64,000 bases of DNA, from the NCBI GenBank assembly GCA_900498245.1, contig LS998015.1, positions 646,063 through 710,062 on the forward strand, read 5' to 3'. Shown one piece after another: positions 1 through 64,000 of the stretch. Source of the DNA: Candidatus Zixiibacteriota bacterium (GTDB taxonomy: Bacteria > Zixibacteria > MSB-5A5 > GN15 > PGXB01). The stretch's first letter is position 1. The number at the start of each line of letters is the position of its first letter. A program made the translations under genes and the position numbers. The notes beneath the pieces are model-generated. The model was not told the origin of the DNA. It worked only from the letters and a program-made list of their open reading frames with translations, and did not search any database.

Positions 1-122
1 GCACCCCCAAACCCGAAGAGCCGCACCGCCCGTCCCGAAGTTTGGGGGTGGCACCCGTAGGGGCACCCCCAAACCCGAAGAGCCGCACCGCCCGTCCCGA
101 AGTTTGGGGGTGGCACCCGTAG
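1..122. repeat. Two tandem copies of palindrome family A
   Basis: Two near-identical 60-bp units lie at 1-60 and 63-122 (period 62). Each has perfect 11-bp inverted arms: CACCCCCAAAC at 2-12 and 64-74, and GTTTGGGGGTG at 40-50 and 102-112. The loop is about 27 nt and rich in CCG. The same module recurs at about 13.72 kb, 16.90 kb and three times at 51.59-51.91 kb, so it is a dispersed family. No coding potential is evident. The left window edge cuts the array, so more copies may lie outside. Confidence 0.85.
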
Positions 123-129
123 AAGAAAA

Positions 130-213
130 GATGTCGAAACCGCAAGGGTTTCGACCTACAAATTAAGGGATGTTAAAATGAAAGATGTCGGAACCGCGGG
201 GGTTCCGACCTAC
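130..213. repeat. Two REP-like hairpins, family B
   Basis: Two short palindromes begin GATGTCG and end with CTAC. The first has arms GTCGAAACC (133-141) and GGTTTCGAC (147-155) followed by CTAC at 156-159. The second has arms GTCGGAACC (187-195) and GGTTCCGAC (201-209) followed by CTAC at 210-213. The two differ by an A-T to G-C exchange on both sides of the stem, so pairing is kept. On the opposite strand each hairpin has GTAG at its foot, the hallmark of REP elements. Confidence 0.8.
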
Positions 214-226
214 GTCAAATATACAT

Positions 227-1924
<1,698 letters not shown>

Positions 1925-2677
1925 TTATTTAAAAATATTTGTTTCCGCGAACTGCAGATCTTCAGGGGTGTCAATGGAGATAATCTCCCGCTTTATCCTG
2001 AAGACTTTAATTTTGCGACGGTTTTCCAGAATCCGTAATTGCTCGAGCGACTCGGCTTTTTCGAAGAGTCCCGGTTTCCAAAGGTGGTAGTTTTTCAGGG
2101 CTTTGGCGCGGAAGAAGTAAACGCCGATATGGTAATAGAATGGGAAGGCGCTCAAGCGGTCGCCGTCGATACCCTGCAGATACGGCAGGGGATAGCGGGA
2201 AAACCAGAGGGCATGGTCGGCCCGGTCAGCGATGACCTTGACCCGGTTGGGGTCGAAGAGGGTCGACTCGTCATCAATCCGGCAAATCATCGTGGCAAAT
2301 TCGATTGGGGGCTCGGCGAGCATCGCTTTGAGGACTTTGTCATAATCGGCGGCTTTAACCCCGAGGTGGTCGGCCTGGATACTGACGATGATATCGCCAC
2401 CGAGTTTTTCGAGAACTTCGGCACTTCGGTCGGACCCGGTGCGATGTCTGGAAGACGTCAGAACGACCTCACCGCCAAAGGCCCGAGCGGCGGAATAGAT
2501 TTTTTTGTCGTCGGTAGCAACGACCACGCGCCCAATCAATTTGGAGCGGGAAACTTCGGTATAGAGATGTTCGAAGAGGGATTTCCCGGCTATCAGGGAA
2601 AGTGGTTTCCCCGGGAACCGCCGCGAGGAATAACGGGCGGGGATAACAGCCAGGATTCGGGGTTTCATTTTATCCAA
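1925..2677 (-). CDS. kdsB: 3-deoxy-manno-octulosonate cytidylyltransferase (CMP-Kdo synthetase)
   Basis: Activates Kdo with CTP to CMP-Kdo for the lipopolysaccharide inner core; cytosolic. The 250-residue length is typical. The nucleotide-binding start is IPARYSSRRFPGKPL near residues 11-25, followed by VVVATDD (about 51-57) and a QADHL segment near 101-105, where most relatives have Gln-Gly/Ala-Asp. The gene overlaps the 3' end of gatC by 8 bp and abuts pyrG, which supplies its CTP substrate, so the pairing makes metabolic sense. Its presence argues for a Kdo-containing LPS, hence a diderm cell. The start may be Met1 or Met4. Confidence 0.96.
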   Translation of the reverse strand: MDKMKPRILAVIPARYSSRRFPGKPLSLIAGKSLFEHLYTEVSRSKLIGRVVVATDDKKIYSAARAFGGEVVLTSSRHRTGSDRSAEVLEKLGGDIIVSIQADHLGVKAADYDKVLKAMLAEPPIEFATMICRIDDESTLFDPNRVKVIADRADHALWFSRYPLPYLQGIDGDRLSAFPFYYHIGVYFFRAKALKNYHLWKPGLFEKAESLEQLRILENRRKIKVFRIKREIISIDTPEDLQFAETNIFK

Positions 2678-2957
2678 TCACCTTCGGTACCCTGAAATAA
2701 TCGTCATCATGGTCGGGAGCGTTCCCCAGCGCCGCCTCTTTGGAAAGCGAGGGTTTGATGATATCGTCGCGAAAGACATTTTCGGCCGAGATGAATTGGC
2801 TGCGGGGGACGACGCCCTCGGTATTGACCTGTTTAATCTGATCGATATAGGTAAGAATTTGAGCCAATTCGGCGGTGAGTTTATCTACTTCGGGCGGGGT
2901 CAGTTCCAGCCGCGCCAAGGCGGCAATTTTGAGAATCTCGTCTTTTGTTATAGGCAC
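2670..2957 (-). CDS. gatC: Asp-tRNA(Asn)/Glu-tRNA(Gln) amidotransferase subunit C
   Basis: Small subunit of the GatCAB amidotransferase, which converts mischarged Glu-tRNA(Gln) or Asp-tRNA(Asn) to the correct aminoacyl-tRNA. The 95-residue protein has the usual beginning (KDEILKIAALARLELT) and the conserved VPRSQ and LRDD-like (FRDDIIKPS) segments. gatA and gatB are not in the window. The start codon is GTG at 2957-2955. A TTGACA/TATCTT promoter ends only 5 nt before it, so the transcript would be leaderless. It heads the gatC-kdsB-pyrG run. Confidence 0.95.
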   Translation of the reverse strand: MPITKDEILKIAALARLELTPPEVDKLTAELAQILTYIDQIKQVNTEGVVPRSQFISAENVFRDDIIKPSLSKEAALGNAPDHDDDYFRVPKVIG

Positions 2958-2962
2958 GGGTG

Positions 2963-2992
2963 AAGATATGAGCGGGGGCGGGGGGCTGTCAA
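2963..2992 (-). promoter_or_regulatory. Promoter of gatC-kdsB-pyrG
   Basis: On the minus strand, TTGACA (2992-2987), an 18-nt spacer and TATCTT (2968-2963) precede the GTG start at 2957. Only 5 nt separate the -10 from the start codon, so transcription should begin at or next to the GTG. No Shine-Dalgarno sequence could fit. Confidence 0.6.
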
Positions 2993-3118
2993 GTTTTTTT
3001 AAAAATTTTAATTGAGGGGTTCAAAAAGGGGTCGTTCAGGGCGCATAACCATAAAGGATTGTTTCATTTAGCCGATAAAGAAGTGTGTCATATTGAAACA
3101 GGGTATTGAGGAAAACCT

Positions 3119-4543
3119 ATGGTTATAGCACTGGACCGGGCGCCTTTTCGCCCTGAGGAATGTCGACAAATTTCGCTGGATGGAGCGGAATTGTTCGAAC
3201 TTATTTGCACCGTCTTTTCGGGAGAGTCCATATCCGACAAAAACTTAAGTTATTTAGAGCGGCTGGTGACGACCAACGCACTTCTTTTCCTGACCGATGA
3301 GAAGAAATTTCTGTATCCGACGGAATTTGAGCCGCTGCCGCTGGAGACAGTGCAGACGATGCTTCTGAATGATGCGGCGGGAATATTCTGTCGCCGGGTG
3401 TATCATCATGAAACAGGGGCGGACACGGACTATTCACTGTGCGCGGCACGCCTGGGCCAGAATAAAAATGGCGGCGATGTTACCTGCGGGATTTTATACG
3501 GGGACGGTTGGGGCGATGCGGAAGCGCTCAGGACCGAGTTTTACGGATTGATTTCGCAAATCCGCCGGTTTTACGGCGAGTTCCGGGACTCGCGAGCGGT
3601 GCAGAATTTTTTGGGAGAAGAGAATCATTATCGTTATGTAATCGATCCGGCGACGCGTAAGATTATAGTGAGGCGAGCCCCGGTCGGACAAGCCAATAAG
3701 AAAATTGCCGCGGCCTGGGACAAGGCGGTAGCGGAGCAGTTTCTTTCACATATCGGCGATGATAAATTCGATTTCTCCCGAACTTTCGTTTTCGATCGTC
3801 ATCTGAAGAATCTCGGGATATCGAAATTTCAACTTCTTGGCTTCCCTTACATTTACCTATCGTTCGAATCGGCGGAGTCTCCGCAGGATGAGGTGGGAGA
3901 ATATGACTGCATAGTGCGAGATTTTTCGCACCGGATGTGCAACAAACTGGCGGCGGTGCAGGGAGCGGCAAGCCAACTTATGCTTGACCGCAAGTTGCCG
4001 GTTGACGAAAATGAGATGACACTATTGAAAATAATTCTCCGGGCGACCGAAAAAATGGATGACCTGCTGGGCAAACTGCATCAATACAGCCACGCGGTCT
4101 GCGAGAAAGAGGAAAAGTTCGATCTCTATCGGTTAATTCCGGAGATAGTCGGACGTTTGCAAACCAGCGGAGTCCGGTTAAAGTTGACTTCCGATACTCA
4201 GAAATATGAAATGACCGGCGACAGCGGGAAACTGATGCAAGCGTTCGAGGACTTATTGGCAAACGCCGCCGAGGAGAGCGGAGGCGATTCGGAAATTGCG
4301 ATAGGACTGAATTGCGGCGCCGAAGGGGCGGAGGTGACGGTGGCAAATTTGTCCCGGTCAGGATCAAGGAAGGGCGGCGATACGGCAGACGAGGCAGAGT
4401 CGCGATTGTTCCGGGAGGGGATGGAATATTCTATTATCAAAAGAATAATAAACGAACATCAAGGGAGTCTGGATATCACCGGCGATTTGTCAGGGCAAAT
4501 GACGGCCGTTATCAGGTTTCCCGAAAAATATGACAGGAGATGA
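3119..4543 (+). CDS. Soluble sensor histidine kinase
   Basis: The 474-residue protein has no membrane segment or signal peptide, so it should sense a cytoplasmic or partner-delivered signal. The first 250 residues match no domain I can name. The dimerisation/phospho-acceptor helix is near 262-290, with probable phospho-accepting His271 in the context RDFSHRMCNKLAAVQG. The ATPase part shows an N-box with Asn382 (EDLLANAAEE) and a C-terminal helix IIKRIINEHQGSLDI, but a canonical DxGxG box is not visible, so the ATP lid is degenerate. The adjacent NtrC-type regulator starts 3 nt after its stop, strongly suggesting a cognate pair. A weak TGAGGA ribosome site precedes the ATG. Confidence 0.82.
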   Translation: MVIALDRAPFRPEECRQISLDGAELFELICTVFSGESISDKNLSYLERLVTTNALLFLTDEKKFLYPTEFEPLPLETVQTMLLNDAAGIFCRRVYHHETGADTDYSLCAARLGQNKNGGDVTCGILYGDGWGDAEALRTEFYGLISQIRRFYGEFRDSRAVQNFLGEENHYRYVIDPATRKIIVRRAPVGQANKKIAAAWDKAVAEQFLSHIGDDKFDFSRTFVFDRHLKNLGISKFQLLGFPYIYLSFESAESPQDEVGEYDCIVRDFSHRMCNKLAAVQGAASQLMLDRKLPVDENEMTLLKIILRATEKMDDLLGKLHQYSHAVCEKEEKFDLYRLIPEIVGRLQTSGVRLKLTSDTQKYEMTGDSGKLMQAFEDLLANAAEESGGDSEIAIGLNCGAEGAEVTVANLSRSGSRKGGDTADEAESRLFREGMEYSIIKRIINEHQGSLDITGDLSGQMTAVIRFPEKYDRR

Positions 4544-4546
4544 GCA

Positions 4547-5956
4547 TTGAGCCAGTTTATAATCGATAGATCGCCCGCTACCATACTGCTGGTCGATGAT
4601 GATGATACATTTCGCGGCACGATCGAGATTTTGTTGAAAAGTCACGGATATAATGTAATCACCGCGGAAGGAGTAACGGGGGCAACACGGTGCATAAGGG
4701 AAAGGAAGCTCGATCTGATTATCACCGATTTGAAGATGGATGACGGTACGGGGATCGAACTTCTGGGCAAAATCAAGGAAGCTCAGGCAGAAATAGCGGT
4801 GATAATCCAGACGGCCTACGGTTCGGTACAGAATGCGGTGGAAGCAATGCGGCAGGGCGCCTACGATTATATCACCAAGCCGTTCAAGAATGAGGAACTG
4901 CTGGTTCTGATAGAAAAGGCGCTGGAGAATAAAAAGATCCGCGAAGAACTGACGGTCTTGAGGGAGGAAATCGCCTGGAAATACAGTTTCGACAACCTGG
5001 TGGGAATATCGGCGAGTTTGAAGCAGTTGAAAAGCCTGGCGGCGCGAGTGGCATCGACCGACATCTCGATTCTCATCACGGGGGAATCGGGGACCGGCAA
5101 GGAACTTATGGCGAAGGCGATTCATTATCATTCCAACCGGCGAAAAAAGAAATTTATCCCGATCGATTGTACTTCGATACCAGCCAATTTGATGGAATCG
5201 GAATTTTTCGGGCATGTGAAAGGTTCATTCACATCGGCGGTGGCAAACCGAAAGGGTCTGTTCGAAGAGGCCGACGGCGGCACGGTGTTTCTTGACGAAG
5301 TCGGCGACATGCCATTGCCGCTTCAGGCAAAAATTCTTCGGGTTCTGCAGGAATCGGAGATTCGGCCGGTCGGGTCATCGTTATCCAAGAAGATCGATGT
5401 GCGGATTCTGGCGGCCACGAATCGCGACCTGTCGGCGCTGGTGGAGGAGGGGAATTTCCGGGAGGACCTTTTCTACCGTTTGAACGTTCTTCCGATAACT
5501 ATTCCGCCACTCCGGGAACGAGTCGATGATATCGCGGTTTTGGCGGAGCATTTTTTGAGTCTGGAAAAGGCCCGCCGGGGGGAAGGGAATCTCTCCATTT
5601 CGGCCGATGCCATGGAAAGACTGGTGCAACATCGCTGGCCGGGGAATGTGCGGGAGTTGGAGAATACCATAAAAAGGGCGATCGCGCTTTCGCATGACGG
5701 GCGAATTACCGGCGAGGACATAATGTTTATTACATCCGAGCCGGCTCCCGGATCTCAGAGGAACGAAATTTTGAACGGCACATTCGGGACGCTGGAAGAA
5801 AGCCTGAAGGACAGAATCGAAGCGACGCTTCATGCCACGAACTGGAATTTGAGCAAGACGGCGGGGATTTTGGGGATCGGGCGGACCACGCTCTGGCGAA
5901 AAGTGAAAAAATACAATATTGATCGAAATGAGAAGGTTTTATTGAATCAGAAATGA
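4547..5956 (+). CDS. NtrC-family sigma54-type response regulator
   Basis: Domain order is receiver (about 10-125), AAA+ ATPase (about 150-385) and a Fis-type helix-turn-helix (about 425-458), typical of a phosphorylation-controlled activator of sigma54 RNA polymerase. The acidic pocket is DDDD at 17-20, phospho-Asp61 lies in ITDLKM and Lys111 in TKPF. Walker A GESGTGKE is at 179-186 and Walker B FLDEVGD near 248-254. The sigma54-contact loop normally reading GAFTGA is GSFTSA (226-231), with two substitutions. The start is TTG at 4547, preceded by AGGAGA, 3 nt after the kinase stop. Its targets are not evident in this window. Confidence 0.93.
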
Positions 5957-5975
5957 GGGAAAGGCGTATAAAAGG

Positions 5976-6569
5976 GTGACAGGGGGGACGAAAGAAATAC
6001 TAACAGGGATTATAGCGCCGACCTTGGACAGGGCGCCAATAGAGGTGGAAATGACCGACAGAGGTAAGTTCCTGGGAAACTGTCTCAGATCAATCGCCGC
6101 CCTTTTTCGCAAAGATCGCAATATATATAAGTTGTTCTTCGCCATGACCAAGAAGTTGAACAAGTTTTTTTCAATTTCGACGGCGGTACTCGTGGTTCAT
6201 TCCGGGCGGGATAATAGTCTCAAAGTAATCGCCATAAGGAAGCCGAAGTATGCCGGCAAAGGGCTGGCATTGTCGCTCCCGGAAAAAGACTCCCTTTTAT
6301 ACCGGATTTTCAGAAATAATTCATTATATACGGCGAATAATCCGTCGGACTCCGATACCAATTTTATCGAAAAGAAGCTTCTTTTTGAAGATGGGACCCA
6401 GTCGCTGGCGGTTTGCCCAATCAAATATGGCGGATCGCTGGCCGGCCTGGTCTGTTTTGCCTCGCCCGTTCCGTATGCCTTCGATATGATTGAAGAGGGG
6501 ATGCTAGGGGGGATACTGGAGGAATTCGGAGCGATTGTCGGCCGGGCGGAGCGAAGCCTGAATCTCTAA
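5976..6569 (+). CDS. GAF-like protein of the two-component operon
   Basis: A 197-residue cytoplasmic protein with a central region (about 60-190) of GAF-like pattern: an initial helix (LFFAMTKKLNKFFSISTAVLVVH), alternating strands, and CPIKYGGSLAGLVCFASP near the end. No catalytic residues are visible. It begins 19 nt after the regulator gene, probably as the third gene of one transcript, so it may be an extra sensory or scaffold component for the kinase. The start is GTG at 5976; an ATG at 6051 is possible. Its 3' end overlaps the convergent mltG by 4 nt. The GAF call rests on pattern only. Confidence 0.6.
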   Translation: MTGGTKEILTGIIAPTLDRAPIEVEMTDRGKFLGNCLRSIAALFRKDRNIYKLFFAMTKKLNKFFSISTAVLVVHSGRDNSLKVIAIRKPKYAGKGLALSLPEKDSLLYRIFRNNSLYTANNPSDSDTNFIEKKLLFEDGTQSLAVCPIKYGGSLAGLVCFASPVPYAFDMIEEGMLGGILEEFGAIVGRAERSLNL

Positions 6570-7717
6570 CTCGGACGCGAGTATCTTCTCATCCTTTTTA
6601 TCTTAATGCGGGCATTGTTATGCTCGTCGAGGGTTCTCGAAAAAATATGGTGGCCGGTTCCGTCGGCGACAAAATAGAGATACTCGGTCTGGGCCGGTCT
6701 CAGGGCGGCCAGTATGGCTTTCATGCCGGGGCAGTTGATAGGGCCGGGGGGCAATCCCGCGACGTTGTAAGTATTATAAGGGGATTGGATTTTCAGATCA
6801 TCGCGCGATAAGGCTTTGGCGGCTCCACCCAGGGCGTAGAGGACGGTCGGGTCGGCCTGGAGGAGCATGTTGTCCTTCAGGCGATTGTGATAGACCGAAG
6901 AGACGACGGGCATTTCGTCATCGACGGTTGCCTCGCCTTCGATTATGGAGGCCAGAGTAATAAGATCGTGCAGGGACGGGATATCGGGGGGGAGAGAATC
7001 GGCCAGGGGGGCGACACGCCTTTGAAATTGCTCGTACATGGCGTCAAAAATGTTGTCGATCTTCATTCCGTACCAGAACTGATATGTTTCCGGGAAAAGG
7101 TACCCCTCGAGGCCATTGATATTGAATCGGGCTTTGGTGAAAGCGGTATCATTCGCTCTGGTGACGAAGGCGGCGGAATCGATACCGAGGTCGTGGGAGA
7201 GGATGGAGCCGATTTTGTAGATATTGGAGCCCTCGGGTATGGTCACCATGACGGTGGCGACGTCGCGGCGCTTGAATTTTTGGAGGATGTCATATAGCGA
7301 GACCTCGCCGCGGAAATCGTATCGTCCGGGGATGGTGTATTTATCGATGCGGCCAAGGACGGCCGCCATCCGGAAGAGATGCTCGCTTCGAATAATTCCG
7401 GCCTGATGGAGATTGGCGGCGGTTTTGGAGAACGGTTCGTTTTCTTCGACGGTGACGGTATGATGCTCGGAACCAATGTTGTAGGGGATAAGGACCTCGT
7501 AAGTGAGGTAAGTCATGGAAATTATGAGAAGAACAAGGATAAAACCGATGAAATTTCCCGCCGATTTCAGGGGCGCGCCGGTGGAGCGGACGAGATATAC
7601 GACAAATTTGCCGATCAGGACGGGGATGGCCAGAAGGAGGATGAAGGCGGTGGCCAGCCAGTACAGGATATATTCGTAAATATGGAATTTAGGATTTTTT
7701 GAGCTGGTCGTATTCAT
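6566..7717 (-). CDS. mltG: Endolytic murein transglycosylase MltG
   Basis: Cleaves nascent peptidoglycan strands at the inner membrane and so helps end glycan elongation. The 383-residue protein has two hydrophobic N-terminal segments (about 15-42 and 53-70), where most homologues have one. A LysM-like region precedes the YceG domain. The catalytic region reads LASIIEGEA, with the probable catalytic Glu260, followed by VSSVYHNRL, MLLQADPTVLYAL and YNTY...GLPPGPI. ruvX lies upstream and overlaps it by 29 nt, a common mltG-ruvX type pairing. The 3' end meets the convergent GAF-like gene. Confidence 0.95.
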   Translation of the reverse strand: MNTTSSKNPKFHIYEYILYWLATAFILLLAIPVLIGKFVVYLVRSTGAPLKSAGNFIGFILVLLIISMTYLTYEVLIPYNIGSEHHTVTVEENEPFSKTAANLHQAGIIRSEHLFRMAAVLGRIDKYTIPGRYDFRGEVSLYDILQKFKRRDVATVMVTIPEGSNIYKIGSILSHDLGIDSAAFVTRANDTAFTKARFNINGLEGYLFPETYQFWYGMKIDNIFDAMYEQFQRRVAPLADSLPPDIPSLHDLITLASIIEGEATVDDEMPVVSSVYHNRLKDNMLLQADPTVLYALGGAAKALSRDDLKIQSPYNTYNVAGLPPGPINCPGMKAILAALRPAQTEYLYFVADGTGHHIFSRTLDEHNNARIKIKRMRRYSRPS

Positions 7718-8126
7718 CCAGGAATCTCTGCAGGATTATGGCCGCGGCGATTTTGTCGATCCGGCCTTTTTTTCGCCCGGCCTGTTTACGGTGCATATGA
7801 ATAATTTCTTCGGCTTCTTTCGAAGAATAGCGTTCATCGATACGGTAAATGGGGCCGGTATATTTTTTCTCCAAGCGTTCGATAAAATTATCCACCATGC
7901 GGCACCGCTCGCCAATTTTGCCACCGGCGGGTGAGACGGGATATCCGACGACAACACCGACGGCGCCGAAGGAGGTTATGTCGGCCACGATTTCTTCGAC
8001 GGCCTTTTTAATCGAAGTAAAACTTATAGTCTTATACGCGGAAGCGATGAGGCCGGTCGGATCGGATTTGGCCAGCCCGATGCGGCGGTCGCCGTAATCG
8101 ATGCCGAGGAAGACTTTATCGGTCAT
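7689..8126 (-). CDS. ruvX: Putative pre-16S rRNA nuclease (RuvX/YqgF)
   Basis: RNase H-fold nuclease implicated in 16S rRNA 5' maturation. The 145 residues match family size. The N-terminal motif FLGIDYGDRRIGLA contains the first catalytic Asp; VVVGYP and a late Asp (IDERYSS...KKGRIDKIAAA) supply the rest of the active site. Its 3' end overlaps mltG by 29 nt. Upstream on the minus strand a TTGACT-17-TAGATT promoter ends 6 nt before the ATG, so this message is predicted to be leaderless. Confidence 0.93.
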   Translation of the reverse strand: MTDKVFLGIDYGDRRIGLAKSDPTGLIASAYKTISFTSIKKAVEEIVADITSFGAVGVVVGYPVSPAGGKIGERCRMVDNFIERLEKKYTGPIYRIDERYSSKEAEEIIHMHRKQAGRKKGRIDKIAAAIILQRFLDEYDQLKKS

Positions 8127-8132
8127 GAACGG

Positions 8133-8161
8133 AATCTACAGGCGCGGGGGATTGAAGTCAA
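8133..8161 (-). promoter_or_regulatory. Promoter of ruvX-mltG
   Basis: Minus-strand TTGACT (8161-8156), 17-nt spacer, TAGATT (8138-8133). The ruvX ATG at 8126 starts 6 nt after the -10, leaving no room for a leader or ribosome site. Confidence 0.62.
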
Positions 8162-8216
8162 ACCAAAACGGCCATAAGTTGAGGGAAGGGCGGGATTTTG
8201 GGGAAGGGGGGTTATC

Positions 8217-8245
8217 TTGACTTGGAACATTGAAACCGGTATATT
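8217..8245 (+). promoter_or_regulatory. Promoter of tRNA-Leu (and possibly tig-clpP-clpX)
   Basis: TTGACT (8217-8222), exact 17-nt spacer and TATATT (8240-8245), with the tRNA 5' end 11 nt downstream. This is one of the best promoters in the window and calibrates the -35/-10 consensus used for the others. No terminator is visible between the tRNA and tig, so readthrough is likely. Confidence 0.75.
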
Positions 8246-8256
8246 CATTGTCCAAA

Positions 8257-8339
8257 GCGAAAGTGGCGGAATCTGGTAGACGCGCTGGACTTAGGATCCA
8301 GTCCTTAACCGGGTGGGGGTTCAAATCCCCCCTTTCGCA
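8257..8339 (+). tRNA. tRNA-Leu (anticodon TAG)
   Basis: An 83-nt class II tRNA. The acceptor stem pairs GCGAAAG (8257-8263) with CTTTCGC (8332-8338), discriminator A at 8339. The anticodon stem CTGGA/TCCAG (8285-8289/8297-8301) encloses loop CTTAGGA, giving anticodon TAG at 8292-8294. The T arm is GGGGG TTCAAAT CCCCC. A long variable arm fits leucine. CCA is not encoded. It lies 25 nt upstream of the tig start. Confidence 0.97.
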
Positions 8340-8364
8340 GAAAAACGATAGAGAGGAGAATTGA

Positions 8365-9663
8365 TTGAAATCGGTCATAAAATCGTCGAACGGTCTGGTT
8401 CGTGAGTTGGAAATAGAGGTTCCGGTGGAGCAGGTTGATGCGGCCTTCGCCGAGGCGTATCAGAAATATCGCCGGGAGGCCAAGATACCGGGATTCCGGC
8501 CGGGCAAGACGCCGCTCAATGTTATCCGGTCGCGATTCGGAGACGCCATCCGCGAGGATGTTATCGAGGAGTTGATAAAAAATACGTATCCACAGGCGGT
8601 GAAAGAGCAAAATTTGAATGTGGCGTCGTATCCGTCGATTCCCGAGTACGAATTGAACGAAGGGGCGCCGCTGAAATATGTGGCGCGGTTGGAAGTGATG
8701 CCGGAAGTCGAGAAGGTGATTTATGACGGGATGAATCTTCCGGATGAAAAAATCGAAATAAGTGATACCGATGTGAATTCGGTTATAGAATATTTGAGGA
8801 AGAAGCACGCCGAAGTGCGGCCGGTGGAGAGGGCGGCGACGGCGGATGATATTCTGGTGATGGACCTGGTTAAACTGGACGACCCGAGCAATATTTTGAA
8901 AGGGGAGAGGTTCGAAGATAACGAGGTCGATTTGTCCAGCCCGATGACGGTGAAGGAATTTCGCGAAGGTTTGGCCGGGATGAAAGCGGGGGAAGAGAAA
9001 GAGGTGACGGTGAATTACCCGGCGGATTACTCCGATGATCGTTTTGCGGGCAAGACGCTCAAGTATTTATGCAAGGTCAAAGAGGTCAAGGAAAGGGTGC
9101 TTCCGGAAGAGAATGATGCGTTCGCCAAGCAAGCCGGGGGGGCGGAAACGCTTCTGGAAATGAGGCTCAAGATCCGCGAGGATTTGAAGAAGCAGAGGGA
9201 GGGGGAGCAGGATAAGTGGAAGCGGAACGAGGTGGTACAGCAAATCGTGGAAAGGAACCCGGTGCCGATTCCGGAGGCGATGGTTCACAATTATCTCGAT
9301 TCGGTGGTCGAGGATTTTAAGAAGAATTATGAGAAATTCGACGAAAAAGTGATCCGGGAACGATATCATCCGGTGGCGGTTAATGCTTTGAGATGGAATT
9401 TTTTGTCAAACCGGCTGGCGGAGCTGGAAAAGATTGAAGTTTTGCCGATTGATACCGAAAATTGGATTAAGAGATTTGCCGATAACTATAAAATGGATAT
9501 AGATAAAGCCAAAGAGGTTCTGGGCAAATCGGGGCGGATCCAGGAAATCCGCGATTCCATTCAGGAAGAGAAGATTTTTGATTTTCTTTTCTCCAAAGTG
9601 ACCTACCTTCCGCCGGAGCAATGGAAGCGGGAGAAGGAGCATCCGGACGAAAAGGAACTTTAG
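8365..9663 (+). CDS. tig: Trigger factor (ribosome-associated chaperone)
   Basis: Peptidyl-prolyl isomerase-type chaperone that binds the ribosome exit tunnel and folds nascent chains. The 432-residue length is standard. The N-terminal ribosome-binding domain (about 1-110) carries the signature GFRPGKTP (43-50). The FKBP-like domain (about 155-245) and a charged helical C-terminal domain follow. The start is TTG at 8365 with GAGGAG about 7 nt upstream. It leads tig-clpP-clpX, the classic arrangement linking nascent-chain folding to ATP-dependent proteolysis, with a terminator only after clpX. Confidence 0.96.
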   Translation: MKSVIKSSNGLVRELEIEVPVEQVDAAFAEAYQKYRREAKIPGFRPGKTPLNVIRSRFGDAIREDVIEELIKNTYPQAVKEQNLNVASYPSIPEYELNEGAPLKYVARLEVMPEVEKVIYDGMNLPDEKIEISDTDVNSVIEYLRKKHAEVRPVERAATADDILVMDLVKLDDPSNILKGERFEDNEVDLSSPMTVKEFREGLAGMKAGEEKEVTVNYPADYSDDRFAGKTLKYLCKVKEVKERVLPEENDAFAKQAGGAETLLEMRLKIREDLKKQREGEQDKWKRNEVVQQIVERNPVPIPEAMVHNYLDSVVEDFKKNYEKFDEKVIRERYHPVAVNALRWNFLSNRLAELEKIEVLPIDTENWIKRFADNYKMDIDKAKEVLGKSGRIQEIRDSIQEEKIFDFLFSKVTYLPPEQWKREKEHPDEKEL

Positions 9664-9679
9664 TTTCACGGAGGATTAA

Positions 9680-10276
9680 ATGACTCTAATACCGATGGTG
9701 GTTGAGCAGACGGGACGGGGCGAACGGGCCTATGATATTTACTCGCGCCTTCTTAAGGATCGGATCATTTTTATCGGGTCGCCGATCGACGATCATCTGG
9801 CCAACCTGGTTATCGCGCAGTTGCTGTTTCTGGACGCCGAGGATCCGGAGAAGGATATTTTCATTTATATCAATTCCCCGGGCGGGTCGGTGACGGCGGG
9901 ACTGGCGATATATGACACGATGCAGTTCGTGAAGCCGGATGTGGCGACGACCTGCATGGGGCTGGCGGCCTCGATGGGTTCGTTTTTACTGGCGGCGGGA
10001 GCCAAGGGGAAGAGAGCGGCGCTTCCGAACAGCCGGATCATGATTCATCAGCCGACGGCCGGAGCGCAGGGTCAGATCACCGATATCGAAATCATGACGA
10101 AGGAATTCGCTCAGACCAAGAAGCATTTAAATGAACTCCTGGTGCGCCACACGGGCCAGCCGCTGGAGAAGATCGAGAAGGACACCGACCGGAATTTCTT
10201 CATGTCGGCCGAAGAAGCGGTGCAGTACGGGATAATCGACAAGATTTACGAGTTCAACCGTAAAGAGAAAAAATAG
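9680..10276 (+). CDS. clpP: ATP-dependent Clp protease proteolytic subunit
   Basis: Barrel-forming serine peptidase that degrades substrates delivered by ClpX. The 198-residue protein has the oxyanion motif SPGGSVTAG (66-74), nucleophile Ser98 in GLAASMGS and His123 in RIMIHQP. The third triad position, Asp in the usual DTDRD/DTERD block, reads DTDRN here, placing Asn172 where the catalytic Asp is expected. An Asn at this position is known from Listeria ClpP1. It sits 16 nt after tig and 9 nt before clpX. Whether a second clpP exists elsewhere cannot be seen. Confidence 0.95.
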
Positions 10277-10285
10277 AAGGTTGCC

Positions 10286-11575
10286 TTGACGAAAAAGAAC
10301 AACAATTCATCGGATGACGAGAATCTGGGGACGATCCACCGCTGTAATTTTTGCGGAAAATCGGCCTCCAAGGTGAAACGTCTTTTCGCCGGGTACGAAG
10401 CATTTATCTGCAACGACTGTGTCAATCTCTGCCACGACATTTTGATATCATCGCCGGACGGATCCGACGACGGAGAATCGTTCGAGATACCGAAGCCGCA
10501 GGAGATAAAAGGATTTCTGGATCAGTACGTAATCGGGCAGGAAGCGACCAAGCGGAATGTGGCGGTGGCGGTTTATAATCATTACAAGCGAATCAACACC
10601 GTTTTCGAGGCGCGTCAGAATAAAGAGGCGGGACGCCCGGAAGTCGAGTTGGAGAAGTCGAATATTCTTCTGATCGGGCCGACGGGCACGGGGAAAACAT
10701 TGATCGCGCGAACGCTGGCCAAATTCTTGAAAGTACCGTTCAGTATCGCCGATGCCACGGTCCTGACGGAGGCCGGGTATGTCGGCGAGGATGTCGAAAA
10801 TATCCTGGTGCGGCTGTATCAGGCGGCCAATTACAACCAGGCGCGGACGGAGCGGGGGATTGTCTATATCGATGAAATCGACAAGATCGCGCGCACGTCG
10901 GGGAACCCGTCGATTACCCGCGATGTCTCGGGCGAAGGGGTACAGCAGGGACTCCTGAAAATTCTCGAGGGGACGGTATCGAATATTCCGCCCAAGGGAG
11001 GGCGCAAACATCCGGAGCAGTCGTTCGTGCCGATCGATACGACCAATATTCTATTTATCTGCGGGGGAGCGTTTGAAGGGCTGGATAAGATCGTGGCGCG
11101 GCGGGCCGGCAAGAAGCAGTTGGGGTTCGACGCCGAGAATATCGATATCAGCGCGAAATCGGCCAATATTCTCGATTACGTGGAGCCGAGCGATTTGCTG
11201 GAATTCGGTCTTATTCCGGAATTGATCGGGCGTCTGCCGGTGGTGGCGCCGCTTCGGCCGCTGGACAAGAACGCGCTTTTCTCAATTTTGAATGATCCGA
11301 AGAACGCCCTGACCAAGCAGTACACGCGGCTGTTCGAGATGGAAGGGATCAAACTGACATTCGAGAAGGAGGCGCTGTGGCAGGCGGTGGCGATCGCCGA
11401 GAAGAAGCGGACGGGGGCGCGGGCGCTCCGCTCGATATTTGAGAAGGCGATGCTCGATTTGATGTTCGATATTCCGGGGAAAGAGGATGTGGAGGAAGTG
11501 ATTATTACCCCCGGTGTAATAACCGGCGAGGCGAAGCCGAAATTGATTCATAAGGCGAAGAAGCAGACGGGATAA
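10286..11575 (+). CDS. clpX: ATP-dependent Clp protease ATP-binding subunit ClpX
   Basis: AAA+ unfoldase that feeds proteins into ClpP. The 429-residue product has the N-terminal C4 zinc-binding domain (Cys20, Cys23, Cys42, Cys45), Walker A GPTGTGKT (131-138), Walker [10 protein letters not shown] near 193-201, and the late AAA+ segments including the sensor II region GARALRS near 376. The start is TTG at 10286, preceded by AGAAGG; an in-phase ATG is not available nearby. It closes the tig-clpP-clpX run, ahead of a strong terminator. Confidence 0.97.
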
Positions 11576-11601
11576 TTTTAAGAGTTATAGGTTTATGCAA
11601 G

Positions 11602-11626
11602 GGCGGCCGAGAGGCCGCCTTTTTTT
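11602..11626 (+). terminator. Terminator after clpX
   Basis: Perfect stem GGCGGCC (11602-11608) / GGCCGCC (11613-11619) with a 4-nt loop, followed by seven T. Ends the tRNA/tig-clpP-clpX transcription unit. Confidence 0.88.
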
Positions 11627-11723
11627 GTTGGGGGGGAGGGGGGAAGAAAGGTGTTTGAAAAGATGGTATTATGGCATAAATTATAGTGTTGGTTGATTGA
11701 GTGTTCATAAGGCGATACGGACT

Positions 11724-13328
11724 ATGCACAGGTTTCCAGGGAAATCGATACTGAGGGTCATTTTAGTTGTGCTTCCAGTTTTGGCAAGTTCTTCGGCACG
11801 TGCTGATTGGATAACCCAGGGGCAATTTTCGGCCAAGGCGGGAATTGATTCCATTGAAAGATTTATAGTCATCCATGATATCGATACTAATAAATTGTTC
11901 GGTTATAATGTCCTCACGCCGGGGGATCTTAATGGTGATCAGATTAGCGATGTTTTTATAATGCGCTGGGCAGGAATGACAATCATCCCCAATCCTTTCT
12001 TTCTTTTCAATGGGGGTCGTCCCCCGGATAGTATCCCGGATAAGGTCTATTATGCATTTAAGCCGGGTATGCGGCAAATTGGGGATGTCAACGATGATGG
12101 CTATCCGGACTTTGGTCTTACCATCTATGAAACTCTCGATTTCGGTCTGTATTTCGGGGGTCCTTTGTTACACGATACCGCGGATTTCGTGATTCCGAAG
12201 ATGTGGTCGCGGATAACGAAGGCGGTTGATCTGAATGCCGACGGTGAATTGGAAATGCCTTTGAGCAAGAGTGTCAATGGCGGGCCCGTAAAGATTTATC
12301 ATATCGGTCCGAGCCGGGATACGATTCCGGAATATGTTATAGACGATACCTCAAGGAGTTTTGGCAATAATTTGGCGACCGGGGACTTCAATGGTGACGG
12401 TTATCCTGACCTGGCGGTGGCGGCTTATTTAAATCGCGACACTTGTTTTGTCAAATTTTACTGGGGTGGACCAAGTTTTGATACTATTCCTGATTATGAA
12501 ATAAAGAATCCTTCTCATGTTTATGGTGATATACTATTTTCCATGGATGATTTCAACGGCGATGGCTATGATGATTTGTATATCTCTGGTCAGGGGAATA
12601 GGCCGGCAGGCATTCACTTGGGCGGACCGCATATGAATAATGAACCTGATATTATTGTAAATCAGTGGCTATATGGTGGCTATATACCTCCTACGGCGGC
12701 TGATCTGGCTGGTGACATCAATCATGATGGCTATCCCGATTTAATAATGGGCTATACCAATGATGTGCAATTTGTCTATTTCATTCGAATATTCCTAGGT
12801 GGACCCGATGCTGATTCGATTCCTGATGTTTATCTGGAGAATCTTCAAATTCCCGGTGACCAGAGTTATTTTGGCGAAACCGTGGCTGGGGTTGGAGATT
12901 TTAATGGCGACGGTATAGATGATTTTGCTGTCAGCTCTCGCAATACCCTGAGAAATTGCGGCAACTGCTGGCAGGGGGAGGTCAATTTTTTTGCCGGATG
13001 GAATAGCCAGGGGACGGATGTTAAGGAGTTTGAGAATAGGGCCGTGCCTGTGGAGTATTATTTGGGGCAGAATTATCCTAACCCGTTCAATCATGAGACA
13101 ATTATTGAATTTGGTTTGGTACGACGGGCGGAGGTGCAACTGGAAATATACAATGTGCTGGGAATGAAGATAAATACCCTTGTGAATAAAGAGCTGAGGG
13201 TGGGATCATACAAGGCGGTATGGGATGGAAGAGATGAAAATGGGCGGGAGGTATCGACGGGGATTTATTTTTATCGATTGAATATCGGGGAGTTTTCGGA
13301 AGTTAAGAAGATGATTTTGTTGAAGTGA
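11724..13328 (+). CDS. Secreted FG-GAP repeat protein with C-terminal sorting domain
   Basis: Probably a surface or secreted beta-propeller protein. A signal peptide spans about residues 1-28 (hydrophobic core then SSARA). At least six FG-GAP/calcium-loop repeats of the form GDFNGDGYPDL follow, spaced about 55-70 residues apart. The last 85 residues contain YLGQNYPNPFN, a FlgD-like Ig fold (YNVLGMKI, WDGRDENGREV) and end GIYFYRL...KKMILLK, the pattern of type IX-like sorting domains. The same tail ends the protein at 61432-64000. The ATG at 11724 gives a clean signal peptide; a TTG at 11697 would add nine residues. Ligand unknown. Confidence 0.85.
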   Translation: MHRFPGKSILRVILVVLPVLASSSARADWITQGQFSAKAGIDSIERFIVIHDIDTNKLFGYNVLTPGDLNGDQISDVFIMRWAGMTIIPNPFFLFNGGRPPDSIPDKVYYAFKPGMRQIGDVNDDGYPDFGLTIYETLDFGLYFGGPLLHDTADFVIPKMWSRITKAVDLNADGELEMPLSKSVNGGPVKIYHIGPSRDTIPEYVIDDTSRSFGNNLATGDFNGDGYPDLAVAAYLNRDTCFVKFYWGGPSFDTIPDYEIKNPSHVYGDILFSMDDFNGDGYDDLYISGQGNRPAGIHLGGPHMNNEPDIIVNQWLYGGYIPPTAADLAGDINHDGYPDLIMGYTNDVQFVYFIRIFLGGPDADSIPDVYLENLQIPGDQSYFGETVAGVGDFNGDGIDDFAVSSRNTLRNCGNCWQGEVNFFAGWNSQGTDVKEFENRAVPVEYYLGQNYPNPFNHETIIEFGLVRRAEVQLEIYNVLGMKINTLVNKELRVGSYKAVWDGRDENGREVSTGIYFYRLNIGEFSEVKKMILLK

Positions 13329-13355
13329 GGGGGGGAATAGGGCAAGCGAAGGATT

Positions 13356-14028
13356 CGGTCGGGAAAGGATTCCCGACGGCGCGAAATAGGCGGACGGGCC
13401 GACGAAGCGTCTGCCGCGCACGGAGGCGACGGGAAACGAAGAGGGCAGGCGCAAGACCTGCCCCTACGAGGGAGGGATGTCGGGTTTCTCATCCGGCGGG
13501 GCCGGATTCGGAACCCGACCTACCAATAATGGAGATTCCGTCGGGAAAAGGCTCCCGACGGCGCGAAATAGGCCGCGGGGTCACACCACGGACGGGAGCC
13601 CTCGGCAAGACCCCGCGCAACATTTGAAACCGGCCTACCGAATAAGGAGAAAATGTCAAGACCCCCCAGCCGCACCGCACCGGTCCCCCAAGGGGTCATT
13701 GACCTACAAGAGGCATGGAGCACCCCCAAACCCCGAAGAGCCACACATCCCGTCCCGAGTTTGGGGGTGGCACCCGGGGAAGGAAGTCAGATAAAGATGT
13801 CGAAACCCCGTCGTTCGGCAGGAGCCGAACTCGGGGGATTTCGACCTACAGAATAAATTGGATTGCGGGTCAAGAGAGATGTCGGGTTTCTCATCCGGCG
13901 GGGCCGGATTCGGAACCCGAACTACGAATGAGGGAGTTTCCGTCGGGAAGGGATTCTCGAGGGCGCAAAAAGGCCGCGGGGTCACACCTCGGACAGGAGC
14001 CCTCGGCAAGACCCCGAGGAACATTTGA
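13356..14028. repeat. Mosaic block of palindromic repeats (block 1)
   Basis: The 756 bp between the FG-GAP gene and the cupin gene are almost filled by palindromic modules. In order: family C (GTCGGGAA 13358-13365 / TTCCCGAC 13370-13377, then GGCGC); family D (GGGCAGG 13443-13449 / CCTGCCC 13457-13463, then CTAC); family B (13476-13523); family C (about 13537-13567); family E (CGCGGGGTC...GACCCCGCG, about 13574-13618); family F ending in CTAC (about 13654-13706); family A (arms 13721-13731 / 13759-13769); family B (13796-13849); family B (about 13887-13933); a decayed C and a second E (to about 14020). No real gene is seen. Confidence 0.82.
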
Positions 14029-14084
14029 AATGGATGGACGGGCAGACAGGATATCTGTCGCCCACGAAACGGCGCAGAGTTGTA

Positions 14085-14456
14085 CTAGGCGACGGCGGCT
14101 ATTTTCTTGCCGAGGTGGTCGTACACTTTTTTCAATTCCTCTTTAGGGCTGAATTCGATGAAGGAAGTGTCTTCGTCGACCCAAACGGTGTGGCCGTCGG
14201 GCCAGTAAAAAACTTCGCCCGCCCGGCAGACCTCTTCTTTGCCGTCTTCGTAGCGGACATGAATGGCGCCTTCGAGCATGTATCCCCAGTGGGGGCACTG
14301 GCAATGGTCACGGGTAAGGCCCTGCAGAAGCGGGGTGGCGTTGGTGCCGGCCTTCAATGTGACGTAAGCGACGGCCAATTTGTCCCACTCGACGGCGCGA
14401 AAAGCCGCGACCGGCATTTCCAGAGCGACGGGAATCTCTTCTTTACGTAATTTCAT
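14085..14456 (-). CDS. Small cupin-domain protein
   Basis: A single-domain cupin of 123 residues. The first cupin motif is represented by CPHWGYMLEGAIHVRYEDG with a His, and the second by AGEVFYWPDGHTVWVDED. It may bind a metal and a small ligand; no specific function can be assigned. The start at 14456 (MKLRKEE) is preferred because GGGGAG lies at the right distance upstream; a longer frame from 14474 would bury that ribosome site inside the coding region. It is a monocistronic minus-strand gene between repeat block 1 and a divergent peptidase homologue. Confidence 0.75.
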   Translation of the reverse strand: MKLRKEEIPVALEMPVAAFRAVEWDKLAVAYVTLKAGTNATPLLQGLTRDHCQCPHWGYMLEGAIHVRYEDGKEEVCRAGEVFYWPDGHTVWVDEDTSFIEFSPKEELKKVYDHLGKKIAAVA

Positions 14457-14659
14457 AAAATTAAATCTCCCCAAATCAGGTTAATACGGCAGTTTTTAGT
14501 GAAGACCCCTGATTCCTTTCAGATGGAATTATAAAATCGAGAAATCAATTATCTGAAAAGAAATCGAATCATTACCTGATTTTGATACGGCCGGGAGTAA
14601 GTATCGTTTGAAGTCAGCAGGAATTATCGTCGCATTCAATAGGGGGGGCTTTCGACCGA

Positions 14660-14688
14660 TTGCGGTTTCGAGACGGACAGTATATATT
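14660..14688 (+). promoter_or_regulatory. Promoter of M28-family gene
   Basis: TTGCGG (14660-14665), 17-nt spacer, TATATT (14683-14688). The ATG at 14716 follows with GGAGGA about 6 nt before it, so this is a conventional leader. The -35 is weak. Confidence 0.5.
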
Positions 14689-14715
14689 AGTATTGATATT
14701 CAGCGGAGGAGAATA

Positions 14716-15723
14716 ATGGTAAGGATAATCCTATATACAATCATATTGATGATTTTGATTTCGTCACCGGAGCGGGCCAAAGGAATTGAAATTCCCAATA
14801 GTATGTTCGATCAGAGAATGGTTCAAGAGCCGGGGGTTGACAGTATCATACAGAATTATCTAAATGAAATTGATTCCAACAAAATCAGAAATTACATGCA
14901 GGGACTGGTCGATTTCGAGACGAGATTCATGCTGGCGGAGAACCGGAAAGAGATTGCGCTGTGGCTGGCGGGGAAATTCAAATCGTTCGGATATGATGAT
15001 GTGAAAGTCGATTCGTTTCAGAATGTGATTGAATTTCCGCTAAAATCGGGGGAGCATAAGAAGTCGTGGCAGTACAATGTGAAAGCGGTGTTGCCGGGGA
15101 GGGTCGATTCCAATAAGGTATATTTATTGGGGGCGCATTATGACTGTTTTATCATGGGGCCGGGGACGGACCCGTATGTATTCGCGCCGGGGGCCAATAA
15201 TAATGGTTCGGGGGTAGCGGTCTGCCTGGAGATCGCCCGAATTTTGAAGCAAAAGGACTTTCGGCCCAAATATGCGATTTATTTCATGGCATTCGGGTCG
15301 GAAGAGTTCATGACGATGTTTGTCGAGGGGAAAAGCGGGAGCGATAATTTTGTGAGCGATTTTGGCAAAACCGGGAAGACAATTGCCATGATGATCGACA
15401 ATAATCAGATCGCATATTGCCCGCAAGGGGAGGAGTGGCGCCTTGATTTTCAAAATTGTCCGGGATCGGAGGAAGTAACGGAATTGGCACATTATTTGTG
15501 CCACAGATATACAAAAATTGTTCCGAACGACACGAGCGATCATATCAATTACACGGACGCCTATTTTTTCTGGAGCGCCGGCTATCCGACCATCTTTTTT
15601 GAGGAATATCATTTTTGCCCTTATACGTTCACAGAGAAGGATATTATCGAGAACTGCAATCTCTCATACTGCCGAGAGGCGGCGAAGATATCGTGTGCGC
15701 TTCTGGTTTATAGCAATTATTAA
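14716..15723 (+). CDS. Exported M28-family peptidase homologue
   Basis: Secreted or periplasmic zinc-peptidase-fold protein of 335 residues, with a signal peptide (about 1-22). Counterparts of the M28 metal ligands are His141 (GAHYDC, with Asp143), Glu196/Glu197 (GSEE), Asp228 and probably His299. The bridging Asp of the usual GAxDNxSG motif is Asn162 in GANNNGSG (159-166). Activity could therefore be altered or lost. The ATG at 14716 is chosen because it has a strong GGAGGA site and opens directly into the signal peptide; a frame from TTG 14608 is unlikely. No neighbour suggests a substrate. Confidence 0.82.
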   Translation: MVRIILYTIILMILISSPERAKGIEIPNSMFDQRMVQEPGVDSIIQNYLNEIDSNKIRNYMQGLVDFETRFMLAENRKEIALWLAGKFKSFGYDDVKVDSFQNVIEFPLKSGEHKKSWQYNVKAVLPGRVDSNKVYLLGAHYDCFIMGPGTDPYVFAPGANNNGSGVAVCLEIARILKQKDFRPKYAIYFMAFGSEEFMTMFVEGKSGSDNFVSDFGKTGKTIAMMIDNNQIAYCPQGEEWRLDFQNCPGSEEVTELAHYLCHRYTKIVPNDTSDHINYTDAYFFWSAGYPTIFFEEYHFCPYTFTEKDIIENCNLSYCREAAKISCALLVYSNY

Positions 15724-15877
15724 ATTTATAATAAATATATGTGGGGGAGGCGACTGAGAAGTAACAAATCGTAGCAAATTTAATCCATTTTCTTACGATG
15801 CCGGAGATTCGGCAATACTTTTGCATACCGTTCGAGACAGAACGTCAATTAAATAATTTCATGAAAGGAGCGGCACT

Positions 15878-16630
15878 ATGCGGTGTACTCACAGAGGGTC
15901 AACTCTGACATTCTGGATTTTTCTACTCCTGATTGTCTTCGCAATGTCGGGAGTGCAGGCGCAGGACAGTAGTAAGGTGGCTAAGAATTATGCGAATGGG
16001 CTTCACAAGGGGGCCTGGGCGCTTCAATTTGCGATTATCAATGATTTTCAATTGAGAGATTTTCAAGGGGGAACAATAAGTATTAAAAGGCAGTGTTCGG
16101 AATCGCGGGCGATACGGTTGGGGTTGACTCTGAATGAATCATCGTCGCAATCTCACTCAGGGACGGCAAATTTCGAAGAGTCATATAAACTGGGAGAGAA
16201 TTTTATTGATCAAAACTATGATGGGCAGGCCGTCTCTCTGTATCTGCAATATATTCTGTATCCATCGACCGGGAGCAATATTCATCCCTATTGGGGTCTG
16301 GGTCCGCATCTGGGGTATTCCCGGGACAAGAGGGTGGCGCATAGCCGTACAATCGCGAGTTACGATCCGATTGAACGGGAGACGATAAGCGACAATGTGG
16401 TGCAAACTTGGACAGCGGGGCTATCGACGGTGATGGGAGTGGAGTGGTTTGCGGGGAAAAATGTCAGTCTGTTGGCCGAATATGGAATATTGGCGGATTA
16501 TAACTGGAATCACCGCACGATGAGTGAAATTTATTATCCGGGAGCCCAACAGAGAATCACGGAAGGCAAGGGTCATTCATTTTCGTTCAGCGGGACGGCG
16601 GTGAAGTTCGGGCTTTCGGCGTATTTTTAA
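15878..16630 (+). CDS. Outer-membrane beta-barrel-type protein of unknown function
   Basis: A 250-residue exported protein. A signal peptide spans about 1-28 (ending GVQAQ). The rest alternates short hydrophobic/aromatic strands with polar turns, for example VSLYLQYILYP and YWGLGPHLGYS, and ends in SAYF with a terminal Phe, as in outer-membrane barrels. No family could be named. AAAGGAG lies 9 nt before the ATG. About 154 bp without genes separate it from the M28 gene, and repeat block 2 follows at once, so it appears monocistronic. Confidence 0.62.
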   Translation: MRCTHRGSTLTFWIFLLLIVFAMSGVQAQDSSKVAKNYANGLHKGAWALQFAIINDFQLRDFQGGTISIKRQCSESRAIRLGLTLNESSSQSHSGTANFEESYKLGENFIDQNYDGQAVSLYLQYILYPSTGSNIHPYWGLGPHLGYSRDKRVAHSRTIASYDPIERETISDNVVQTWTAGLSTVMGVEWFAGKNVSLLAEYGILADYNWNHRTMSEIYYPGAQQRITEGKGHSFSFSGTAVKFGLSAYF

Positions 16631-16639
16631 GAAGAAGGT

Positions 16640-17228
16640 GTCGAAGTCGCGTTGTTCGGCGGGGCCGGATTCGAGACCGGACCTACGGGGGTATGAGCGA
16701 TAGGTTGGGGAAAAGTGGGCAGGCGCAAGACCTGCCCCTACAAGAAAAAGATGTCGGGTTTCTTATCCGGCGGGGCTGGATTCGAGACCCGACCTACGAA
16801 TGAGGGAGTTTCCGTCAGGAGAGACTCCTGACGGCGCGGAATAAGCGGCCGGGCCGGGCAGCGCAAACAACGGGCATATAAGATTTATGTTGCACACGAT
16901 GCACCCCCAAACCCCGAAGAGCCACGCATCCCGTCCCGAGTTTGGGGGTGGCACCCGGGGAAGATAAAGATGTCGAAACCCCGTCGTTCGGCAGGAGCCG
17001 AACTCGGGGGCTTTCGACCTACAAGATCTCGGAACCCGACCTACGAGTGTCAGTCCATTATGGGGAATTCCGTCGGGAAAGGGTTCCCGGCGGGGCCGGA
17101 TTCAGGACCGGACCTACGGGGGTATGAGCGATAGGTTGGGGAAAAGTGGGCAGGCGCAAGACCTGCCCCTACAAGAAAAAGATGTCGGGTTTCTCATCCG
17201 GCGGGGCCGGATTCGAGACCCGACCTAC
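16640..17228. repeat. Mosaic block of palindromic repeats (block 2) with a 141-bp duplication
   Basis: This 590-bp stretch is built from the same modules as block 1. A 141-bp segment at 16657-16797 is repeated almost exactly at 17088-17228; each copy contains a family D hairpin (GGGCAGG/CCTGCCC then CTAC) and a family B hairpin ending CTAC. Between them lie family C (about 16815-16840), family A (arms 16902-16912 / 16940-16950), family B (16969-17022) and a half B element near 17024-17045. The A+B pair matches that of block 1 closely. Short open frames here are by-products of the repeats. Confidence 0.85.
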
Positions 17229-17231
17229 AAG

Positions 17232-17324
17232 ATGAAGGGGGGATTTTCAAAAATAAAGACTGCTTGCCTAAATATTTTTCTCGCCATATCTTTGGCCGTC
17301 ACGTGGGCCGGGCAAACGAAATAA
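17232..17324 (+). CDS. Possible 30-residue hydrophobic peptide upstream of the CorA-like gene
   Basis: An ATG-started frame encodes 30 residues with a basic start, a hydrophobic core (LNIFLAISLAVTWAG) and a short polar end, resembling a signal peptide or single membrane helix. It begins 4 nt after the last palindrome of block 2 and ends 12 nt before the CorA-like start. No clear ribosome site is visible. It could be a small membrane protein, a leader peptide, or the remnant of an exported protein truncated by repeat insertion. Confidence 0.25.
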   Translation: MKGGFSKIKTACLNIFLAISLAVTWAGQTK

Positions 17325-17336
17325 ACGGGATGAAAT

Positions 17337-18251
17337 ATGCAGAGGAATTACAAATTCAGCGACCGCCGTCTGGTGCCGACCGATGAAGCCGACGCCCCCT
17401 ATATTATCTATGTCAATCCGGAGGAAGCGGAGAAAAGGTATCTGATCGATACTTTGAAGCTCGACGAGCATACGCTTCACTCGGCCCTGGACCCGGATGA
17501 ATTGTCCCGTCTGGAATTCGAACCGGAGCATATCGCGATCATATTCAAAAGGCCCAAGAATTACTCGGTGAAGGATCAGTTCCTGTTCAAGGTGTCGTCG
17601 GTGGGAGCGTTTTTATTCAAAGACAAGTTGATAGTGGTTTTGACGGAGGATATTCCGCTTTTTGACCCGCTGGTCTTCCAGAAGGCGCCGTCGCCGGGAT
17701 TTTTGATGCTTAAATTGATATACCGTTCGATATTTCATTATCTGGAGCATTTGAAAGTAATCAGCACCATTTCGGATGAATTGCAGTTTAAAATCAACCG
17801 GGCGATGGAGAACCGTCACCTGATAAATCTTTTCGCCCTTCAGAAGAGCCTGGTTTATTATCTCAATTCGATAAATTCCAACGGGGTCCTGATAGAGAAA
17901 CTTCGGCTGAACGCGGCCAAGATCGGATTCAATACGGGGGATCTGGAATTGGTCGACGATACCCTGATCGAAAATAATCAATGTTACCGTCAAGCGGAAA
18001 TCTACTCCAACATTCTGGCGAGCCTGATGGATGCGCGGGCGTCGATCGTGAGCAACAATATCAATGTGCTTATGAAGACGCTCAATATTATCACGATCGC
18101 GATCATGGTGCCGACGTTCGTGGTGAGCGCCTTTTCGATGAACGTGGCAATGCCGCTTCAGAAGCACCCGCTGGCCTTTTACATAATTTTGGGGCTGGCG
18201 CTGATGTCGGTTCTGAGTTTTATCGCTTTCTGGCGGTACAAGAAGTGGTGA
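17337..18251 (+). CDS. CorA-family divalent cation transporter homologue
   Basis: A 304-residue protein with a cytoplasmic N-terminal domain, a long helical region and two C-terminal membrane helices (about 247-266 and 279-299), the layout of CorA-type Mg2+ channels. The selectivity motif after the first helix, normally Gly-Met-Asn, reads Ser267-Met268-Asn269 (AFSMNVAMP). The C-terminus is basic (WRYKKW), as in CorA. The Gly change means ion preference cannot be assumed. Neighbours do not help. A 278-bp gap follows, with no obvious terminator but with a promoter for the next gene. Confidence 0.82.
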   Translation: MQRNYKFSDRRLVPTDEADAPYIIYVNPEEAEKRYLIDTLKLDEHTLHSALDPDELSRLEFEPEHIAIIFKRPKNYSVKDQFLFKVSSVGAFLFKDKLIVVLTEDIPLFDPLVFQKAPSPGFLMLKLIYRSIFHYLEHLKVISTISDELQFKINRAMENRHLINLFALQKSLVYYLNSINSNGVLIEKLRLNAAKIGFNTGDLELVDDTLIENNQCYRQAEIYSNILASLMDARASIVSNNINVLMKTLNIITIAIMVPTFVVSAFSMNVAMPLQKHPLAFYIILGLALMSVLSFIAFWRYKKW

Positions 18252-18465
18252 GCGGGGGAAACGCTCCGGTCAATTTCCGCGATTCCGCGTTTTAAAAAAA
18301 ATACTTATTTCACCATCATTGATTGAAATATAGTGGAAATTAATGTCTATTATCGGCATAGGCGGAGAATTTTTGCGCCATTTGAAAATATGATGGAACT
18401 ATTTGGAATGGCGCTCAGTTTAAATAACAAAGATTGAGTATATCCATATTTTTCGCAAAGACAAC

Positions 18466-18493
18466 TTGACAAGAAACGTATTTATAGTAGATT
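18466..18493 (+). promoter_or_regulatory. Promoter of exported HMA-domain gene
   Basis: TTGACA (18466-18471), 16-nt spacer, TAGATT (18488-18493), the same -10 hexamer as at ruvX. A leader of about 30 nt would follow, containing GGAGG at 18519-18523 before the GTG start at 18530. Confidence 0.55.
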
Positions 18494-18529
18494 ATAACCA
18501 TTAAAGTGTATCATCCATGGAGGTTGGCA

Positions 18530-19333
18530 GTGAAGAGATTTGTACAGAGTTCGGTTGTACTGGTGGCGATTATACTATTGGCCGCCGTTTTTAATCCGTC
18601 ATCGGCGTGCGACGGGGCCAAAGGGGCGTCGGCGAGCAAGAGTTGCCCGGCGTACAAGGCCGACGGCGTAGTCAAGACGGCCAGTGCCACATCGACCGGA
18701 AGTTGTTCGGCGACAAAAGGTACCGCGGAGGTCAAGGCGGCTGACGCCACGACGGGCGGGTGTCCTTATATGCAGAAGGCGGCGGAAGTGAAGACCGCCA
18801 ATGCCGTTTCGGGCGGAAGTTGTTCCGGGTCCAAGGGGGAGGCCGAGGTCAAGACGGCCAATGCCATGTCGGGCGATTGCCCCATGTCAAAGGTGTCGGC
18901 CAAGACCGCCGGCGCCGGTTCGTGCGCCAGCAGTTGCGCGTCCAAGGGGATGACTCAGGCCAAAATGGCAAATGCCATGGGGGAATGCGATTATAAGGGG
19001 AATTGCGATTATATTACAATGAATATCAAGGGGATGACCTGCACCGGATGCGAGAATACGGTGACCGAGGCTCTCAAAGCCGACAAGGGTGTGATCAAAG
19101 TCGTATCGGTCGATTACAAAACCGGCAAGGCGGTGGTCTGCTATGATCCGTCGAAGGTCGAAAGCGCCAAATTGGCCTCTCTGGTGACGACATCCGGCTA
19201 TCAGGCCGAAGTTATGCCGGCCGTAGCGAAGACGACCGGGACAAAGACGATGAAAAAAGGCGGCACCTGTGACGTTCTGACGGGCAAATGCAGCGGCGGG
19301 ACGAAGACGGAGAGCGAGCCGACATCGCATTAA
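18530..19333 (+). CDS. Exported Cys-rich repeat protein with heavy-metal-associated (HMA) domain
   Basis: A 267-residue exported protein. The signal peptide is about residues 1-26. Residues 27-158 hold a degenerate repeat of about 25-30 residues with the core KGxAEVKTANAxSG flanked by Cys, in four to five copies, including CPY, CPM and SCASSC clusters. Residues 160-228 form an HMA domain with metal-binding Cys171 and Cys174 (GMTCTGC). A Cys-containing tail (CDVLTGKC) ends the protein. It is likely a periplasmic or surface binder of soft metals such as Cu or Hg; specificity is unknown. GTG at 18530 with GGAGG upstream fits better than the GTG at 18506. A terminator follows. Confidence 0.8.
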   Translation: MKRFVQSSVVLVAIILLAAVFNPSSACDGAKGASASKSCPAYKADGVVKTASATSTGSCSATKGTAEVKAADATTGGCPYMQKAAEVKTANAVSGGSCSGSKGEAEVKTANAMSGDCPMSKVSAKTAGAGSCASSCASKGMTQAKMANAMGECDYKGNCDYITMNIKGMTCTGCENTVTEALKADKGVIKVVSVDYKTGKAVVCYDPSKVESAKLASLVTTSGYQAEVMPAVAKTTGTKTMKKGGTCDVLTGKCSGGTKTESEPTSH

Positions 19334-19354
19334 TTTAGGAAAAATATCGATTTT

Positions 19355-19382
19355 AAGGCGGGATATTATCCCGCCTTTTTTT
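19355..19382 (+). terminator. Terminator after HMA-domain gene
   Basis: Perfect 10-bp stem AAGGCGGGAT (19355-19364) / ATCCCGCCTT (19368-19377), 3-nt loop, then a T-run to 19382. Confidence 0.88.
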
Positions 19383-19402
19383 GTTTAATCAGGTAGATGA
19401 GG

Positions 19403-19431
19403 TTGCCAAATCGCCGTCCGATAACTATTTT
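19403..19431 (+). promoter_or_regulatory. Promoter of porV-like gene
   Basis: TTGCCA (19403-19408), 17-nt spacer, TATTTT (19426-19431). ATG codons at 19436 and 19439 begin 4 and 7 nt after the -10, so the message would start at the initiation codon. It must lie here because a terminator ends at 19382. Confidence 0.5.
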
Positions 19432-19435
19432 GGGT

Positions 19436-20374
19436 ATGATGCGAATCGGATATTATTTATTTTTGGCGCTGTTTATAGTTTCGGCGGCATTCGGGGCGAA
19501 GTATGCCGAAGAGCCGTTTTCGCTTGGAGTCGGGGGACGGGCACTGGGGATGGGAGGAGCGACGATTGCGGGACCGTTCGACGGCACGGCGGCGTACTGG
19601 AATCCGGCGGGAATGAATTATCTCGACGGGCGGTATGTAGCGGCGATGCATGGGGAGACATTCGGGTCGCTTCTGAATCATGATTTCGCGGCCTATGTGT
19701 CATCGCGGCCGAATGTTTCGGCCCTTCTGCATTCCTATGGGTTTTATGTTTATTATTTAGGCGGCGGGGGAGTCAATATTACCGATATCAATGCCCAGGG
19801 GCGGCCGTATGTGGTGAGCCAGGAATCGCACGGCGATGTGATGCTGGCCGGGTCGGCGGGGGGGCGGTACCGCAATATCGATATCGGGGTTTCGGCGCGG
19901 CTGATTTATCGCGACATCGTGGCGGCCAAAGGGTACGGGATCTCTTTTGACGCCGGGGCGCTTTACCAGCCATTGCCTTATGCCCGTCTGGGGCTAGCCA
20001 TCACCGATGTAACATCGGGGCTTATTCATTATGATAACGGGACCACGGAATCGATTTATCCGACGGTCAAGCCGGGGCTTCTTCTCTGGCGCAAATTTTC
20101 GGATTTTACGGGGAGATTGGCGGTTTCGGGCGATTTGAAATTCGAGGGAATCCGCCGCGGCGCCCAGTACTGGATGGGAAATATTTCGCTCGATACTCAT
20201 TATGGGGCGGAGATTTCGTATCGGGAGATGTTTTTCGGGCGGGCCGGGTTCGATATCGGGGATCTGACGGCCGGGGTAGGAATGCTGATAAATCGGGTTC
20301 AGTTCGATTTCGCCTGGATGCACAACGATTATCTCGATGAGACTTTCCGGATGTCGGCCGGGTATCGGTTTTAG
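19436..20374 (+). CDS. PorV/PorQ-like outer-membrane protein
   Basis: A 312-residue exported protein. After the signal peptide (MMRIGYYLFLALFIVSAAFG) comes SLGVGGRALGMGGA...GTAAYWNPAG, the N-terminal signature of the PorV/PorQ and FadL-like barrel family. Barrel-type strands continue to the terminal SAGYRF. In Bacteroidota, PorV acts with the type IX secretion system and binds cargo sorting domains. The two proteins in this window with type IX-like tails make a similar role plausible but unproven. The start at 19436 (or 19439) gives the signal peptide directly; a start at 19397 would add 13 polar residues. Confidence 0.75.
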   Translation: MMRIGYYLFLALFIVSAAFGAKYAEEPFSLGVGGRALGMGGATIAGPFDGTAAYWNPAGMNYLDGRYVAAMHGETFGSLLNHDFAAYVSSRPNVSALLHSYGFYVYYLGGGGVNITDINAQGRPYVVSQESHGDVMLAGSAGGRYRNIDIGVSARLIYRDIVAAKGYGISFDAGALYQPLPYARLGLAITDVTSGLIHYDNGTTESIYPTVKPGLLLWRKFSDFTGRLAVSGDLKFEGIRRGAQYWMGNISLDTHYGAEISYREMFFGRAGFDIGDLTAGVGMLINRVQFDFAWMHNDYLDETFRMSAGYRF

Positions 20375-20513
20375 ATTCTTCGGCATTTAATTTCTTCCGC
20401 TTTTAAATTCATAAGTTTGAGGGCAGTATGGCCTTCGATGCGGTTATAGAGCGCAAAAGAAGGCAATTCGGACTGTAATAATCGATAATCGGCGGGAATA
20501 ATTTAATGGGTGC

Positions 20514-20541
20514 TTGACATATAAAAACAAAACTATATTTT
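20514..20541 (+). promoter_or_regulatory. Candidate promoter of the ATP synthase operon
   Basis: TTGACA (20514-20519), 16-nt spacer, TATTTT (20536-20541) in an A/T-rich stretch 12 nt before the TTG start of atpZ. The -35 is perfect; the -10 assignment could shift by two bases. Confidence 0.5.
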
Positions 20542-20553
20542 GGGTAATTATTT

Positions 20554-20832
20554 TTGGAGAGTTGGGGAGAATTGCCCGATACGGAGAGGCCTCCGAAGAA
20601 AAAGGGAGGCATGGAATTCAGGCAACTGGGTCTTTTGGGGACAATCCCGATTCTTTTGGCGGTCGGGCCGTTGGTGGGATTCTTGATTGGGCGCTGGCTC
20701 GATTCGAAATTGGGAACTGAACCCTATTTAATGGTGTTATTTCTGGCCTTCGGGTTTGTGGCCGCGGGACGGGAAATATACCGCATAATTAAACGGGCGG
20801 AAGAAACGGATAAAGATGATAAGGACGACTGA
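20554..20832 (+). CDS. atpZ: AtpZ/AtpI-family protein of the ATP synthase operon
   Basis: A 92-residue membrane protein with a hydrophilic start (about 1-25), two transmembrane helices (about 28-48 and 55-75, with the family-like GFLIGRWLDSKLGTEPYLMV) and an acidic end. Family members are thought to aid Fo assembly or carry Mg2+/Ca2+ for the synthase. It is first in the atp operon and overlaps the next gene by 17 nt. The TTG at 20554 is favoured because it retains the hydrophilic N-terminus seen in relatives; an ATG at 20611 has a GGGAGG site only 1 nt away. Confidence 0.78.
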   Translation: MESWGELPDTERPPKKKGGMEFRQLGLLGTIPILLAVGPLVGFLIGRWLDSKLGTEPYLMVLFLAFGFVAAGREIYRIIKRAEETDKDDKDD

Positions 20833-21235
20833 GACGGGATTTATCGGCAGGACGCTTCGGACCACCGGCGTGGTGGCGCTTCTGATTTTGATATTCGGCT
20901 CGTTTTATTACGGATTTCAGCCGACACTGTCGGTTTTCACGGGAATTATCTGGGGGATGATAAATCTTTATTTTCTGGCGCTGTTGATCCGCGCGACGCT
21001 TCGCCCGGAAGGGGCCGACAAGGGAGCGGCGATTGTGCTGATGCTGATAAAATTTCCGCTTTTATATCTTTCGGGATATTTTTTGATAGTTTCGGATTAT
21101 TTCAACGCCATCCTTTTGGTGGCGGGATTTACGGTCAATCTGCTGGTAATGGTTCTGAAGGCCGCCGGAAGAAGCATTCTGAAATTGGATTATATCGACG
21201 GCCATGAGCAACAGGGAAGTGTAAAGGGTGTTTAA
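20816..21235 (+). CDS. ATP synthase subunit I-like membrane protein
   Basis: A 139-residue protein with four predicted membrane helices (about 16-34, 38-58, 71-88 and 93-112) and a polar tail. Its position between atpZ and atpB, overlapping both (17 and 8 nt), and its AtpI-like pattern suggest an assembly factor for the c-ring. Sequence conservation of this family is low, so the name rests largely on context and topology. Confidence 0.65.
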   Translation: MIRTTETGFIGRTLRTTGVVALLILIFGSFYYGFQPTLSVFTGIIWGMINLYFLALLIRATLRPEGADKGAAIVLMLIKFPLLYLSGYFLIVSDYFNAILLVAGFTVNLLVMVLKAAGRSILKLDYIDGHEQQGSVKGV

Positions 21236-22070
21236 CAGCATATATTTCTATTTATTGAGTGTCGCGCCGGAGGGAGGCGACAGTCTTCTGCACAAAGCGG
21301 CCGAGGGATCGCAGGCGGCGGCGGAAGCATCGGAAGAATCTCATGAGTTACCCAATCTGGTAACCTTCATCAATAAGTCCTTCGCCCATCATTATGACGC
21401 GCTGGTTTATTCCGGAGTGGTGGCGTTGATGATGATTGCGGTGGCGATTATTACGTACCGGAAGCGGCAACTGATACCGGGGAAACTGCAGAACCTGGTG
21501 GAAATGATTCTGGAAGCGCTGGATAATCTGATCTTTTCGGTAATGGGGAAAGAGGGAAGAAAGTTCGTACCGTTTCTGGGGACGCTTTTTTTATATATCT
21601 GGTTCATGAATTTAATCGGGCTGATACCGTTTTTTAAATCGTCGACATCATCGATTAACACAACGGCGGCCCTGGCGATAACGGTATTTCTGTATGTGCA
21701 GTATACCGGAATAAAAAGACTGGGCGTCTGGGGTTATTTTCATCATCTGCTGGGATCGCCGACCGATGCCGTGACCTGGGCCCTGGCGCCTATAAACTTC
21801 CCGATTCATGTTATCGGGGAACTGGCCAAGCCATTCTCACTGGCGCTTCGTCTATTCGGCAACATAACGGGCGAGGATATTCTGATTGCGGCATTCGTTT
21901 CGCTGGGAATAATGTTCATGGGGATATTCCATTCGCCGATCGGATTTCCGTTCCAGATTCCGTTCATACTTCTGGCGATGCTGACATCGACGATACAGGC
22001 GCTGGTATTCATGATGCTTTCGACCATATATTTCGTGATGGTTCTTCCGCACGAGGAACACGAACACTGA
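21228..22070 (+). CDS. atpB: F0F1 ATP synthase subunit a
   Basis: Membrane subunit forming the two proton half-channels beside the c-ring. The 280-residue protein has an extended, acidic N-terminal stretch (EASEESHELP) and five to six helices. The essential Arg lies in PFSLALRLFGNITGED, and the C-terminal helix TSTIQALVFMMLSTIYF is conserved. The start is GTG at 21228, overlapping the preceding gene by 8 nt. The C-terminus is His/Glu-rich (PHEEHEH). Confidence 0.95.
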   Translation: MFNSIYFYLLSVAPEGGDSLLHKAAEGSQAAAEASEESHELPNLVTFINKSFAHHYDALVYSGVVALMMIAVAIITYRKRQLIPGKLQNLVEMILEALDNLIFSVMGKEGRKFVPFLGTLFLYIWFMNLIGLIPFFKSSTSSINTTAALAITVFLYVQYTGIKRLGVWGYFHHLLGSPTDAVTWALAPINFPIHVIGELAKPFSLALRLFGNITGEDILIAAFVSLGIMFMGIFHSPIGFPFQIPFILLAMLTSTIQALVFMMLSTIYFVMVLPHEEHEH

Positions 22071-22114
22071 TAGAAATAAGACAGATGCAATTATAGTCAT
22101 TTAAGGAGGAAAAA

Positions 22115-22351
22115 ATGGATTACAGAGCAGCATTATCATTCGCACTTCCGATAGCGGTGGCGCTGGCGGCGATCGGTTCGGGTCTGGGGCTCGGCCGGGC
22201 GGTGGGGGCGGCCATGGAAGCGATGGGTCGTCAGCCGGAAGCGGCGGGCAAGATTCAGACCGGCATGATTATCGGCGCGGCCTTTATCGAAGCGTTGACC
22301 ATTTACGCTTTGGTGGGACTGCTCCTTCTGATGGGAAAAATCAGCGGCTGA
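22115..22351 (+). CDS. atpE: F0F1 ATP synthase subunit c
   Basis: A 78-residue hairpin of two helices that forms the rotor ring. It shows the glycine motif GSGLGLG (21-27), the polar loop RQPE (39-42) and the ion-carrying Glu59 ([13 protein letters not shown]). The Gln in helix 1 and the Ser/Thr directly after the Glu that mark Na+-binding rings are absent (Ala60 follows), so H+ coupling is inferred. An AAGGAGG site precedes the ATG by 6 nt, the strongest in the operon, fitting the high stoichiometry of subunit c. Confidence 0.96.
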
Positions 22352-22398
22352 GGATGGCCCCTTGGGCCATTCCCCGCGAATATGTCGGGAGAAGCTGA

Positions 22399-22881
22399 AT
22401 GAATATAGAAATATCACAAGTTATAACTCAGATTATCGGCTTTCTGATAACGGTCTGGCTTCTCAAGAGATTTGCCTGGAAGCCGCTTCTATCGATGATG
22501 GACGAACGGCGGCAGAAGATTGTCGATGAGTTTCAAAATATCGACGAGGAAAAGGCCCGGGCGGCGGCTCTGAAGGCGGAGTATGAGGATAAACTGAAGA
22601 ATATCGAAGGGGAACGGCGGCAGAAGATCGCCGAGGCGGTGACCGAAGCCGACAAAGTGGCCTCGGAAATCAAGGCGCACGCGCAGGAAGAAGCGCACGG
22701 GATAGTGACGCGGACCGCCGAGCAGGTGGAGCGGGATATCGCCAAGGCCAAGGTGCAACTGAAAGAAGAAATGATCGGGATCACCCTGGCGGCCGCCGAG
22801 AAGGTTCTTCAGGAGAAACTGGACGAGAAGAAGGAACGGCAATTGATCGATAAGTTCATCGCCGACCTGGAGAAGGCCTGA
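22399..22881 (+). CDS. atpF: F0F1 ATP synthase subunit b
   Basis: Peripheral stalk subunit of 160 residues. One N-terminal membrane helix (about 8-25, ITQIIGFLITVWLLKRFAWKPL) is followed by a long charged coiled coil rich in Ala, Glu, Lys and Arg, which connects Fo to F1 through delta. It follows atpE by 47 nt and precedes atpH by 3 nt. Confidence 0.94.
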   Translation: MNIEISQVITQIIGFLITVWLLKRFAWKPLLSMMDERRQKIVDEFQNIDEEKARAAALKAEYEDKLKNIEGERRQKIAEAVTEADKVASEIKAHAQEEAHGIVTRTAEQVERDIAKAKVQLKEEMIGITLAAAEKVLQEKLDEKKERQLIDKFIADLEKA

Positions 22882-22884
22882 TAG

Positions 22885-23433
22885 ATGCTGGCGCAGCAAG
22901 TCGGCAAGAAGTACGGACGGGCGCTTTTTGAACTGGCGCGCGAGAAGAACCTGGTCGATAAGGGCTGGGAGCAGTTCCATGCCCTGGCGCAGTATATGCG
23001 GGGAGATAGTACTTTTCTCGATTTCATGACGGCGCCCCAGATTCGGACCGAGGACAAAATCGCGCTGGTGCAAAAGACATTCGAGACGCGGCTGGAGAAA
23101 ATATTTTATGATTTCCTCCTGATGCTTATAAACAAGCACCGGGTGCAATTTCTGGCGGAAATTGTCGAGGAATTCGACCGATTGGTGCGCGAGGCGCGGG
23201 GGATTGTCCGGGCGACCTGCATAACGACGGCGCCGCTTGCGGAAGCCGAGAGGAAAGGGCTGATCGACAGGTTATCGAAGAAGACCGGATTGAAAATCGA
23301 ACTCAAAGAGAAGATCGACAAGGGAATTGTGGGGGGGATGGTGGTCATTTTCCAGGATCAAATTATCGACGGTTCCATCCGGTATGCGTTGAGTCTCCTG
23401 AGGAACCGGTTGATGAAGGTGAAAGTTTACTGA
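22885..23433 (+). CDS. atpH: F0F1 ATP synthase subunit delta
   Basis: OSCP/delta subunit that links the b-stalk to the top of the alpha3beta3 head. 182 residues, with the conserved N-terminal helical region (YGRALFELAREKN) and the C-terminal pattern GIVGGMVVIFQDQIIDGSIRYALSL. Spaced 3 nt from atpF and 62 nt from atpA. Confidence 0.94.
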   Translation: MLAQQVGKKYGRALFELAREKNLVDKGWEQFHALAQYMRGDSTFLDFMTAPQIRTEDKIALVQKTFETRLEKIFYDFLLMLINKHRVQFLAEIVEEFDRLVREARGIVRATCITTAPLAEAERKGLIDRLSKKTGLKIELKEKIDKGIVGGMVVIFQDQIIDGSIRYALSLLRNRLMKVKVY

Positions 23434-23495
23434 CGAAAGGCGCCGGACGGCGGAAATTGAATAGAAGACGGTTATAATCCGAAGAGGTACAGGAA

Positions 23496-25007
23496 ATGGG
23501 TCTTAATCCAGAAGAAGTTTCTTCAATAATAAAGAAAGAAGTCGAGCGATACGAAACCAAACTCGAGATGGAATCGGTTGGCACGGTGCTTCAGGTCGGC
23601 GACGGTATCGCCCGGATCTGGGGACTGGACGACGTGATGATGTCGGAATTGATTCAATTTCCGAATGATATTATCGGCATAGTATTGAACCTTGAAGAAG
23701 ATAGTGTCGGCGCGGCGATTTTCGGGTCGGTCATAAATGTGAAGGAAGGGGATACGGTCCGTCGGACGGGGCGGGTGGCCCAGGTTCCGGTCGGCGACGC
23801 TTTGATCGGGCGGGTGGTGAATCCCCTGGGACAGCCGCTGGACGGGAAAGGGCCGATCGTGACCGACAAGTACCGGGTTCTCGAGGGGGGTGCGCCCAAC
23901 GTGGTGCAACGTCAGCCGGTGAAAGAGCCGGTCCAGACCGGATTAAAGGCGATCGACGCCATGATTCCGATCGGGCGGGGACAGCGCGAATTGATTATCG
24001 GGGACCGTCAGACGGGCAAAACGGCTCTGGCGCTCGATACGATTATAAATCAGAAGGGCGGGGATATTCACTGCATCTATGTGGCGATCGGGCAGAAGGC
24101 CTCGACGGTGGCCAAAGTGGTGAAGACCCTGACCGATTTCGGGGCGATGGATTACACGACGGTGGTAGCGGCCAATGCCTCGGACCCGGCGCCGATGCAG
24201 TTTATTGCACCGTACGCCGGTTGCGCCATAGGAGAAGAATTTCTTTACACCGGGCGGCATGTGGTCGTGATTTATGACGACTTATCCAAGCATGCCCAGG
24301 CGTACCGTCAGCTGTCGCTTCTTTTGAGACGGCCGCCGGGACGGGAAGCGTATCCCGGAGATATTTTCTATCTGCATTCTCGTCTGTTGGAAAGAGCGGC
24401 TAAACTTAAAGACGATCTGGGCGGGGGTTCCTTGACGGCACTGCCGATAATCGAGACGCAGGCGGGGGATGTTTCGGCCTATATTCCGACCAATGTCATT
24501 TCGATTACCGACGGGCAGATATTTCTGGAATCGGATTTGTTTTTCTCCGGGGTGAGACCGGCAATCAATGTCGGTATTTCGGTTTCCCGTGTCGGAGGAA
24601 ATGCCCAAACCAAGGCGATGAAGAAAGTGGCCGGATCGCTGAGATTGGATCTGGCGCAGTACCGGGAACTGGCGGCGTTCGCGCAGTTCGGTTCCGATCT
24701 CGATGAGGCGACGCAGAAGCAGTTGACGCGCGGTTCCAGGATGGTGGAGGTTTTGAAGCAGTTGCAGTATGTGCCGATGAAACTGGCGCATCAGGTGATG
24801 ATTATCTGGACGGGGGTCAACGGCTACCTGGACAGTCTGGCCAATGACAAAATTGCGGCGTTCGAAAAGGGATTTTTCGAATTTTGCAAAGAGAAATTTC
24901 CGGATATCGAGCATGCCATAACGAAGGAGAAGGTCCTCTCACCCGAGACGGAGGCGAAGTTGAAGCAGGCGACGGAACAATTTAAGGAGAAGTTCACCGG
25001 GAAATAG
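23496..25007 (+). CDS. atpA: F0F1 ATP synthase subunit alpha
   Basis: Non-catalytic nucleotide-binding subunit of F1, 503 residues. Walker A GDRQTGKT is at 169-176. The conserved [17 protein letters not shown] block contains the alpha Arg finger region, and the N-terminal beta-barrel has the usual [25 protein letters not shown] precedes the ATG. Confidence 0.98.
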
Positions 25008-25012
25008 CGGTC

Positions 25013-25879
25013 ATGCCGAATCTTCGCGATGTAAAAAAAAGAATTCGCTCGGTTATATCGACGCGCCAGATAACGAAGGCGATGGAGATGGTGTCGGCGG
25101 CCAAATTGCGTCGGGCCCAGTCCCGGGTGATGCAGGTGCGGCCGTATTCGGAAAAAATGACGCAGATTCTGGAATCGCTGGCGGCGGCATCATCGGGGGA
25201 ACTGTCTCATCCCTATTTTGAGAAGCGCGAGGTGAAGAAGCAGACGCTGGTTTTGATGACCTCGGACCGCGGCATGTGCGGTTCGTTCAACGCCAATTTG
25301 ATCCGGCGCGCCCAGGAATGGCTGGAGGGGAAAGACAAGAACAAAGTGGAACTGGTTCTTATCGGGAAGAAGGGGTACGATTTTTATAAGCGCCGGGAAT
25401 GGCCAATCGCGGAAAAATTTCTGGACTGGTCGGGGAATCTCGATTACGGGCGGACGCGCGATATCGTGGAGTTTCTGACGGGGCGGTTTCTGAAGAACGA
25501 GACTGATGAAATAGTCATCATATATACCATGTTTCTTTCGACAGTTAAGTATAAAATAACGACGGTACGGTACCTGCCTGTGGAAAAGCCGAAAGTGGAT
25601 GATAGCAAGCAGGGCCGGATTGAATATATATTTGAGCCCTCGCCGGAGAGCATTTTTACGGAGCTTCTGCCGCGCTACGCTTTGACAAAGATGATGACGT
25701 CGCTGGCGGATTCATTCGCGTCGGAGCACGGCACGAGAATGATAGCGATGGGGGCGGCGACGAAGAATGCCGGCGAGATGATCGACACCCTGACGTTGCA
25801 GTACAACAAGGCCCGCCAGGCGGCGATTACGAAGGAACTTCTGGAGATCGTGTCCGGAGCCGAGGCGCTTACGAGTTAG
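25013..25879 (+). CDS. atpG: F0F1 ATP synthase subunit gamma
   Basis: Central rotor shaft of F1, 288 residues. The N-terminal helix carries RIRSVISTRQITKAMEMVSAAKLRRAQ. The middle has TSDRGMCGSFN, and the C-terminal helix GEMIDTLTLQYNKARQAAIT completes the coiled coil. The start lies 5 nt after atpA. Confidence 0.97.
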   Translation: MPNLRDVKKRIRSVISTRQITKAMEMVSAAKLRRAQSRVMQVRPYSEKMTQILESLAAASSGELSHPYFEKREVKKQTLVLMTSDRGMCGSFNANLIRRAQEWLEGKDKNKVELVLIGKKGYDFYKRREWPIAEKFLDWSGNLDYGRTRDIVEFLTGRFLKNETDEIVIIYTMFLSTVKYKITTVRYLPVEKPKVDDSKQGRIEYIFEPSPESIFTELLPRYALTKMMTSLADSFASEHGTRMIAMGAATKNAGEMIDTLTLQYNKARQAAITKELLEIVSGAEALTS

Positions 25880-25892
25880 AAAAAAATGTTGA

Positions 25893-27317
<1,425 letters not shown>

Positions 27318-27326
27318 CGGTTAGAT

Positions 27327-27731
27327 ATGTTTACTCTTTCAGTAGTGACACCGGAGAAGATTTTCTTCGAAGGAGAGGTGGCTTCGATCGTGGTTCCGGG
27401 GAGCCAGGGTTACCTGGGGGTTCTGACCGATCATGCTCCGCTGATCACGGCGGTACAGCCGGGGAAACTGAGCGCGAAAGACAGATCGGGGAAGGAATTT
27501 ATCCTGGCGGTGTCATTCGGCTTCTTTGAGATTTCATCGAATCATGCCACTCTCTTGGTTGATTCGGCGGAGAAGGTTGCCGATATCGACCCGGACCGGG
27601 CGCGGCAATCACTGGAGAGGGCCAAGAAGCGGCTGGCGGAACATCGGCCGGAAATAGATGTGTCGCGGGCGCAGAGGTCACTGGAGCGGGCGCGGAATCG
27701 TCTCCATATCCTGAAAGAGATGAAGGGATAG
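27327..27731 (+). CDS. atpC: F0F1 ATP synthase subunit epsilon
   Basis: Rotor and regulatory subunit, 134 residues. The N-terminal beta-sandwich (about 1-85) includes VVPGSQGYLGVLTDHAPLITAVQPG. The C-terminal helical hairpin (about 88-130) is Arg/Ala-rich. It is last in the operon; no convincing terminator was found before the next promoter. Confidence 0.96.
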   Translation: MFTLSVVTPEKIFFEGEVASIVVPGSQGYLGVLTDHAPLITAVQPGKLSAKDRSGKEFILAVSFGFFEISSNHATLLVDSAEKVADIDPDRARQSLERAKKRLAEHRPEIDVSRAQRSLERARNRLHILKEMKG

Positions 27732-27799
27732 GGCCCGGAGCGACCGCCAAATCGACCTAATTCATTAAACCCCAAGCAATTTGCAATGTTTTTTTGGGC

Positions 27800-27831
27800 T
27801 TGACTTTGGGCCTCCGGTTAAGTAATATAAT
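27800..27831 (+). promoter_or_regulatory. Promoter of the yceD-rpmF-plsX-fab-rnc operon
   Basis: TTGACT (27800-27805), 17-nt spacer, TAATAT (27823-27828); an overlapping perfect TATAAT at 27826-27831 has a 20-nt spacer. The ATG at 27837 begins 5-8 nt after the -10, so the mRNA should start at the initiation codon. Confidence 0.65.
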
Positions 27832-27836
27832 TGTTT

Positions 27837-28346
27837 ATGAATTTGGATTTACGCGATTTTGAGACCTTTCCGGCCGAGGTAGCGGTTGAGTCGGAACCGG
27901 ACAATAATGAATATGGAATAGAAAAAGTTTCTTTCCGCGACCTGATGTCGCTTCGGCTTGTTATACAGAAGGTGCAGGAAGAATATTATTGTCAGGGCTC
28001 GGTGACGGTGCCGGTAGAGGAAGAGTGTTCGCGGTGTCTGAGTTTATTTGATGCGGAATTGAAGGGAGAATTGAATTTTATAATCAGAACGGGTGACGGG
28101 AAAGTACCGTCGGCCGCCGGGGAAGAGGAAGAGATATTGTATGTGAAGCCGGGGGAGCCGGTGGCTGATTTGCATAATTTGATACGCGAGTCGCTGATTC
28201 TGGCACTGCCGCTGAAACCGCTATGCAACGATGATTGTTTGGGATTATGCCCGGATTGCGGGGTCAATCTAAACGAAGAGACGTGTGACTGCAAACGGGA
28301 AGAAGACGACGAAAGATGGGAAGGTTTAAAAAACCTTCTGGAATAA
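27837..28346 (+). CDS. yceD: YceD/DUF177 family protein
   Basis: A 169-residue acidic protein with Cys pairs CSRC in the middle and CNDDCLGLCPDCG...CDC near the end, the DUF177 pattern probably binding zinc. Family members are encoded with rpmF, as here (29 nt apart), and plant and bacterial relatives affect 23S rRNA processing. ATG 27837 is preferred; the TTG at 27831 overlaps the -10 box. No ribosome site exists upstream, in line with a leaderless message. Confidence 0.88.
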   Translation: MNLDLRDFETFPAEVAVESEPDNNEYGIEKVSFRDLMSLRLVIQKVQEEYYCQGSVTVPVEEECSRCLSLFDAELKGELNFIIRTGDGKVPSAAGEEEEILYVKPGEPVADLHNLIRESLILALPLKPLCNDDCLGLCPDCGVNLNEETCDCKREEDDERWEGLKNLLE

Positions 28347-28375
28347 AGAGTAGATTGCTTTCTTAAGGAAACAGT

Positions 28376-28558
28376 ATGCCACTACCAAAACGAAGACACT
28401 CTCGGACGCGGGGCCGGAAGAGACGGACCCACTGGAAATTATCGGCTCCGAATGTTGTGGAGTGCGCCCATTGTCATCAGCCGAAATTGCCGCATCATAT
28501 ATGCCCGCATTGCGGTTATTACAAAGGGACGCAGATAACCACGCCCAAAGAAGCCTGA
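28376..28558 (+). CDS. rpmF: 50S ribosomal protein L32
   Basis: A 60-residue basic protein starting MPLPKRRHSRTRGRKRR, with the zinc-ribbon type Cys pairs CAHC and CPHC of the C+ form of L32. AAGGA precedes the ATG. The yceD-rpmF-plsX linkage is widespread and couples ribosome and lipid synthesis genes. Confidence 0.96.
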   Translation: MPLPKRRHSRTRGRKRRTHWKLSAPNVVECAHCHQPKLPHHICPHCGYYKGTQITTPKEA

Positions 28559-28588
28559 TTTTAACAGCCAAAATATAAATTGCCATTT

Positions 28589-29692
28589 ATGATGAATGAC
28601 GGCCAAGTTATAACCGTTGCCCTCGATGTGATGGGGGCCGATTTCGGTCCGGAAGTTATTATCGAAGGCGGTTTAGAGGCGGCGGAAGAAATCGGCGGCG
28701 CCCTGAAATTGATTTTAGTCGGCAAGGTGGAAGTCATCAACGACTATATCAAGAAGCAGCGGCCGCTGCCGTCCAACGTTTTGATCGAGAACGCGCCGCA
28801 TGCCGTAGCCATGACCGATTCGGCGACCGAAGGGGTGCGCAAAAAGACCTCGTCGATCGCGGTGGGCCTGACCATGCAGAAAGAAGGGCGGGCCGATGCG
28901 TTCGTGTCGGCCGGCAACACCGGAGCGGTGATGGCGTCATCGATACTCATCCTGGGGCGAATCGAGGGCGTGAGCCGTCCATCCATAGTGTCGTACTTCC
29001 CGACTATTACGGGGAGACCGACACTGGTTCTGGACGTGGGCGCCAATGTCGACTGCAAGCCGGTTCATCTGTTTCAATTCGGACTGATGGGGTCGATTTA
29101 TGCGTCGCTGATGGAAGGACGAACGTCGCCCCGGGTGGCGCTTCTATCGATCGGCGAAGAAAAGAGCAAGGGGAACGAGGCGGTTATCGCGACGCACGAA
29201 TTATTTTCCAAGTCGGATTTGAATTTTGTCGGCAATGTGGAAGGGCGGGATGTGCTTTTTGACAAGGTGGATGTAATTGCCACCGATGGTTTTACCGGCA
29301 ACGTGCTGTTGAAATTCGCCGAGTCGGTCGAGGCCTTTCTGGGAAAATCGATAAAGAGGCAGGTCGAGACCAATATTTTTTCCCGAATCGGGGTGGGTCT
29401 TCTGGGTCCGTTTCTGAGGCGGATGAAGAGAAAATTCGACGCTTCGGAATATGGCGGGGCGCCGCTTCTGGGTGTGGACGGTGTTTCAATCATTTGTCAT
29501 GGATCATCATCGCCGAAGGCGATCAAGAATGCGGTCCGGGTGGCAGTGGAAATGGTCCGTCATCATCTCAAGGACAATATCCGCGAGGAATTGGCGGGAC
29601 TTCAAAATAACGGAAATTCGAATGACCAAGAAAATAAACGGACGAATAACCGGATTAGGCTCATACGTACCGAGCGACCGACTGACGAATAG
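28589..29692 (+). CDS. plsX: Phosphate acyltransferase PlsX
   Basis: Converts acyl-ACP to acyl-phosphate, the first step of phosphatidic acid synthesis through PlsY. About 367 residues. Motifs include VALDVMGADFGPE at the start, SAGNTGAVMASS and VDGVSIICHGSSSPKAIKNA near the end. The last roughly 24 codons (polar tail after GLQNNGNSN) overlap the start of fabH by 71 nt. The start is one of the two ATGs at 28589/28592; neither has a clear ribosome site. Confidence 0.95.
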   Translation: MMNDGQVITVALDVMGADFGPEVIIEGGLEAAEEIGGALKLILVGKVEVINDYIKKQRPLPSNVLIENAPHAVAMTDSATEGVRKKTSSIAVGLTMQKEGRADAFVSAGNTGAVMASSILILGRIEGVSRPSIVSYFPTITGRPTLVLDVGANVDCKPVHLFQFGLMGSIYASLMEGRTSPRVALLSIGEEKSKGNEAVIATHELFSKSDLNFVGNVEGRDVLFDKVDVIATDGFTGNVLLKFAESVEAFLGKSIKRQVETNIFSRIGVGLLGPFLRRMKRKFDASEYGGAPLLGVDGVSIICHGSSSPKAIKNAVRVAVEMVRHHLKDNIREELAGLQNNGNSNDQENKRTNNRIRLIRTERPTDE

Positions 29693-30614
29693 CGACCTGG
29701 AAAAAATGGTCGATACGTCGGACGAATGGATTCGTTCGCGCAGCGGTATTGTGGAGCGCCGGATCGCCGGCAAAGAGGTGAATAATTCCGATATGTCGGT
29801 CGCGGCGGCCAAAGCCGCGATGAAAATGGCCGGAGTCAAGCCGGAGGATATTGATCTGGTCATGGTCGGCACGGTGACGCCCGATTATCGCGTGCCGTCC
29901 AGCGCCTGTATTGTGCAGAAGAAGATGGGGCTGATTAATGCCGCTGCCATGGACATCGTGGCCGCCTGCGCCGGGTTTATTAACGGGCTTTCCGTGGCCG
30001 ATGCATTTATCAGAAGCGGCACTTATCGCACGATTCTCGTTATCGGCACGGAGAAATTATCATCGATTACCAATTACAAAGACCGGAACACATGTGTATT
30101 GTTCGGCGACGGCTCGGGAGCGGTGGTGGTGGAGGCGACCGAAGAGAATCGGGGTATTCTTTCCACCTATTTGAAATCCGACGGACGGTATACGGAATTG
30201 CTCTGGATTCCCGACGGCGGTTCATACCACCCGATTCAGGATTTGAAATGCACCGGTAAAGAGGAAATCTATATCAAAATGAACGGCAGCGAAATTTTCA
30301 AGCATGCCGTCCGAATGATGGATGAAGCCTCGCAGAAGGCACTGGACCTGGCCGGGCTGAAGGGCGAGGATGTAACCATGATTGTCCCGCATCAAGCCAA
30401 TATCCGAATAATTGAATCACTGGCCCGTCGCATCGGAGTATCGATGGACAAAGTATTTGTCAATATAGAAAAGTATGGTAATACTTCATCGGCCTCGGTT
30501 CCAATCGCTCTTAATGAGGCACTCATGGCGGGGCGAATTAAAGAAGGCGATATAATTCTGGTGACGGCGTTCGGGGGCGGTTTGACCTGGGCCTCGGCGG
30601 TTATCAAGTGGTAG
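29622..30614 (+). CDS. fabH: 3-oxoacyl-ACP synthase III (KAS III)
   Basis: Condenses acetyl-CoA with malonyl-ACP to start fatty acid synthesis. 330 residues. The catalytic triad is Cys116 (VAACAGF), His257 (VPHQANIRI) and Asn287 (KYGNTSSAS). The ATG at 29622 is the genuine start since the family sequence begins at INGRITGLGSYVP; the frame is open further upstream only as a shadow of plsX. It lies inside the plsX 3' end and overlaps fabD only if the latter's upstream GTG is used. Confidence 0.97.
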   Translation: MTKKINGRITGLGSYVPSDRLTNSDLEKMVDTSDEWIRSRSGIVERRIAGKEVNNSDMSVAAAKAAMKMAGVKPEDIDLVMVGTVTPDYRVPSSACIVQKKMGLINAAAMDIVAACAGFINGLSVADAFIRSGTYRTILVIGTEKLSSITNYKDRNTCVLFGDGSGAVVVEATEENRGILSTYLKSDGRYTELLWIPDGGSYHPIQDLKCTGKEEIYIKMNGSEIFKHAVRMMDEASQKALDLAGLKGEDVTMIVPHQANIRIIESLARRIGVSMDKVFVNIEKYGNTSSASVPIALNEALMAGRIKEGDIILVTAFGGGLTWASAVIKW

Positions 30615-30622
30615 GAGACGAG

Positions 30623-31558
30623 ATGGCGAGAATCGGTATAGTCTTTCCGGGGCAGGCCTCACAATATGTCGGGATGGGGCGGGATCTGTATGAAGCGGAT
30701 GGGGCCGTACGGAAATTATACGAGGTGGCATCGAATGCCATCGGAGAGGATATCGGGGCGATATCATTCAACGGCCCGGCGGAGAAATTGAAAGAGACCC
30801 GTTTCACGCAACCGGCGATACTGCTGCACTCGCTGGCGATCCTGACTATCATGAAAGGGGATATACCCGCGGCAAGTTTGACGGCCGGGCATTCTCTCGG
30901 CGAGTATGGGGCGCTGGCCCTGGCAGGAATGTTCAGTTTTGAAGATGCTGTCAAGGCGGTGGTGAAGAGAGCGTCGCTGATGGAGCGGGCCTGCCGGGAG
31001 AACCCCGGGACGATGGCGGCCATTATGGGGCTGGAAGAGAATGCGATAGCCGATATTTGCGCCGAAGCATCGGCATCAGGGGTGGTGGTTCCGGCCAATT
31101 TTAATTCGGGGAATCAAATTGTCATTTCGGGGACGCTTACCGGAGTGGAGGCGGCGGTGAAATTATGCAAGGAAAAAGGGGCCAAAAGAGCGATAATGCT
31201 GGAAGTGGGGGGAGCGTTTCATTCGCCTTTGATGGCATCGGCGACAATGGAGATGACAACCTTTCTGGAAGGATTGGTGTTGCATCCGGTGAAAATTCCG
31301 GTGGTTCCGAATGTCACGGCGCAGGCGGAGACGGATGCCGGTAAGATGAAAAATCTTCTAATAAGACAATTAACGGCGCCGGTGCGCTGGCACCAGACGA
31401 TGACCTATTTTAATAATGAAAAGATAGATGTTTTGATTGAAGTCGGTCCGGGAAAAGTTCTGGCGGGATTGGCCAAGAGAGAATTGCCCGGGGCCAGAAT
31501 CATAAATATAGACACGCTGGAAGATATCAAGAATTTCAGCGCGGTGGCAGCAGGATAA
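30623..31558 (+). CDS. fabD: Malonyl-CoA:ACP transacylase
   Basis: Loads malonyl groups onto ACP. 311 residues from the chosen start. The nucleophile is Ser91 in AGHSLGEYGAL, and FPGQASQYVGMG (8-19) is the N-terminal motif. ATG 30623 has AGGAG 5 nt upstream; a GTG at 30608 overlapping fabH is less likely. Followed by fabG after 7 nt. Confidence 0.96.
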   Translation: MARIGIVFPGQASQYVGMGRDLYEADGAVRKLYEVASNAIGEDIGAISFNGPAEKLKETRFTQPAILLHSLAILTIMKGDIPAASLTAGHSLGEYGALALAGMFSFEDAVKAVVKRASLMERACRENPGTMAAIMGLEENAIADICAEASASGVVVPANFNSGNQIVISGTLTGVEAAVKLCKEKGAKRAIMLEVGGAFHSPLMASATMEMTTFLEGLVLHPVKIPVVPNVTAQAETDAGKMKNLLIRQLTAPVRWHQTMTYFNNEKIDVLIEVGPGKVLAGLAKRELPGARIINIDTLEDIKNFSAVAAG

Positions 31559-31565
31559 AAGAGAA

Positions 31566-32306
31566 ATGGATTTTAAGGGAAAGACAGCCCTGGTAACCGG
31601 TTCGGCCCGGGGGATTGGGAAAGCGATTGCGGAACGTTTGGCGAATCGAGGGGCGCGGATCGTGATTTCGGATGTTCTGGCGGAGCTGGCCGAAGCGACG
31701 GCCGCGGAATTGAAAGCCAAAGGATATGAAACGGCGGCGATCAAGGCCAATGTGACCGATCCGGGAGATGTGAATCATCTTATCGAAGAAACGCTAAGCC
31801 GATTCCAGACGCTGGATATTCTGGTCAATAATGCCGGGATTACGAGGGATACACTGCTGGTCAGGATGTCGGAAGAGGATTGGGACAAAGTTCTTGACAT
31901 TAATCTCAAGGGGGCATTCCTTGTGACTCAAGCGGCGGCCAAAGTAATGATGAAACAGCGTTCCGGGCGGATAATAAATATATCATCGGTGGTCGGTCGG
32001 ATGGGAAACGCCGGGCAGGCCAATTACGCCGCGAGCAAAGCGGGGCTGATCGGGTTGACAAAGGCGACAGCCAAGGAACTGGCGGGGAGAAGTGTGACGG
32101 TCAATGCGGTGGCGCCGGGATATATCGCGACGGAGATGACGGAAAAATTATCGGAAGCCGCAAAAGAGGCGTTTTTGGCGAATATACCTTTAAAAAGGCC
32201 GGGGACGCCGGATGATATCGCCGGGGTGGTGGCCTTTTTGGCGTCGGATGACGCCGCCTATATCACCGGACAGGTGATCGGGATTGACGGCGGACTTTTG
32301 ATGTAG
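31566..32306 (+). CDS. fabG: 3-oxoacyl-ACP reductase
   Basis: NADPH-dependent reductase of the fatty acid elongation cycle; classical short-chain dehydrogenase of 246 residues. The cofactor loop is TGSARGIG (11-18), NNAG is near 88-91, catalytic Ser140/141, Tyr154 and Lys158 (NYAASK). The C-terminal [15 protein letters not shown] is typical of FabG. Confidence 0.97.
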
Positions 32307-32343
32307 AAAACATTATTTAACAATAAACCTAAGGAGAAAACTG

Positions 32344-32583
32344 ATGTCAGCGGAAATCGAACAGAAGGTCAAGGAGATAATTGTCGAGCAACTCGGAGTG
32401 GATGCCTCGCAGGTTACGGAATCGGCCAAGTTCGTGGAAGACCTGAGCGCCGATTCTCTGGATACGGTGGAACTGGTAATGGCTCTGGAAGAAGAATTCA
32501 AGATTGAGATTCCCGATGAAGACGCGGAGAAGATAACGTCGGTCGGGGATGCCGTGAAATATATCAGGGAGCATACGAAATAA
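32344..32583 (+). CDS. acpP: Acyl carrier protein
   Basis: A 79-residue acidic carrier. Ser38 in [14 protein letters not shown] receives the 4'-phosphopantetheine arm. AAGGAGA precedes the ATG by 7 nt, a strong site consistent with high expression. It lies between fabG and fabF as in many bacteria. Confidence 0.98.
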
Positions 32584-32608
32584 GCTGGTTTCAGCAGGGA
32601 ACGACTTA

Positions 32609-33853
32609 ATGAAAGGTATAAGAGCAGTTATAACCGGAATGGGGATAGTCACGCCTTTGGGGTGTGATTTGCGGCAGTACTGGGAATCGCTACTGGCAGG
32701 CCGATGCGGTATCGAAAAGATCACGCGTTTCGACGTGAGCGATTATCCGACCAAGATTGCGGCGGAAGTGAAAGATTTCGATGCCGGGAAATATCTGGAC
32801 AAGAAGGAGGCCCGCCGGATGGATCTTTCGCAGCAGTACGCCGTGGCGGCATCGCAAAATGCTATCGATGAGGCCGGTCTGGATTTGACAAAAATCGATC
32901 TCGACCGGGCCGGGGTGGTGATCGGCTCGGGAATCGGCGGAATCAGCACGTTCGAGAAGCAACACGAAACGCTGCTGTCATCGGGGCCGGGACGGGTATC
33001 TCCATTCTTCATTCCGATGATGATAATCGACATGTGCGCGGGGATGGTTTCGCTCCGGTTCGGTTTCCGGGGTCCGAATTACGGCACGGTGTCGGCCTGC
33101 GCGTCATCGGCGCACGCGATCGCGGATTCGTTTCGGATAATTCAGCGGGGCGAGGCCGATATAATGCTGACAGGGGGCTCGGAATCGACGATAACCCCGA
33201 GTTCGCTGGCCGGTTTCTGCTCGGCGCGCGCTCTCAGCGAGCGCAATGATGCACCGCAGAAAGCCTCGCGGCCGTTCGATAAAGATCGCGACGGATTCGT
33301 GATGGGAGAAGGGTCGGCGATGCTGGTAATCGAGTCGCTGGAGCATGCCCGGGCCAGAGGCGCTCATATCCATGCGGAGATTATCGGAGCCGGCTTGACC
33401 TGCGACGCGCACCATATCACGGCGCCGTTGCCGGACGGAGCGGGGGCCCGCAAGGCGATGGCGATTGCGATCAAGGATGCCGGGCTGACGCCGGATGATA
33501 TCGGCTATATTAACAGTCACGGAACGGCCACCAGTCTCGGCGATATTGCGGAAACGAAAGCGATAAAGGCGGTTTTCGGAGAGAGGGCATATAAGATTCC
33601 GGTTAATTCTACGAAATCGATGATAGGACATCTTTTGGGAACGGCCGGGGCGGCGGAATTGATCACGTCGGTATTGTCGCTCAAATCGGGGAAGGTTCAT
33701 CCCACCATCAATTTAGACAACCCTGATCCGGAATGCGACCTGGATTACGTGCCGCATAAGGCGCGGGAAGCAAAATTCGATGCTTTCATTTCCAATTCTT
33801 TCGGATTCGGCGGGCATAATGTCTCGTTAGTGGCTCGCCGCTTCGATGGTTGA
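32609..33853 (+). CDS. fabF: 3-oxoacyl-ACP synthase II
   Basis: Elongating condensing enzyme of 414 residues. The catalytic triad is Cys164 (SACASSAHA), His304 (NSHGTAT) and His341 (MIGHLLGTAGA), with Lys336 nearby. It starts 25 nt after acpP and its stop overlaps the rnc start (TTGA). Confidence 0.97.
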   Translation: MKGIRAVITGMGIVTPLGCDLRQYWESLLAGRCGIEKITRFDVSDYPTKIAAEVKDFDAGKYLDKKEARRMDLSQQYAVAASQNAIDEAGLDLTKIDLDRAGVVIGSGIGGISTFEKQHETLLSSGPGRVSPFFIPMMIIDMCAGMVSLRFGFRGPNYGTVSACASSAHAIADSFRIIQRGEADIMLTGGSESTITPSSLAGFCSARALSERNDAPQKASRPFDKDRDGFVMGEGSAMLVIESLEHARARGAHIHAEIIGAGLTCDAHHITAPLPDGAGARKAMAIAIKDAGLTPDDIGYINSHGTATSLGDIAETKAIKAVFGERAYKIPVNSTKSMIGHLLGTAGAAELITSVLSLKSGKVHPTINLDNPDPECDLDYVPHKAREAKFDAFISNSFGFGGHNVSLVARRFDG

Positions 33854-34626
33854 CGTTAAATGTGAATTGGTTTGATTTTTTAAAACGTGCATCGACTGAA
33901 ATTCATCAGTCAGACGAGAAACTGGCCGATGAATTTTACCAATCGATGGGGTATCTCTTTCGTGACGGCGCCTATCTAGTGAAGGCGCTGACACATCGTT
34001 CGCTGTCACGCAGCGGCGAAAATTCTCTTCCCTCCAATGAACGGTTGGAATTTCTGGGTGACGCCATCCTGGGGATGCTGATTTCGCAGTATCTTTTCGA
34101 GACGCGGCCGGAATTCGATGAAGGGGATCTGACCAAGACCAAGGCGCTCCTGGTGAATGAGGTGGCGCTGTCGATGGTGGGGAAGGAATGCGGGCTGAAT
34201 AATCTGATACGGTTGTCGCCGGAGGAAGAGAAATCGGGGGGGCGATCGCGGAATTCGATAATTTCGGATGCCGTGGAAGCGGTTATCGGGGCGATTTATC
34301 TTGACGGGGGATTGAAGGCGGCGCAGGATTTTGTTCGGAGAATGATTATCTCCCGGACCGAAGAGATAATGTCTCTGGCCAATCAGCGCAATTACAAAGG
34401 GGAGTTGCTGGAATATCTTCAGGCGCGGGGGCAGGGGGCGCCGTTTTATGAAGTCATAGCGGAGGAGGGGCCGGATCATGATAAGACATTCAAGGTGGCG
34501 GTCCATACCAACGGAGAGATAACGGGAAGCGGCTCCGGGGCATCGAAAAAAGAAGCGGAGCAGAAGGCGGCGGCCACGTCACTGGAATATTTATTGAAGA
34601 AAGACGCCGAAACGGCGGGCAAGTGA
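33850..34626 (+). CDS. rnc: Ribonuclease III
   Basis: Double-strand-specific endoribonuclease for rRNA and mRNA processing. 258 residues. The signature NERLEFLGDAIL (63-74) holds Glu67 and Asp71; Asp140 and Glu143 (ISDAVEAVIGAIY) complete the metal site. A dsRNA-binding domain occupies about 180-252 (KGELLEYLQARG...GSGSGASKKEAEQKAA). The TTG start overlaps the fabF stop by 4 nt, indicating coupling. The fabF-rnc order is common. Confidence 0.97.
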   Translation: MTLNVNWFDFLKRASTEIHQSDEKLADEFYQSMGYLFRDGAYLVKALTHRSLSRSGENSLPSNERLEFLGDAILGMLISQYLFETRPEFDEGDLTKTKALLVNEVALSMVGKECGLNNLIRLSPEEEKSGGRSRNSIISDAVEAVIGAIYLDGGLKAAQDFVRRMIISRTEEIMSLANQRNYKGELLEYLQARGQGAPFYEVIAEEGPDHDKTFKVAVHTNGEITGSGSGASKKEAEQKAAATSLEYLLKKDAETAGK

Positions 34627-34647
34627 GGCCGGGTCGCGGGAGCGGCG

Positions 34648-34675
34648 TTGACTTTTGGACGAAAATTAATTAATT
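34648..34675 (+). promoter_or_regulatory. Candidate promoter of etfB-like gene
   Basis: TTGACT (34648-34653), 16-nt spacer, TTAATT (34670-34675). The -10 is imperfect in an A/T-rich tract. GGAGAGGAG follows before the ATG at 34720, so translation here uses a conventional leader. Confidence 0.35.
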
Positions 34676-34719
34676 GACGATAAATTTGAAAAAATACCTC
34701 GGGTGGAGAGGAGCAATCA

Positions 34720-35505
34720 ATGAATATCGTGGTTTTGATAAAGCAGGTACCGGAAATCGAATTAATAAAGGTGGATCAGGCCGCCAACGAAGTGGTGTTG
34801 CCGTCGGGTCCGGGGGTGGTCAATCCTTTTGACGAATATGCCGTGGAAGAGGCCCTGCGGATAAAAGAGAAGCAGGGGGGGAAGGTGACGGTTATGACGG
34901 TGGGGTCGCCGCGGGCGGAATCGGCGCTGCGCGACTGCCTGGCGCTGGGAGTCGATGAAGCGATAATGATTTCCGATCCTCTGTTTGAAAAATCGGATCC
35001 GCAGGCGACGGCGAAAATACTGGCCGCCGGTTTGAAGAAGATCGGGCAATTCGACATGGTATTTTCGGGAAAGCAGGCGGTGGATGATGATTCGGCGCAG
35101 GTTCCGGGAGCGGTCGCGGCGCAGTTGAATATACCCCAGGCAATGTTCGTGAAAAAAGTGGAAGCGGTAGAAAACGGCAAGATGACGGTCTGGAGAACGA
35201 CGGAAGAAGGGTATGATATAGTGGAATTGACACTTCCGGCCCTGATATCGGTGGTCAAGGAAATAAACGAGCCTCGGTTGCCGTCGCTGAAAGGCAAAAT
35301 GATGGCCAAGAAAGCGCCGGTGACAAAGTGGAGTGCGGCCGATATCGGTTTGGACGGTTCCGAGGTCGGGGGGAATTCATTTACGAAGGTTTTGAAGGTC
35401 TCACCGCCGCCGCCCCGCCAGAAGGGTGAAATAATTACCGGGGAGACGCCGCAGGAAATCGCGGAAAAACTGTATCAGAAACTCAAGGAGAAACAGGCGC
35501 TTTGA
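34720..35505 (+). CDS. etfB: Electron transfer flavoprotein beta subunit
   Basis: 261-residue member of the EtfB/FixA family, which forms a heterodimer with EtfA and passes electrons between dehydrogenases and the quinone pool. It shows the start MNIVVLIKQVPE, a GVDEAI(M/L)ISD nucleotide-binding stretch, GKQAVDDDSAQVPG and the family signature region VKEINEPRLPSLKGKM. No etfA gene is adjacent: a terminator follows directly. The partner must lie elsewhere or the gene is used alone. Confidence 0.9.
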   Translation: MNIVVLIKQVPEIELIKVDQAANEVVLPSGPGVVNPFDEYAVEEALRIKEKQGGKVTVMTVGSPRAESALRDCLALGVDEAIMISDPLFEKSDPQATAKILAAGLKKIGQFDMVFSGKQAVDDDSAQVPGAVAAQLNIPQAMFVKKVEAVENGKMTVWRTTEEGYDIVELTLPALISVVKEINEPRLPSLKGKMMAKKAPVTKWSAADIGLDGSEVGGNSFTKVLKVSPPPPRQKGEIITGETPQEIAEKLYQKLKEKQAL

Positions 35506-35526
35506 GTGCCGCGCCGTGAATTTAAG

Positions 35527-35558
35527 CCGCCCGGTCAAGAAAGCCGGGCGGTTTTTTT
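35527..35558 (+). terminator. Terminator after etfB-like gene
   Basis: Stem CCGCCCGG (35527-35534) / CCGGGCGG (35544-35551), 9-nt loop, seven T. Separates etfB from the large unknown gene. Confidence 0.87.
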
Positions 35559-35569
35559 ATCCTTAGAAT

Positions 35570-35598
35570 TTGACAGACGATTTGTGACTTTCTATATT
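35570..35598 (+). promoter_or_regulatory. Promoter of the unknown exported protein
   Basis: TTGACA (35570-35575), exact 17-nt spacer, TATATT (35593-35598), the best match in the window. The ATG at 35607 starts 8 nt after the -10, so the expected +1 coincides with or lies next to the A of the ATG. Confidence 0.75.
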
Positions 35599-35606
35599 TC
35601 ATTATA

Positions 35607-37820
35607 ATGCACCGGATTAAGTATCTTTTGGCGACAGCGATTCTGATTTTGGTCCCGTCACTGCTATTCTCCGATACGGCGGCTATCAGGCAATTACTAT
35701 CGGATGTCAAGGTTTCGTACTTGTATGATAAGAAGGAAGCGCCGGACTGGCCGTTTCTGTACTATCTGGAAAATGAACTGGGAGCGGAAGTATCGCTTAT
35801 TTCATTGACGCCGGGGCCGGCGTTCTCGTGCGATTCGGTAAAATCAGATGAGTATGCGCTAACGGCATATGATTTCAATGGCATTGATACCTCAGCGGCA
35901 GAATATGGCGGGGTAATCTCAACGATGTATGGGGAATTCATTCCTGATATCGTGATATTTTCGGGAGATTCCAGTGGGAAGGAAATAAGAAGGTTTGAAT
36001 CGTATCTGCACAATGTGAAGCATGATACGGCGGCGATCTACAAAATATCAAAGTTCTACAGGAAGGCGGCATTGCCGGACAGCGGGGCGGTAAATTTCGC
36101 GCGGCTGCTGTACCTTCGCAGTCATCTCGACGCCATCGCAAAATTCGCAGGGTCGGTGATGAAGCATCCCGATGTCATCGATGATAATCGGGTATATTCG
36201 ACTTATCGGCCGGAAGGAATCGCGGCAACGGGGGCGGGGTCCGATGCCTTGCTGTCGGGGATCCCGATGCCGAAGTTAATGCCCTTTGCCAGGAAAAATA
36301 TCGCCAACCTGTATGATATAGGGACGGTCGAGGGCAATATCGAGAATTATCTTAATTATTTAAAACAGGCGCTGGCAGAGCAAGAGGGAAAGAGGACGGA
36401 GAGTCTTCTGACGGCGCTCGGATTGCTGAAAAAAATCGAGCGAATCTATTTATCCGAAAAGGAAGCGTCATCGAAATCAATATTCGGGCGGTACCTAGCC
36501 GGGGCGATGGCCAAACTGACAAAGGCAATATTCGACGATGCCGGTATCGACTTTGACGGGGAAACATCGATAGTCGAAACGACCGAAGGGACGAAGGTTA
36601 AATTCCGTTCCGATGTCTATAACGACGGTCCTTATCCAATTGAATTCGGGCAGGTGCGGTTCAAGCCATATTGGTCGGATACGGCGATGACGCTTGATAC
36701 CGGTGCGGCGGAGATTTTGCCGCATAATATTTTGACCCGTGAATATCTGGTGCCGGTGCAGGAATTTCAACTGGAAACACTTCAGCCGGAATCACTTCTA
36801 TTCACGGGGCAGGTGCAACTGAAAAACAACCCGATGGCCTTCCGATATGGTTTGAAGACGAAGATAAAACTGCCGCTCAAGATAGAGTTTGCGCCAAGAT
36901 TTTATGTCATGAAGCCGTTTCCGAAACTTCAGGTGGACAGACTGGTTCAGTCGTTTCAACTGGGGCTATCGATTCAAAAGCCGTCATCATACACGGGTGA
37001 GATTTCTCTCAAGATATCGTCAGCACCGGGCATAACCATCGGGGTATATCCAAAGGTCATATCCTTGAAAGACGGTGAGAATCTGGTTCATGTCGATGTC
37101 CCGATGGCGGTGGGGAGCAGTCTGGGGAGCGAGCGGAAAAGGATTACGGCAACCATATCCAGGGGGGGCAAGTTCCTGACATCGGACACGGCCTTTTTCC
37201 GGCTGGCGGAATACGGTATCAAGGAGAATTTGAAAGTCGCGCTGCTCCCGGACGATTCCGGACGGCTTGAAGATATCTTCAGAATGACCGGAGTCAATTA
37301 TAGGACTATAAGCGATCATTATCTCCTCAGCGGCGATCTCGATTTCTTTGATGTTATCTTGCTTGGGGAGGGGTGTGTCGGGGAGTACCCGTCGCTTTTC
37401 AAGGCCAAAGAAAGATTCGGAAAATTCGTTGAATATGGCGGGACGTTACTGGTTTTCGGCCAGCCGGCAAGGGGTCTGGACGATATTTTGCCGGCGCCGA
37501 TTTTATGCGGTGAGGCCTATCTTGGGGGAAAAGAGGTGGCGGTGGAAAAAGTGACGCATACAATTCTTAATCGGCCGTATACAGTTTCAGATCAGGAGTT
37601 ATTGAAAGGGTTCCGGACCGAATACCGGTCTTATCCGGCGGAGTTTGCCGGGGCCGATAATATAATGGTATTCAAGGGGAAGGGGTCTTTGCTGGGGGAG
37701 AAAAAGGCCGGTCACGGAAAAATAATTTATTGCGGTTTGCCGCTGGTCGGGATGTTTGCAAATTTGGATACAGAGGCCGTTAAACTGTTATCGAACCTGC
37801 TGAATTACTGCGTCCGCTAG
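35607..37820 (+). CDS. Large exported protein of unknown function
   Basis: A 737-residue protein not matched to any family by eye. A signal peptide covers about 1-22 (LLATAILILVPSLLFSD). Residues 30-330 are mixed alpha/beta with a helical part near 235-290. A region near 330-520 looks like consecutive beta-sandwich (Ig-like) segments. The last 200 residues, with DVILLGEGCVGEYPSLF, FVEYGGTLLVFGQPA and GKIIYCGLPLVGMF, resemble a glutamine-amidotransferase-like or CARF/Rossmann-type fold without an obvious catalytic Cys motif. It is followed by the ABC exporter genes 54 nt later and could be cotranscribed with them. Confidence 0.6.
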   Translation: MHRIKYLLATAILILVPSLLFSDTAAIRQLLSDVKVSYLYDKKEAPDWPFLYYLENELGAEVSLISLTPGPAFSCDSVKSDEYALTAYDFNGIDTSAAEYGGVISTMYGEFIPDIVIFSGDSSGKEIRRFESYLHNVKHDTAAIYKISKFYRKAALPDSGAVNFARLLYLRSHLDAIAKFAGSVMKHPDVIDDNRVYSTYRPEGIAATGAGSDALLSGIPMPKLMPFARKNIANLYDIGTVEGNIENYLNYLKQALAEQEGKRTESLLTALGLLKKIERIYLSEKEASSKSIFGRYLAGAMAKLTKAIFDDAGIDFDGETSIVETTEGTKVKFRSDVYNDGPYPIEFGQVRFKPYWSDTAMTLDTGAAEILPHNILTREYLVPVQEFQLETLQPESLLFTGQVQLKNNPMAFRYGLKTKIKLPLKIEFAPRFYVMKPFPKLQVDRLVQSFQLGLSIQKPSSYTGEISLKISSAPGITIGVYPKVISLKDGENLVHVDVPMAVGSSLGSERKRITATISRGGKFLTSDTAFFRLAEYGIKENLKVALLPDDSGRLEDIFRMTGVNYRTISDHYLLSGDLDFFDVILLGEGCVGEYPSLFKAKERFGKFVEYGGTLLVFGQPARGLDDILPAPILCGEAYLGGKEVAVEKVTHTILNRPYTVSDQELLKGFRTEYRSYPAEFAGADNIMVFKGKGSLLGEKKAGHGKIIYCGLPLVGMFANLDTEAVKLLSNLLNYCVR

Positions 37821-37874
37821 CCGGAAATTCAGTCCGGAACTTAATTATTTATCAAGTGTTTATTGCTTATTACC

Positions 37875-39635
37875 ATGTCCGAGAAAGCGTTAAAGAAAAC
37901 AAACAGATTTGACAGAATTCGCGCCTATCTGAAGCGGTATCGCCGGTATTTAATCTGGGGGCTCGCGGCAGTGGTGGGAAGCAACGTCTTGATGCTTATC
38001 AATCCCTACCTGCTGAAGGTCGCTTTTGATAAACTGGAAAAGAAATCGCCGCCGTCGGATATATTAGTTATCGCCCTGGTGATCGTGATTCTGGCGCTGA
38101 TATCGGGGATTTTTCGGTTTTCCATGCGGCGAACGATTATCTGGATGTCGCGGAAGATCGAGTTTGACCTGCGATCGGATCTTCTATCGCATCTTTTAAA
38201 ACTCAATCCGTCATTTTATTACAACACCCGGACGGGGGATATTATGGCGCGGGCGACCAATGATGTGGAAGCGGTGCGGATGATGGTGGGACCGGGGATC
38301 ATGCAGATGTCGAACACGCTTGTGACGGCGGTGGTGGCGGTCGGGTTCATGCTCTATCTGTCGCCACGGCTGACGCTTTACGCGCTGGTGCCGTTGCCCC
38401 TGATTTCGCTGGTCGTGAATCGCCTGGGAATGCTGGTTCATCAGCGGTTCATGAAAATTCAGGATTATTTCGCGGTGTTGACATCGAAGGTGCAGGAGAA
38501 CCTGGCGGGGGTGCGGGTAATTCGGGCCTATAACCAGGAAGAGCCGGAACTGGCCAGTTTTTCGGATCATAATAAGGAATATATTCATCTCAACATGCAG
38601 ATGATAAAACTGGACAGCCTCTTTTTCCCGCTTCTGTTCATGCTGGCGGGAACGACCAATATCGTGGTGCTCTACTTCGGCGGTAAGGGAGTTATCAACG
38701 GGAGCATGAGCCTGGGGACACTGGTGGCGTTTTTCTCGTACCTGGCGATGCTGATCTGGCCGACGATTGCGCTGGGGTGGGTGATTTCGCTCTATCAGCG
38801 CGGGACGGCGTCGCTGGCGCGGATCAATGAAATTATGGACACGGAACCGGCGGTACAGTCGGGACGGGCGGCGGTCAAGACCAGGCCGATAAAGGGAAAG
38901 GTGGAATTCCGCCATCTCAATTTCGGTTACAACGGAACGCCGGTGTTGCATGATATAAATCTGGTAATCGAGCCGGGAATGACGGTGGGGGTGGTGGGAC
39001 CGACGGCCTCGGGGAAATCGACTCTGGTGGCGCTTTTGAGTCACCTGTTTCCGGTCCGGCGGGGGGAGCTTTTTATCGATGATGTCGATATCAACGACTG
39101 GGATCTGGAGGCGCTTCGCTCGCAGATAGGTTTCGTGCCGCAGGAACCGTTCCTTTTTTCGGACACCATTTCGAACAATATACTTTTCGGCCGGGACAGG
39201 AAGGATTTCGGGGCGGCCCAGGCGGCGGCCACAGCGGCGGTTATCGACCGTGAGATCGAGAGTTTTCCGTCGGGGTACGACACAATTTTAGGTGAGCGAG
39301 GGATCACTCTTTCGGGCGGACAAAAGCAAAGAGTGGCAATCGCGCGGGCGCTGGTGCTGGAGCCGAGGGTTCTGATTCTGGACGACGCGACGAGCGCGGT
39401 GGATACGGAAACGGAGCATCTGATAAACCGGCGGCTGGTCGGGGAGATCGAAAAATGCACGGCGCTGATAATATCGCACCGGATTTCGGCGGTCAAAGAC
39501 GCCGACAAGATCGTCTACATGGAAAAGGGCGCGATCGCCGAGGCGGGCAATCATGAGGAACTGCTGGCGGCGGGCGGCCGCTATGCGCGTTTGTACCAGA
39601 TGCAGTTAATCGAAGATGAATTGAAGAAAATGTGA
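37875..39635 (+). CDS. ABC exporter subunit 1 (membrane-ATPase fusion, degenerate catalytic site)
   Basis: A 586-residue half-transporter with six membrane helices (about 25-310) and an ATPase domain. Walker A GPTASGKS is near 375, the signature LSGGQKQR near 478 and Walker B LILDDATSAVD near 500. The residue after the Walker B Asp, normally a catalytic Glu, is Asp. Together with subunit 2, which starts 3 nt later and has a changed signature, this predicts a heterodimer with one degenerate ATP site. Substrate unknown: lipid, peptide or drug are all possible. The ATG at 37875 is favoured over TTG 37863; no ribosome site is clear. Confidence 0.88.
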   Translation: MSEKALKKTNRFDRIRAYLKRYRRYLIWGLAAVVGSNVLMLINPYLLKVAFDKLEKKSPPSDILVIALVIVILALISGIFRFSMRRTIIWMSRKIEFDLRSDLLSHLLKLNPSFYYNTRTGDIMARATNDVEAVRMMVGPGIMQMSNTLVTAVVAVGFMLYLSPRLTLYALVPLPLISLVVNRLGMLVHQRFMKIQDYFAVLTSKVQENLAGVRVIRAYNQEEPELASFSDHNKEYIHLNMQMIKLDSLFFPLLFMLAGTTNIVVLYFGGKGVINGSMSLGTLVAFFSYLAMLIWPTIALGWVISLYQRGTASLARINEIMDTEPAVQSGRAAVKTRPIKGKVEFRHLNFGYNGTPVLHDINLVIEPGMTVGVVGPTASGKSTLVALLSHLFPVRRGELFIDDVDINDWDLEALRSQIGFVPQEPFLFSDTISNNILFGRDRKDFGAAQAAATAAVIDREIESFPSGYDTILGERGITLSGGQKQRVAIARALVLEPRVLILDDATSAVDTETEHLINRRLVGEIEKCTALIISHRISAVKDADKIVYMEKGAIAEAGNHEELLAAGGRYARLYQMQLIEDELKKM

Positions 39636-39638
39636 GAT

Positions 39639-41432
39639 ATGGCGGCTGAGAATTACCACGAAGAAGAGATTCTGGGGAAAGCGTACGATGCGCGCCTGAT
39701 GCGGCGGCTGTTGGGCTATGTGCGGCCGTACCGGTTGCCGCTTGTCACCGCTATTATCCTTCTGATCGCCGGGTCGATCCTGCAATTGCTTCTCCCGGTA
39801 ATGGTGCAAATCGGAATAGATAAATATCTTTTGAACAAGGATTTGGGGGGACTGGGGCGGATCGCGCTTGTGACGGCGGGGATACTGGCGGGAGCGTTCC
39901 TGATGTCGTACCTGCAGGCGTTCATCACGATGTATATCGGTCAGAAGGTGCAGTACGATATCCGGATGCAGATATTCGGCCATCTGCAGAAACTGCATAT
40001 GGGATTTTTCGACAAGAATCCGGTGGGGCGGCTGGTAACCCGGGTGACCAACGATGTCAATGTGCTCGACGAACTGTTTTCCTCGGGGCTGGTTTCGGTA
40101 TTCGGGGATATCCTGACCTTGATCGGCATTATTATCGCGCTTCTGTATTATAACTGGAAACTGGCGCTTCTGACGTTCGTGGTGCTGCCGTTTCTGGTTT
40201 TCGCCACGGCGCTCTTCCGCCGGAAGGTGCGGGAGATCTATAGAGAGATACGGTTACGGCTGGCCCGCCTGAACGCATTCATGCAGGAACATGTCACCGG
40301 GATGACGGTGATTCAACTGTTCACTCGCGAAAAGGAAGTGCATGACAGATTCACGGCCATCAATACCGATTTGCGGGAAGCGAATCTGAAATCGATTTAC
40401 TACTACGCCCTGTTTTTCCCGGCGGTTGAAATTATCAGTTCGGTGTCGCTGGCGATATTGATTTATTACGGCGGTTTTCAGATTGCGGCCGGGGCGCTTA
40501 CTCTGGGAGAACTGGTGGCCTTCATTCAACTGGTGCAAAGGTTTTACAACCCGATCCGCGATCTTTCGGAAAAATATAATATTCTGCAGTCGTCGATGGC
40601 CTCGTCGGAGCGGATTTTCAAACTGCTCGACACCAAGCCGGAAATAGTCAGCCCGGACGGGGACGGGCGGATGGACGGTTTTAAGGGGAAAATCGAATTT
40701 CAAAATGTCTGGTTTGCCTATAACGGCAACGATAATGTTCTCAAGGATGTGTCGTTTACGGTCAATCCCGGGGAAAAAGTGGCGATTGTCGGGGCGACCG
40801 GCGCCGGGAAAACGTCGCTCGTGTCCCTTCTCTTCCGATATTATGATTATCAAAAGGGCGCGATAAAGCTGGACGGTGTCGAAATCAAGGCGCTGCCGCT
40901 TTCGACGTTGCGGCGTCAACTGGGGCTAGTGCTTCAGGATGTCTTTATTTTCTCCGGCGATTATGCCGGGAATATCAGGCTGGGGCAGAAGGAGATCTCG
41001 GACGAAAAACTCAAGGATGCGCTCCGGAAGGTCAACCTGCATGATTTCGTGATGAGCGAGGACGGAGGCCTGGCCGCCGAGGTAAAAGAACGGGGAGCAA
41101 CCTTATCGACCGGCCAGAAGCAACTTCTTTCGTTCGCGCGCGCTCTGGCTTTCGACCCGCGCATCCTGGTCCTCGATGAGGCGACGAGTTCGGTCGATAC
41201 GGCCACGGAACGGCTGATACAGCGGGCGCTGGATAATCTTCTGGAGAACCGGACGGCGATAATTATCGCGCACCGCCTTTCGACTATCGAAAAGGCCGAC
41301 AAAATCATAGTTCTTCATAACGGCGAGTTGCGGGAGATGGGCAAGCACGAGGAACTTCTGGCCCAGAAGGGAATCTATTACCGGTTGTATCAATTGCAGT
41401 TCAAGCAGGAACAGGCGGACGTGGCGATATGA
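39639..41432 (+). CDS. ABC exporter subunit 2 (membrane-ATPase fusion)
   Basis: A 597-residue half-transporter: six membrane helices (about 35-320) and an ATPase domain with Walker A GATGAGKTS near 385-393, signature LSTGQKQ near 489 (Thr for Gly) and a normal catalytic Glu in LVLDEATSSVD near 509. The intact Glu pairs with the intact signature of subunit 1, giving one full site, while the LSTGQ signature faces the Asp-containing site of subunit 1. The last 4 nt overlap the IMPase-family gene (ATGA), so the three genes form an operon. Confidence 0.9.
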   Translation: MAAENYHEEEILGKAYDARLMRRLLGYVRPYRLPLVTAIILLIAGSILQLLLPVMVQIGIDKYLLNKDLGGLGRIALVTAGILAGAFLMSYLQAFITMYIGQKVQYDIRMQIFGHLQKLHMGFFDKNPVGRLVTRVTNDVNVLDELFSSGLVSVFGDILTLIGIIIALLYYNWKLALLTFVVLPFLVFATALFRRKVREIYREIRLRLARLNAFMQEHVTGMTVIQLFTREKEVHDRFTAINTDLREANLKSIYYYALFFPAVEIISSVSLAILIYYGGFQIAAGALTLGELVAFIQLVQRFYNPIRDLSEKYNILQSSMASSERIFKLLDTKPEIVSPDGDGRMDGFKGKIEFQNVWFAYNGNDNVLKDVSFTVNPGEKVAIVGATGAGKTSLVSLLFRYYDYQKGAIKLDGVEIKALPLSTLRRQLGLVLQDVFIFSGDYAGNIRLGQKEISDEKLKDALRKVNLHDFVMSEDGGLAAEVKERGATLSTGQKQLLSFARALAFDPRILVLDEATSSVDTATERLIQRALDNLLENRTAIIIAHRLSTIEKADKIIVLHNGELREMGKHEELLAQKGIYYRLYQLQFKQEQADVAI

Positions 41433-42229
41433 AGAAGTCACTCACGGCGAGAGAAATAGACAGGTATTTGCGGTTTGCCCGGAATCTGGCCGAAGAGGCG
41501 GGAAGGATTTTGATACGGCGAGCCAATCGCAATAATGAGATTCGCTATAAGGGACGGGTCAATCTGGTGACGGCGGCGGATATGGCGTCGCAGAAATATA
41601 TTGTCAGGGCGATTGAGAAAGAATACCCGGGACATTCCATCCTGGCCGAAGAAGCGGAGGCCCGGGAGAGAAATTCCGAATATCGCTGGATAATCGATCC
41701 GCTCGACGGGACGACCAATTACGCGCACGGTTTTCCATTTTATTGCGTTTCGATCGCGCTCGAGTTTCGGGGAGAAATAATGCTCGGGGTGGTGTATGAT
41801 CCGGGGCGCGATGAATTATTTGCGGCCGGCCTAGGCAGAGGGGCATATTTGAACGGGCGGAAGATAAGAGTGACATCGGAGGCAAAACTGGCCCATGCTC
41901 TGCTGGCGACAGGATTCCCGTATGATATCGGCGTGACGCAGGAGGACAACCTGAACAATTATATCCGGTTCGCGAAGGGGGCGCGGGGGATTCGGCGGGC
42001 CGGTTCGGCGGCGCTCGATTTATGCTATGTGGCGTGCGGGAGATGCGACGGTTTCTGGGAGTTGAAATTATCGCCGTGGGATACGGCGGCGGGGAAGTTG
42101 ATGGTGGAAGAGGCGGGAGGACGGGTCACCGATTTCTCCGGGAAGAAGTATTCAATTTATAATCGCTATATAATCGCGAGCAACGGGGCGATTCACGGCC
42201 AAATGAAAAGCATTCTGGCCAAAACTTAA
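41429..42229 (+). CDS. Inositol monophosphatase family protein
   Basis: Mg2+-dependent phosphatase of the IMPase/SuhB fold, 266 residues. Metal-binding residues are Glu74/75 (ILAEEAEA), Asp90 and Asp93 (WIIDPLDGTTNYAHG) and Asp218 (SPWDTAAG). Substrates in the family include inositol-1-phosphate, histidinol phosphate and sugar phosphates; the sequence alone does not decide. It overlaps the ABC subunit 2 gene by 4 nt and ends convergently with the TonB-receptor-like gene, sharing 4 nt. Confidence 0.92.
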   Translation: MKKSLTAREIDRYLRFARNLAEEAGRILIRRANRNNEIRYKGRVNLVTAADMASQKYIVRAIEKEYPGHSILAEEAEARERNSEYRWIIDPLDGTTNYAHGFPFYCVSIALEFRGEIMLGVVYDPGRDELFAAGLGRGAYLNGRKIRVTSEAKLAHALLATGFPYDIGVTQEDNLNNYIRFAKGARGIRRAGSAALDLCYVACGRCDGFWELKLSPWDTAAGKLMVEEAGGRVTDFSGKKYSIYNRYIIASNGAIHGQMKSILAKT

Positions 42230-44511
42230 AAGTGATATTTTAAACCGAAACTCGGCATGAGGCCGGTATCATAGATATAACCGTCGGTGGTGCTGACGAT
42301 GGCATTGCTGTGATTGGTGACGTTCGCCAGAGAGAGGTGCAGATCAAAATGAGCGAGCCGAATCATATAGAACAGGTTAAAAGTGATATTAGCGGGAAAG
42401 CGGGCCGAGTTTTCGTTTTTTATTTGTGAGTAGTAATAACTGCTACTGTAGTTACTCTGAATATTATCCGTTTCCCGGCGGGGGGTGTAGCAATTGCCGG
42501 AGCGGATGGAGAGCTCCCCGCCGATAGTGGTCGTTCTCCGAAGATGACAGGCGGTTTCGAGATAGAGACGGTTGCGGGCATTCAATTCATGCGGGACGAC
42601 GATGTTATCGACGATTTTTTCAGCGCGGGTATGGCCGAAATAGGCGTAAAGGTCGAATAGTCCGGACAGAAGGTCCGCTTTATTGAAGACCAGTTCGGCG
42701 CCGTAGAAGCGGGCGCGGCCGCCCGACTCAATAGTAACTTCGGGATCGAAATCGGCATTGCCGAATACGGGAGTGAGCTGGGGGAGACGGTCGGTATTTT
42801 TATAGAAGGCGCCGATGCGCCAGGCTCCCCGGGAGAATGAAGCGGAATAGAGGTGTGTACGGATCGCCCGGAGACTTCCCAAATGGAGGTAGATGAGACT
42901 CTGATATTGCTCCAGAATCCGCCCCGCCGGATTTTCGAAGAAAGTACCGTAGAAGAAGGAAATTTGGGATTGCCTGCCGATCCCCCGGTGCAGGGAATGG
43001 CGGGAGGCGAGTTCACTTTTTCGCAAGAGGCGGCCGAAGTACTGTAGTCTGACCCCGTTTTCCAATTTCCAGGGGCCGATTGCCTGCAGGCAGCAAAGAT
43101 AGACGGCGGCATCGGTTTCACGGTCATTTATTTGAAAGCGGCCGTAGCGGCGGTTGAGAGATTCCTGATAGATATAGGGGTTATCACTGGTAGCATCGGG
43201 GGGCAGAAAATTCCAGTTGTTCTGATTCGGACGGATAGAGCGAGGGGAGGTTTTATTCAGATTTCCTCCGATGGTGAAAACGTCCTGGCGGTAGAGATAA
43301 TTGATTTCCGCATTTCCGATATAGGCCGATTGCCGGGCGGAGAGGTTGACCAACAGGTTTTCCTGGGCGGTCAAATTTGCCGAGGAGGCGGAATATTCCT
43401 CGAAATCCTGTCTTCGGGCGGCCCCGGCTTTTATCAGGAAATGAGATGTCAGCGACTCCAGGCGAAGCCCGATGAATTTCGTATCAGTGTGATGGACAGC
43501 ATTGATACCATTCTGATTGGCGGAGGTCGATGAGGTCCGGTAACTCAGATAATCACGAACGTAATATTGATCAATAAAAAATTTAGCGGCGGCATTCAAT
43601 TTGAGGCCCGAGGAGAGGAAAATATCCTGAAAGTTGGTGGGTGGGATGGTGCGCCGGTCGGAATGAATATCGAAGTGACGGACAAGTTTATCGAGGACCG
43701 ATTTGCGCACCGACGAGTTGACAAAATATTTTTTATTGCCGAGAGAGGCCGTTCCGGTAGCCTCGACCAGAGAGAGGTTCAATTCGCCGTGCATGGAGGA
43801 ATCGAAGGGGGCGCAGGAAGTCATGATGACGGCACCGGGAGTGCCGAAAGCGGCATTTGTCCCCTGTTCGGTGACCTTAATGTCATTGACGGCCGATGAC
43901 GGAAGAATGGCGAACATACCGTAGTGACTGGGGTCATGGCCGATGAGAAAATTATTCAGATAGTAATCGGGACTGGTGCCATTGATACGAATTTTGGCCG
44001 AGTAATTCGAGCCGGCCCGAATGACCTGAGGCCCTTTAACGGCGCTAATGGGATCGGACGGTACGAATGACAGGGCGGATCGTTGTTCGATGATTTGCCG
44101 GGTGATGAATTTGGATTCAGTAATATCGGGCCGTGCGGGAGAAACCACGCGACGGCCGATCGGAATCGGTTTGGTTTCGAGGATCAGATTGACCGCGGGG
44201 TCAGTTTCGGAGGGATCTACGATAGTTTCAGTTTTTTCATACCCGATGGAAGAGATTTGAAGAACGACCCGGGTTTTTAAAGTATCGGGAAGTTTCAATT
44301 GAAAACGGCCGGTCGAGTCGGAGGCGGTGCCGGTGATAATTTTTCCCCGGGAGAAAGCGAATATGGTGGCGCCAAAAAGGGGCCTGTCGGAAGTGTCAAA
44401 TATATATCCTGTCAGGGTGCGGGCGGAGCAGACGGCGGGGAGGATATGGCTCGAGATTAGCAGGGCGATGGCCATCAAGATTTTGAAGAGCGGGCGGAGT
44501 ATTGAATTCAT
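42226..44511 (-). CDS. TonB-dependent receptor-like outer-membrane protein
   Basis: A 761-residue outer-membrane protein. A signal peptide (about 1-30) precedes a carboxypeptidase-regulatory-like beta domain (about 33-115: TGYIFDTSDRPLFGATIFAF...ISSIGYEKTE). A plug-like domain (about 140-240) shows GSNYSAKIRINGTSPDYYLNN-like segments. A long barrel follows, ending in FGLKYHF with a terminal Phe. I see no obvious TonB box. The ligand is unknown. It is a single minus-strand gene with no Shine-Dalgarno sequence apparent before the ATG. Confidence 0.82.
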   Translation of the reverse strand: MNSILRPLFKILMAIALLISSHILPAVCSARTLTGYIFDTSDRPLFGATIFAFSRGKIITGTASDSTGRFQLKLPDTLKTRVVLQISSIGYEKTETIVDPSETDPAVNLILETKPIPIGRRVVSPARPDITESKFITRQIIEQRSALSFVPSDPISAVKGPQVIRAGSNYSAKIRINGTSPDYYLNNFLIGHDPSHYGMFAILPSSAVNDIKVTEQGTNAAFGTPGAVIMTSCAPFDSSMHGELNLSLVEATGTASLGNKKYFVNSSVRKSVLDKLVRHFDIHSDRRTIPPTNFQDIFLSSGLKLNAAAKFFIDQYYVRDYLSYRTSSTSANQNGINAVHHTDTKFIGLRLESLTSHFLIKAGAARRQDFEEYSASSANLTAQENLLVNLSARQSAYIGNAEINYLYRQDVFTIGGNLNKTSPRSIRPNQNNWNFLPPDATSDNPYIYQESLNRRYGRFQINDRETDAAVYLCCLQAIGPWKLENGVRLQYFGRLLRKSELASRHSLHRGIGRQSQISFFYGTFFENPAGRILEQYQSLIYLHLGSLRAIRTHLYSASFSRGAWRIGAFYKNTDRLPQLTPVFGNADFDPEVTIESGGRARFYGAELVFNKADLLSGLFDLYAYFGHTRAEKIVDNIVVPHELNARNRLYLETACHLRRTTTIGGELSIRSGNCYTPRRETDNIQSNYSSSYYYSQIKNENSARFPANITFNLFYMIRLAHFDLHLSLANVTNHSNAIVSTTDGYIYDTGLMPSFGLKYHF

Positions 44512-44658
44512 ATAAGGAGATTCAACAAAAGGTATGCCGCCGGCCAGGGAGGATTTGGCTCAATATAATTTATTGATAGTCAATGAATTAGATAGAGATT
44601 CGATTTGGAAAGGGGGGATATTGGTGAGAGGGGATGGCTATAAACTGCAAACCGTTTC

Positions 44659-45462
44659 TTACGGTGTCAGGCGGCATTTTTCGAGAAATTCCGAGAGGAG
44701 TTGACTGAATTTTTGCTGTTGCGAGACAAAGAAGAAGTGATAAGCGTTTTCGAAGAGGTAATATTCGGCGCTTTTAAAATGGTTGACCCATGATTTTTGA
44801 AAATCGGCGCCGATGCCGTTATCGGCTTCCATGACAAAGACAGGGAGGATATCGGGGGTATCCTGCGGGGGATAGAGGCGGTTGAACTCGCGGCACCCGC
44901 CGACGGAGCGAAAGAGCCAGCGGTAATCACAATTCAGGAGGGAGGGAAAAATCAGGGATTCATCGTCGGGTGTCTTGATATCCAGCATCAAGTTTCGATA
45001 CCATTTTTCCGTCTCGATTTTTAACTGCGCGTCATCGAGGGCGAGCATCGAGCGGGCGAATTCCATCCGGGCCTCGATGATTTCCGGGAATCCCTGATAG
45101 GTGCAGTCGACGAAGACCGCCGCCCGGAGATTAAAGTAGGCGAGTTTTATTATTTCGGGCAGAATCTGGCTGGCGAAACTGTGCCCGACGGCAACATATG
45201 GTTTCCGTATGATGTTTCGGGCCAGAGCATCAATGGCCTCGGCGTCGGTACGTGGGGCCATTTCCGGATCCAGGTCCCGGGAGGAACGGCCGTGGCCGAA
45301 GAGGTCGACGGTTACGATTTCGTAATTGGGGGCAAAATGATCAATCTGGTATTTCCAGGTTCGTCCGTCGCCCCCCAGTCCGTGTATAAAAAGAAGAGCG
45401 ACAGGGCCCTGGCCAAAAGTTTCATAATAGAGGTTAAGATGGCGGTGTTGATAAATCGGCAT
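44659..45462 (-). CDS. Alpha/beta hydrolase
   Basis: A 267-residue soluble hydrolase. The oxyanion motif is HGLGGDGRTW (27-36). The nucleophile is Ser95 in VGHSFASQ and the probable catalytic His is His242 in NAYHFFF; an acid near 213 (EADNG) is plausible. No signal peptide. The 38-residue core LDPEMAP...IDALARN matches many esterases and lactonases, so no substrate can be proposed. It is followed on the minus strand by the TonB-like gene after 147 bp. Confidence 0.85.
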   Translation of the reverse strand: MPIYQHRHLNLYYETFGQGPVALLFIHGLGGDGRTWKYQIDHFAPNYEIVTVDLFGHGRSSRDLDPEMAPRTDAEAIDALARNIIRKPYVAVGHSFASQILPEIIKLAYFNLRAAVFVDCTYQGFPEIIEARMEFARSMLALDDAQLKIETEKWYRNLMLDIKTPDDESLIFPSLLNCDYRWLFRSVGGCREFNRLYPPQDTPDILPVFVMEADNGIGADFQKSWVNHFKSAEYYLFENAYHFFFVSQQQKFSQLLSEFLEKCRLTP

Positions 45463-45553
45463 ACCGTATTTCCCGAATCCAATCTAATATAAATGACCCA
45501 TTGGAGTCAATTACATACGCAAAGCCACCGTATTTAGATAGCCAATACGCCAT

Positions 45554-45582
45554 TTGCTTTTCGGGGGGAAAAGATATATAAT
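45554..45582 (+). promoter_or_regulatory. Promoter of glmM-glmS
   Basis: TTGCTT (45554-45559), 17-nt spacer, perfect TATAAT (45577-45582). A leader of about 35-40 nt with AGAGG at 45616-45620 follows. Confidence 0.68.
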
Positions 45583-45626
45583 TTTCGGAAAAGGGATATT
45601 AAATAAGACAATTTCAGAGGTTGAAT

Positions 45627-46982
45627 TTGAATAAGCAGTTAATGGTATCGACATCAGGGATACGGGGTGTTATCGGCAACGGTTTGGACCCGGTGCTGGC
45701 ATCGGAATATGCGGCGGCTTTCGGGACCTATCTTAAGAGCGGAACGGTGGTTATTGGGCGGGACAGCCGGCCATCGGGCGAAATGATAAAAATGGCCGTT
45801 ATAGCGGCATTGAGAGGGACAGGGATAGATGTCATAGATATCGGAATCGTACCGACCCCGACGGTGGAAATAGCGGTTACCGGGTTGAAGGCGAAGGGCG
45901 GGATCTGCATCACGGCCAGCCATAACCCGTCGGAGTGGAACGCCCTCAAACTGTTTAATTCCAAGGGGGAATTTATCAATAAGGACGACTTGACGGCGAT
46001 AAAGGAAATAATATCGTCCCGGGAATTCGCCTTCAAAGATTACAGGAAATTGGGTAAATCGGGAACCGATGGTTCCTGGATAAAGAGGCATATCGATCAA
46101 ATTTTAAAACTCAAAGTAATAAATGCCACCGCGGTAAAGAGAGCCCGGTTGAAAGTGGTGGTCGATGCGGTCAACGGCGCCGGTTCATCGGCCCTGCCGG
46201 ATCTTCTGGAGAAACTGGGAGTCAGAGTCATAAGGATAAATTGTAAGGGGGACGGTAATTTTGTTCATAAACCGGAGCCGATTCCGGAAAACCTCAAGAT
46301 GCTTATGGCGGCGGTGAAGAAGAATAAGGTTGATCTGGGGATGGCGTGCGACCCGGATGCGGACCGGCTGGCGCTCGTGGACGAATCAGGGCGGGCAATC
46401 GGGGAGGAAATGACGCTGGCGCTGGCAATATCTCATGTTCTGGCAAAAAAGAAAGGGAACGTGGTCGTGAACCTTTCGACCTCGCATGTAAGTGAGGCGG
46501 CGGCGTCCCAAAAGAAAGCCAGGATTTTTTATACGCCGGTGGGCGAGGCCAATGTAGTCGAGGGGATGAGAAAGCATCGGGCGATTATTGGGGGAGAGGG
46601 AAACGGCGGGGTGATATATCCGGCTTTTCACAGCGGCCGCGACGCCTTAGTGGGGGCGGCGATTATTTTAAGTTACCTTTCCGAGTCAAAAATGAGTCTA
46701 TCTCAGGCGGCGGCAAAAGTGCCGATATATTATAACAGGAAAACGAAGGCGGCGCTGCCCGATGATTTTGAGGGGAAAATGGCCCGGGTGGAAGAGCAGG
46801 CGCGCAAAGATTTTGAGAATCTTCAGATTGACCGCCGCGACGGAATTCGATTTGATTTTCCCCGGGGATGGTTTCAGATAAGGCGATCCAATACGGAGCC
46901 GATTTACAGGTTGATAACGGAGACTGATTCAAAGAAACTGACGGACGTATTAATTAGTGAGATAATGAATCTTCTTAAATGA
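45627..46982 (+). CDS. glmM: Phosphoglucosamine mutase
   Basis: Converts glucosamine-6-phosphate to glucosamine-1-phosphate for UDP-GlcNAc. About 451 residues. The phosphoserine loop is TASHNPSEWNAL (Ser about 98), the metal loop is DPDADR near 250 and the phosphate-binding loop is RRSNTEPIYR near the C-terminus. The short metal loop and N-terminus STSGIRGVIGNGLDP resemble the archaeal-type/phosphomannomutase-like branch, so specificity rests partly on glmS, 11 nt downstream. The start is one of two in-frame TTG codons: 45627 gives 6 nt spacing to AGAGG, 45621 none. Confidence 0.88.
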   Translation: MNKQLMVSTSGIRGVIGNGLDPVLASEYAAAFGTYLKSGTVVIGRDSRPSGEMIKMAVIAALRGTGIDVIDIGIVPTPTVEIAVTGLKAKGGICITASHNPSEWNALKLFNSKGEFINKDDLTAIKEIISSREFAFKDYRKLGKSGTDGSWIKRHIDQILKLKVINATAVKRARLKVVVDAVNGAGSSALPDLLEKLGVRVIRINCKGDGNFVHKPEPIPENLKMLMAAVKKNKVDLGMACDPDADRLALVDESGRAIGEEMTLALAISHVLAKKKGNVVVNLSTSHVSEAAASQKKARIFYTPVGEANVVEGMRKHRAIIGGEGNGGVIYPAFHSGRDALVGAAIILSYLSESKMSLSQAAAKVPIYYNRKTKAALPDDFEGKMARVEEQARKDFENLQIDRRDGIRFDFPRGWFQIRRSNTEPIYRLITETDSKKLTDVLISEIMNLLK

Positions 46983-46993
46983 GGTTTTGAGAT

Positions 46994-48820
46994 ATGTGCG
47001 GGATTGTTGGTTATGTCGGCGAGAAGCAGGCCCTGCCGATCTTGATGGAGGGTTTGAAAAGATTGGAGTACCGCGGTTATGATTCCGCCGGCATCGTGCT
47101 TTTTGAGCACGGCGCCCTGACCGCCGAAAAAGCGGCGGGAAAGATCAATCATCTGGAAGAGATCCTGCGGGGGAGAAAATATAATTCCACCCAGGGGATC
47201 GCGCATACCCGCTGGGCGACGCACGGAGAGCCGACCGATTTGAATGCTCACCCTCATTTCGACTGCAAGAATAATATCGCGCTGGTGCATAATGGCATAA
47301 TCGAGAACTACCGCGCCCTAAAGGCGCTACTGGAACGTCAGGGTCACAAAATTCTGACCGACACCGATACCGAGATTCTGGTTCATCTCATCGAGCAGTA
47401 CTACGAAGGAAACCTCACCGAAGCGGTTCGTTCGGCGCTGACGCAGGTGGTAGGAACGTATGGTATCGCCGTCATTTCGGCTCAGGAGCCGGGCAAAATA
47501 GTGGCGGCCCGCCAGGGTTCGCCGCTGGTACTGGGGAACGGGGACGGAGAGAATTTTATCGCCTCGGATGTTTCGGCGATTCTGGCGCATACCAAGCGGG
47601 CGGTTTATTTGAATGAGGGAGAAATTGCCACGGTCACGGCCGACGATTTCACGATTACCACGATCGACAAGGTGCATCGGGCGCCGAAGGTGGAGGAAAT
47701 CGACTGGACGCTGGAAATGATTGAAAAGGGGGGATTCGATCATTTCATGCTGAAAGAGATTCACGAGCAACCGTCAACACTTCGCAACGCCATCCGGGGA
47801 CGGCTGAATTTCGACGAGGGGATCACCCGTCTGAACGGCTTGAATCTTCAGTATGACCAACTGCGCCGGATCGATCGAATAATAATCACGGCCTGCGGGA
47901 CATCGTATCATTCGGCTTTGATCGGCGAATATATGATTGAGGAGATCGCCAAGGTACCGGTGGAAGTGGAATACGCGTCGGAATTCCGGTATCGCTCGCC
48001 GATTATCAATGACGGGACGCTGTTGTTTGTCATCAGTCAGTCGGGAGAGACGGCCGATACCCTGGCGGCACTTCGCGAGGCCAAGAAAAAAGGGGCGACG
48101 GTTCTGGGAATATGCAACGTGGTCGGCTCCAGTATCGCCCGGGAAACGGACGGGGGCGTTTATATTCACGCCGGTCCGGAAATAGGGGTGGCCTCGACCA
48201 AGGCATTTACATCGCAGGTGATGGTACTGGCTCTCATTACGATACTCCTAGGGCGGATGCGGAACCTTTCGGTGCAGCAGGGCCACGAGATGCTGGAGGC
48301 GATTCAGTTGATTCCGTCGCAGGTTGAACAGATTCTCGGCATCGAAGAGCAGATAAAAAGAATCGCTCAGGCATATTATAAAAGCAACAATTTCCTTTAC
48401 CTGGGGCGGGGGATAAATTTTCCGGCGGCGCTCGAAGGGGCGTTAAAATTGAAGGAAATTTCCTATATTCATGCCGAGGGGTATCCGGCGGCCGAGATGA
48501 AGCATGGCCCGATTGCGCTGATAGACGAAAATATGCCGGTGGTGGTAATCGCGCTCAAGGATTCGGTGCATGATAAAGTTATGTCGAATATTGCCGAGGT
48601 CAAGGCCCGCAACGGCAAGATTATCGCTATCGCCAACGAAGGGGATACCGAGATCGCGGAGCGGGTCAACCATGTAATTTATATTCCCAAGACGCGGACG
48701 ATTTTGACGCCGCTTCTTTCGATAATTCCCTTACAACTCCTGGCGTATCATGTGGCGGTCTTGCGGGGCTGCCATATCGACCAGCCGAGGAACCTGGCGA
48801 AAAGCGTCACGGTGGAATAA
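46994..48820 (+). CDS. glmS: Glutamine-fructose-6-phosphate aminotransferase (isomerizing)
   Basis: Makes glucosamine-6-phosphate from fructose-6-phosphate and glutamine, the entry step to amino sugars for peptidoglycan and LPS. 608 residues. The N-terminal class II amidotransferase begins MCGIVGYVG with nucleophile Cys2. Two SIS isomerase domains follow (about 285-430 and 455-600), with the C-terminal RNLAKSVTVE. Cotranscribed with glmM; no glmS ribozyme is seen in the 11-nt gap. Confidence 0.97.
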   Translation: MCGIVGYVGEKQALPILMEGLKRLEYRGYDSAGIVLFEHGALTAEKAAGKINHLEEILRGRKYNSTQGIAHTRWATHGEPTDLNAHPHFDCKNNIALVHNGIIENYRALKALLERQGHKILTDTDTEILVHLIEQYYEGNLTEAVRSALTQVVGTYGIAVISAQEPGKIVAARQGSPLVLGNGDGENFIASDVSAILAHTKRAVYLNEGEIATVTADDFTITTIDKVHRAPKVEEIDWTLEMIEKGGFDHFMLKEIHEQPSTLRNAIRGRLNFDEGITRLNGLNLQYDQLRRIDRIIITACGTSYHSALIGEYMIEEIAKVPVEVEYASEFRYRSPIINDGTLLFVISQSGETADTLAALREAKKKGATVLGICNVVGSSIARETDGGVYIHAGPEIGVASTKAFTSQVMVLALITILLGRMRNLSVQQGHEMLEAIQLIPSQVEQILGIEEQIKRIAQAYYKSNNFLYLGRGINFPAALEGALKLKEISYIHAEGYPAAEMKHGPIALIDENMPVVVIALKDSVHDKVMSNIAEVKARNGKIIAIANEGDTEIAERVNHVIYIPKTRTILTPLLSIIPLQLLAYHVAVLRGCHIDQPRNLAKSVTVE

Positions 48821-48840
48821 AAGAAATTTGAATGACGAGA

Positions 48841-48870
48841 AGGCGGCTTTTTGGCCGCCTTTTTTTGTTT
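48841..48870 (+). terminator. Terminator after glmS
   Basis: Stem AGGCGGC (48841-48847) / GCCGCCT (48854-48860), 6-nt loop, then a T-rich run to about 48870. Confidence 0.87.
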
Positions 48871-48943
48871 ATTTTTTTTAAATTCGGTTATTTCCGGAAA
48901 AAAAGGAGAACACTTGTCCTAAATTTGAGGGGTGGAAATTTAG

Positions 48944-48972
48944 TTGACTAATCGGGTCTCCCTTCTTAAATT
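48944..48972 (+). promoter_or_regulatory. Candidate promoter of hppA with long leader
   Basis: TTGACT (48944-48949), 17-nt spacer, TAAATT (48967-48972). If used, the leader before the ATG at 49178 is about 200 nt. The leader (48980-49177) holds several short complementary stretches and no gene; I could not match it to a known riboswitch. Confidence 0.45.
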
Positions 48973-49177
48973 CATAAATCTTTGGGAAACCGCGGCAAGC
49001 GGGCGATATGCCACCTAACTTGTTGAAATAGTGTAGGTTGGGATAAATGGGCGGATTGGGAAATTATTGGAATTATCAGCCCATAAATGCCCCATTGGAG
49101 CCGTATAGAAGAGCGTAACGGGTGTTAAACAGAAAATAATGATTAATATAAATGGGATTTCGTGAAAGGAAGTTTTC

Positions 49178-51421
49178 ATGAGTGAGACTTTGCTTTTGAC
49201 CATCATTCTTGTGATCAGCGTTTTGGGTCTTCTGGCCGCCTGGATGCTGGCCCGCTGGGTTTTGCGGCGGGGGACCGGCAGCGAGGCGATGCAGAGTATT
49301 TCCAATGCCATCAAGGAGGGGGCGGAAGCGTTCCTTCGGAGACAAAATCGGACCATTATCATTCTGGCCTTTTTATTCGCGATCGTGCTGTTTGTCGGGT
49401 ACGGTTTTATCCGCAGTCATCGTGAGTTCGATCCGGTGGGGAGTTCGCTGGAACTGGCGCTCTGGATTACACTATCGTTCGTACTGGGCGCGCTCTGTTC
49501 GGTCTTTGCCGGATATGTCGGGATGTGGGTTTCGATTCGGAGCAATATTCGGACCGCCCACGCGGCACTGACATCATTGAACGACGCCCTGCGGATAGCG
49601 CTTCGCGGCGGAGCCGTCTCGGGACTTCTGGTGGTAGCGATGTCGCTTCTTGGGGTCGGCGGATTGTATGCGGCGGTCAGCGCCTTTTCCAATGTGGATC
49701 CGACCCGGATACCGCTTCTCATAGTCGGTTACGGATTTGGAGCATCGTTCGTGGCGCTGTTCGCGCAGTTGGGCGGCGGGATCTACACCAAGGCGGCGGA
49801 TGTCGGGGCGGACCTGGTGGGGAAAGTCGAAGCCGGAATTCCGGAAGATGATCCGCGTAACCCGGCGGTAGTGGCCGACCTGGTGGGTGATAATGTCGGT
49901 GATTGCGCCGGCCGCGGCGCCGATCTATTCGAATCGACGGCGGCGGAAAATATCGGGGCCATGATTCTGGGGGCATCGCTGGCGGCGGCCGCCGATCGGG
50001 CCAGTTTGTCTTTCTCGGCGGGGATTATCGGAGTGATGATGTTTCCGCTGATGGCGCGCGCCTTCGGGATTATAGCGTCGATTGTCGGTATCGTGATGGT
50101 GCGGCTGGACAAAGAAGAAAAGATGGATCCGATGCAGGCCCTGAATCGGGGGTATTATGTCGCGGTGGTGCTGGCGATGATCGCTTTCGGTATAGCGACG
50201 CGGTGGCTTTTGCATTCACCCAACGCTCCTGACGCCTGGTGGCATTTTTTCCTGTGCGGAATTGTCGGGGTGCTGACATCGGTGGCTTTCGTATATATCA
50301 CACAATACTATACGGAATACAGGTATCGCCCGGTCATGACGATCGCGGAAGCATCGAAGACCGGTCCGGCGACCAATATTATCGCCGGTGTCGGGGTCGG
50401 TTTCGAGTGCACCTGGATGCCGGCTCTGACGGTCGGGGCGGCGCTGTTGGGTTCGTACTATCTCGGCAAGTCGGCGTTTCCGGCGGAGTCGGGAATGAAC
50501 GGGGGACTATTCGGGACGGCGGTGGCGACGATGGGAATGCTGGCAACGGCGGCGTACATCCTGGCGATGGACACGTTCGGTCCGATTACGGATAACGCCG
50601 GCGGAATCGTGGAAATGTCGCAACAGCCGGAAGAAGTTCGCAAGAAGACCGACCGGCTGGATTCGGTCGGTAATACGACCAAGGCATTGACCAAAGGGTA
50701 TGCGGTCGGTTCGGCGGCGTTGGCGGCGTTTTTGCTCTTTCAAGCCTATATGGATGAAGTGGCGCAGTATGCCGGGAAGCCGATGGAATCGGTCAACCTG
50801 GCCAACCCGGTGGTTTTTGTCGGCGGTCTTTTCGGGGCGGCACTGGTGTTTCTGTTTTCGTCGATGGCGATACGGGCGGTCGGTAAGGCGGCCCAGGCGA
50901 TTATCGAGGAAGTCCGGCGCCAGTATTCCAAACTGCAGAGAATTAATGATATCATACAGTTCCCGGCCGATTTCAAACCGGATTACGGATCATGTGTCGA
51001 TATCGTGACGAAATCGGCGCTGCGGAAAATGGTGGCGCCGGGTCTACTGGTGGTATTGACGCCGATCGGAGTGGGGTTGATTTTCAAGATTTTTATAACA
51101 TCGACAGATAAACTGATCTCCGCCGAAGCGGTCGCGGGTCTTCTGATGGTCGGAACGATTGTCGGAATTCTGGTGGCGCTTTTCCTCAATAACGGGGGGG
51201 GAGCCTGGGACAACGCCAAGAAGTTTATCGAGACGGGAGCCCACGGCGGAAAATATATCACGATGTCGGACGGCAGTAAGGCGAAGAACCCGACGCACGG
51301 CGCGGCGGTAGTGGGAGACACGGTCGGAGATCCGTTCAAAGATACGGCGGGACCGTCATTGCACGTATTGATAAAACTGCTTTCGACTATTACACTGGTA
51401 TTGGCACCGCTATTTATCTAA
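49178..51421 (+). CDS. hppA: Membrane-bound proton-translocating pyrophosphatase, K+-independent type
   Basis: Couples pyrophosphate hydrolysis to ion pumping across the inner membrane. 747 residues with about 16 helices. Pyrophosphate-binding motifs are DVGADLVGKVEAGIPEDDPRN-type (near 208-228), VGDNVGDCAGRGADLFES (near 235) and the C-terminal VVGDTVGDPFKDTAGPS. The K+-dependence motif reads GNTTKALTKG; Lys and Thr at these two positions mark the K+-independent, H+-pumping class (K+-dependent enzymes have Ala and Gly). GAAAGGAAG precedes the ATG. Monocistronic, bounded by terminators. Confidence 0.97.
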   Translation: MSETLLLTIILVISVLGLLAAWMLARWVLRRGTGSEAMQSISNAIKEGAEAFLRRQNRTIIILAFLFAIVLFVGYGFIRSHREFDPVGSSLELALWITLSFVLGALCSVFAGYVGMWVSIRSNIRTAHAALTSLNDALRIALRGGAVSGLLVVAMSLLGVGGLYAAVSAFSNVDPTRIPLLIVGYGFGASFVALFAQLGGGIYTKAADVGADLVGKVEAGIPEDDPRNPAVVADLVGDNVGDCAGRGADLFESTAAENIGAMILGASLAAAADRASLSFSAGIIGVMMFPLMARAFGIIASIVGIVMVRLDKEEKMDPMQALNRGYYVAVVLAMIAFGIATRWLLHSPNAPDAWWHFFLCGIVGVLTSVAFVYITQYYTEYRYRPVMTIAEASKTGPATNIIAGVGVGFECTWMPALTVGAALLGSYYLGKSAFPAESGMNGGLFGTAVATMGMLATAAYILAMDTFGPITDNAGGIVEMSQQPEEVRKKTDRLDSVGNTTKALTKGYAVGSAALAAFLLFQAYMDEVAQYAGKPMESVNLANPVVFVGGLFGAALVFLFSSMAIRAVGKAAQAIIEEVRRQYSKLQRINDIIQFPADFKPDYGSCVDIVTKSALRKMVAPGLLVVLTPIGVGLIFKIFITSTDKLISAEAVAGLLMVGTIVGILVALFLNNGGGAWDNAKKFIETGAHGGKYITMSDGSKAKNPTHGAAVVGDTVGDPFKDTAGPSLHVLIKLLSTITLVLAPLFI

Positions 51422-51437
51422 TTTCGAATATCAGAGG

Positions 51438-51472
51438 ACCGGCGGGTAGTTGAGACCCGCCGGTTTTTTTTT
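51438..51472 (+). terminator. Terminator after hppA
   Basis: Perfect 10-bp stem ACCGGCGGGT (51438-51447) / ACCCGCCGGT (51455-51464), 7-nt loop, nine T. Confidence 0.92.
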
Positions 51473-51481
51473 AAGCAGAAA

Positions 51482-52020
51482 GATGTCGGGTTTCTCGCCA
51501 GTTCGCTACGCTCACGTCTCGAGCCCCAACCTACGACTACTATTGAACCAATAGGGACACGGCACGCCGTGCCACGACAAGAATGAATCACCCCCAAACC
51601 CCAAAAGCCCCTGTCCCCGTCCCGAAGTTTGGGGGTGGCACCCCCTTGGCATGGGACAAAGGAGAAGACCGTCAGGAGAGACTCCTGACGGCGCGATAAA
51701 AGCTGCATCTATAAGAATGAATCACCCCCAAGCCCCAAAAGCCCCTGTCCCCGTCCCGAAGTTTGGGGGTGGCACCCAGGGAATGGGACAAAGGAGAAGA
51801 CCGTCAGGAGAGACTCCTGACGGCGCGATAAAAGCTGCATCTATAAGAATGAATCACCCCCAAGCCCCAGAGAGCCCCTGCACCCGGCCCGAAGTTTGGG
51901 GGTGGCACCCAGGGCATGGGACAAAGGAGAAGACCGTCAGGAGAGATTCCTGACGGCGCATTGAAAGATGTCGAAACCCCGTCGTTCGGCCGGAGCCGAA
52001 CTCTGGGATTTCGATCTACG
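51482..52020. repeat. Mosaic block of palindromic repeats (block 3) with a tandem triplication
   Basis: A diverged family B element (51482-51535, ending CCTAC) and a short palindrome around GGCACGCCGTGCC are followed by three tandem composite units starting at 51581, 51715 and 51847 (periods 134 and 132). Each unit has a family A hairpin (CACCCCCAA...TTTGGGGGTG) and a family C hairpin (CCGTCAGGAG...CTCCTGACGG then CGCG in units 1 and 2). A family B hairpin (about 51967-52019) closes the block. The remaining 52021-52276 is gene-free; apart from A/T-rich stretches I see nothing in it. Confidence 0.85.
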
Positions 52021-52276
52021 AGGATAAGATTTAATTTGGTAATGCAAAGCCCGTTTGAACGGCGGGTATTAAGGGGTTAGTATTTGATGGTTAGCGAGTT
52101 TATGGCTGGATAATTTCTAATGGCGGAGTAGTTCTATTTTTTTTCAGTCGTGTCAGTAACCTATTGCAATATATAAGGTTCATTATCCAGTGGCGCACTT
52201 CCCCGTCCGGCATTGAAGTTGCATAAGGGAGAAATGGATGCAGGAAGTAGGGGCCTTTTAAACAGGGGAAGAAGAA

Positions 52277-52777
52277 ATGAAAAGAAAGCTCTCTTTGATT
52301 TGCACAATTACTTTTAGTCTTTTGGTTTCGCCACTTTTTGGTCAGGATAATAATCGGGTGGCCTGTCTCAAGATGGTGCAACAGGAAATTGCCCTTGATC
52401 AGGCGATTAGAGTGACTCTGATTGATAGAAGTACAATTCAGGGGCGGATGCTGGAAGCCGATACGATCCGCGCCATTCTGAAGATGTACAAATTATCGGG
52501 CGAGTATCTTACGCCGATTGCGATTGGAGCCGACAGTATCGCTGTAATCAACTATCGGAAGGCGTGGCAATTCAAGCCGCAATATGTGGCATTCGGCATC
52601 GGCGGGGCAGTGGTCGGGGCGATTGTAGGGCAGGTGATAGAAGGGTGGATCGATCCGGGGGGCGGAGGGTGGAAGTACCGGGAGGACGGGCGGTGGTTTG
52701 GCGGTTTGGCGGGATTTGCGGCAGGGATGATTCTGCCAATGGCGATACCATCGGGGGTAAATATAAACTGCAAATAG
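52277..52777 (+). CDS. Small exported protein with glycine-zipper segment
   Basis: A 166-residue protein of unknown family. A signal peptide (about 1-23, ending FG-QDN) is followed by a polar domain (about 40-95) with an SH3/Sm-like feel (IRVTLIDRSTIQGRMLEAD...SIAVIN), then a Gly-rich hydrophobic stretch (FGIGGAVVGAIVGQVIEG and GGLAGFAAGMILPMAIP) that could insert in a membrane. GGGGAAGAAG precedes the ATG. The next gene follows 124 bp later. It may be an envelope protein; no role can be assigned. Confidence 0.6.
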   Translation: MKRKLSLICTITFSLLVSPLFGQDNNRVACLKMVQQEIALDQAIRVTLIDRSTIQGRMLEADTIRAILKMYKLSGEYLTPIAIGADSIAVINYRKAWQFKPQYVAFGIGGAVVGAIVGQVIEGWIDPGGGGWKYREDGRWFGGLAGFAAGMILPMAIPSGVNINCK

Positions 52778-52901
52778 CGGGCTCCTTCCGGCTGATTATT
52801 TTGTTGACTCTGCGGAAGGGCCGAAATTATATTTCCTTTCGGTAGCAGGGCAACAGCCAAGAATTCATCAAAGCAAAATTACATTTAAAGAGGAGACTGC
52901 T

Positions 52902-54698
52902 ATGTTGAGGAAAATCGCTCTCGGCCGGCCGGGGTTGATACTGATTGTATTGATTCTACTGGCGGTGGCCGTATCGGCCGGAGTTAACGAAAAAGTTACC
53001 TATCAGGGTAACAAGGCCAGAATCGCGGTGGGGACAATCAAGAGCAAAGCGGCGGACTGCGACGACGAAATGGCGGCGTCGATAGGCGAGATGTTATCGA
53101 CGGCGCTGGCCAACGAAGAGAAATTTATTGTCCTGGCGAGCCAGGAAGAAGTCGGGGAACTGAAAGAAGAAATCGAGATGGCGGAGTCTGGTGATGTGGA
53201 GGAAGGGAAGGGTCCGGAAGGGGGGCTGATGGAGGGGGCCGACATACTGGTGACCGGGTCAATCACCGGTTTTGAACCGGAAGCCAAAGGCAGCGGCGGG
53301 GGTCTGGGCGCCCTGAAGAAGAAGGCGTTCGGAAAGGTCGGGATGGAGTCGAAGACGGCGGAAATCATGATGGATATCAAGTTGATCGATATCCGGACGC
53401 GCCGCGTTATCAAGGCGATGGCTTTGGAGGCCAAATCGACATCGTGGGCGAGCGATATGGAGGGAGGCGGAGTGGTTGAGGATGTGGCGCTGGTCGGCGG
53501 TCTGGGGACATATTCCAATGAGCCGATGGAGAAAGCGATCCGGGCGGTGCTGGCCAAAGCGGTTAATAAGATCTCCAAAGATGTGCCGGAAGAATATTAT
53601 CGCTATAAGGGCAAAGGGGAATACACCAAAGAATACGGGGCGACCGGGAAAGTGGCCTCGAAGGGTGAAGAAGCAGGCGGAGCAGGCGGAGGGGTGTCGG
53701 CGGCGGCTGAAGGCGCCCGGTCCGGGGGGACGGTAAGGGCGCAGAATATGGCTCTATTCACCAAGTATGACTTTATTCCGGGAGATAATGTCATATTTTA
53801 TGATGACCTAGCGAAGGAAGAAATGGGAGAGTTTCCGTCGAAGTGGAGCCTTGACGACGGCGTTTTCGAAATAGCCGCCAAAGGGGATCGCAAATGGATC
53901 ATGTGCAGTGACAGGGGTTCGATTCGCCCGAAAATGAAGACGAATCTGCCGACACGGTACACCGCAGAAATGGATCTCTTCAGCAACGGCGCCGATCAGT
54001 CGGGACACTATTATTATATTTATATTCTTGATCCGAATGAACAGGAAATCGCCCAATTCAGTCTTAAAAACGGTATAAATACCGAAGTTGTGCTGTATGA
54101 CAAGTCGGTGGCATCGAAGGATCTTCCGGCCGTACTGGGCAAGGGGATTCATACGATGAGAATCATGGGAACCGCCACGACGATGAAGTGCTATGTCGAC
54201 AATGAGCGGGTAGCCAATATACCGGAAATAGAAGGATTTAAACCGGCGATGATAAAGGTCACCTGCGATCCGTATAAGGAGCCGCAAAATCCGATGCTAA
54301 TGGGGATGATGCGGGTGGCCGAGGGAGGCAAATCGATGCGCCAGCAACTGGATGAGACGGGAAAGATAGTCACGCACGGCATTCTGTTCGATTCCGGCTC
54401 CGATGTCATCAAAGGGGAATCGTACAAGACGCTGGCGGAAATCGGGCAACTTATGACCGACGACGCGGCGCTTCGCCTTTCTATCGAAGGGCACACCGAC
54501 AGCGACGGCGAGGAAGCGTACAACCAGGATTTGAGCCAGAGGCGGGCCGAATCGGTCAGGGCCTATTTGGTGAACAAGTATCAGATTGACGGTTCCAGAC
54601 TGGAGTCGAAGGGATTCGGGGAAGGCAAGCCGATTGACGCCAACACCACGCCGGAAGGGAAGGCGAATAATCGAAGAGTGGAATTGGTGAAATTATAA
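52902..54698 (+). CDS. CsgG-like / jelly-roll / OmpA fusion protein
   Basis: A 598-residue envelope protein with three recognisable parts. After a signal peptide (about 1-27), residues 35-230 resemble the CsgG/curli-assembly fold: ARIAVGTIKSK...SIGEMLSTALANEEKF, ADILVTGSITGFEP, VDIRTRRVIKA-like strands and a final helix. Residues 290-440 look like a concanavalin-type jelly roll. Residues 480-598 form an OmpA domain (ILFDSGSDVIKGES, GHTDSDG, NRRVELVKL) that should bind peptidoglycan. A Gly/Ala linker joins the first two. No lipobox Cys is present, unlike true CsgG. Likely anchored in the periplasm or outer membrane. Confidence 0.78.
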   Translation: MLRKIALGRPGLILIVLILLAVAVSAGVNEKVTYQGNKARIAVGTIKSKAADCDDEMAASIGEMLSTALANEEKFIVLASQEEVGELKEEIEMAESGDVEEGKGPEGGLMEGADILVTGSITGFEPEAKGSGGGLGALKKKAFGKVGMESKTAEIMMDIKLIDIRTRRVIKAMALEAKSTSWASDMEGGGVVEDVALVGGLGTYSNEPMEKAIRAVLAKAVNKISKDVPEEYYRYKGKGEYTKEYGATGKVASKGEEAGGAGGGVSAAAEGARSGGTVRAQNMALFTKYDFIPGDNVIFYDDLAKEEMGEFPSKWSLDDGVFEIAAKGDRKWIMCSDRGSIRPKMKTNLPTRYTAEMDLFSNGADQSGHYYYIYILDPNEQEIAQFSLKNGINTEVVLYDKSVASKDLPAVLGKGIHTMRIMGTATTMKCYVDNERVANIPEIEGFKPAMIKVTCDPYKEPQNPMLMGMMRVAEGGKSMRQQLDETGKIVTHGILFDSGSDVIKGESYKTLAEIGQLMTDDAALRLSIEGHTDSDGEEAYNQDLSQRRAESVRAYLVNKYQIDGSRLESKGFGEGKPIDANTTPEGKANNRRVELVKL

Positions 54699-54767
54699 AA
54701 GAATTAAGGAAGGGTCGATCGCAAGGTCGGCCCTTCGAGTTTGAGGCAGGTATAACATGGAAAAGTT

Positions 54768-54825
54768 GTCGAAACCGCAGGGGTTTTGACAAATAATCAA
54801 AGCGGCGGGTCTGAGGACCCGCCGA
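54768..54825. repeat. Decayed family B element and an adjacent GC-rich palindrome
   Basis: GTCGAAACC at 54768-54776 pairs with GGTTTTGAC (ending 54790); the CTAC tail is lost. Just after it, CGGCGGGTC (about 54803-54811) pairs with GACCCGCCG through a 4-nt loop. No T-run follows, so it is a weak terminator candidate at best. Confidence 0.55.
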
Positions 54826-54913
54826 TTACCGAATTTTGAAGGGTTTTAGTAGGGAGGTAATTCGGAGACCTGAAACCGGGCGGTACTATTGATTTCAAGT
54901 CAAGGAGAATGCA

Positions 54914-55819
54914 TTGAAGTATTATTTGATGATTGTATCAATTTTATCTCTTTCATATTTTATTGGATGTCAAAAACGAGAGGTGAAAGAGAGGGTGATG
55001 CCGCCGGAGAAGGTAGACAATTGGATGCTGGCCGGAGAGCCGGAGCATTATGACGGCAAGACGATATTCGATTATATCGACGGGGCCGGGGAAGTATATC
55101 TGGCCTATAATTTTCGGAGGGTCGATGTCTATCGCTATACGGTGTCGGGAGGGCCGGAAGTGGCGGTGGAAGTGTATGACATGGGCTCGGACCGGGACGC
55201 CTACGGGATTTTCAGTTATACCCGCAAAGAAGAGCAGAGCGGAATCGGGAACGGGTATGATTATCTGGGGAGCCTTCTCTGTTTCTGGAAAGGGCGGTAT
55301 TTCATAAATATTACGACGGAGGAGGAGACGCCGGAGACCAGGGCGGTGCTATTCGATATCGCCCGCGATTTATCAGGGAAGATAGGTGAAAAGGGGGAAA
55401 AACCATCGTTGATCACGGCACTGCCTGACGCGAACCTGGATTCGGCCGGCATTCTGTATTTTCATGCTTTTTCGGTTCTGAATAATGAATATTATATTTC
55501 GCCTGAAAATATATTGAATCTCGATTCGACAACAGAGGCCGTGCTGGGGAAATATGCGCCCGACAACGCGGTGCTTCTGGTAGTGAAGTATGAATCGAAC
55601 GAAAAAGCGACAGTGGCCGAGGCGAAATTTGTCCGCAATTATATCCCAAATTTGGATAAAGACGGATTTGGGACAAACGATAAGGGAAAGAGTGTCGGAA
55701 TCAACGGCGAGGGGAAATACCTGGTGGTTGTTCTGGAGGCGGTGTCCCGGGATGCGGCGGAAAAGATCATGACGGAATGCCGAAAATTAATTTCTCAATT
55801 GGAATTGAAGGAGAAGTAG
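54914..55819 (+). CDS. DUF6599-type lipoprotein
   Basis: A 301-residue probable lipoprotein: signal peptide with lipobox-like SYFIGC, Cys19 being the lipidation site. The body contains WMLAGEPEHYDGKTIFDYIDGAGEVYLAYNF-type sequence and EVYDMGSDRDAYGIFSY, which I associate with DUF6599 proteins. Function unknown. TTG at 54914 with AAGGAGA 5 nt upstream is the start. The Tat-exported DUF362 protein begins 4 nt after its stop, so the two are probably one unit and may act together outside the cytoplasmic membrane. Confidence 0.72.
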   Translation: MKYYLMIVSILSLSYFIGCQKREVKERVMPPEKVDNWMLAGEPEHYDGKTIFDYIDGAGEVYLAYNFRRVDVYRYTVSGGPEVAVEVYDMGSDRDAYGIFSYTRKEEQSGIGNGYDYLGSLLCFWKGRYFINITTEEETPETRAVLFDIARDLSGKIGEKGEKPSLITALPDANLDSAGILYFHAFSVLNNEYYISPENILNLDSTTEAVLGKYAPDNAVLLVVKYESNEKATVAEAKFVRNYIPNLDKDGFGTNDKGKSVGINGEGKYLVVVLEAVSRDAAEKIMTECRKLISQLELKEK

Positions 55820-55823
55820 AGCG

Positions 55824-56729
55824 ATGGGAGAGCAGAAAATTTCAAGAAGAGATTTTATCAAGAATGTCGGGCTGGCGGCCGGGACGGCGGCGGCGGGATT
55901 GAGTCTCGGTTTGCCGGCATTCGCGGAAATGGGAAAAACCGACGCCCCCATGAGCCGGGTGGTGCTGATACGCAACGAGGAGGTGGTGCTGGAAGACGGG
56001 GGATTTGACGCCGGCATCATACAAAGCATGCTCGATGAAGCGGCGACGGTTCTGTTCAACGAGAAGACGGCGTCGGCGGCATGGAAGAAAGTTGTCGGGC
56101 CGGAGGACATTGTCGGAATCAAGACCAACGGCTGGAGATACCTGCCGACGCCGCCGGAGCTGGAGACGGCGATAAAGACGCGGGTGATGGAGGCGGGGGT
56201 GCCGGCGGGGAATATAAGTATGCGTGATCGCGGTGTGATCGATGATCCGGTGTTTCAGAAGGCGACGGCGCTAATCAATACCCGTCCGATGCGGGCGCAC
56301 GCCTGGGCGGGAGTGGGGTCGCTCATCAAGAATTATATCATGTTCGTGCCGGAACCGTGGGCCTATCACGACAACTCCTGCGCCAGTCTCGGCTCGATAT
56401 GGCACAAGCCGGAGATAAAAGGAAAGACCAGACTCAATGTCCTGGTGATGCTGACGCCGCAGTTTCATATCCTGGGGCCGCATCATTTCGACAAGAAGTT
56501 CGTCTGGAATTACGGGGGGCTTCTGGTCGGGACCGATCCGGTGGCGGTCGATGCCACGGGACTCCGGATAATTCAGGCCAGGAGGAAAGATTATTTCAAG
56601 GAAGAAATCAGCCTCAAGCCGGTGGCGCATCATATAGAATTCGCGGATAGAGAGTACAACCTGGGGACGAGCGACAAAGACAAGATAGAAGTGATAAAGC
56701 GCGGCTGGCCGGAAGGGATTCTGATATAG
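55824..56729 (+). CDS. Tat-exported DUF362-domain protein
   Basis: A 301-residue protein with a twin-arginine signal (SRRDFIKNVGLAAG, Arg8-Arg9, then a hydrophobic core to about 34), so it should be exported folded, probably with a cofactor. The rest fits DUF362: VGIKTNGWRYLPTPP near 95-110, a central CASLGSIW and VGTDPVAVDATGLRII near 230. No ferredoxin-type Cys cluster is present, unlike some relatives. Encoded directly after the DUF6599-type lipoprotein, 4 nt apart. Confidence 0.78.
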   Translation: MGEQKISRRDFIKNVGLAAGTAAAGLSLGLPAFAEMGKTDAPMSRVVLIRNEEVVLEDGGFDAGIIQSMLDEAATVLFNEKTASAAWKKVVGPEDIVGIKTNGWRYLPTPPELETAIKTRVMEAGVPAGNISMRDRGVIDDPVFQKATALINTRPMRAHAWAGVGSLIKNYIMFVPEPWAYHDNSCASLGSIWHKPEIKGKTRLNVLVMLTPQFHILGPHHFDKKFVWNYGGLLVGTDPVAVDATGLRIIQARRKDYFKEEISLKPVAHHIEFADREYNLGTSDKDKIEVIKRGWPEGILI

Positions 56730-56783
56730 GTCCATTAAAGAGGGGTTGTGTACAACCCCGATATTTTAAATGCGGAGGATGAA

Positions 56784-57377
56784 ATGAATCTTGTGGAACG
56801 GGCAAAAAATATTTTGTTCACTCCGGCGAAGGAATGGGAGGTTATCAAGACCGAGCCCCTGACGACGGGACAGATGTACTCCCAGTATGTTATGATCCTG
56901 GCGCTGATTCCCGCTATCGCCGGTTTTATCGGGCAATCCATAGTCGGAATGTCCCTTCTCGGGGAGTCGTTCCGGGTGCCACTTTTCCGGGGCCTGGCGC
57001 ACGCGGTGGTGTACTATATATTCACACTGATCGGGGTGTATCTGCTGGCTTTCATTATCGACGCTCTGGCACCGTCATTCGGAGCGAAGAAGGATATGAA
57101 CGGATCGCTCAAGGTGGCGGTTTTTTCGATGACGGCGGCCTGGGTGGCGTCAATTTTCAACATTATCCCGATTTTATCCATTCTCTCGCTTTTGGGACTG
57201 TACTCACTATACCTTCTATATGGGGGAATGAAGGTGGTTAAAGAGCCGCCGCCGGAAAAACTGGCCGGTTATTATGTGGTTACGTTAATAGTCACCATTA
57301 TTGTATATGTTATCATCGGCGTGTTCGCCGCCCTCTTGACTCTCGGGTCGTACGGTCACGGAATGCGGGGTTGGTAA
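56784..57377 (+). CDS. Yip1-domain membrane protein
   Basis: A 197-residue integral membrane protein. The start NLVERAKNILFTPAKEWEVI and PLTTGQMY are typical of bacterial Yip1/YIP1-like proteins. Five hydrophobic segments follow (about 34-55, 72-95, 112-130, 133-150, 160-185). Role unknown. The ATG at 56784 has GGAGG 5 nt upstream and is preferred to the GTG at 56748. It follows the DUF362 gene by 54 nt and is closed by a terminator. Confidence 0.78.
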   Translation: MNLVERAKNILFTPAKEWEVIKTEPLTTGQMYSQYVMILALIPAIAGFIGQSIVGMSLLGESFRVPLFRGLAHAVVYYIFTLIGVYLLAFIIDALAPSFGAKKDMNGSLKVAVFSMTAAWVASIFNIIPILSILSLLGLYSLYLLYGGMKVVKEPPPEKLAGYYVVTLIVTIIVYVIIGVFAALLTLGSYGHGMRGW

Positions 57378-57411
57378 CTAAAAACTCACGATGAATCGAT
57401 GGCAGATTGAC

Positions 57412-57445
57412 CGGCCGATTCGAGATCGAATCGGCCGTATTTTTT
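57412..57445 (+). terminator. Terminator after Yip1-domain gene
   Basis: Perfect 11-bp stem CGGCCGATTCG (57412-57422) / CGAATCGGCCG (57427-57437), 4-nt loop, then TATTTTTT. Confidence 0.88.
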
Positions 57446-57587
57446 GCGCCAAATGAGATTACCACCTTCCATTAATATGAATTTACGATACTGTATCTTA
57501 TTGTGTCACAACAGTTAAATAATGCTCTTGCTTTCTGTTGAATGAATATTATATAAGAGGTTAAAATTAGGCAGGATGATATAAATT

Positions 57588-59240
57588 ATGTTAGATTTGC
57601 TGGCTGAAAATCAACTGATACTTCTTTTCACGGTTATCGGCCTCGGATATCTAATCGGGAATATTAATATTTATGGATTCAAACTGGGGGTGGCGGCGGT
57701 GCTGTTTGTCGGTATCGCATTCGGTGCGATCGACAACCGCTTGAGTCTTCCCGACTATATCTATGTAATCGGTCTGGTCTTATTTGTTTATTCGATCGGG
57801 CTGCAATCGGGGCCCGGCTTTTTTGCCTCGTTTCAGAAACGCGGTTTCCGTTACAGCATGATGGCGGTCATAATTCTGGCTCTGGGAGCAGTCGTGACGG
57901 GCGCGATGGCGATTCTGATGGGGATTTCATCGTCGAGTGCGGCGGGACTTTTCTGCGGAGCGCTGACCAATACGCCGGCGCTGGCGGCGGTGGTGGAAAC
58001 GGCCAAGAGTCTGACGGCCAATCTGCCCCGTGAAACGAGCGAACTTCTGGCGAGCAGTCCGGTGGTGACATACGGGCTGGCGTATCCGTTCGGGGTTTTC
58101 GGGGTTATCCTCTGGGTTTTTCTAAGTACAAAATTGTTCAAGGTGAACAAGGTCCAGGAGGAACTGGAGGAGCAGGAAGAATCGAAGAAGATAGCGATCT
58201 ATAGCCAGACTTTTCGGATCACCAATCCCGCTATCGTGGGGAAAAGAGTCGAAGATGTTCTAAAACCAATCAAGGATTCCGGTTTTGTTTTGAGCCGCAT
58301 AAGAAAAGGGAATACAAGTAACATAGTCGAAGCAGGGACGATTCTCGATTTGCATGATCTGATTGTGGCGGTCGGCGATACCGAGGCGCTAACCCGGGCG
58401 AAACTGCTTTTCGGTGAGGAAGTGGCGGAACATCTGGCGGAAGGGCCGGACGGGATTAGTTACCGCAGGATTTTTGTCTCCAACAAGGAAGTGGTGGGAA
58501 AGACCCTGCGGGAACTGCACCTCAACCGGCAGTTGCACGCGACGATTACGAGACTTCGCCGGGGCGATGTCGATATAGTACCATCGCCGGATACGATTCT
58601 GGAAATGGGGGACCGGATCAGGGTAATCACGCACAAGAGCAATATGGAAAGGGTGACGCACTTTTTCGGGGATTCGCTCCGTTCGGTGGCGGAGACCGAT
58701 TATCTTTCCTTGTCGCTGGGGATAGTGCTGGGGGTTTTTATCGGGATGATACCGATTCCACTGGGGCACGGTCTTTCTTTCAAATTAGGTTTTGCGGGCG
58801 GGCCGTTGATTGCGGGTTTGGTCCTGGGGCGGCTGGGGCGAACCGGGCCGATTATTTGGGAACTGCCGTTCAACGCCAACCTGGTGCTCAGGCAGGTGGG
58901 CCTGGTATTTTTCCTGGCGGCGATCGGGACAAAGGCCGGTTTCGGTTTCGGGGATACGTTCAAGTCGGGGGGGTGGGGATTGATCGCGGCCGGGGCGGTG
59001 GTTACGACGGTGGTGACACTGGCGACGATTATTATCGGGCACAAATATTTCAAACTGCCGATGGCGGCGACGATGGGAATGATGTCGGGAATACAAACGC
59101 AGCCGGCGATCCTGGCGTACGCCAATCAGCACAGTGAGAGCGAACTTCCCAATATCTGGTATGCCACGGTCTATCCGGCGTCGATGGTGGCTAAAATCGT
59201 CCTGGCCCAGATAATTGTTTCGACGGTCCTGACCTGGTGA
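57588..59240 (+). CDS. AspT/YidE-family transporter with two TrkA-C domains
   Basis: A 550-residue membrane protein with the duplicated antiporter domain of the AspT/YidE/YbjL family: helices at about 1-170 and 375-550, separated by two RCK/TrkA-C regulatory domains (about 205-285 and 290-370; GKRVEDVLKPI...GTILDLHDLIVAVGD and GKTLRELHLN...LEMGDRIRVI). Known AspT exchanges aspartate and alanine, but most relatives are unassigned. The sequence between the preceding terminator and the ATG contains a TATATA candidate -10 at 57550. It ends 23 nt from the convergent MFS gene. Confidence 0.9.
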   Translation: MLDLLAENQLILLFTVIGLGYLIGNINIYGFKLGVAAVLFVGIAFGAIDNRLSLPDYIYVIGLVLFVYSIGLQSGPGFFASFQKRGFRYSMMAVIILALGAVVTGAMAILMGISSSSAAGLFCGALTNTPALAAVVETAKSLTANLPRETSELLASSPVVTYGLAYPFGVFGVILWVFLSTKLFKVNKVQEELEEQEESKKIAIYSQTFRITNPAIVGKRVEDVLKPIKDSGFVLSRIRKGNTSNIVEAGTILDLHDLIVAVGDTEALTRAKLLFGEEVAEHLAEGPDGISYRRIFVSNKEVVGKTLRELHLNRQLHATITRLRRGDVDIVPSPDTILEMGDRIRVITHKSNMERVTHFFGDSLRSVAETDYLSLSLGIVLGVFIGMIPIPLGHGLSFKLGFAGGPLIAGLVLGRLGRTGPIIWELPFNANLVLRQVGLVFFLAAIGTKAGFGFGDTFKSGGWGLIAAGAVVTTVVTLATIIIGHKYFKLPMAATMGMMSGIQTQPAILAYANQHSESELPNIWYATVYPASMVAKIVLAQIIVSTVLTW

Positions 59241-59263
59241 CGAGTGCGGATACTATCGCACGG

Positions 59264-60532
59264 TCACACCTGAGAATTATTCATTTCACTACGGGGCAGA
59301 TTATAATCTTTGAACACTTTTGCGTACGCCAGGACATAAATTCCCTGAAAGAAGGCCGCGATATAAAAAGGGAGGGTGAATTGATTCACGGAGAGGAGAT
59401 ATCCGGCGACAGTCGGTCCGACCGACTGGGGGAGTTGCATGGAAACGGCGTTGGTACTGGTCGCCAGGCCGCGCCTTTCATCGCGAACGAGACCGATGGT
59501 GAGGGCCTGCCGTGCCCCGATGGTCCCGCGGTTGACGGCGGAACGGAGAAGATAAACGGCGGATGCGAGCCAGTAGAGTGGCATCAGGGGCAAAATGATG
59601 AGAAGCACCAATCCGAGCAAGCGGGCGCGGACGACCGATTGCACGATACCGATCCGTTCGGTGAGCGTGCCGGTCATAAGGGCCGAGATCCCGGTGATAA
59701 TGAAGGTGACGGCCATAACGGGAGCGATTTCAGAAGGGCCGACATGATAGCGCAGGGCGAACCAGTAGGAGATCAAGGGTCCGGTCAACCCGACGGCGAC
59801 GCCGTTGAAGGAATTAAGGAAGAGCAGTTTGAAAAGCATCTTGTTTTCGTCGCGGCGGATTCTCGATTCGGTTTCATCGGGGTGCGAATTTGTCCTTCGG
59901 TGATTGCCGCGGTATTTCTCATCGGCCATGAACAAGAGATAAAGGTTTATCAGGGTGGCGAAGCCGACGACGGCAAATATGGGGCGGTATGATGAAGGAG
60001 GGATATTGGCAAAATGCTGAGTGGTCCCAGTCGCGGCGGGCAGAAGGGACGGCAAAATCGCGATCAAGGCGCCGATACCCATGCCAAAGAAACCGAGGGC
60101 GCTGTTGAGACTGTAGATACGGCCCCGCTTTTCGGGCGCGACTTCTTCGGCCAGCCAGGCCTGTTCGGCGGGCGAAAAGGGACCGGCGGCGCCATTGGCT
60201 CCCCGGCCGAAACCGGAAACGATAATAACGGCCATAAGTATCAAGGGCTGAGCGGTCAAAAGGGCGATGATACTGCAAATGAGGATAATAATTTCATAGA
60301 CGAGAAGAAAGGGGCGACGCCGGAGACGGTCGCTGGCGACCCCGACCACCAGACTGAGTAAGGCGCCGAACAGGCCGGCCCCGCTCAAAGCGAGACCGAT
60401 TTTGACGCCGCTCCAGTTGAGGGAATGGAGATAGAGAGTCAGGTCGACCACCAAAGCCCCCTGCCCCAGACTTCGGACGGCGCGGGCCATCAAGAGACGC
60501 CTCGTGGTGGGGTGAAGATCCGACAAAAACAT
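59264..60532 (-). CDS. MFS transporter
   Basis: A 422-residue major facilitator protein with about 12 helices. The loop 2-3 motif is GVASDRLRRRPFLL near 64-77, and a charged cytoplasmic loop (about 208-232, DEKYRGNHRRTNSHPDETES) divides the two halves. Features fit drug or metabolite efflux; no specific substrate. It is encoded alone on the minus strand, convergent with the AspT-like gene. Confidence 0.88.
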   Translation of the reverse strand: MFLSDLHPTTRRLLMARAVRSLGQGALVVDLTLYLHSLNWSGVKIGLALSGAGLFGALLSLVVGVASDRLRRRPFLLVYEIIILICSIIALLTAQPLILMAVIIVSGFGRGANGAAGPFSPAEQAWLAEEVAPEKRGRIYSLNSALGFFGMGIGALIAILPSLLPAATGTTQHFANIPPSSYRPIFAVVGFATLINLYLLFMADEKYRGNHRRTNSHPDETESRIRRDENKMLFKLLFLNSFNGVAVGLTGPLISYWFALRYHVGPSEIAPVMAVTFIITGISALMTGTLTERIGIVQSVVRARLLGLVLLIILPLMPLYWLASAVYLLRSAVNRGTIGARQALTIGLVRDERRGLATSTNAVSMQLPQSVGPTVAGYLLSVNQFTLPFYIAAFFQGIYVLAYAKVFKDYNLPRSEMNNSQV

Positions 60533-60682
60533 CGCTCACATTGCCTGAAAGATTAATTTCACGCAACTTATACCATTATTTTCACCCGATCAACTAAATC
60601 TTCAGGAGATGCTGGACGAGAAGGTCGCTTTTCAGAATAATGAAGGGAAGGCCGGAGCCTTCCCTCGAAATTCAGGCAATTA

Positions 60683-61267
60683 TTAATGCGCGGCGGGAGG
60701 AACCGGAGGAGGAACCTGATTGGAGACGGGAGGGAGGGATTTCAGATAGGCGAAAATATCTTTCAGGTCCTCATCGCTCAACTGGCCAAGCGCCTGCCTC
60801 GGCATAGGGGGAAGAATGGGCCGTCCGGCGCCCATATGTTTTCCGGTGCGCATGGCGTTGATAAAGACCTGTTCGTTCCAGGCTCCGATGCCGGTTACGT
60901 TATCGGGGGTAAGGTTGGCGGCATAGGAAATGCCCCAGGGACCGGCCCAAGCGGTGAAATCGGCGTTGGTAATGGCCGCCCATCCATTGGGGGTAATGAC
61001 GCCGGCCGGGATATCGGGGACCTGAACGGTATGCGGATGTCCCGAAAGAAGGCGAGTCGCATCGGGATAAGGACCCTGCGCGTTATATTTTTTGGGGGAA
61101 TGGCAGTCGTTACAACCGCCCATCATGACTAATTTTTCGCCTCGTTTGACACGATCGCCGGCGGCATTGGTCATTCCCTCTTTAGAGACGACGACCGAGA
61201 CTGCGAAAAATATGGCGAGGGCGACAAAGACGGCGACGACTGCGAGCGACATTAATTTTGATTTCAT
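60683..61267 (-). CDS. Membrane-anchored c-type cytochrome
   Basis: A 194-residue monohaem cytochrome c. An N-terminal membrane anchor or signal (about 5-27) precedes the haem site Cys52-x-x-Cys55-His56 (GGCNDCHSP). The probable axial Met is Met155 (LPPMPRQAL), followed by LSDEDLKDIFAYLKSLPP and a Pro-rich tail. It may pass electrons to a terminal oxidase or dehydrogenase; none is nearby. Start 61267 is preferred because GGAGG lies 6 nt upstream on the minus strand; a start at 61297 would add ten residues. Confidence 0.9.
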   Translation of the reverse strand: MKSKLMSLAVVAVFVALAIFFAVSVVVSKEGMTNAAGDRVKRGEKLVMMGGCNDCHSPKKYNAQGPYPDATRLLSGHPHTVQVPDIPAGVITPNGWAAITNADFTAWAGPWGISYAANLTPDNVTGIGAWNEQVFINAMRTGKHMGAGRPILPPMPRQALGQLSDEDLKDIFAYLKSLPPVSNQVPPPVPPAAH

Positions 61268-61354
61268 TTTAGCCTCCGTAGGATTACTTGAATTCAACTT
61301 TATATACGGATGATAAGGCGCAATTATGGAGAAATATTATCCATAATTGGTATT

Positions 61355-61392
61355 AAAAAAGGGCCCGGCGCCGAGAGAATTTGGCGCCGGGC
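61355..61392 (-). terminator. Terminator of the large extracellular protein gene
   Basis: Stem GCCCGGCGCC (61363-61372) / GGCGCCGGGC (61383-61392) with a 10-nt loop; read on the minus strand it is followed by six T (61360-61355). It lies 40 nt after the stop codon at 61432. Confidence 0.85.
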
Positions 61393-61431
61393 GGGGAGAC
61401 GATTCGCGGGCAATCGGCCCATAAAAGAGGA

Positions 61432-64000
61432 TTATTTCAGCAGAATCATCTTTTTGGTATCGCAGAAGTTGTCGGCCCTGAGGCGATAGAAATAGATTCC
61501 GCTGGCGACCGGCGAACCGGTCTGATTACGGCTATCCCACTGGATGACATGATAACCGGCGGCCAGAGGAGCATTAATCAATTCAGCGACCTTTTGTCCG
61601 ATCATGTTGTAAATTTCGATTGTCACCGGGCCCGGTTTGGGCAGGGCAAACGAAATGGTTGTGATCGGGTTGAACGGATTGGGATAATTCTGTGACAGGC
61701 GATAGGTTGCCGGCAGAGAAGAGATTTCCTCGCTCTTGTAGAGAATATTCGGTGTTGAGAGAGGAATGACTCCGGCGGCGATTTTTTCGCCCATGTGCAT
61801 TTTCCTCAAATTGATGAAAGCGATATACCAGTTGGTATTGCCGCCGATGAGGTACAGCCCGCCGAAATAGGTAACGGCCTGAGTGGCGGTGGCCCCGTCG
61901 AGACTGACAATAGCCAACTGGGCCTGGCGAATCGAGGCAATATTCAGGAGGTTGGTCAGAAGGGCGTTGCGGGCGCAGGCCTGATTGGAACCGTCGTAAG
62001 GACCGAGAAATATCTGCACGAAATCATCGAAATTCAGCGGCCGCGGCGGATCATCGATATAGGTGCACCGGGCAATCGGAATGGAGTTGCCGTCGTCTCT
62101 CAAATAGAAATGATTGAAAATCTGCTGACCGTAATTGTCGAAATCGGCGCGGGTGATTTCGGCCCGGAGGCCGTCGCGGACATAACTGACCTGAGTTTTC
62201 CACCACCAGATGTTCCGGATTTTGCCGGAGGCGGCATCGGCCAGGGCGAAATCAATCTGATGGTCTCCGCCGGTCAGGGCGATAGGAACGGAGGCGGTAC
62301 CAACGGGAACATAGCCGAGCGGAGGCTGGATATCGACGGAATAATCACCGATGGGGACATTATTAAAGGAATAATGTCCCGCCGGATCAGTGTAGGCAAA
62401 GCCGTAGGGTTCACCGCCGGAGATAACGAGATCGACGCGGACGCCAAGGAGACCAGTCAGACCGCTTCGAACATATCCGAAGATATTGCCGACCGGACTT
62501 TCTTCGGGGCCGAGAACGGCCGCGGCATCGGCGCCGCACCAGTTACGAACGCGAACCCAGTCCACTTCAAAACGGCTCTGAGCGGCGGTATTGCGAGAAT
62601 ATGACATCAGCCAGGGATAGAGGTCGATGGTCGGGCTATAGGGAGCGGTGATACCTTCGAACGGGTTGGCGTCAACCTGAAACTGAACATCGCCAGTACC
62701 GGTCCGGTGTATGCGATAGAGGTGCCAATCGGCATCGAAATCGACGGCGGTCGGGATGTATCCAGAGTTGGAGCCGCCATTGGTGGCCTGGATGCAATAT
62801 TTGTGGAGATCGGGCCAGTCCATCATGCGAGCGACATTGTTCCAACTGAAATCGGCTGGCTTATAACCGACTTCGGCGGCCGCATTGCCTTCGACCGCAC
62901 CGGGGCTGAGACCGGCATCGGGATGGCGCCCCAGGCATTCCATGATGGTTCCGGTACCGATCGCTTTGTTACCGCGCACCTGAACATAACTGGCGGGAAT
63001 ACCGGTCAGAGTCATGATACCGCCGGCGATGGCGACGGAACTTCCGACGCCGGAATGGCTGGCCACCCATTTGTGCAGATCGGTATCAAAATAATCGACG
63101 AATTCGAAGACCTGGTCGGGGTCGTTAAGCAGGACCGGCATGAAGGCGTCCTGCTTGGTTATGCCCATGAGATAGTTGGATGTCTGCTTGCCGGTGTAGG
63201 TGAAATAATAGGTATCGCCGAATCTTGAGACCGCCCCCCGGAAGGCATCATACTGATCCCATTCGCCGGAGCCGCCCCAGTCAAGGATAATACCCTGCTT
63301 GGTGAAGGTGGTCCAGTCGGTGGTAGTGACCATAGCGGTCCGCCAGGGACTGCTCTTGGTGGAACTGACGGTATAGCCGATGTAAAAGGTGCCGTTGAAT
63401 TCGACCGCCCAGGCATCGGCGACAGTTCCGGCATCATACGAGCCGGACGGGCCGAAGGCGATGCAGGGATTACCGGGGAACTTCGTGTACGGCCCCATGA
63501 TATCGTCGGCAATGGCATACCCGATCTGTTCGGTGGTGCCGCCGGCGTCACCCATATAGAGCAGAATCCATTTGCCGTCGGATCGTTCAAAGGCATAGGG
63601 TTCATCGACACGGGCCGCCTCCCAGGTTTCCGAGACGGTCAGGGCGGTCCCGGCGCGGGCGTACGGGCCGCCGATATTGGTAGCGGTATCAATGCAGATA
63701 GACGGGGCGGGCGGTCCCCATCCGCCGCTCCAATCGGAATAAAAGATGTGCCAGAGGCCGTCATGATAGACGATGTGTGGGGCATTGGCCAGGGCGATAA
63801 CCTGACCGTGCCAGTGCCACGAAGCGGGGTCATCGGGTGTATCCGACCAGGCGAGGCCGACCTGCGAACCGCCGCGATAAATGGCAAATACGACCCAATA
63901 ATGGGCCGTGACAGGATCATAGACCATATTTTCGCCGAGGAGACTTTCGCCATTACCCGGATCTCCGATCGGGCGTATGGGGTTTCCCGGAATTTTGGTC
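61432..64000 (-). CDS. Large extracellular multidomain protein, 5'-truncated by the window edge
   Basis: The frame is open to the right edge, so the true start is outside; at least 855 residues are present. Numbering from the internal Met at 63927: residues 1-270 look like a five-bladed beta-propeller of the GH43/GH32 type (HWHGQVIALANAPHIVYHDG, repeated Trp/Asp strands). Residues 280-460 are a jelly-roll region, 480-560 a carboxypeptidase-regulatory-like domain (DPAGHYSFNNVPIGDY) and 565-735 unassigned. The C-terminus (SQNYPNPFNP...GIYFYRL...KKMILLK) is a type IX-like sorting domain. It may be a secreted carbohydrate-active or adhesive protein; catalytic residues were not identified. Confidence 0.82.
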   Translation of the reverse strand, partial: TKIPGNPIRPIGDPGNGESLLGENMVYDPVTAHYWVVFAIYRGGSQVGLAWSDTPDDPASWHWHGQVIALANAPHIVYHDGLWHIFYSDWSGGWGPPAPSICIDTATNIGGPYARAGTALTVSETWEAARVDEPYAFERSDGKWILLYMGDAGGTTEQIGYAIADDIMGPYTKFPGNPCIAFGPSGSYDAGTVADAWAVEFNGTFYIGYTVSSTKSSPWRTAMVTTTDWTTFTKQGIILDWGGSGEWDQYDAFRGAVSRFGDTYYFTYTGKQTSNYLMGITKQDAFMPVLLNDPDQVFEFVDYFDTDLHKWVASHSGVGSSVAIAGGIMTLTGIPASYVQVRGNKAIGTGTIMECLGRHPDAGLSPGAVEGNAAAEVGYKPADFSWNNVARMMDWPDLHKYCIQATNGGSNSGYIPTAVDFDADWHLYRIHRTGTGDVQFQVDANPFEGITAPYSPTIDLYPWLMSYSRNTAAQSRFEVDWVRVRNWCGADAAAVLGPEESPVGNIFGYVRSGLTGLLGVRVDLVISGGEPYGFAYTDPAGHYSFNNVPIGDYSVDIQPPLGYVPVGTASVPIALTGGDHQIDFALADAASGKIRNIWWWKTQVSYVRDGLRAEITRADFDNYGQQIFNHFYLRDDGNSIPIARCTYIDDPPRPLNFDDFVQIFLGPYDGSNQACARNALLTNLLNIASIRQAQLAIVSLDGATATQAVTYFGGLYLIGGNTNWYIAFINLRKMHMGEKIAAGVIPLSTPNILYKSEEISSLPATYRLSQNYPNPFNPITTISFALPKPGPVTIEIYNMIGQKVAELINAPLAAGYHVIQWDSRNQTGSPVASGIYFYRLRADNFCDTKKMILLK

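Follow-up and report, generated by a model that had tools for sequence, protein, structure and literature searches.

REP hairpins and their RAYT transposase genes in a Zixiibacteriota genome, with a candidate residue-to-base-pair map

REP/RAYT systems are widespread. To our knowledge, the way in which a RAYT selects its cognate REP has been examined in just a few pairs. In a 64,000-nucleotide stretch of DNA from a Candidatus Zixiibacteriota bacterium, hairpin repeats are found at positions 1-213 and in the intergenic spaces at 13.4-14.0, 16.6-17.3, 51.5-52.0 and 54.8 kb, and the question raised by this locus is what these repeats are and which enzyme acts on them. The stretch, hereafter the window, covers positions 646,063-710,062 of a single 3,508,505-base contig (complete genome, 3.5 Mb). 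An earlier note, made from the letters of the window, had interpreted the repeats as REP sequences recognised by RAYT transposases, and this interpretation is right in substance. In our reading, to which we assign a probability of about 0.92, the repeats are REPs, namely non-autonomous single-stranded DNA hairpins with a GTAG or GTGC-type foot, and HUH tyrosine transposases (RAYT/TnpAREP) recognise, cleave and rejoin them. This type of mobile DNA is already known; the present member is unusually rich and is a useful dataset.

On the minus strand, ten repeats of the window have GTAG and, directly after it, a stem of 7 bp or more. All 256 tetranucleotide feet were scored alike for hairpin rate, so the GTAG foot was recovered without being assumed: GTAG ranked first (10/129, 7.75%), the next foot reached 2.5%, and the mean was 0.52%. 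The sequence GTAGGTCG occurred eight times, with 1.1 expected. The earlier note had located CTAC immediately after the stem at 156-159, 210-213, 13464-13467 and 17225-17228, and all four coordinates are exact. The elements at 51.5 and 54.8 kb, which it had also listed, are present, but the copies at 51.5, 52.0 and 54.8 kb have decayed, the last of them lacking CTAC. An Rfam scan of the window found a tRNA alone. The features are collected in the table below.

Table. Hairpin repeats of the window; REPs are written from their GTAG foot.
Feature	Position	Strand	Remark
REP-like repeat CACCCCCAAAC..GTTTGGGGGTG of 62 bp in two tandem copies, GGGTGC foot, family E	1..118	-	type flanking RAYT R7
Short REP GTAG-GTCGAAACC-CTTGC-GGTTTCGAC, family A	133..159	-	stem type of RAYT R2
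Short REP GTAG-GTCGGAACC-CCCGC-GGTTCCGAC, compensated family A variant	187..213	-	five dispersed genome copies
REP GTAG-GGGCAGG..CCTGCCC, family F	13443..13467	-	
Long REP GTAG-GTCGGGT..ACCCGAC, family B	13479..13523	-	type flanking RAYT R10
Family E repeat	13720..13775	-	
Long family A REP with bulged T, GTAG-GTCGAAA-T-CCCC..GGGG-TTTCGAC	13799..13849	-	same as at RAYT R2
Family F REP	16717..16741	-	
Family B REP	16753..16797	-	
Perfect CCGTCAGGAG..CTCCTGACGG palindrome with GCGC after it, family G	16812..16834	.	
Family E repeat	16901..16956	-	
Long family A REP	16972..17022	-	
Family F REP	17148..17172	-	
Family B REP	17184..17228	-	end of cluster (about 16,630-17,250)
Decayed family B REP	51479..51536	-	stem broken, CTAC kept
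Tandem array of about three 132-bp units, each combining a family E repeat with a CCGTCAGGAG palindrome (family G)	51588..51956	-	
Decayed long family A REP	51966..52020	-	CGATCTAC end
Decayed short family A hairpin	54767..54790	-	without CTAC

The genome-wide survey relied on pattern searches and pair counting in place of a covariance model. The hairpin pattern GTAGGTCG..CGAC gave 76 matches (some nested), compared with 7 for the reversed-pattern control, and the corresponding numbers were 27 and 0 for the family E pattern, 46 and 0 for the GGCAGA pattern, and 27 and 10 for GTAGGTCA..TGAC. The elements have the form of REPs in the window and in the genome-wide patterns, being palindromes of 20-50 nt with an unpaired GTAG ahead, extragenic and present in many copies per genome. 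Conservation of CTAC/GTAG, on which the earlier note had made its reading depend, was observed both genome-wide in the pattern search and at RAYT loci across the phylum.

Several minor features accompany these repeats. The base before the window start (G000:C1:646062) is a single N inside the tandem family E array, and given this adjoining N the copy number of the array at the window start may be an assembly artefact. The 132-bp unit at 51588-51956 is a composite of families E and G that was duplicated as a block. Compensated variation was also seen among the CCGTCRGGRR palindromes with GCGC (16812-16834, 51669-51956 and 13352-13580), in which CCGTCGGGAA/TTCCCGACGG corresponds to CCGTCAGGAG/CTCCTGACGG; this family G is probably linked to RAYT R8. 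The ORF at 18506-19333 contains degenerate coding repeats of about 60 nt in tandem at 18641-18882.

The decisive check on the earlier reading was the presence of a RAYT gene in the genome, and a profile search of the complete genome detected 11 Y1 transposase genes, all above the PF01797 cut-off. Six of these RAYTs were tested further, and all exceeded both the Pfam cut-off and that of the NCBIfam model for REP-associated tyrosine transposases (NF047646). By sequence, the R2 protein matched 4er8, the co-crystal of the E. coli RAYT with its REP (E 2.7e-22), and its predicted model (pLDDT 85) had the same entry as its best structural match (TM 0.86), above the ISDra2 and IS608 transposases. Across the R2/R10-type set, the HUH motif and catalytic tyrosine are present (H58, H60, Y118 and N122 conserved), as are the GTAG-contact residues W97, Q98 and R107 together with D103. 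A C-terminal GE tail was found in about 102 of 130 loci, and in most of the others this region lies outside the match. In these features the proteins agree with group 2 RAYTs (E. coli type), which are marked by a Gly-Glu tail at the C terminus and by GTAG-contacting W, Q, E or D, and R.

The HUH/Y1 fold is common to RAYTs and IS200/IS605 transposases, and the hairpins might accordingly derive from MITEs or from conventional IS200/IS605 elements, as their ends or as what is left of them. The same six proteins scored at most 31 bits against the IS200 model, far below its cut-off of 55, while the REP_Tyr_transpos model was exceeded (NCBIfam); the closest structure is TnpAREP 4er8 itself; and the flanking hairpins are inverted, whereas IS200/IS605 ends lie on one strand. 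An origin from such elements is hardly credible on these grounds, and the assignment to RAYTs and their REPs is retained.

Most of the 11 RAYTs are flanked on one or both sides by their own hairpin type, and at least three of these types are palindromes of the window, as the earlier note had anticipated. R2 (3,120,517-3,121,017) has the bulged long hairpin of family A on both sides, R10 (1,182,400-1,182,906; 50% identical to R2 in protein) has that of family B on both sides, and R7 (3,077,677-3,078,288) is bordered on both sides by the family E hairpin, GGGTGC-CACCCCCAAAC..GTTTGGGGGTG, of the tandem repeat at 1-118. The window therefore contains heterotypic clusters of families cognate to at least three RAYTs. 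R1, R3, R5, R6 and R9 (42-54% identical) are accompanied by GTGCGC-GGCAG hairpins distinguished by their upper half; the variants of R1, R3, R5 and R6 each recur among the genome-wide matches, and 25 of the 46 genome copies of the GGCAGA pattern are of the R5 variant, TGTCCACA. R5 lies 1.2 kb ahead of the window, and its family differs from the hairpins at 1-213. R4, R8 and R11 have other hairpin types. Among the 11 genes, R2, R10, R7, R3 and R6 lie between a pair of inverted cognate REPs. A clear hairpin is seen on just one side of R4, and R9 has an imperfect one on one side. In this genome, no RAYT was found flanked by the family F hairpin, nor was a cognate RAYT found for the decayed window copies. 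A family F copy is situated at the orthologous pyrG spacer of the congener G001.

The association was then followed across the phylum, where NF047646 matches were present in 119 of 132 genomes with up to 15 per genome, indicating that transposases of a domesticated type are multiplying. We examined 130 unique R2/R10-type RAYT loci in relatives. A GTAG hairpin occurred within 200 nt of the gene at 114 loci, 78 of which had inverted hairpins on both sides. The 9-nt stems were identical left and right at 67 of these 78 loci, with a mean difference of 0.24 compared with 3.37 after shuffling, and about 40 different stems were distinguished. Short REPs were present at 53 of the 114 loci and long ones only at 61. 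The tree implies no fewer than 17 switches between the two, and in five R2-type REPtrons a long REP is combined with a short one. Two RAYT stem types are represented by GTCGAAACC and GGCAGAACC.

Paired stem changes had been taken in the earlier note as a sign that the hairpin itself is selected or required for movement. In the window, GTCGGAACC is indeed a compensated variant of GTCGAAACC, but GTCGAAACC and GTCGGGTT belong to two families with two transposases, so the window example mainly compares two REP families. The argument is strong at the level of the RAYT clade. In 35 distinct short REPs (GTAG, 9-bp stem, 5-nt loop; the alignment omits two CCGGGGTCC-type sequences of a single locus), 99.7% of cells pair and double changes occur at seven of nine pairs; the covariation score was 0.656, compared with 0.220 for shuffled and at most 0.18 for slid alignments. 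Within family B (GTCGGGT) of this genome, the lower stem is nearly invariant (97% paired, one double change). Preservation of the hairpin by compensatory change is therefore evident across RAYT loci and weak within family B of this genome. Pairs 1 (G-C) and 3 (C-G) are invariant among the 35 short REPs. TnpAREP contacts a base called G32 in the E. coli REP (PMC8266576), and pair 3 would include this base according to our own reading of the published REP sequence.

The dispersal of the REPs was analysed in 424 kb of sampled genome. When coding regions were called by codon-usage scoring, one of 157 REPs fell in coding sequence compared with 122 expected, and counting any ORF longer than 90 aa instead places 67 of the 157 inside ORFs. 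The claim that the hairpins are confined to intergenic spaces thus holds for the window, on its ORF map, and for the sampled genome. REP clusters were enriched between convergent genes (20/59, compared with 46/269 of all spaces). Away from RAYT genes, 57 of 70 neighbouring REP pairs joined different families, and 60 of 70 had the same orientation, the symmetric family G being excluded from the orientation count for its arbitrary strand; with the other ten pairs opposite, the neighbours do not mainly form the alternating inverted pairs of BIMEs/REPINs.

The intergenic location, the enrichment between convergent genes and a hairpin size that could suit transcript termination or stabilisation would all fit host regulatory elements, namely terminators or stabilisers of mRNA ends on which selection acts through the RNA and for which no transposase is required. 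Such elements would not explain stems equal to those beside specific transposase genes or an unpaired, invariant GTAG foot; the hairpins are also found in both orientations, and the element has no T-run. We regard a purely regulatory origin as very improbable, and the hairpins may have a secondary host role in addition to being REPs handled by RAYTs.

Comparison with the congener G001 shows REPs that are present in one genome and absent from the other. The flanks of the 16.63-17.25 kb cluster align to that genome at 71% and 84%, and the orthologous spacer comprises 623 REP-filled nucleotides in the present genome and 154 nt in G001, where the cluster is absent. The content of the space left of pyrG also differs between the two genomes. 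These spacer differences indicate that REP copies come or go at the species scale; a comparison of two genomes is not proof of either gain or loss. As a separate observation, REP orientation correlates with the local GC skew, the strand with GTAG being in most cases the C-rich one (Fisher p = 0.0017, 59 clusters; gene direction not separated). A simple replichore model for this orientation (dnaA at 236.6 kb, sampled GC skew) did not fit, because the orientation has a second flip near 2.7 Mb.

Under the REP/RAYT reading, each RAYT would move its cognate REP as folded single-stranded DNA. By analogy with the work on TnpAREP, the protein most likely binds the folded GTAG strand. Cleavage would be strand-specific and take place near the foot, at a CT close to the REP, through Tyr118, with the HUH histidines presumably holding the metal, and the cut strand would be re-joined elsewhere. 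The sequences themselves show the anatomy, the pairing and the dispersal, and from them and the work on TnpAREP we infer the chemistry and the choice of strand and target.

The system can be placed among known ones. It resembles the E. coli REPtron (4er8; group 2, subclass 2.2) in its HUH and tyrosine protein of about 166 aa, Gly-Glu tail, GTAG foot and flanking REPs, and in the bulge or internal loop of the long family A and B REPs. It differs in having eleven genes instead of one, about 30% protein identity and GTCGAAA/GTCGGGT stems, and many relatives here use short perfect hairpins. The group 3 (subclass 2.5) REPtrons of Stenotrophomonas and Marinomonas likewise have GTAG, a 9-bp perfect stem and a 5-nt loop, often CCTGC or CTTGC (PMC8266576). 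The GE tail has been ascribed to group 2 and not to group 3 RAYTs (PMC8266576), whereas the short REPs here accompany RAYTs with a group-2-type C-terminal GE tail; long bulged REPs, a group 2 trait, are found at R2 and R10 themselves, yet a short REP occurs at 53 of the 114 loci. As in the multi-RAYT genomes of Stenotrophomonas and Pseudomonas (PMC2817692, PMC3116915), several RAYTs each have their own REP and the two co-diverge; unlike the hybrid BIMEs/REPINs described there, the clusters are mostly of mixed families in one orientation and not mainly inverted pairs. The GTAG-tagged REP superfamily and TIR-associated RAYTs (PMC3733652) share the GTAG tag, the repeat-specific REPtrons and the occurrence of some RAYTs with other terminal repeats. 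We found no mention of Zixiibacteriota in the RAYT/REP literature examined.

A single phylum offers more than 100 natural RAYT-REP pairs, in which a conserved protein is combined with about 40 stems, and for this reason recognition becomes directly testable at named residues and base pairs. At the RAYT loci, the columns of the protein alignment shared mutual information with the stem positions in a structured way (R2 numbering). Pair 2 couples with residues 5 (Arg), 99 and 95; pair 4 with residue 2; pair 5 with residues 4, 99 and 18; pair 6 with residues 75 and 18; pair 7 with residue 83; pair 8 with residues 75 and 79; and pair 9 with residue 86. At pair 2, Arg5 accompanies T in 79 of 84 cases and Leu, Lys or Ile5 accompanies G in 25 of 28; at pair 4, the base is G in 27 of 28 cases with Thr2 and A in 44 of 49 cases with Ser2. 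In the predicted R2 model, residues 75, 79, 83 and 86 are located on helix 70-89 with helical spacing, residue 18 in strand 14-20 and residue 99 in strand 97-105. Residue 79 aligns with E. coli K82 in an alignment counted by hand, and K82 contacts the bulge in 4er8 (PMC8266576). The DNA contacts of the E. coli protein are in beta1, around beta4 and in alpha3, and the coupled residues map to the REP-touching elements of that protein, namely beta1, beta4, helix alpha3 and the N-terminal stretch (PMC8266576).

What goes beyond the known is a candidate residue-to-base-pair map, for which we see roughly even odds. Judging from the covariation, residues 2-5 and 99, with 18, would read the lower stem and specify pairs 2-5, and one face of alpha3 (75, 79, 83 and 86) would read the upper stem and specify pairs 6-9. 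We lean slightly towards such a modular and evolvable code, in which residue changes would retarget a RAYT to a new REP family; if true, it would account for the radiation of paralogous RAYT-REP pairs within single genomes.

For this map alone, stem type and RAYT residues may instead have been co-inherited through linkage and shared ancestry, with no recognition by those residues, a possibility that we take seriously while considering it somewhat doubtful. The REPs flank the gene and travel along with the RAYT, and the deep branches of the RAYT tree are weakly supported, which makes the number of independent switches uncertain and leaves too few pairs on well-supported branches for a sign test. 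A phylogenetic null was obtained by evolving each stem position along the 166-aa RAYT tree (trait simulation), and the couplings exceeded the simulations on both trees used. With the tree built without the tested columns, z was 13.0 for Arg5 and pair 2, 8.9 for residue 99 and pair 2, 9.2 for residue 4 and pair 5, 9.1 for residue 75 and pair 6, and 7.3 for residue 2 and pair 4; with the all-column tree, the values were 10.4, 7.4, 6.7, 5.2 and 3.1, respectively. Each variable stem position changed at least 12-28 times on the former tree and 10-27 times on the latter, which argues against co-inheritance, as does the position of the residues in the E. coli REP-touching elements. In a nested prediction that excluded training proteins at least 50% identical and chose three residues in training (effective n about 12), the chosen residues outperformed nearest-protein and majority-base prediction at pairs 2, 4, 5, 6, 7 and 8 (pair 6: 0.85, compared with 0.59 and 0.72); no predictive gain was obtained at pairs 3 and 9 in this out-of-clade test.

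Five paralogous RAYTs of one genome (L013, L009, L010, L012 and L015) differ in the residues past a conserved alpha3 Phe-Lys, and their REPs differ in the upper stem, thereby providing a within-genome test case for recognition.
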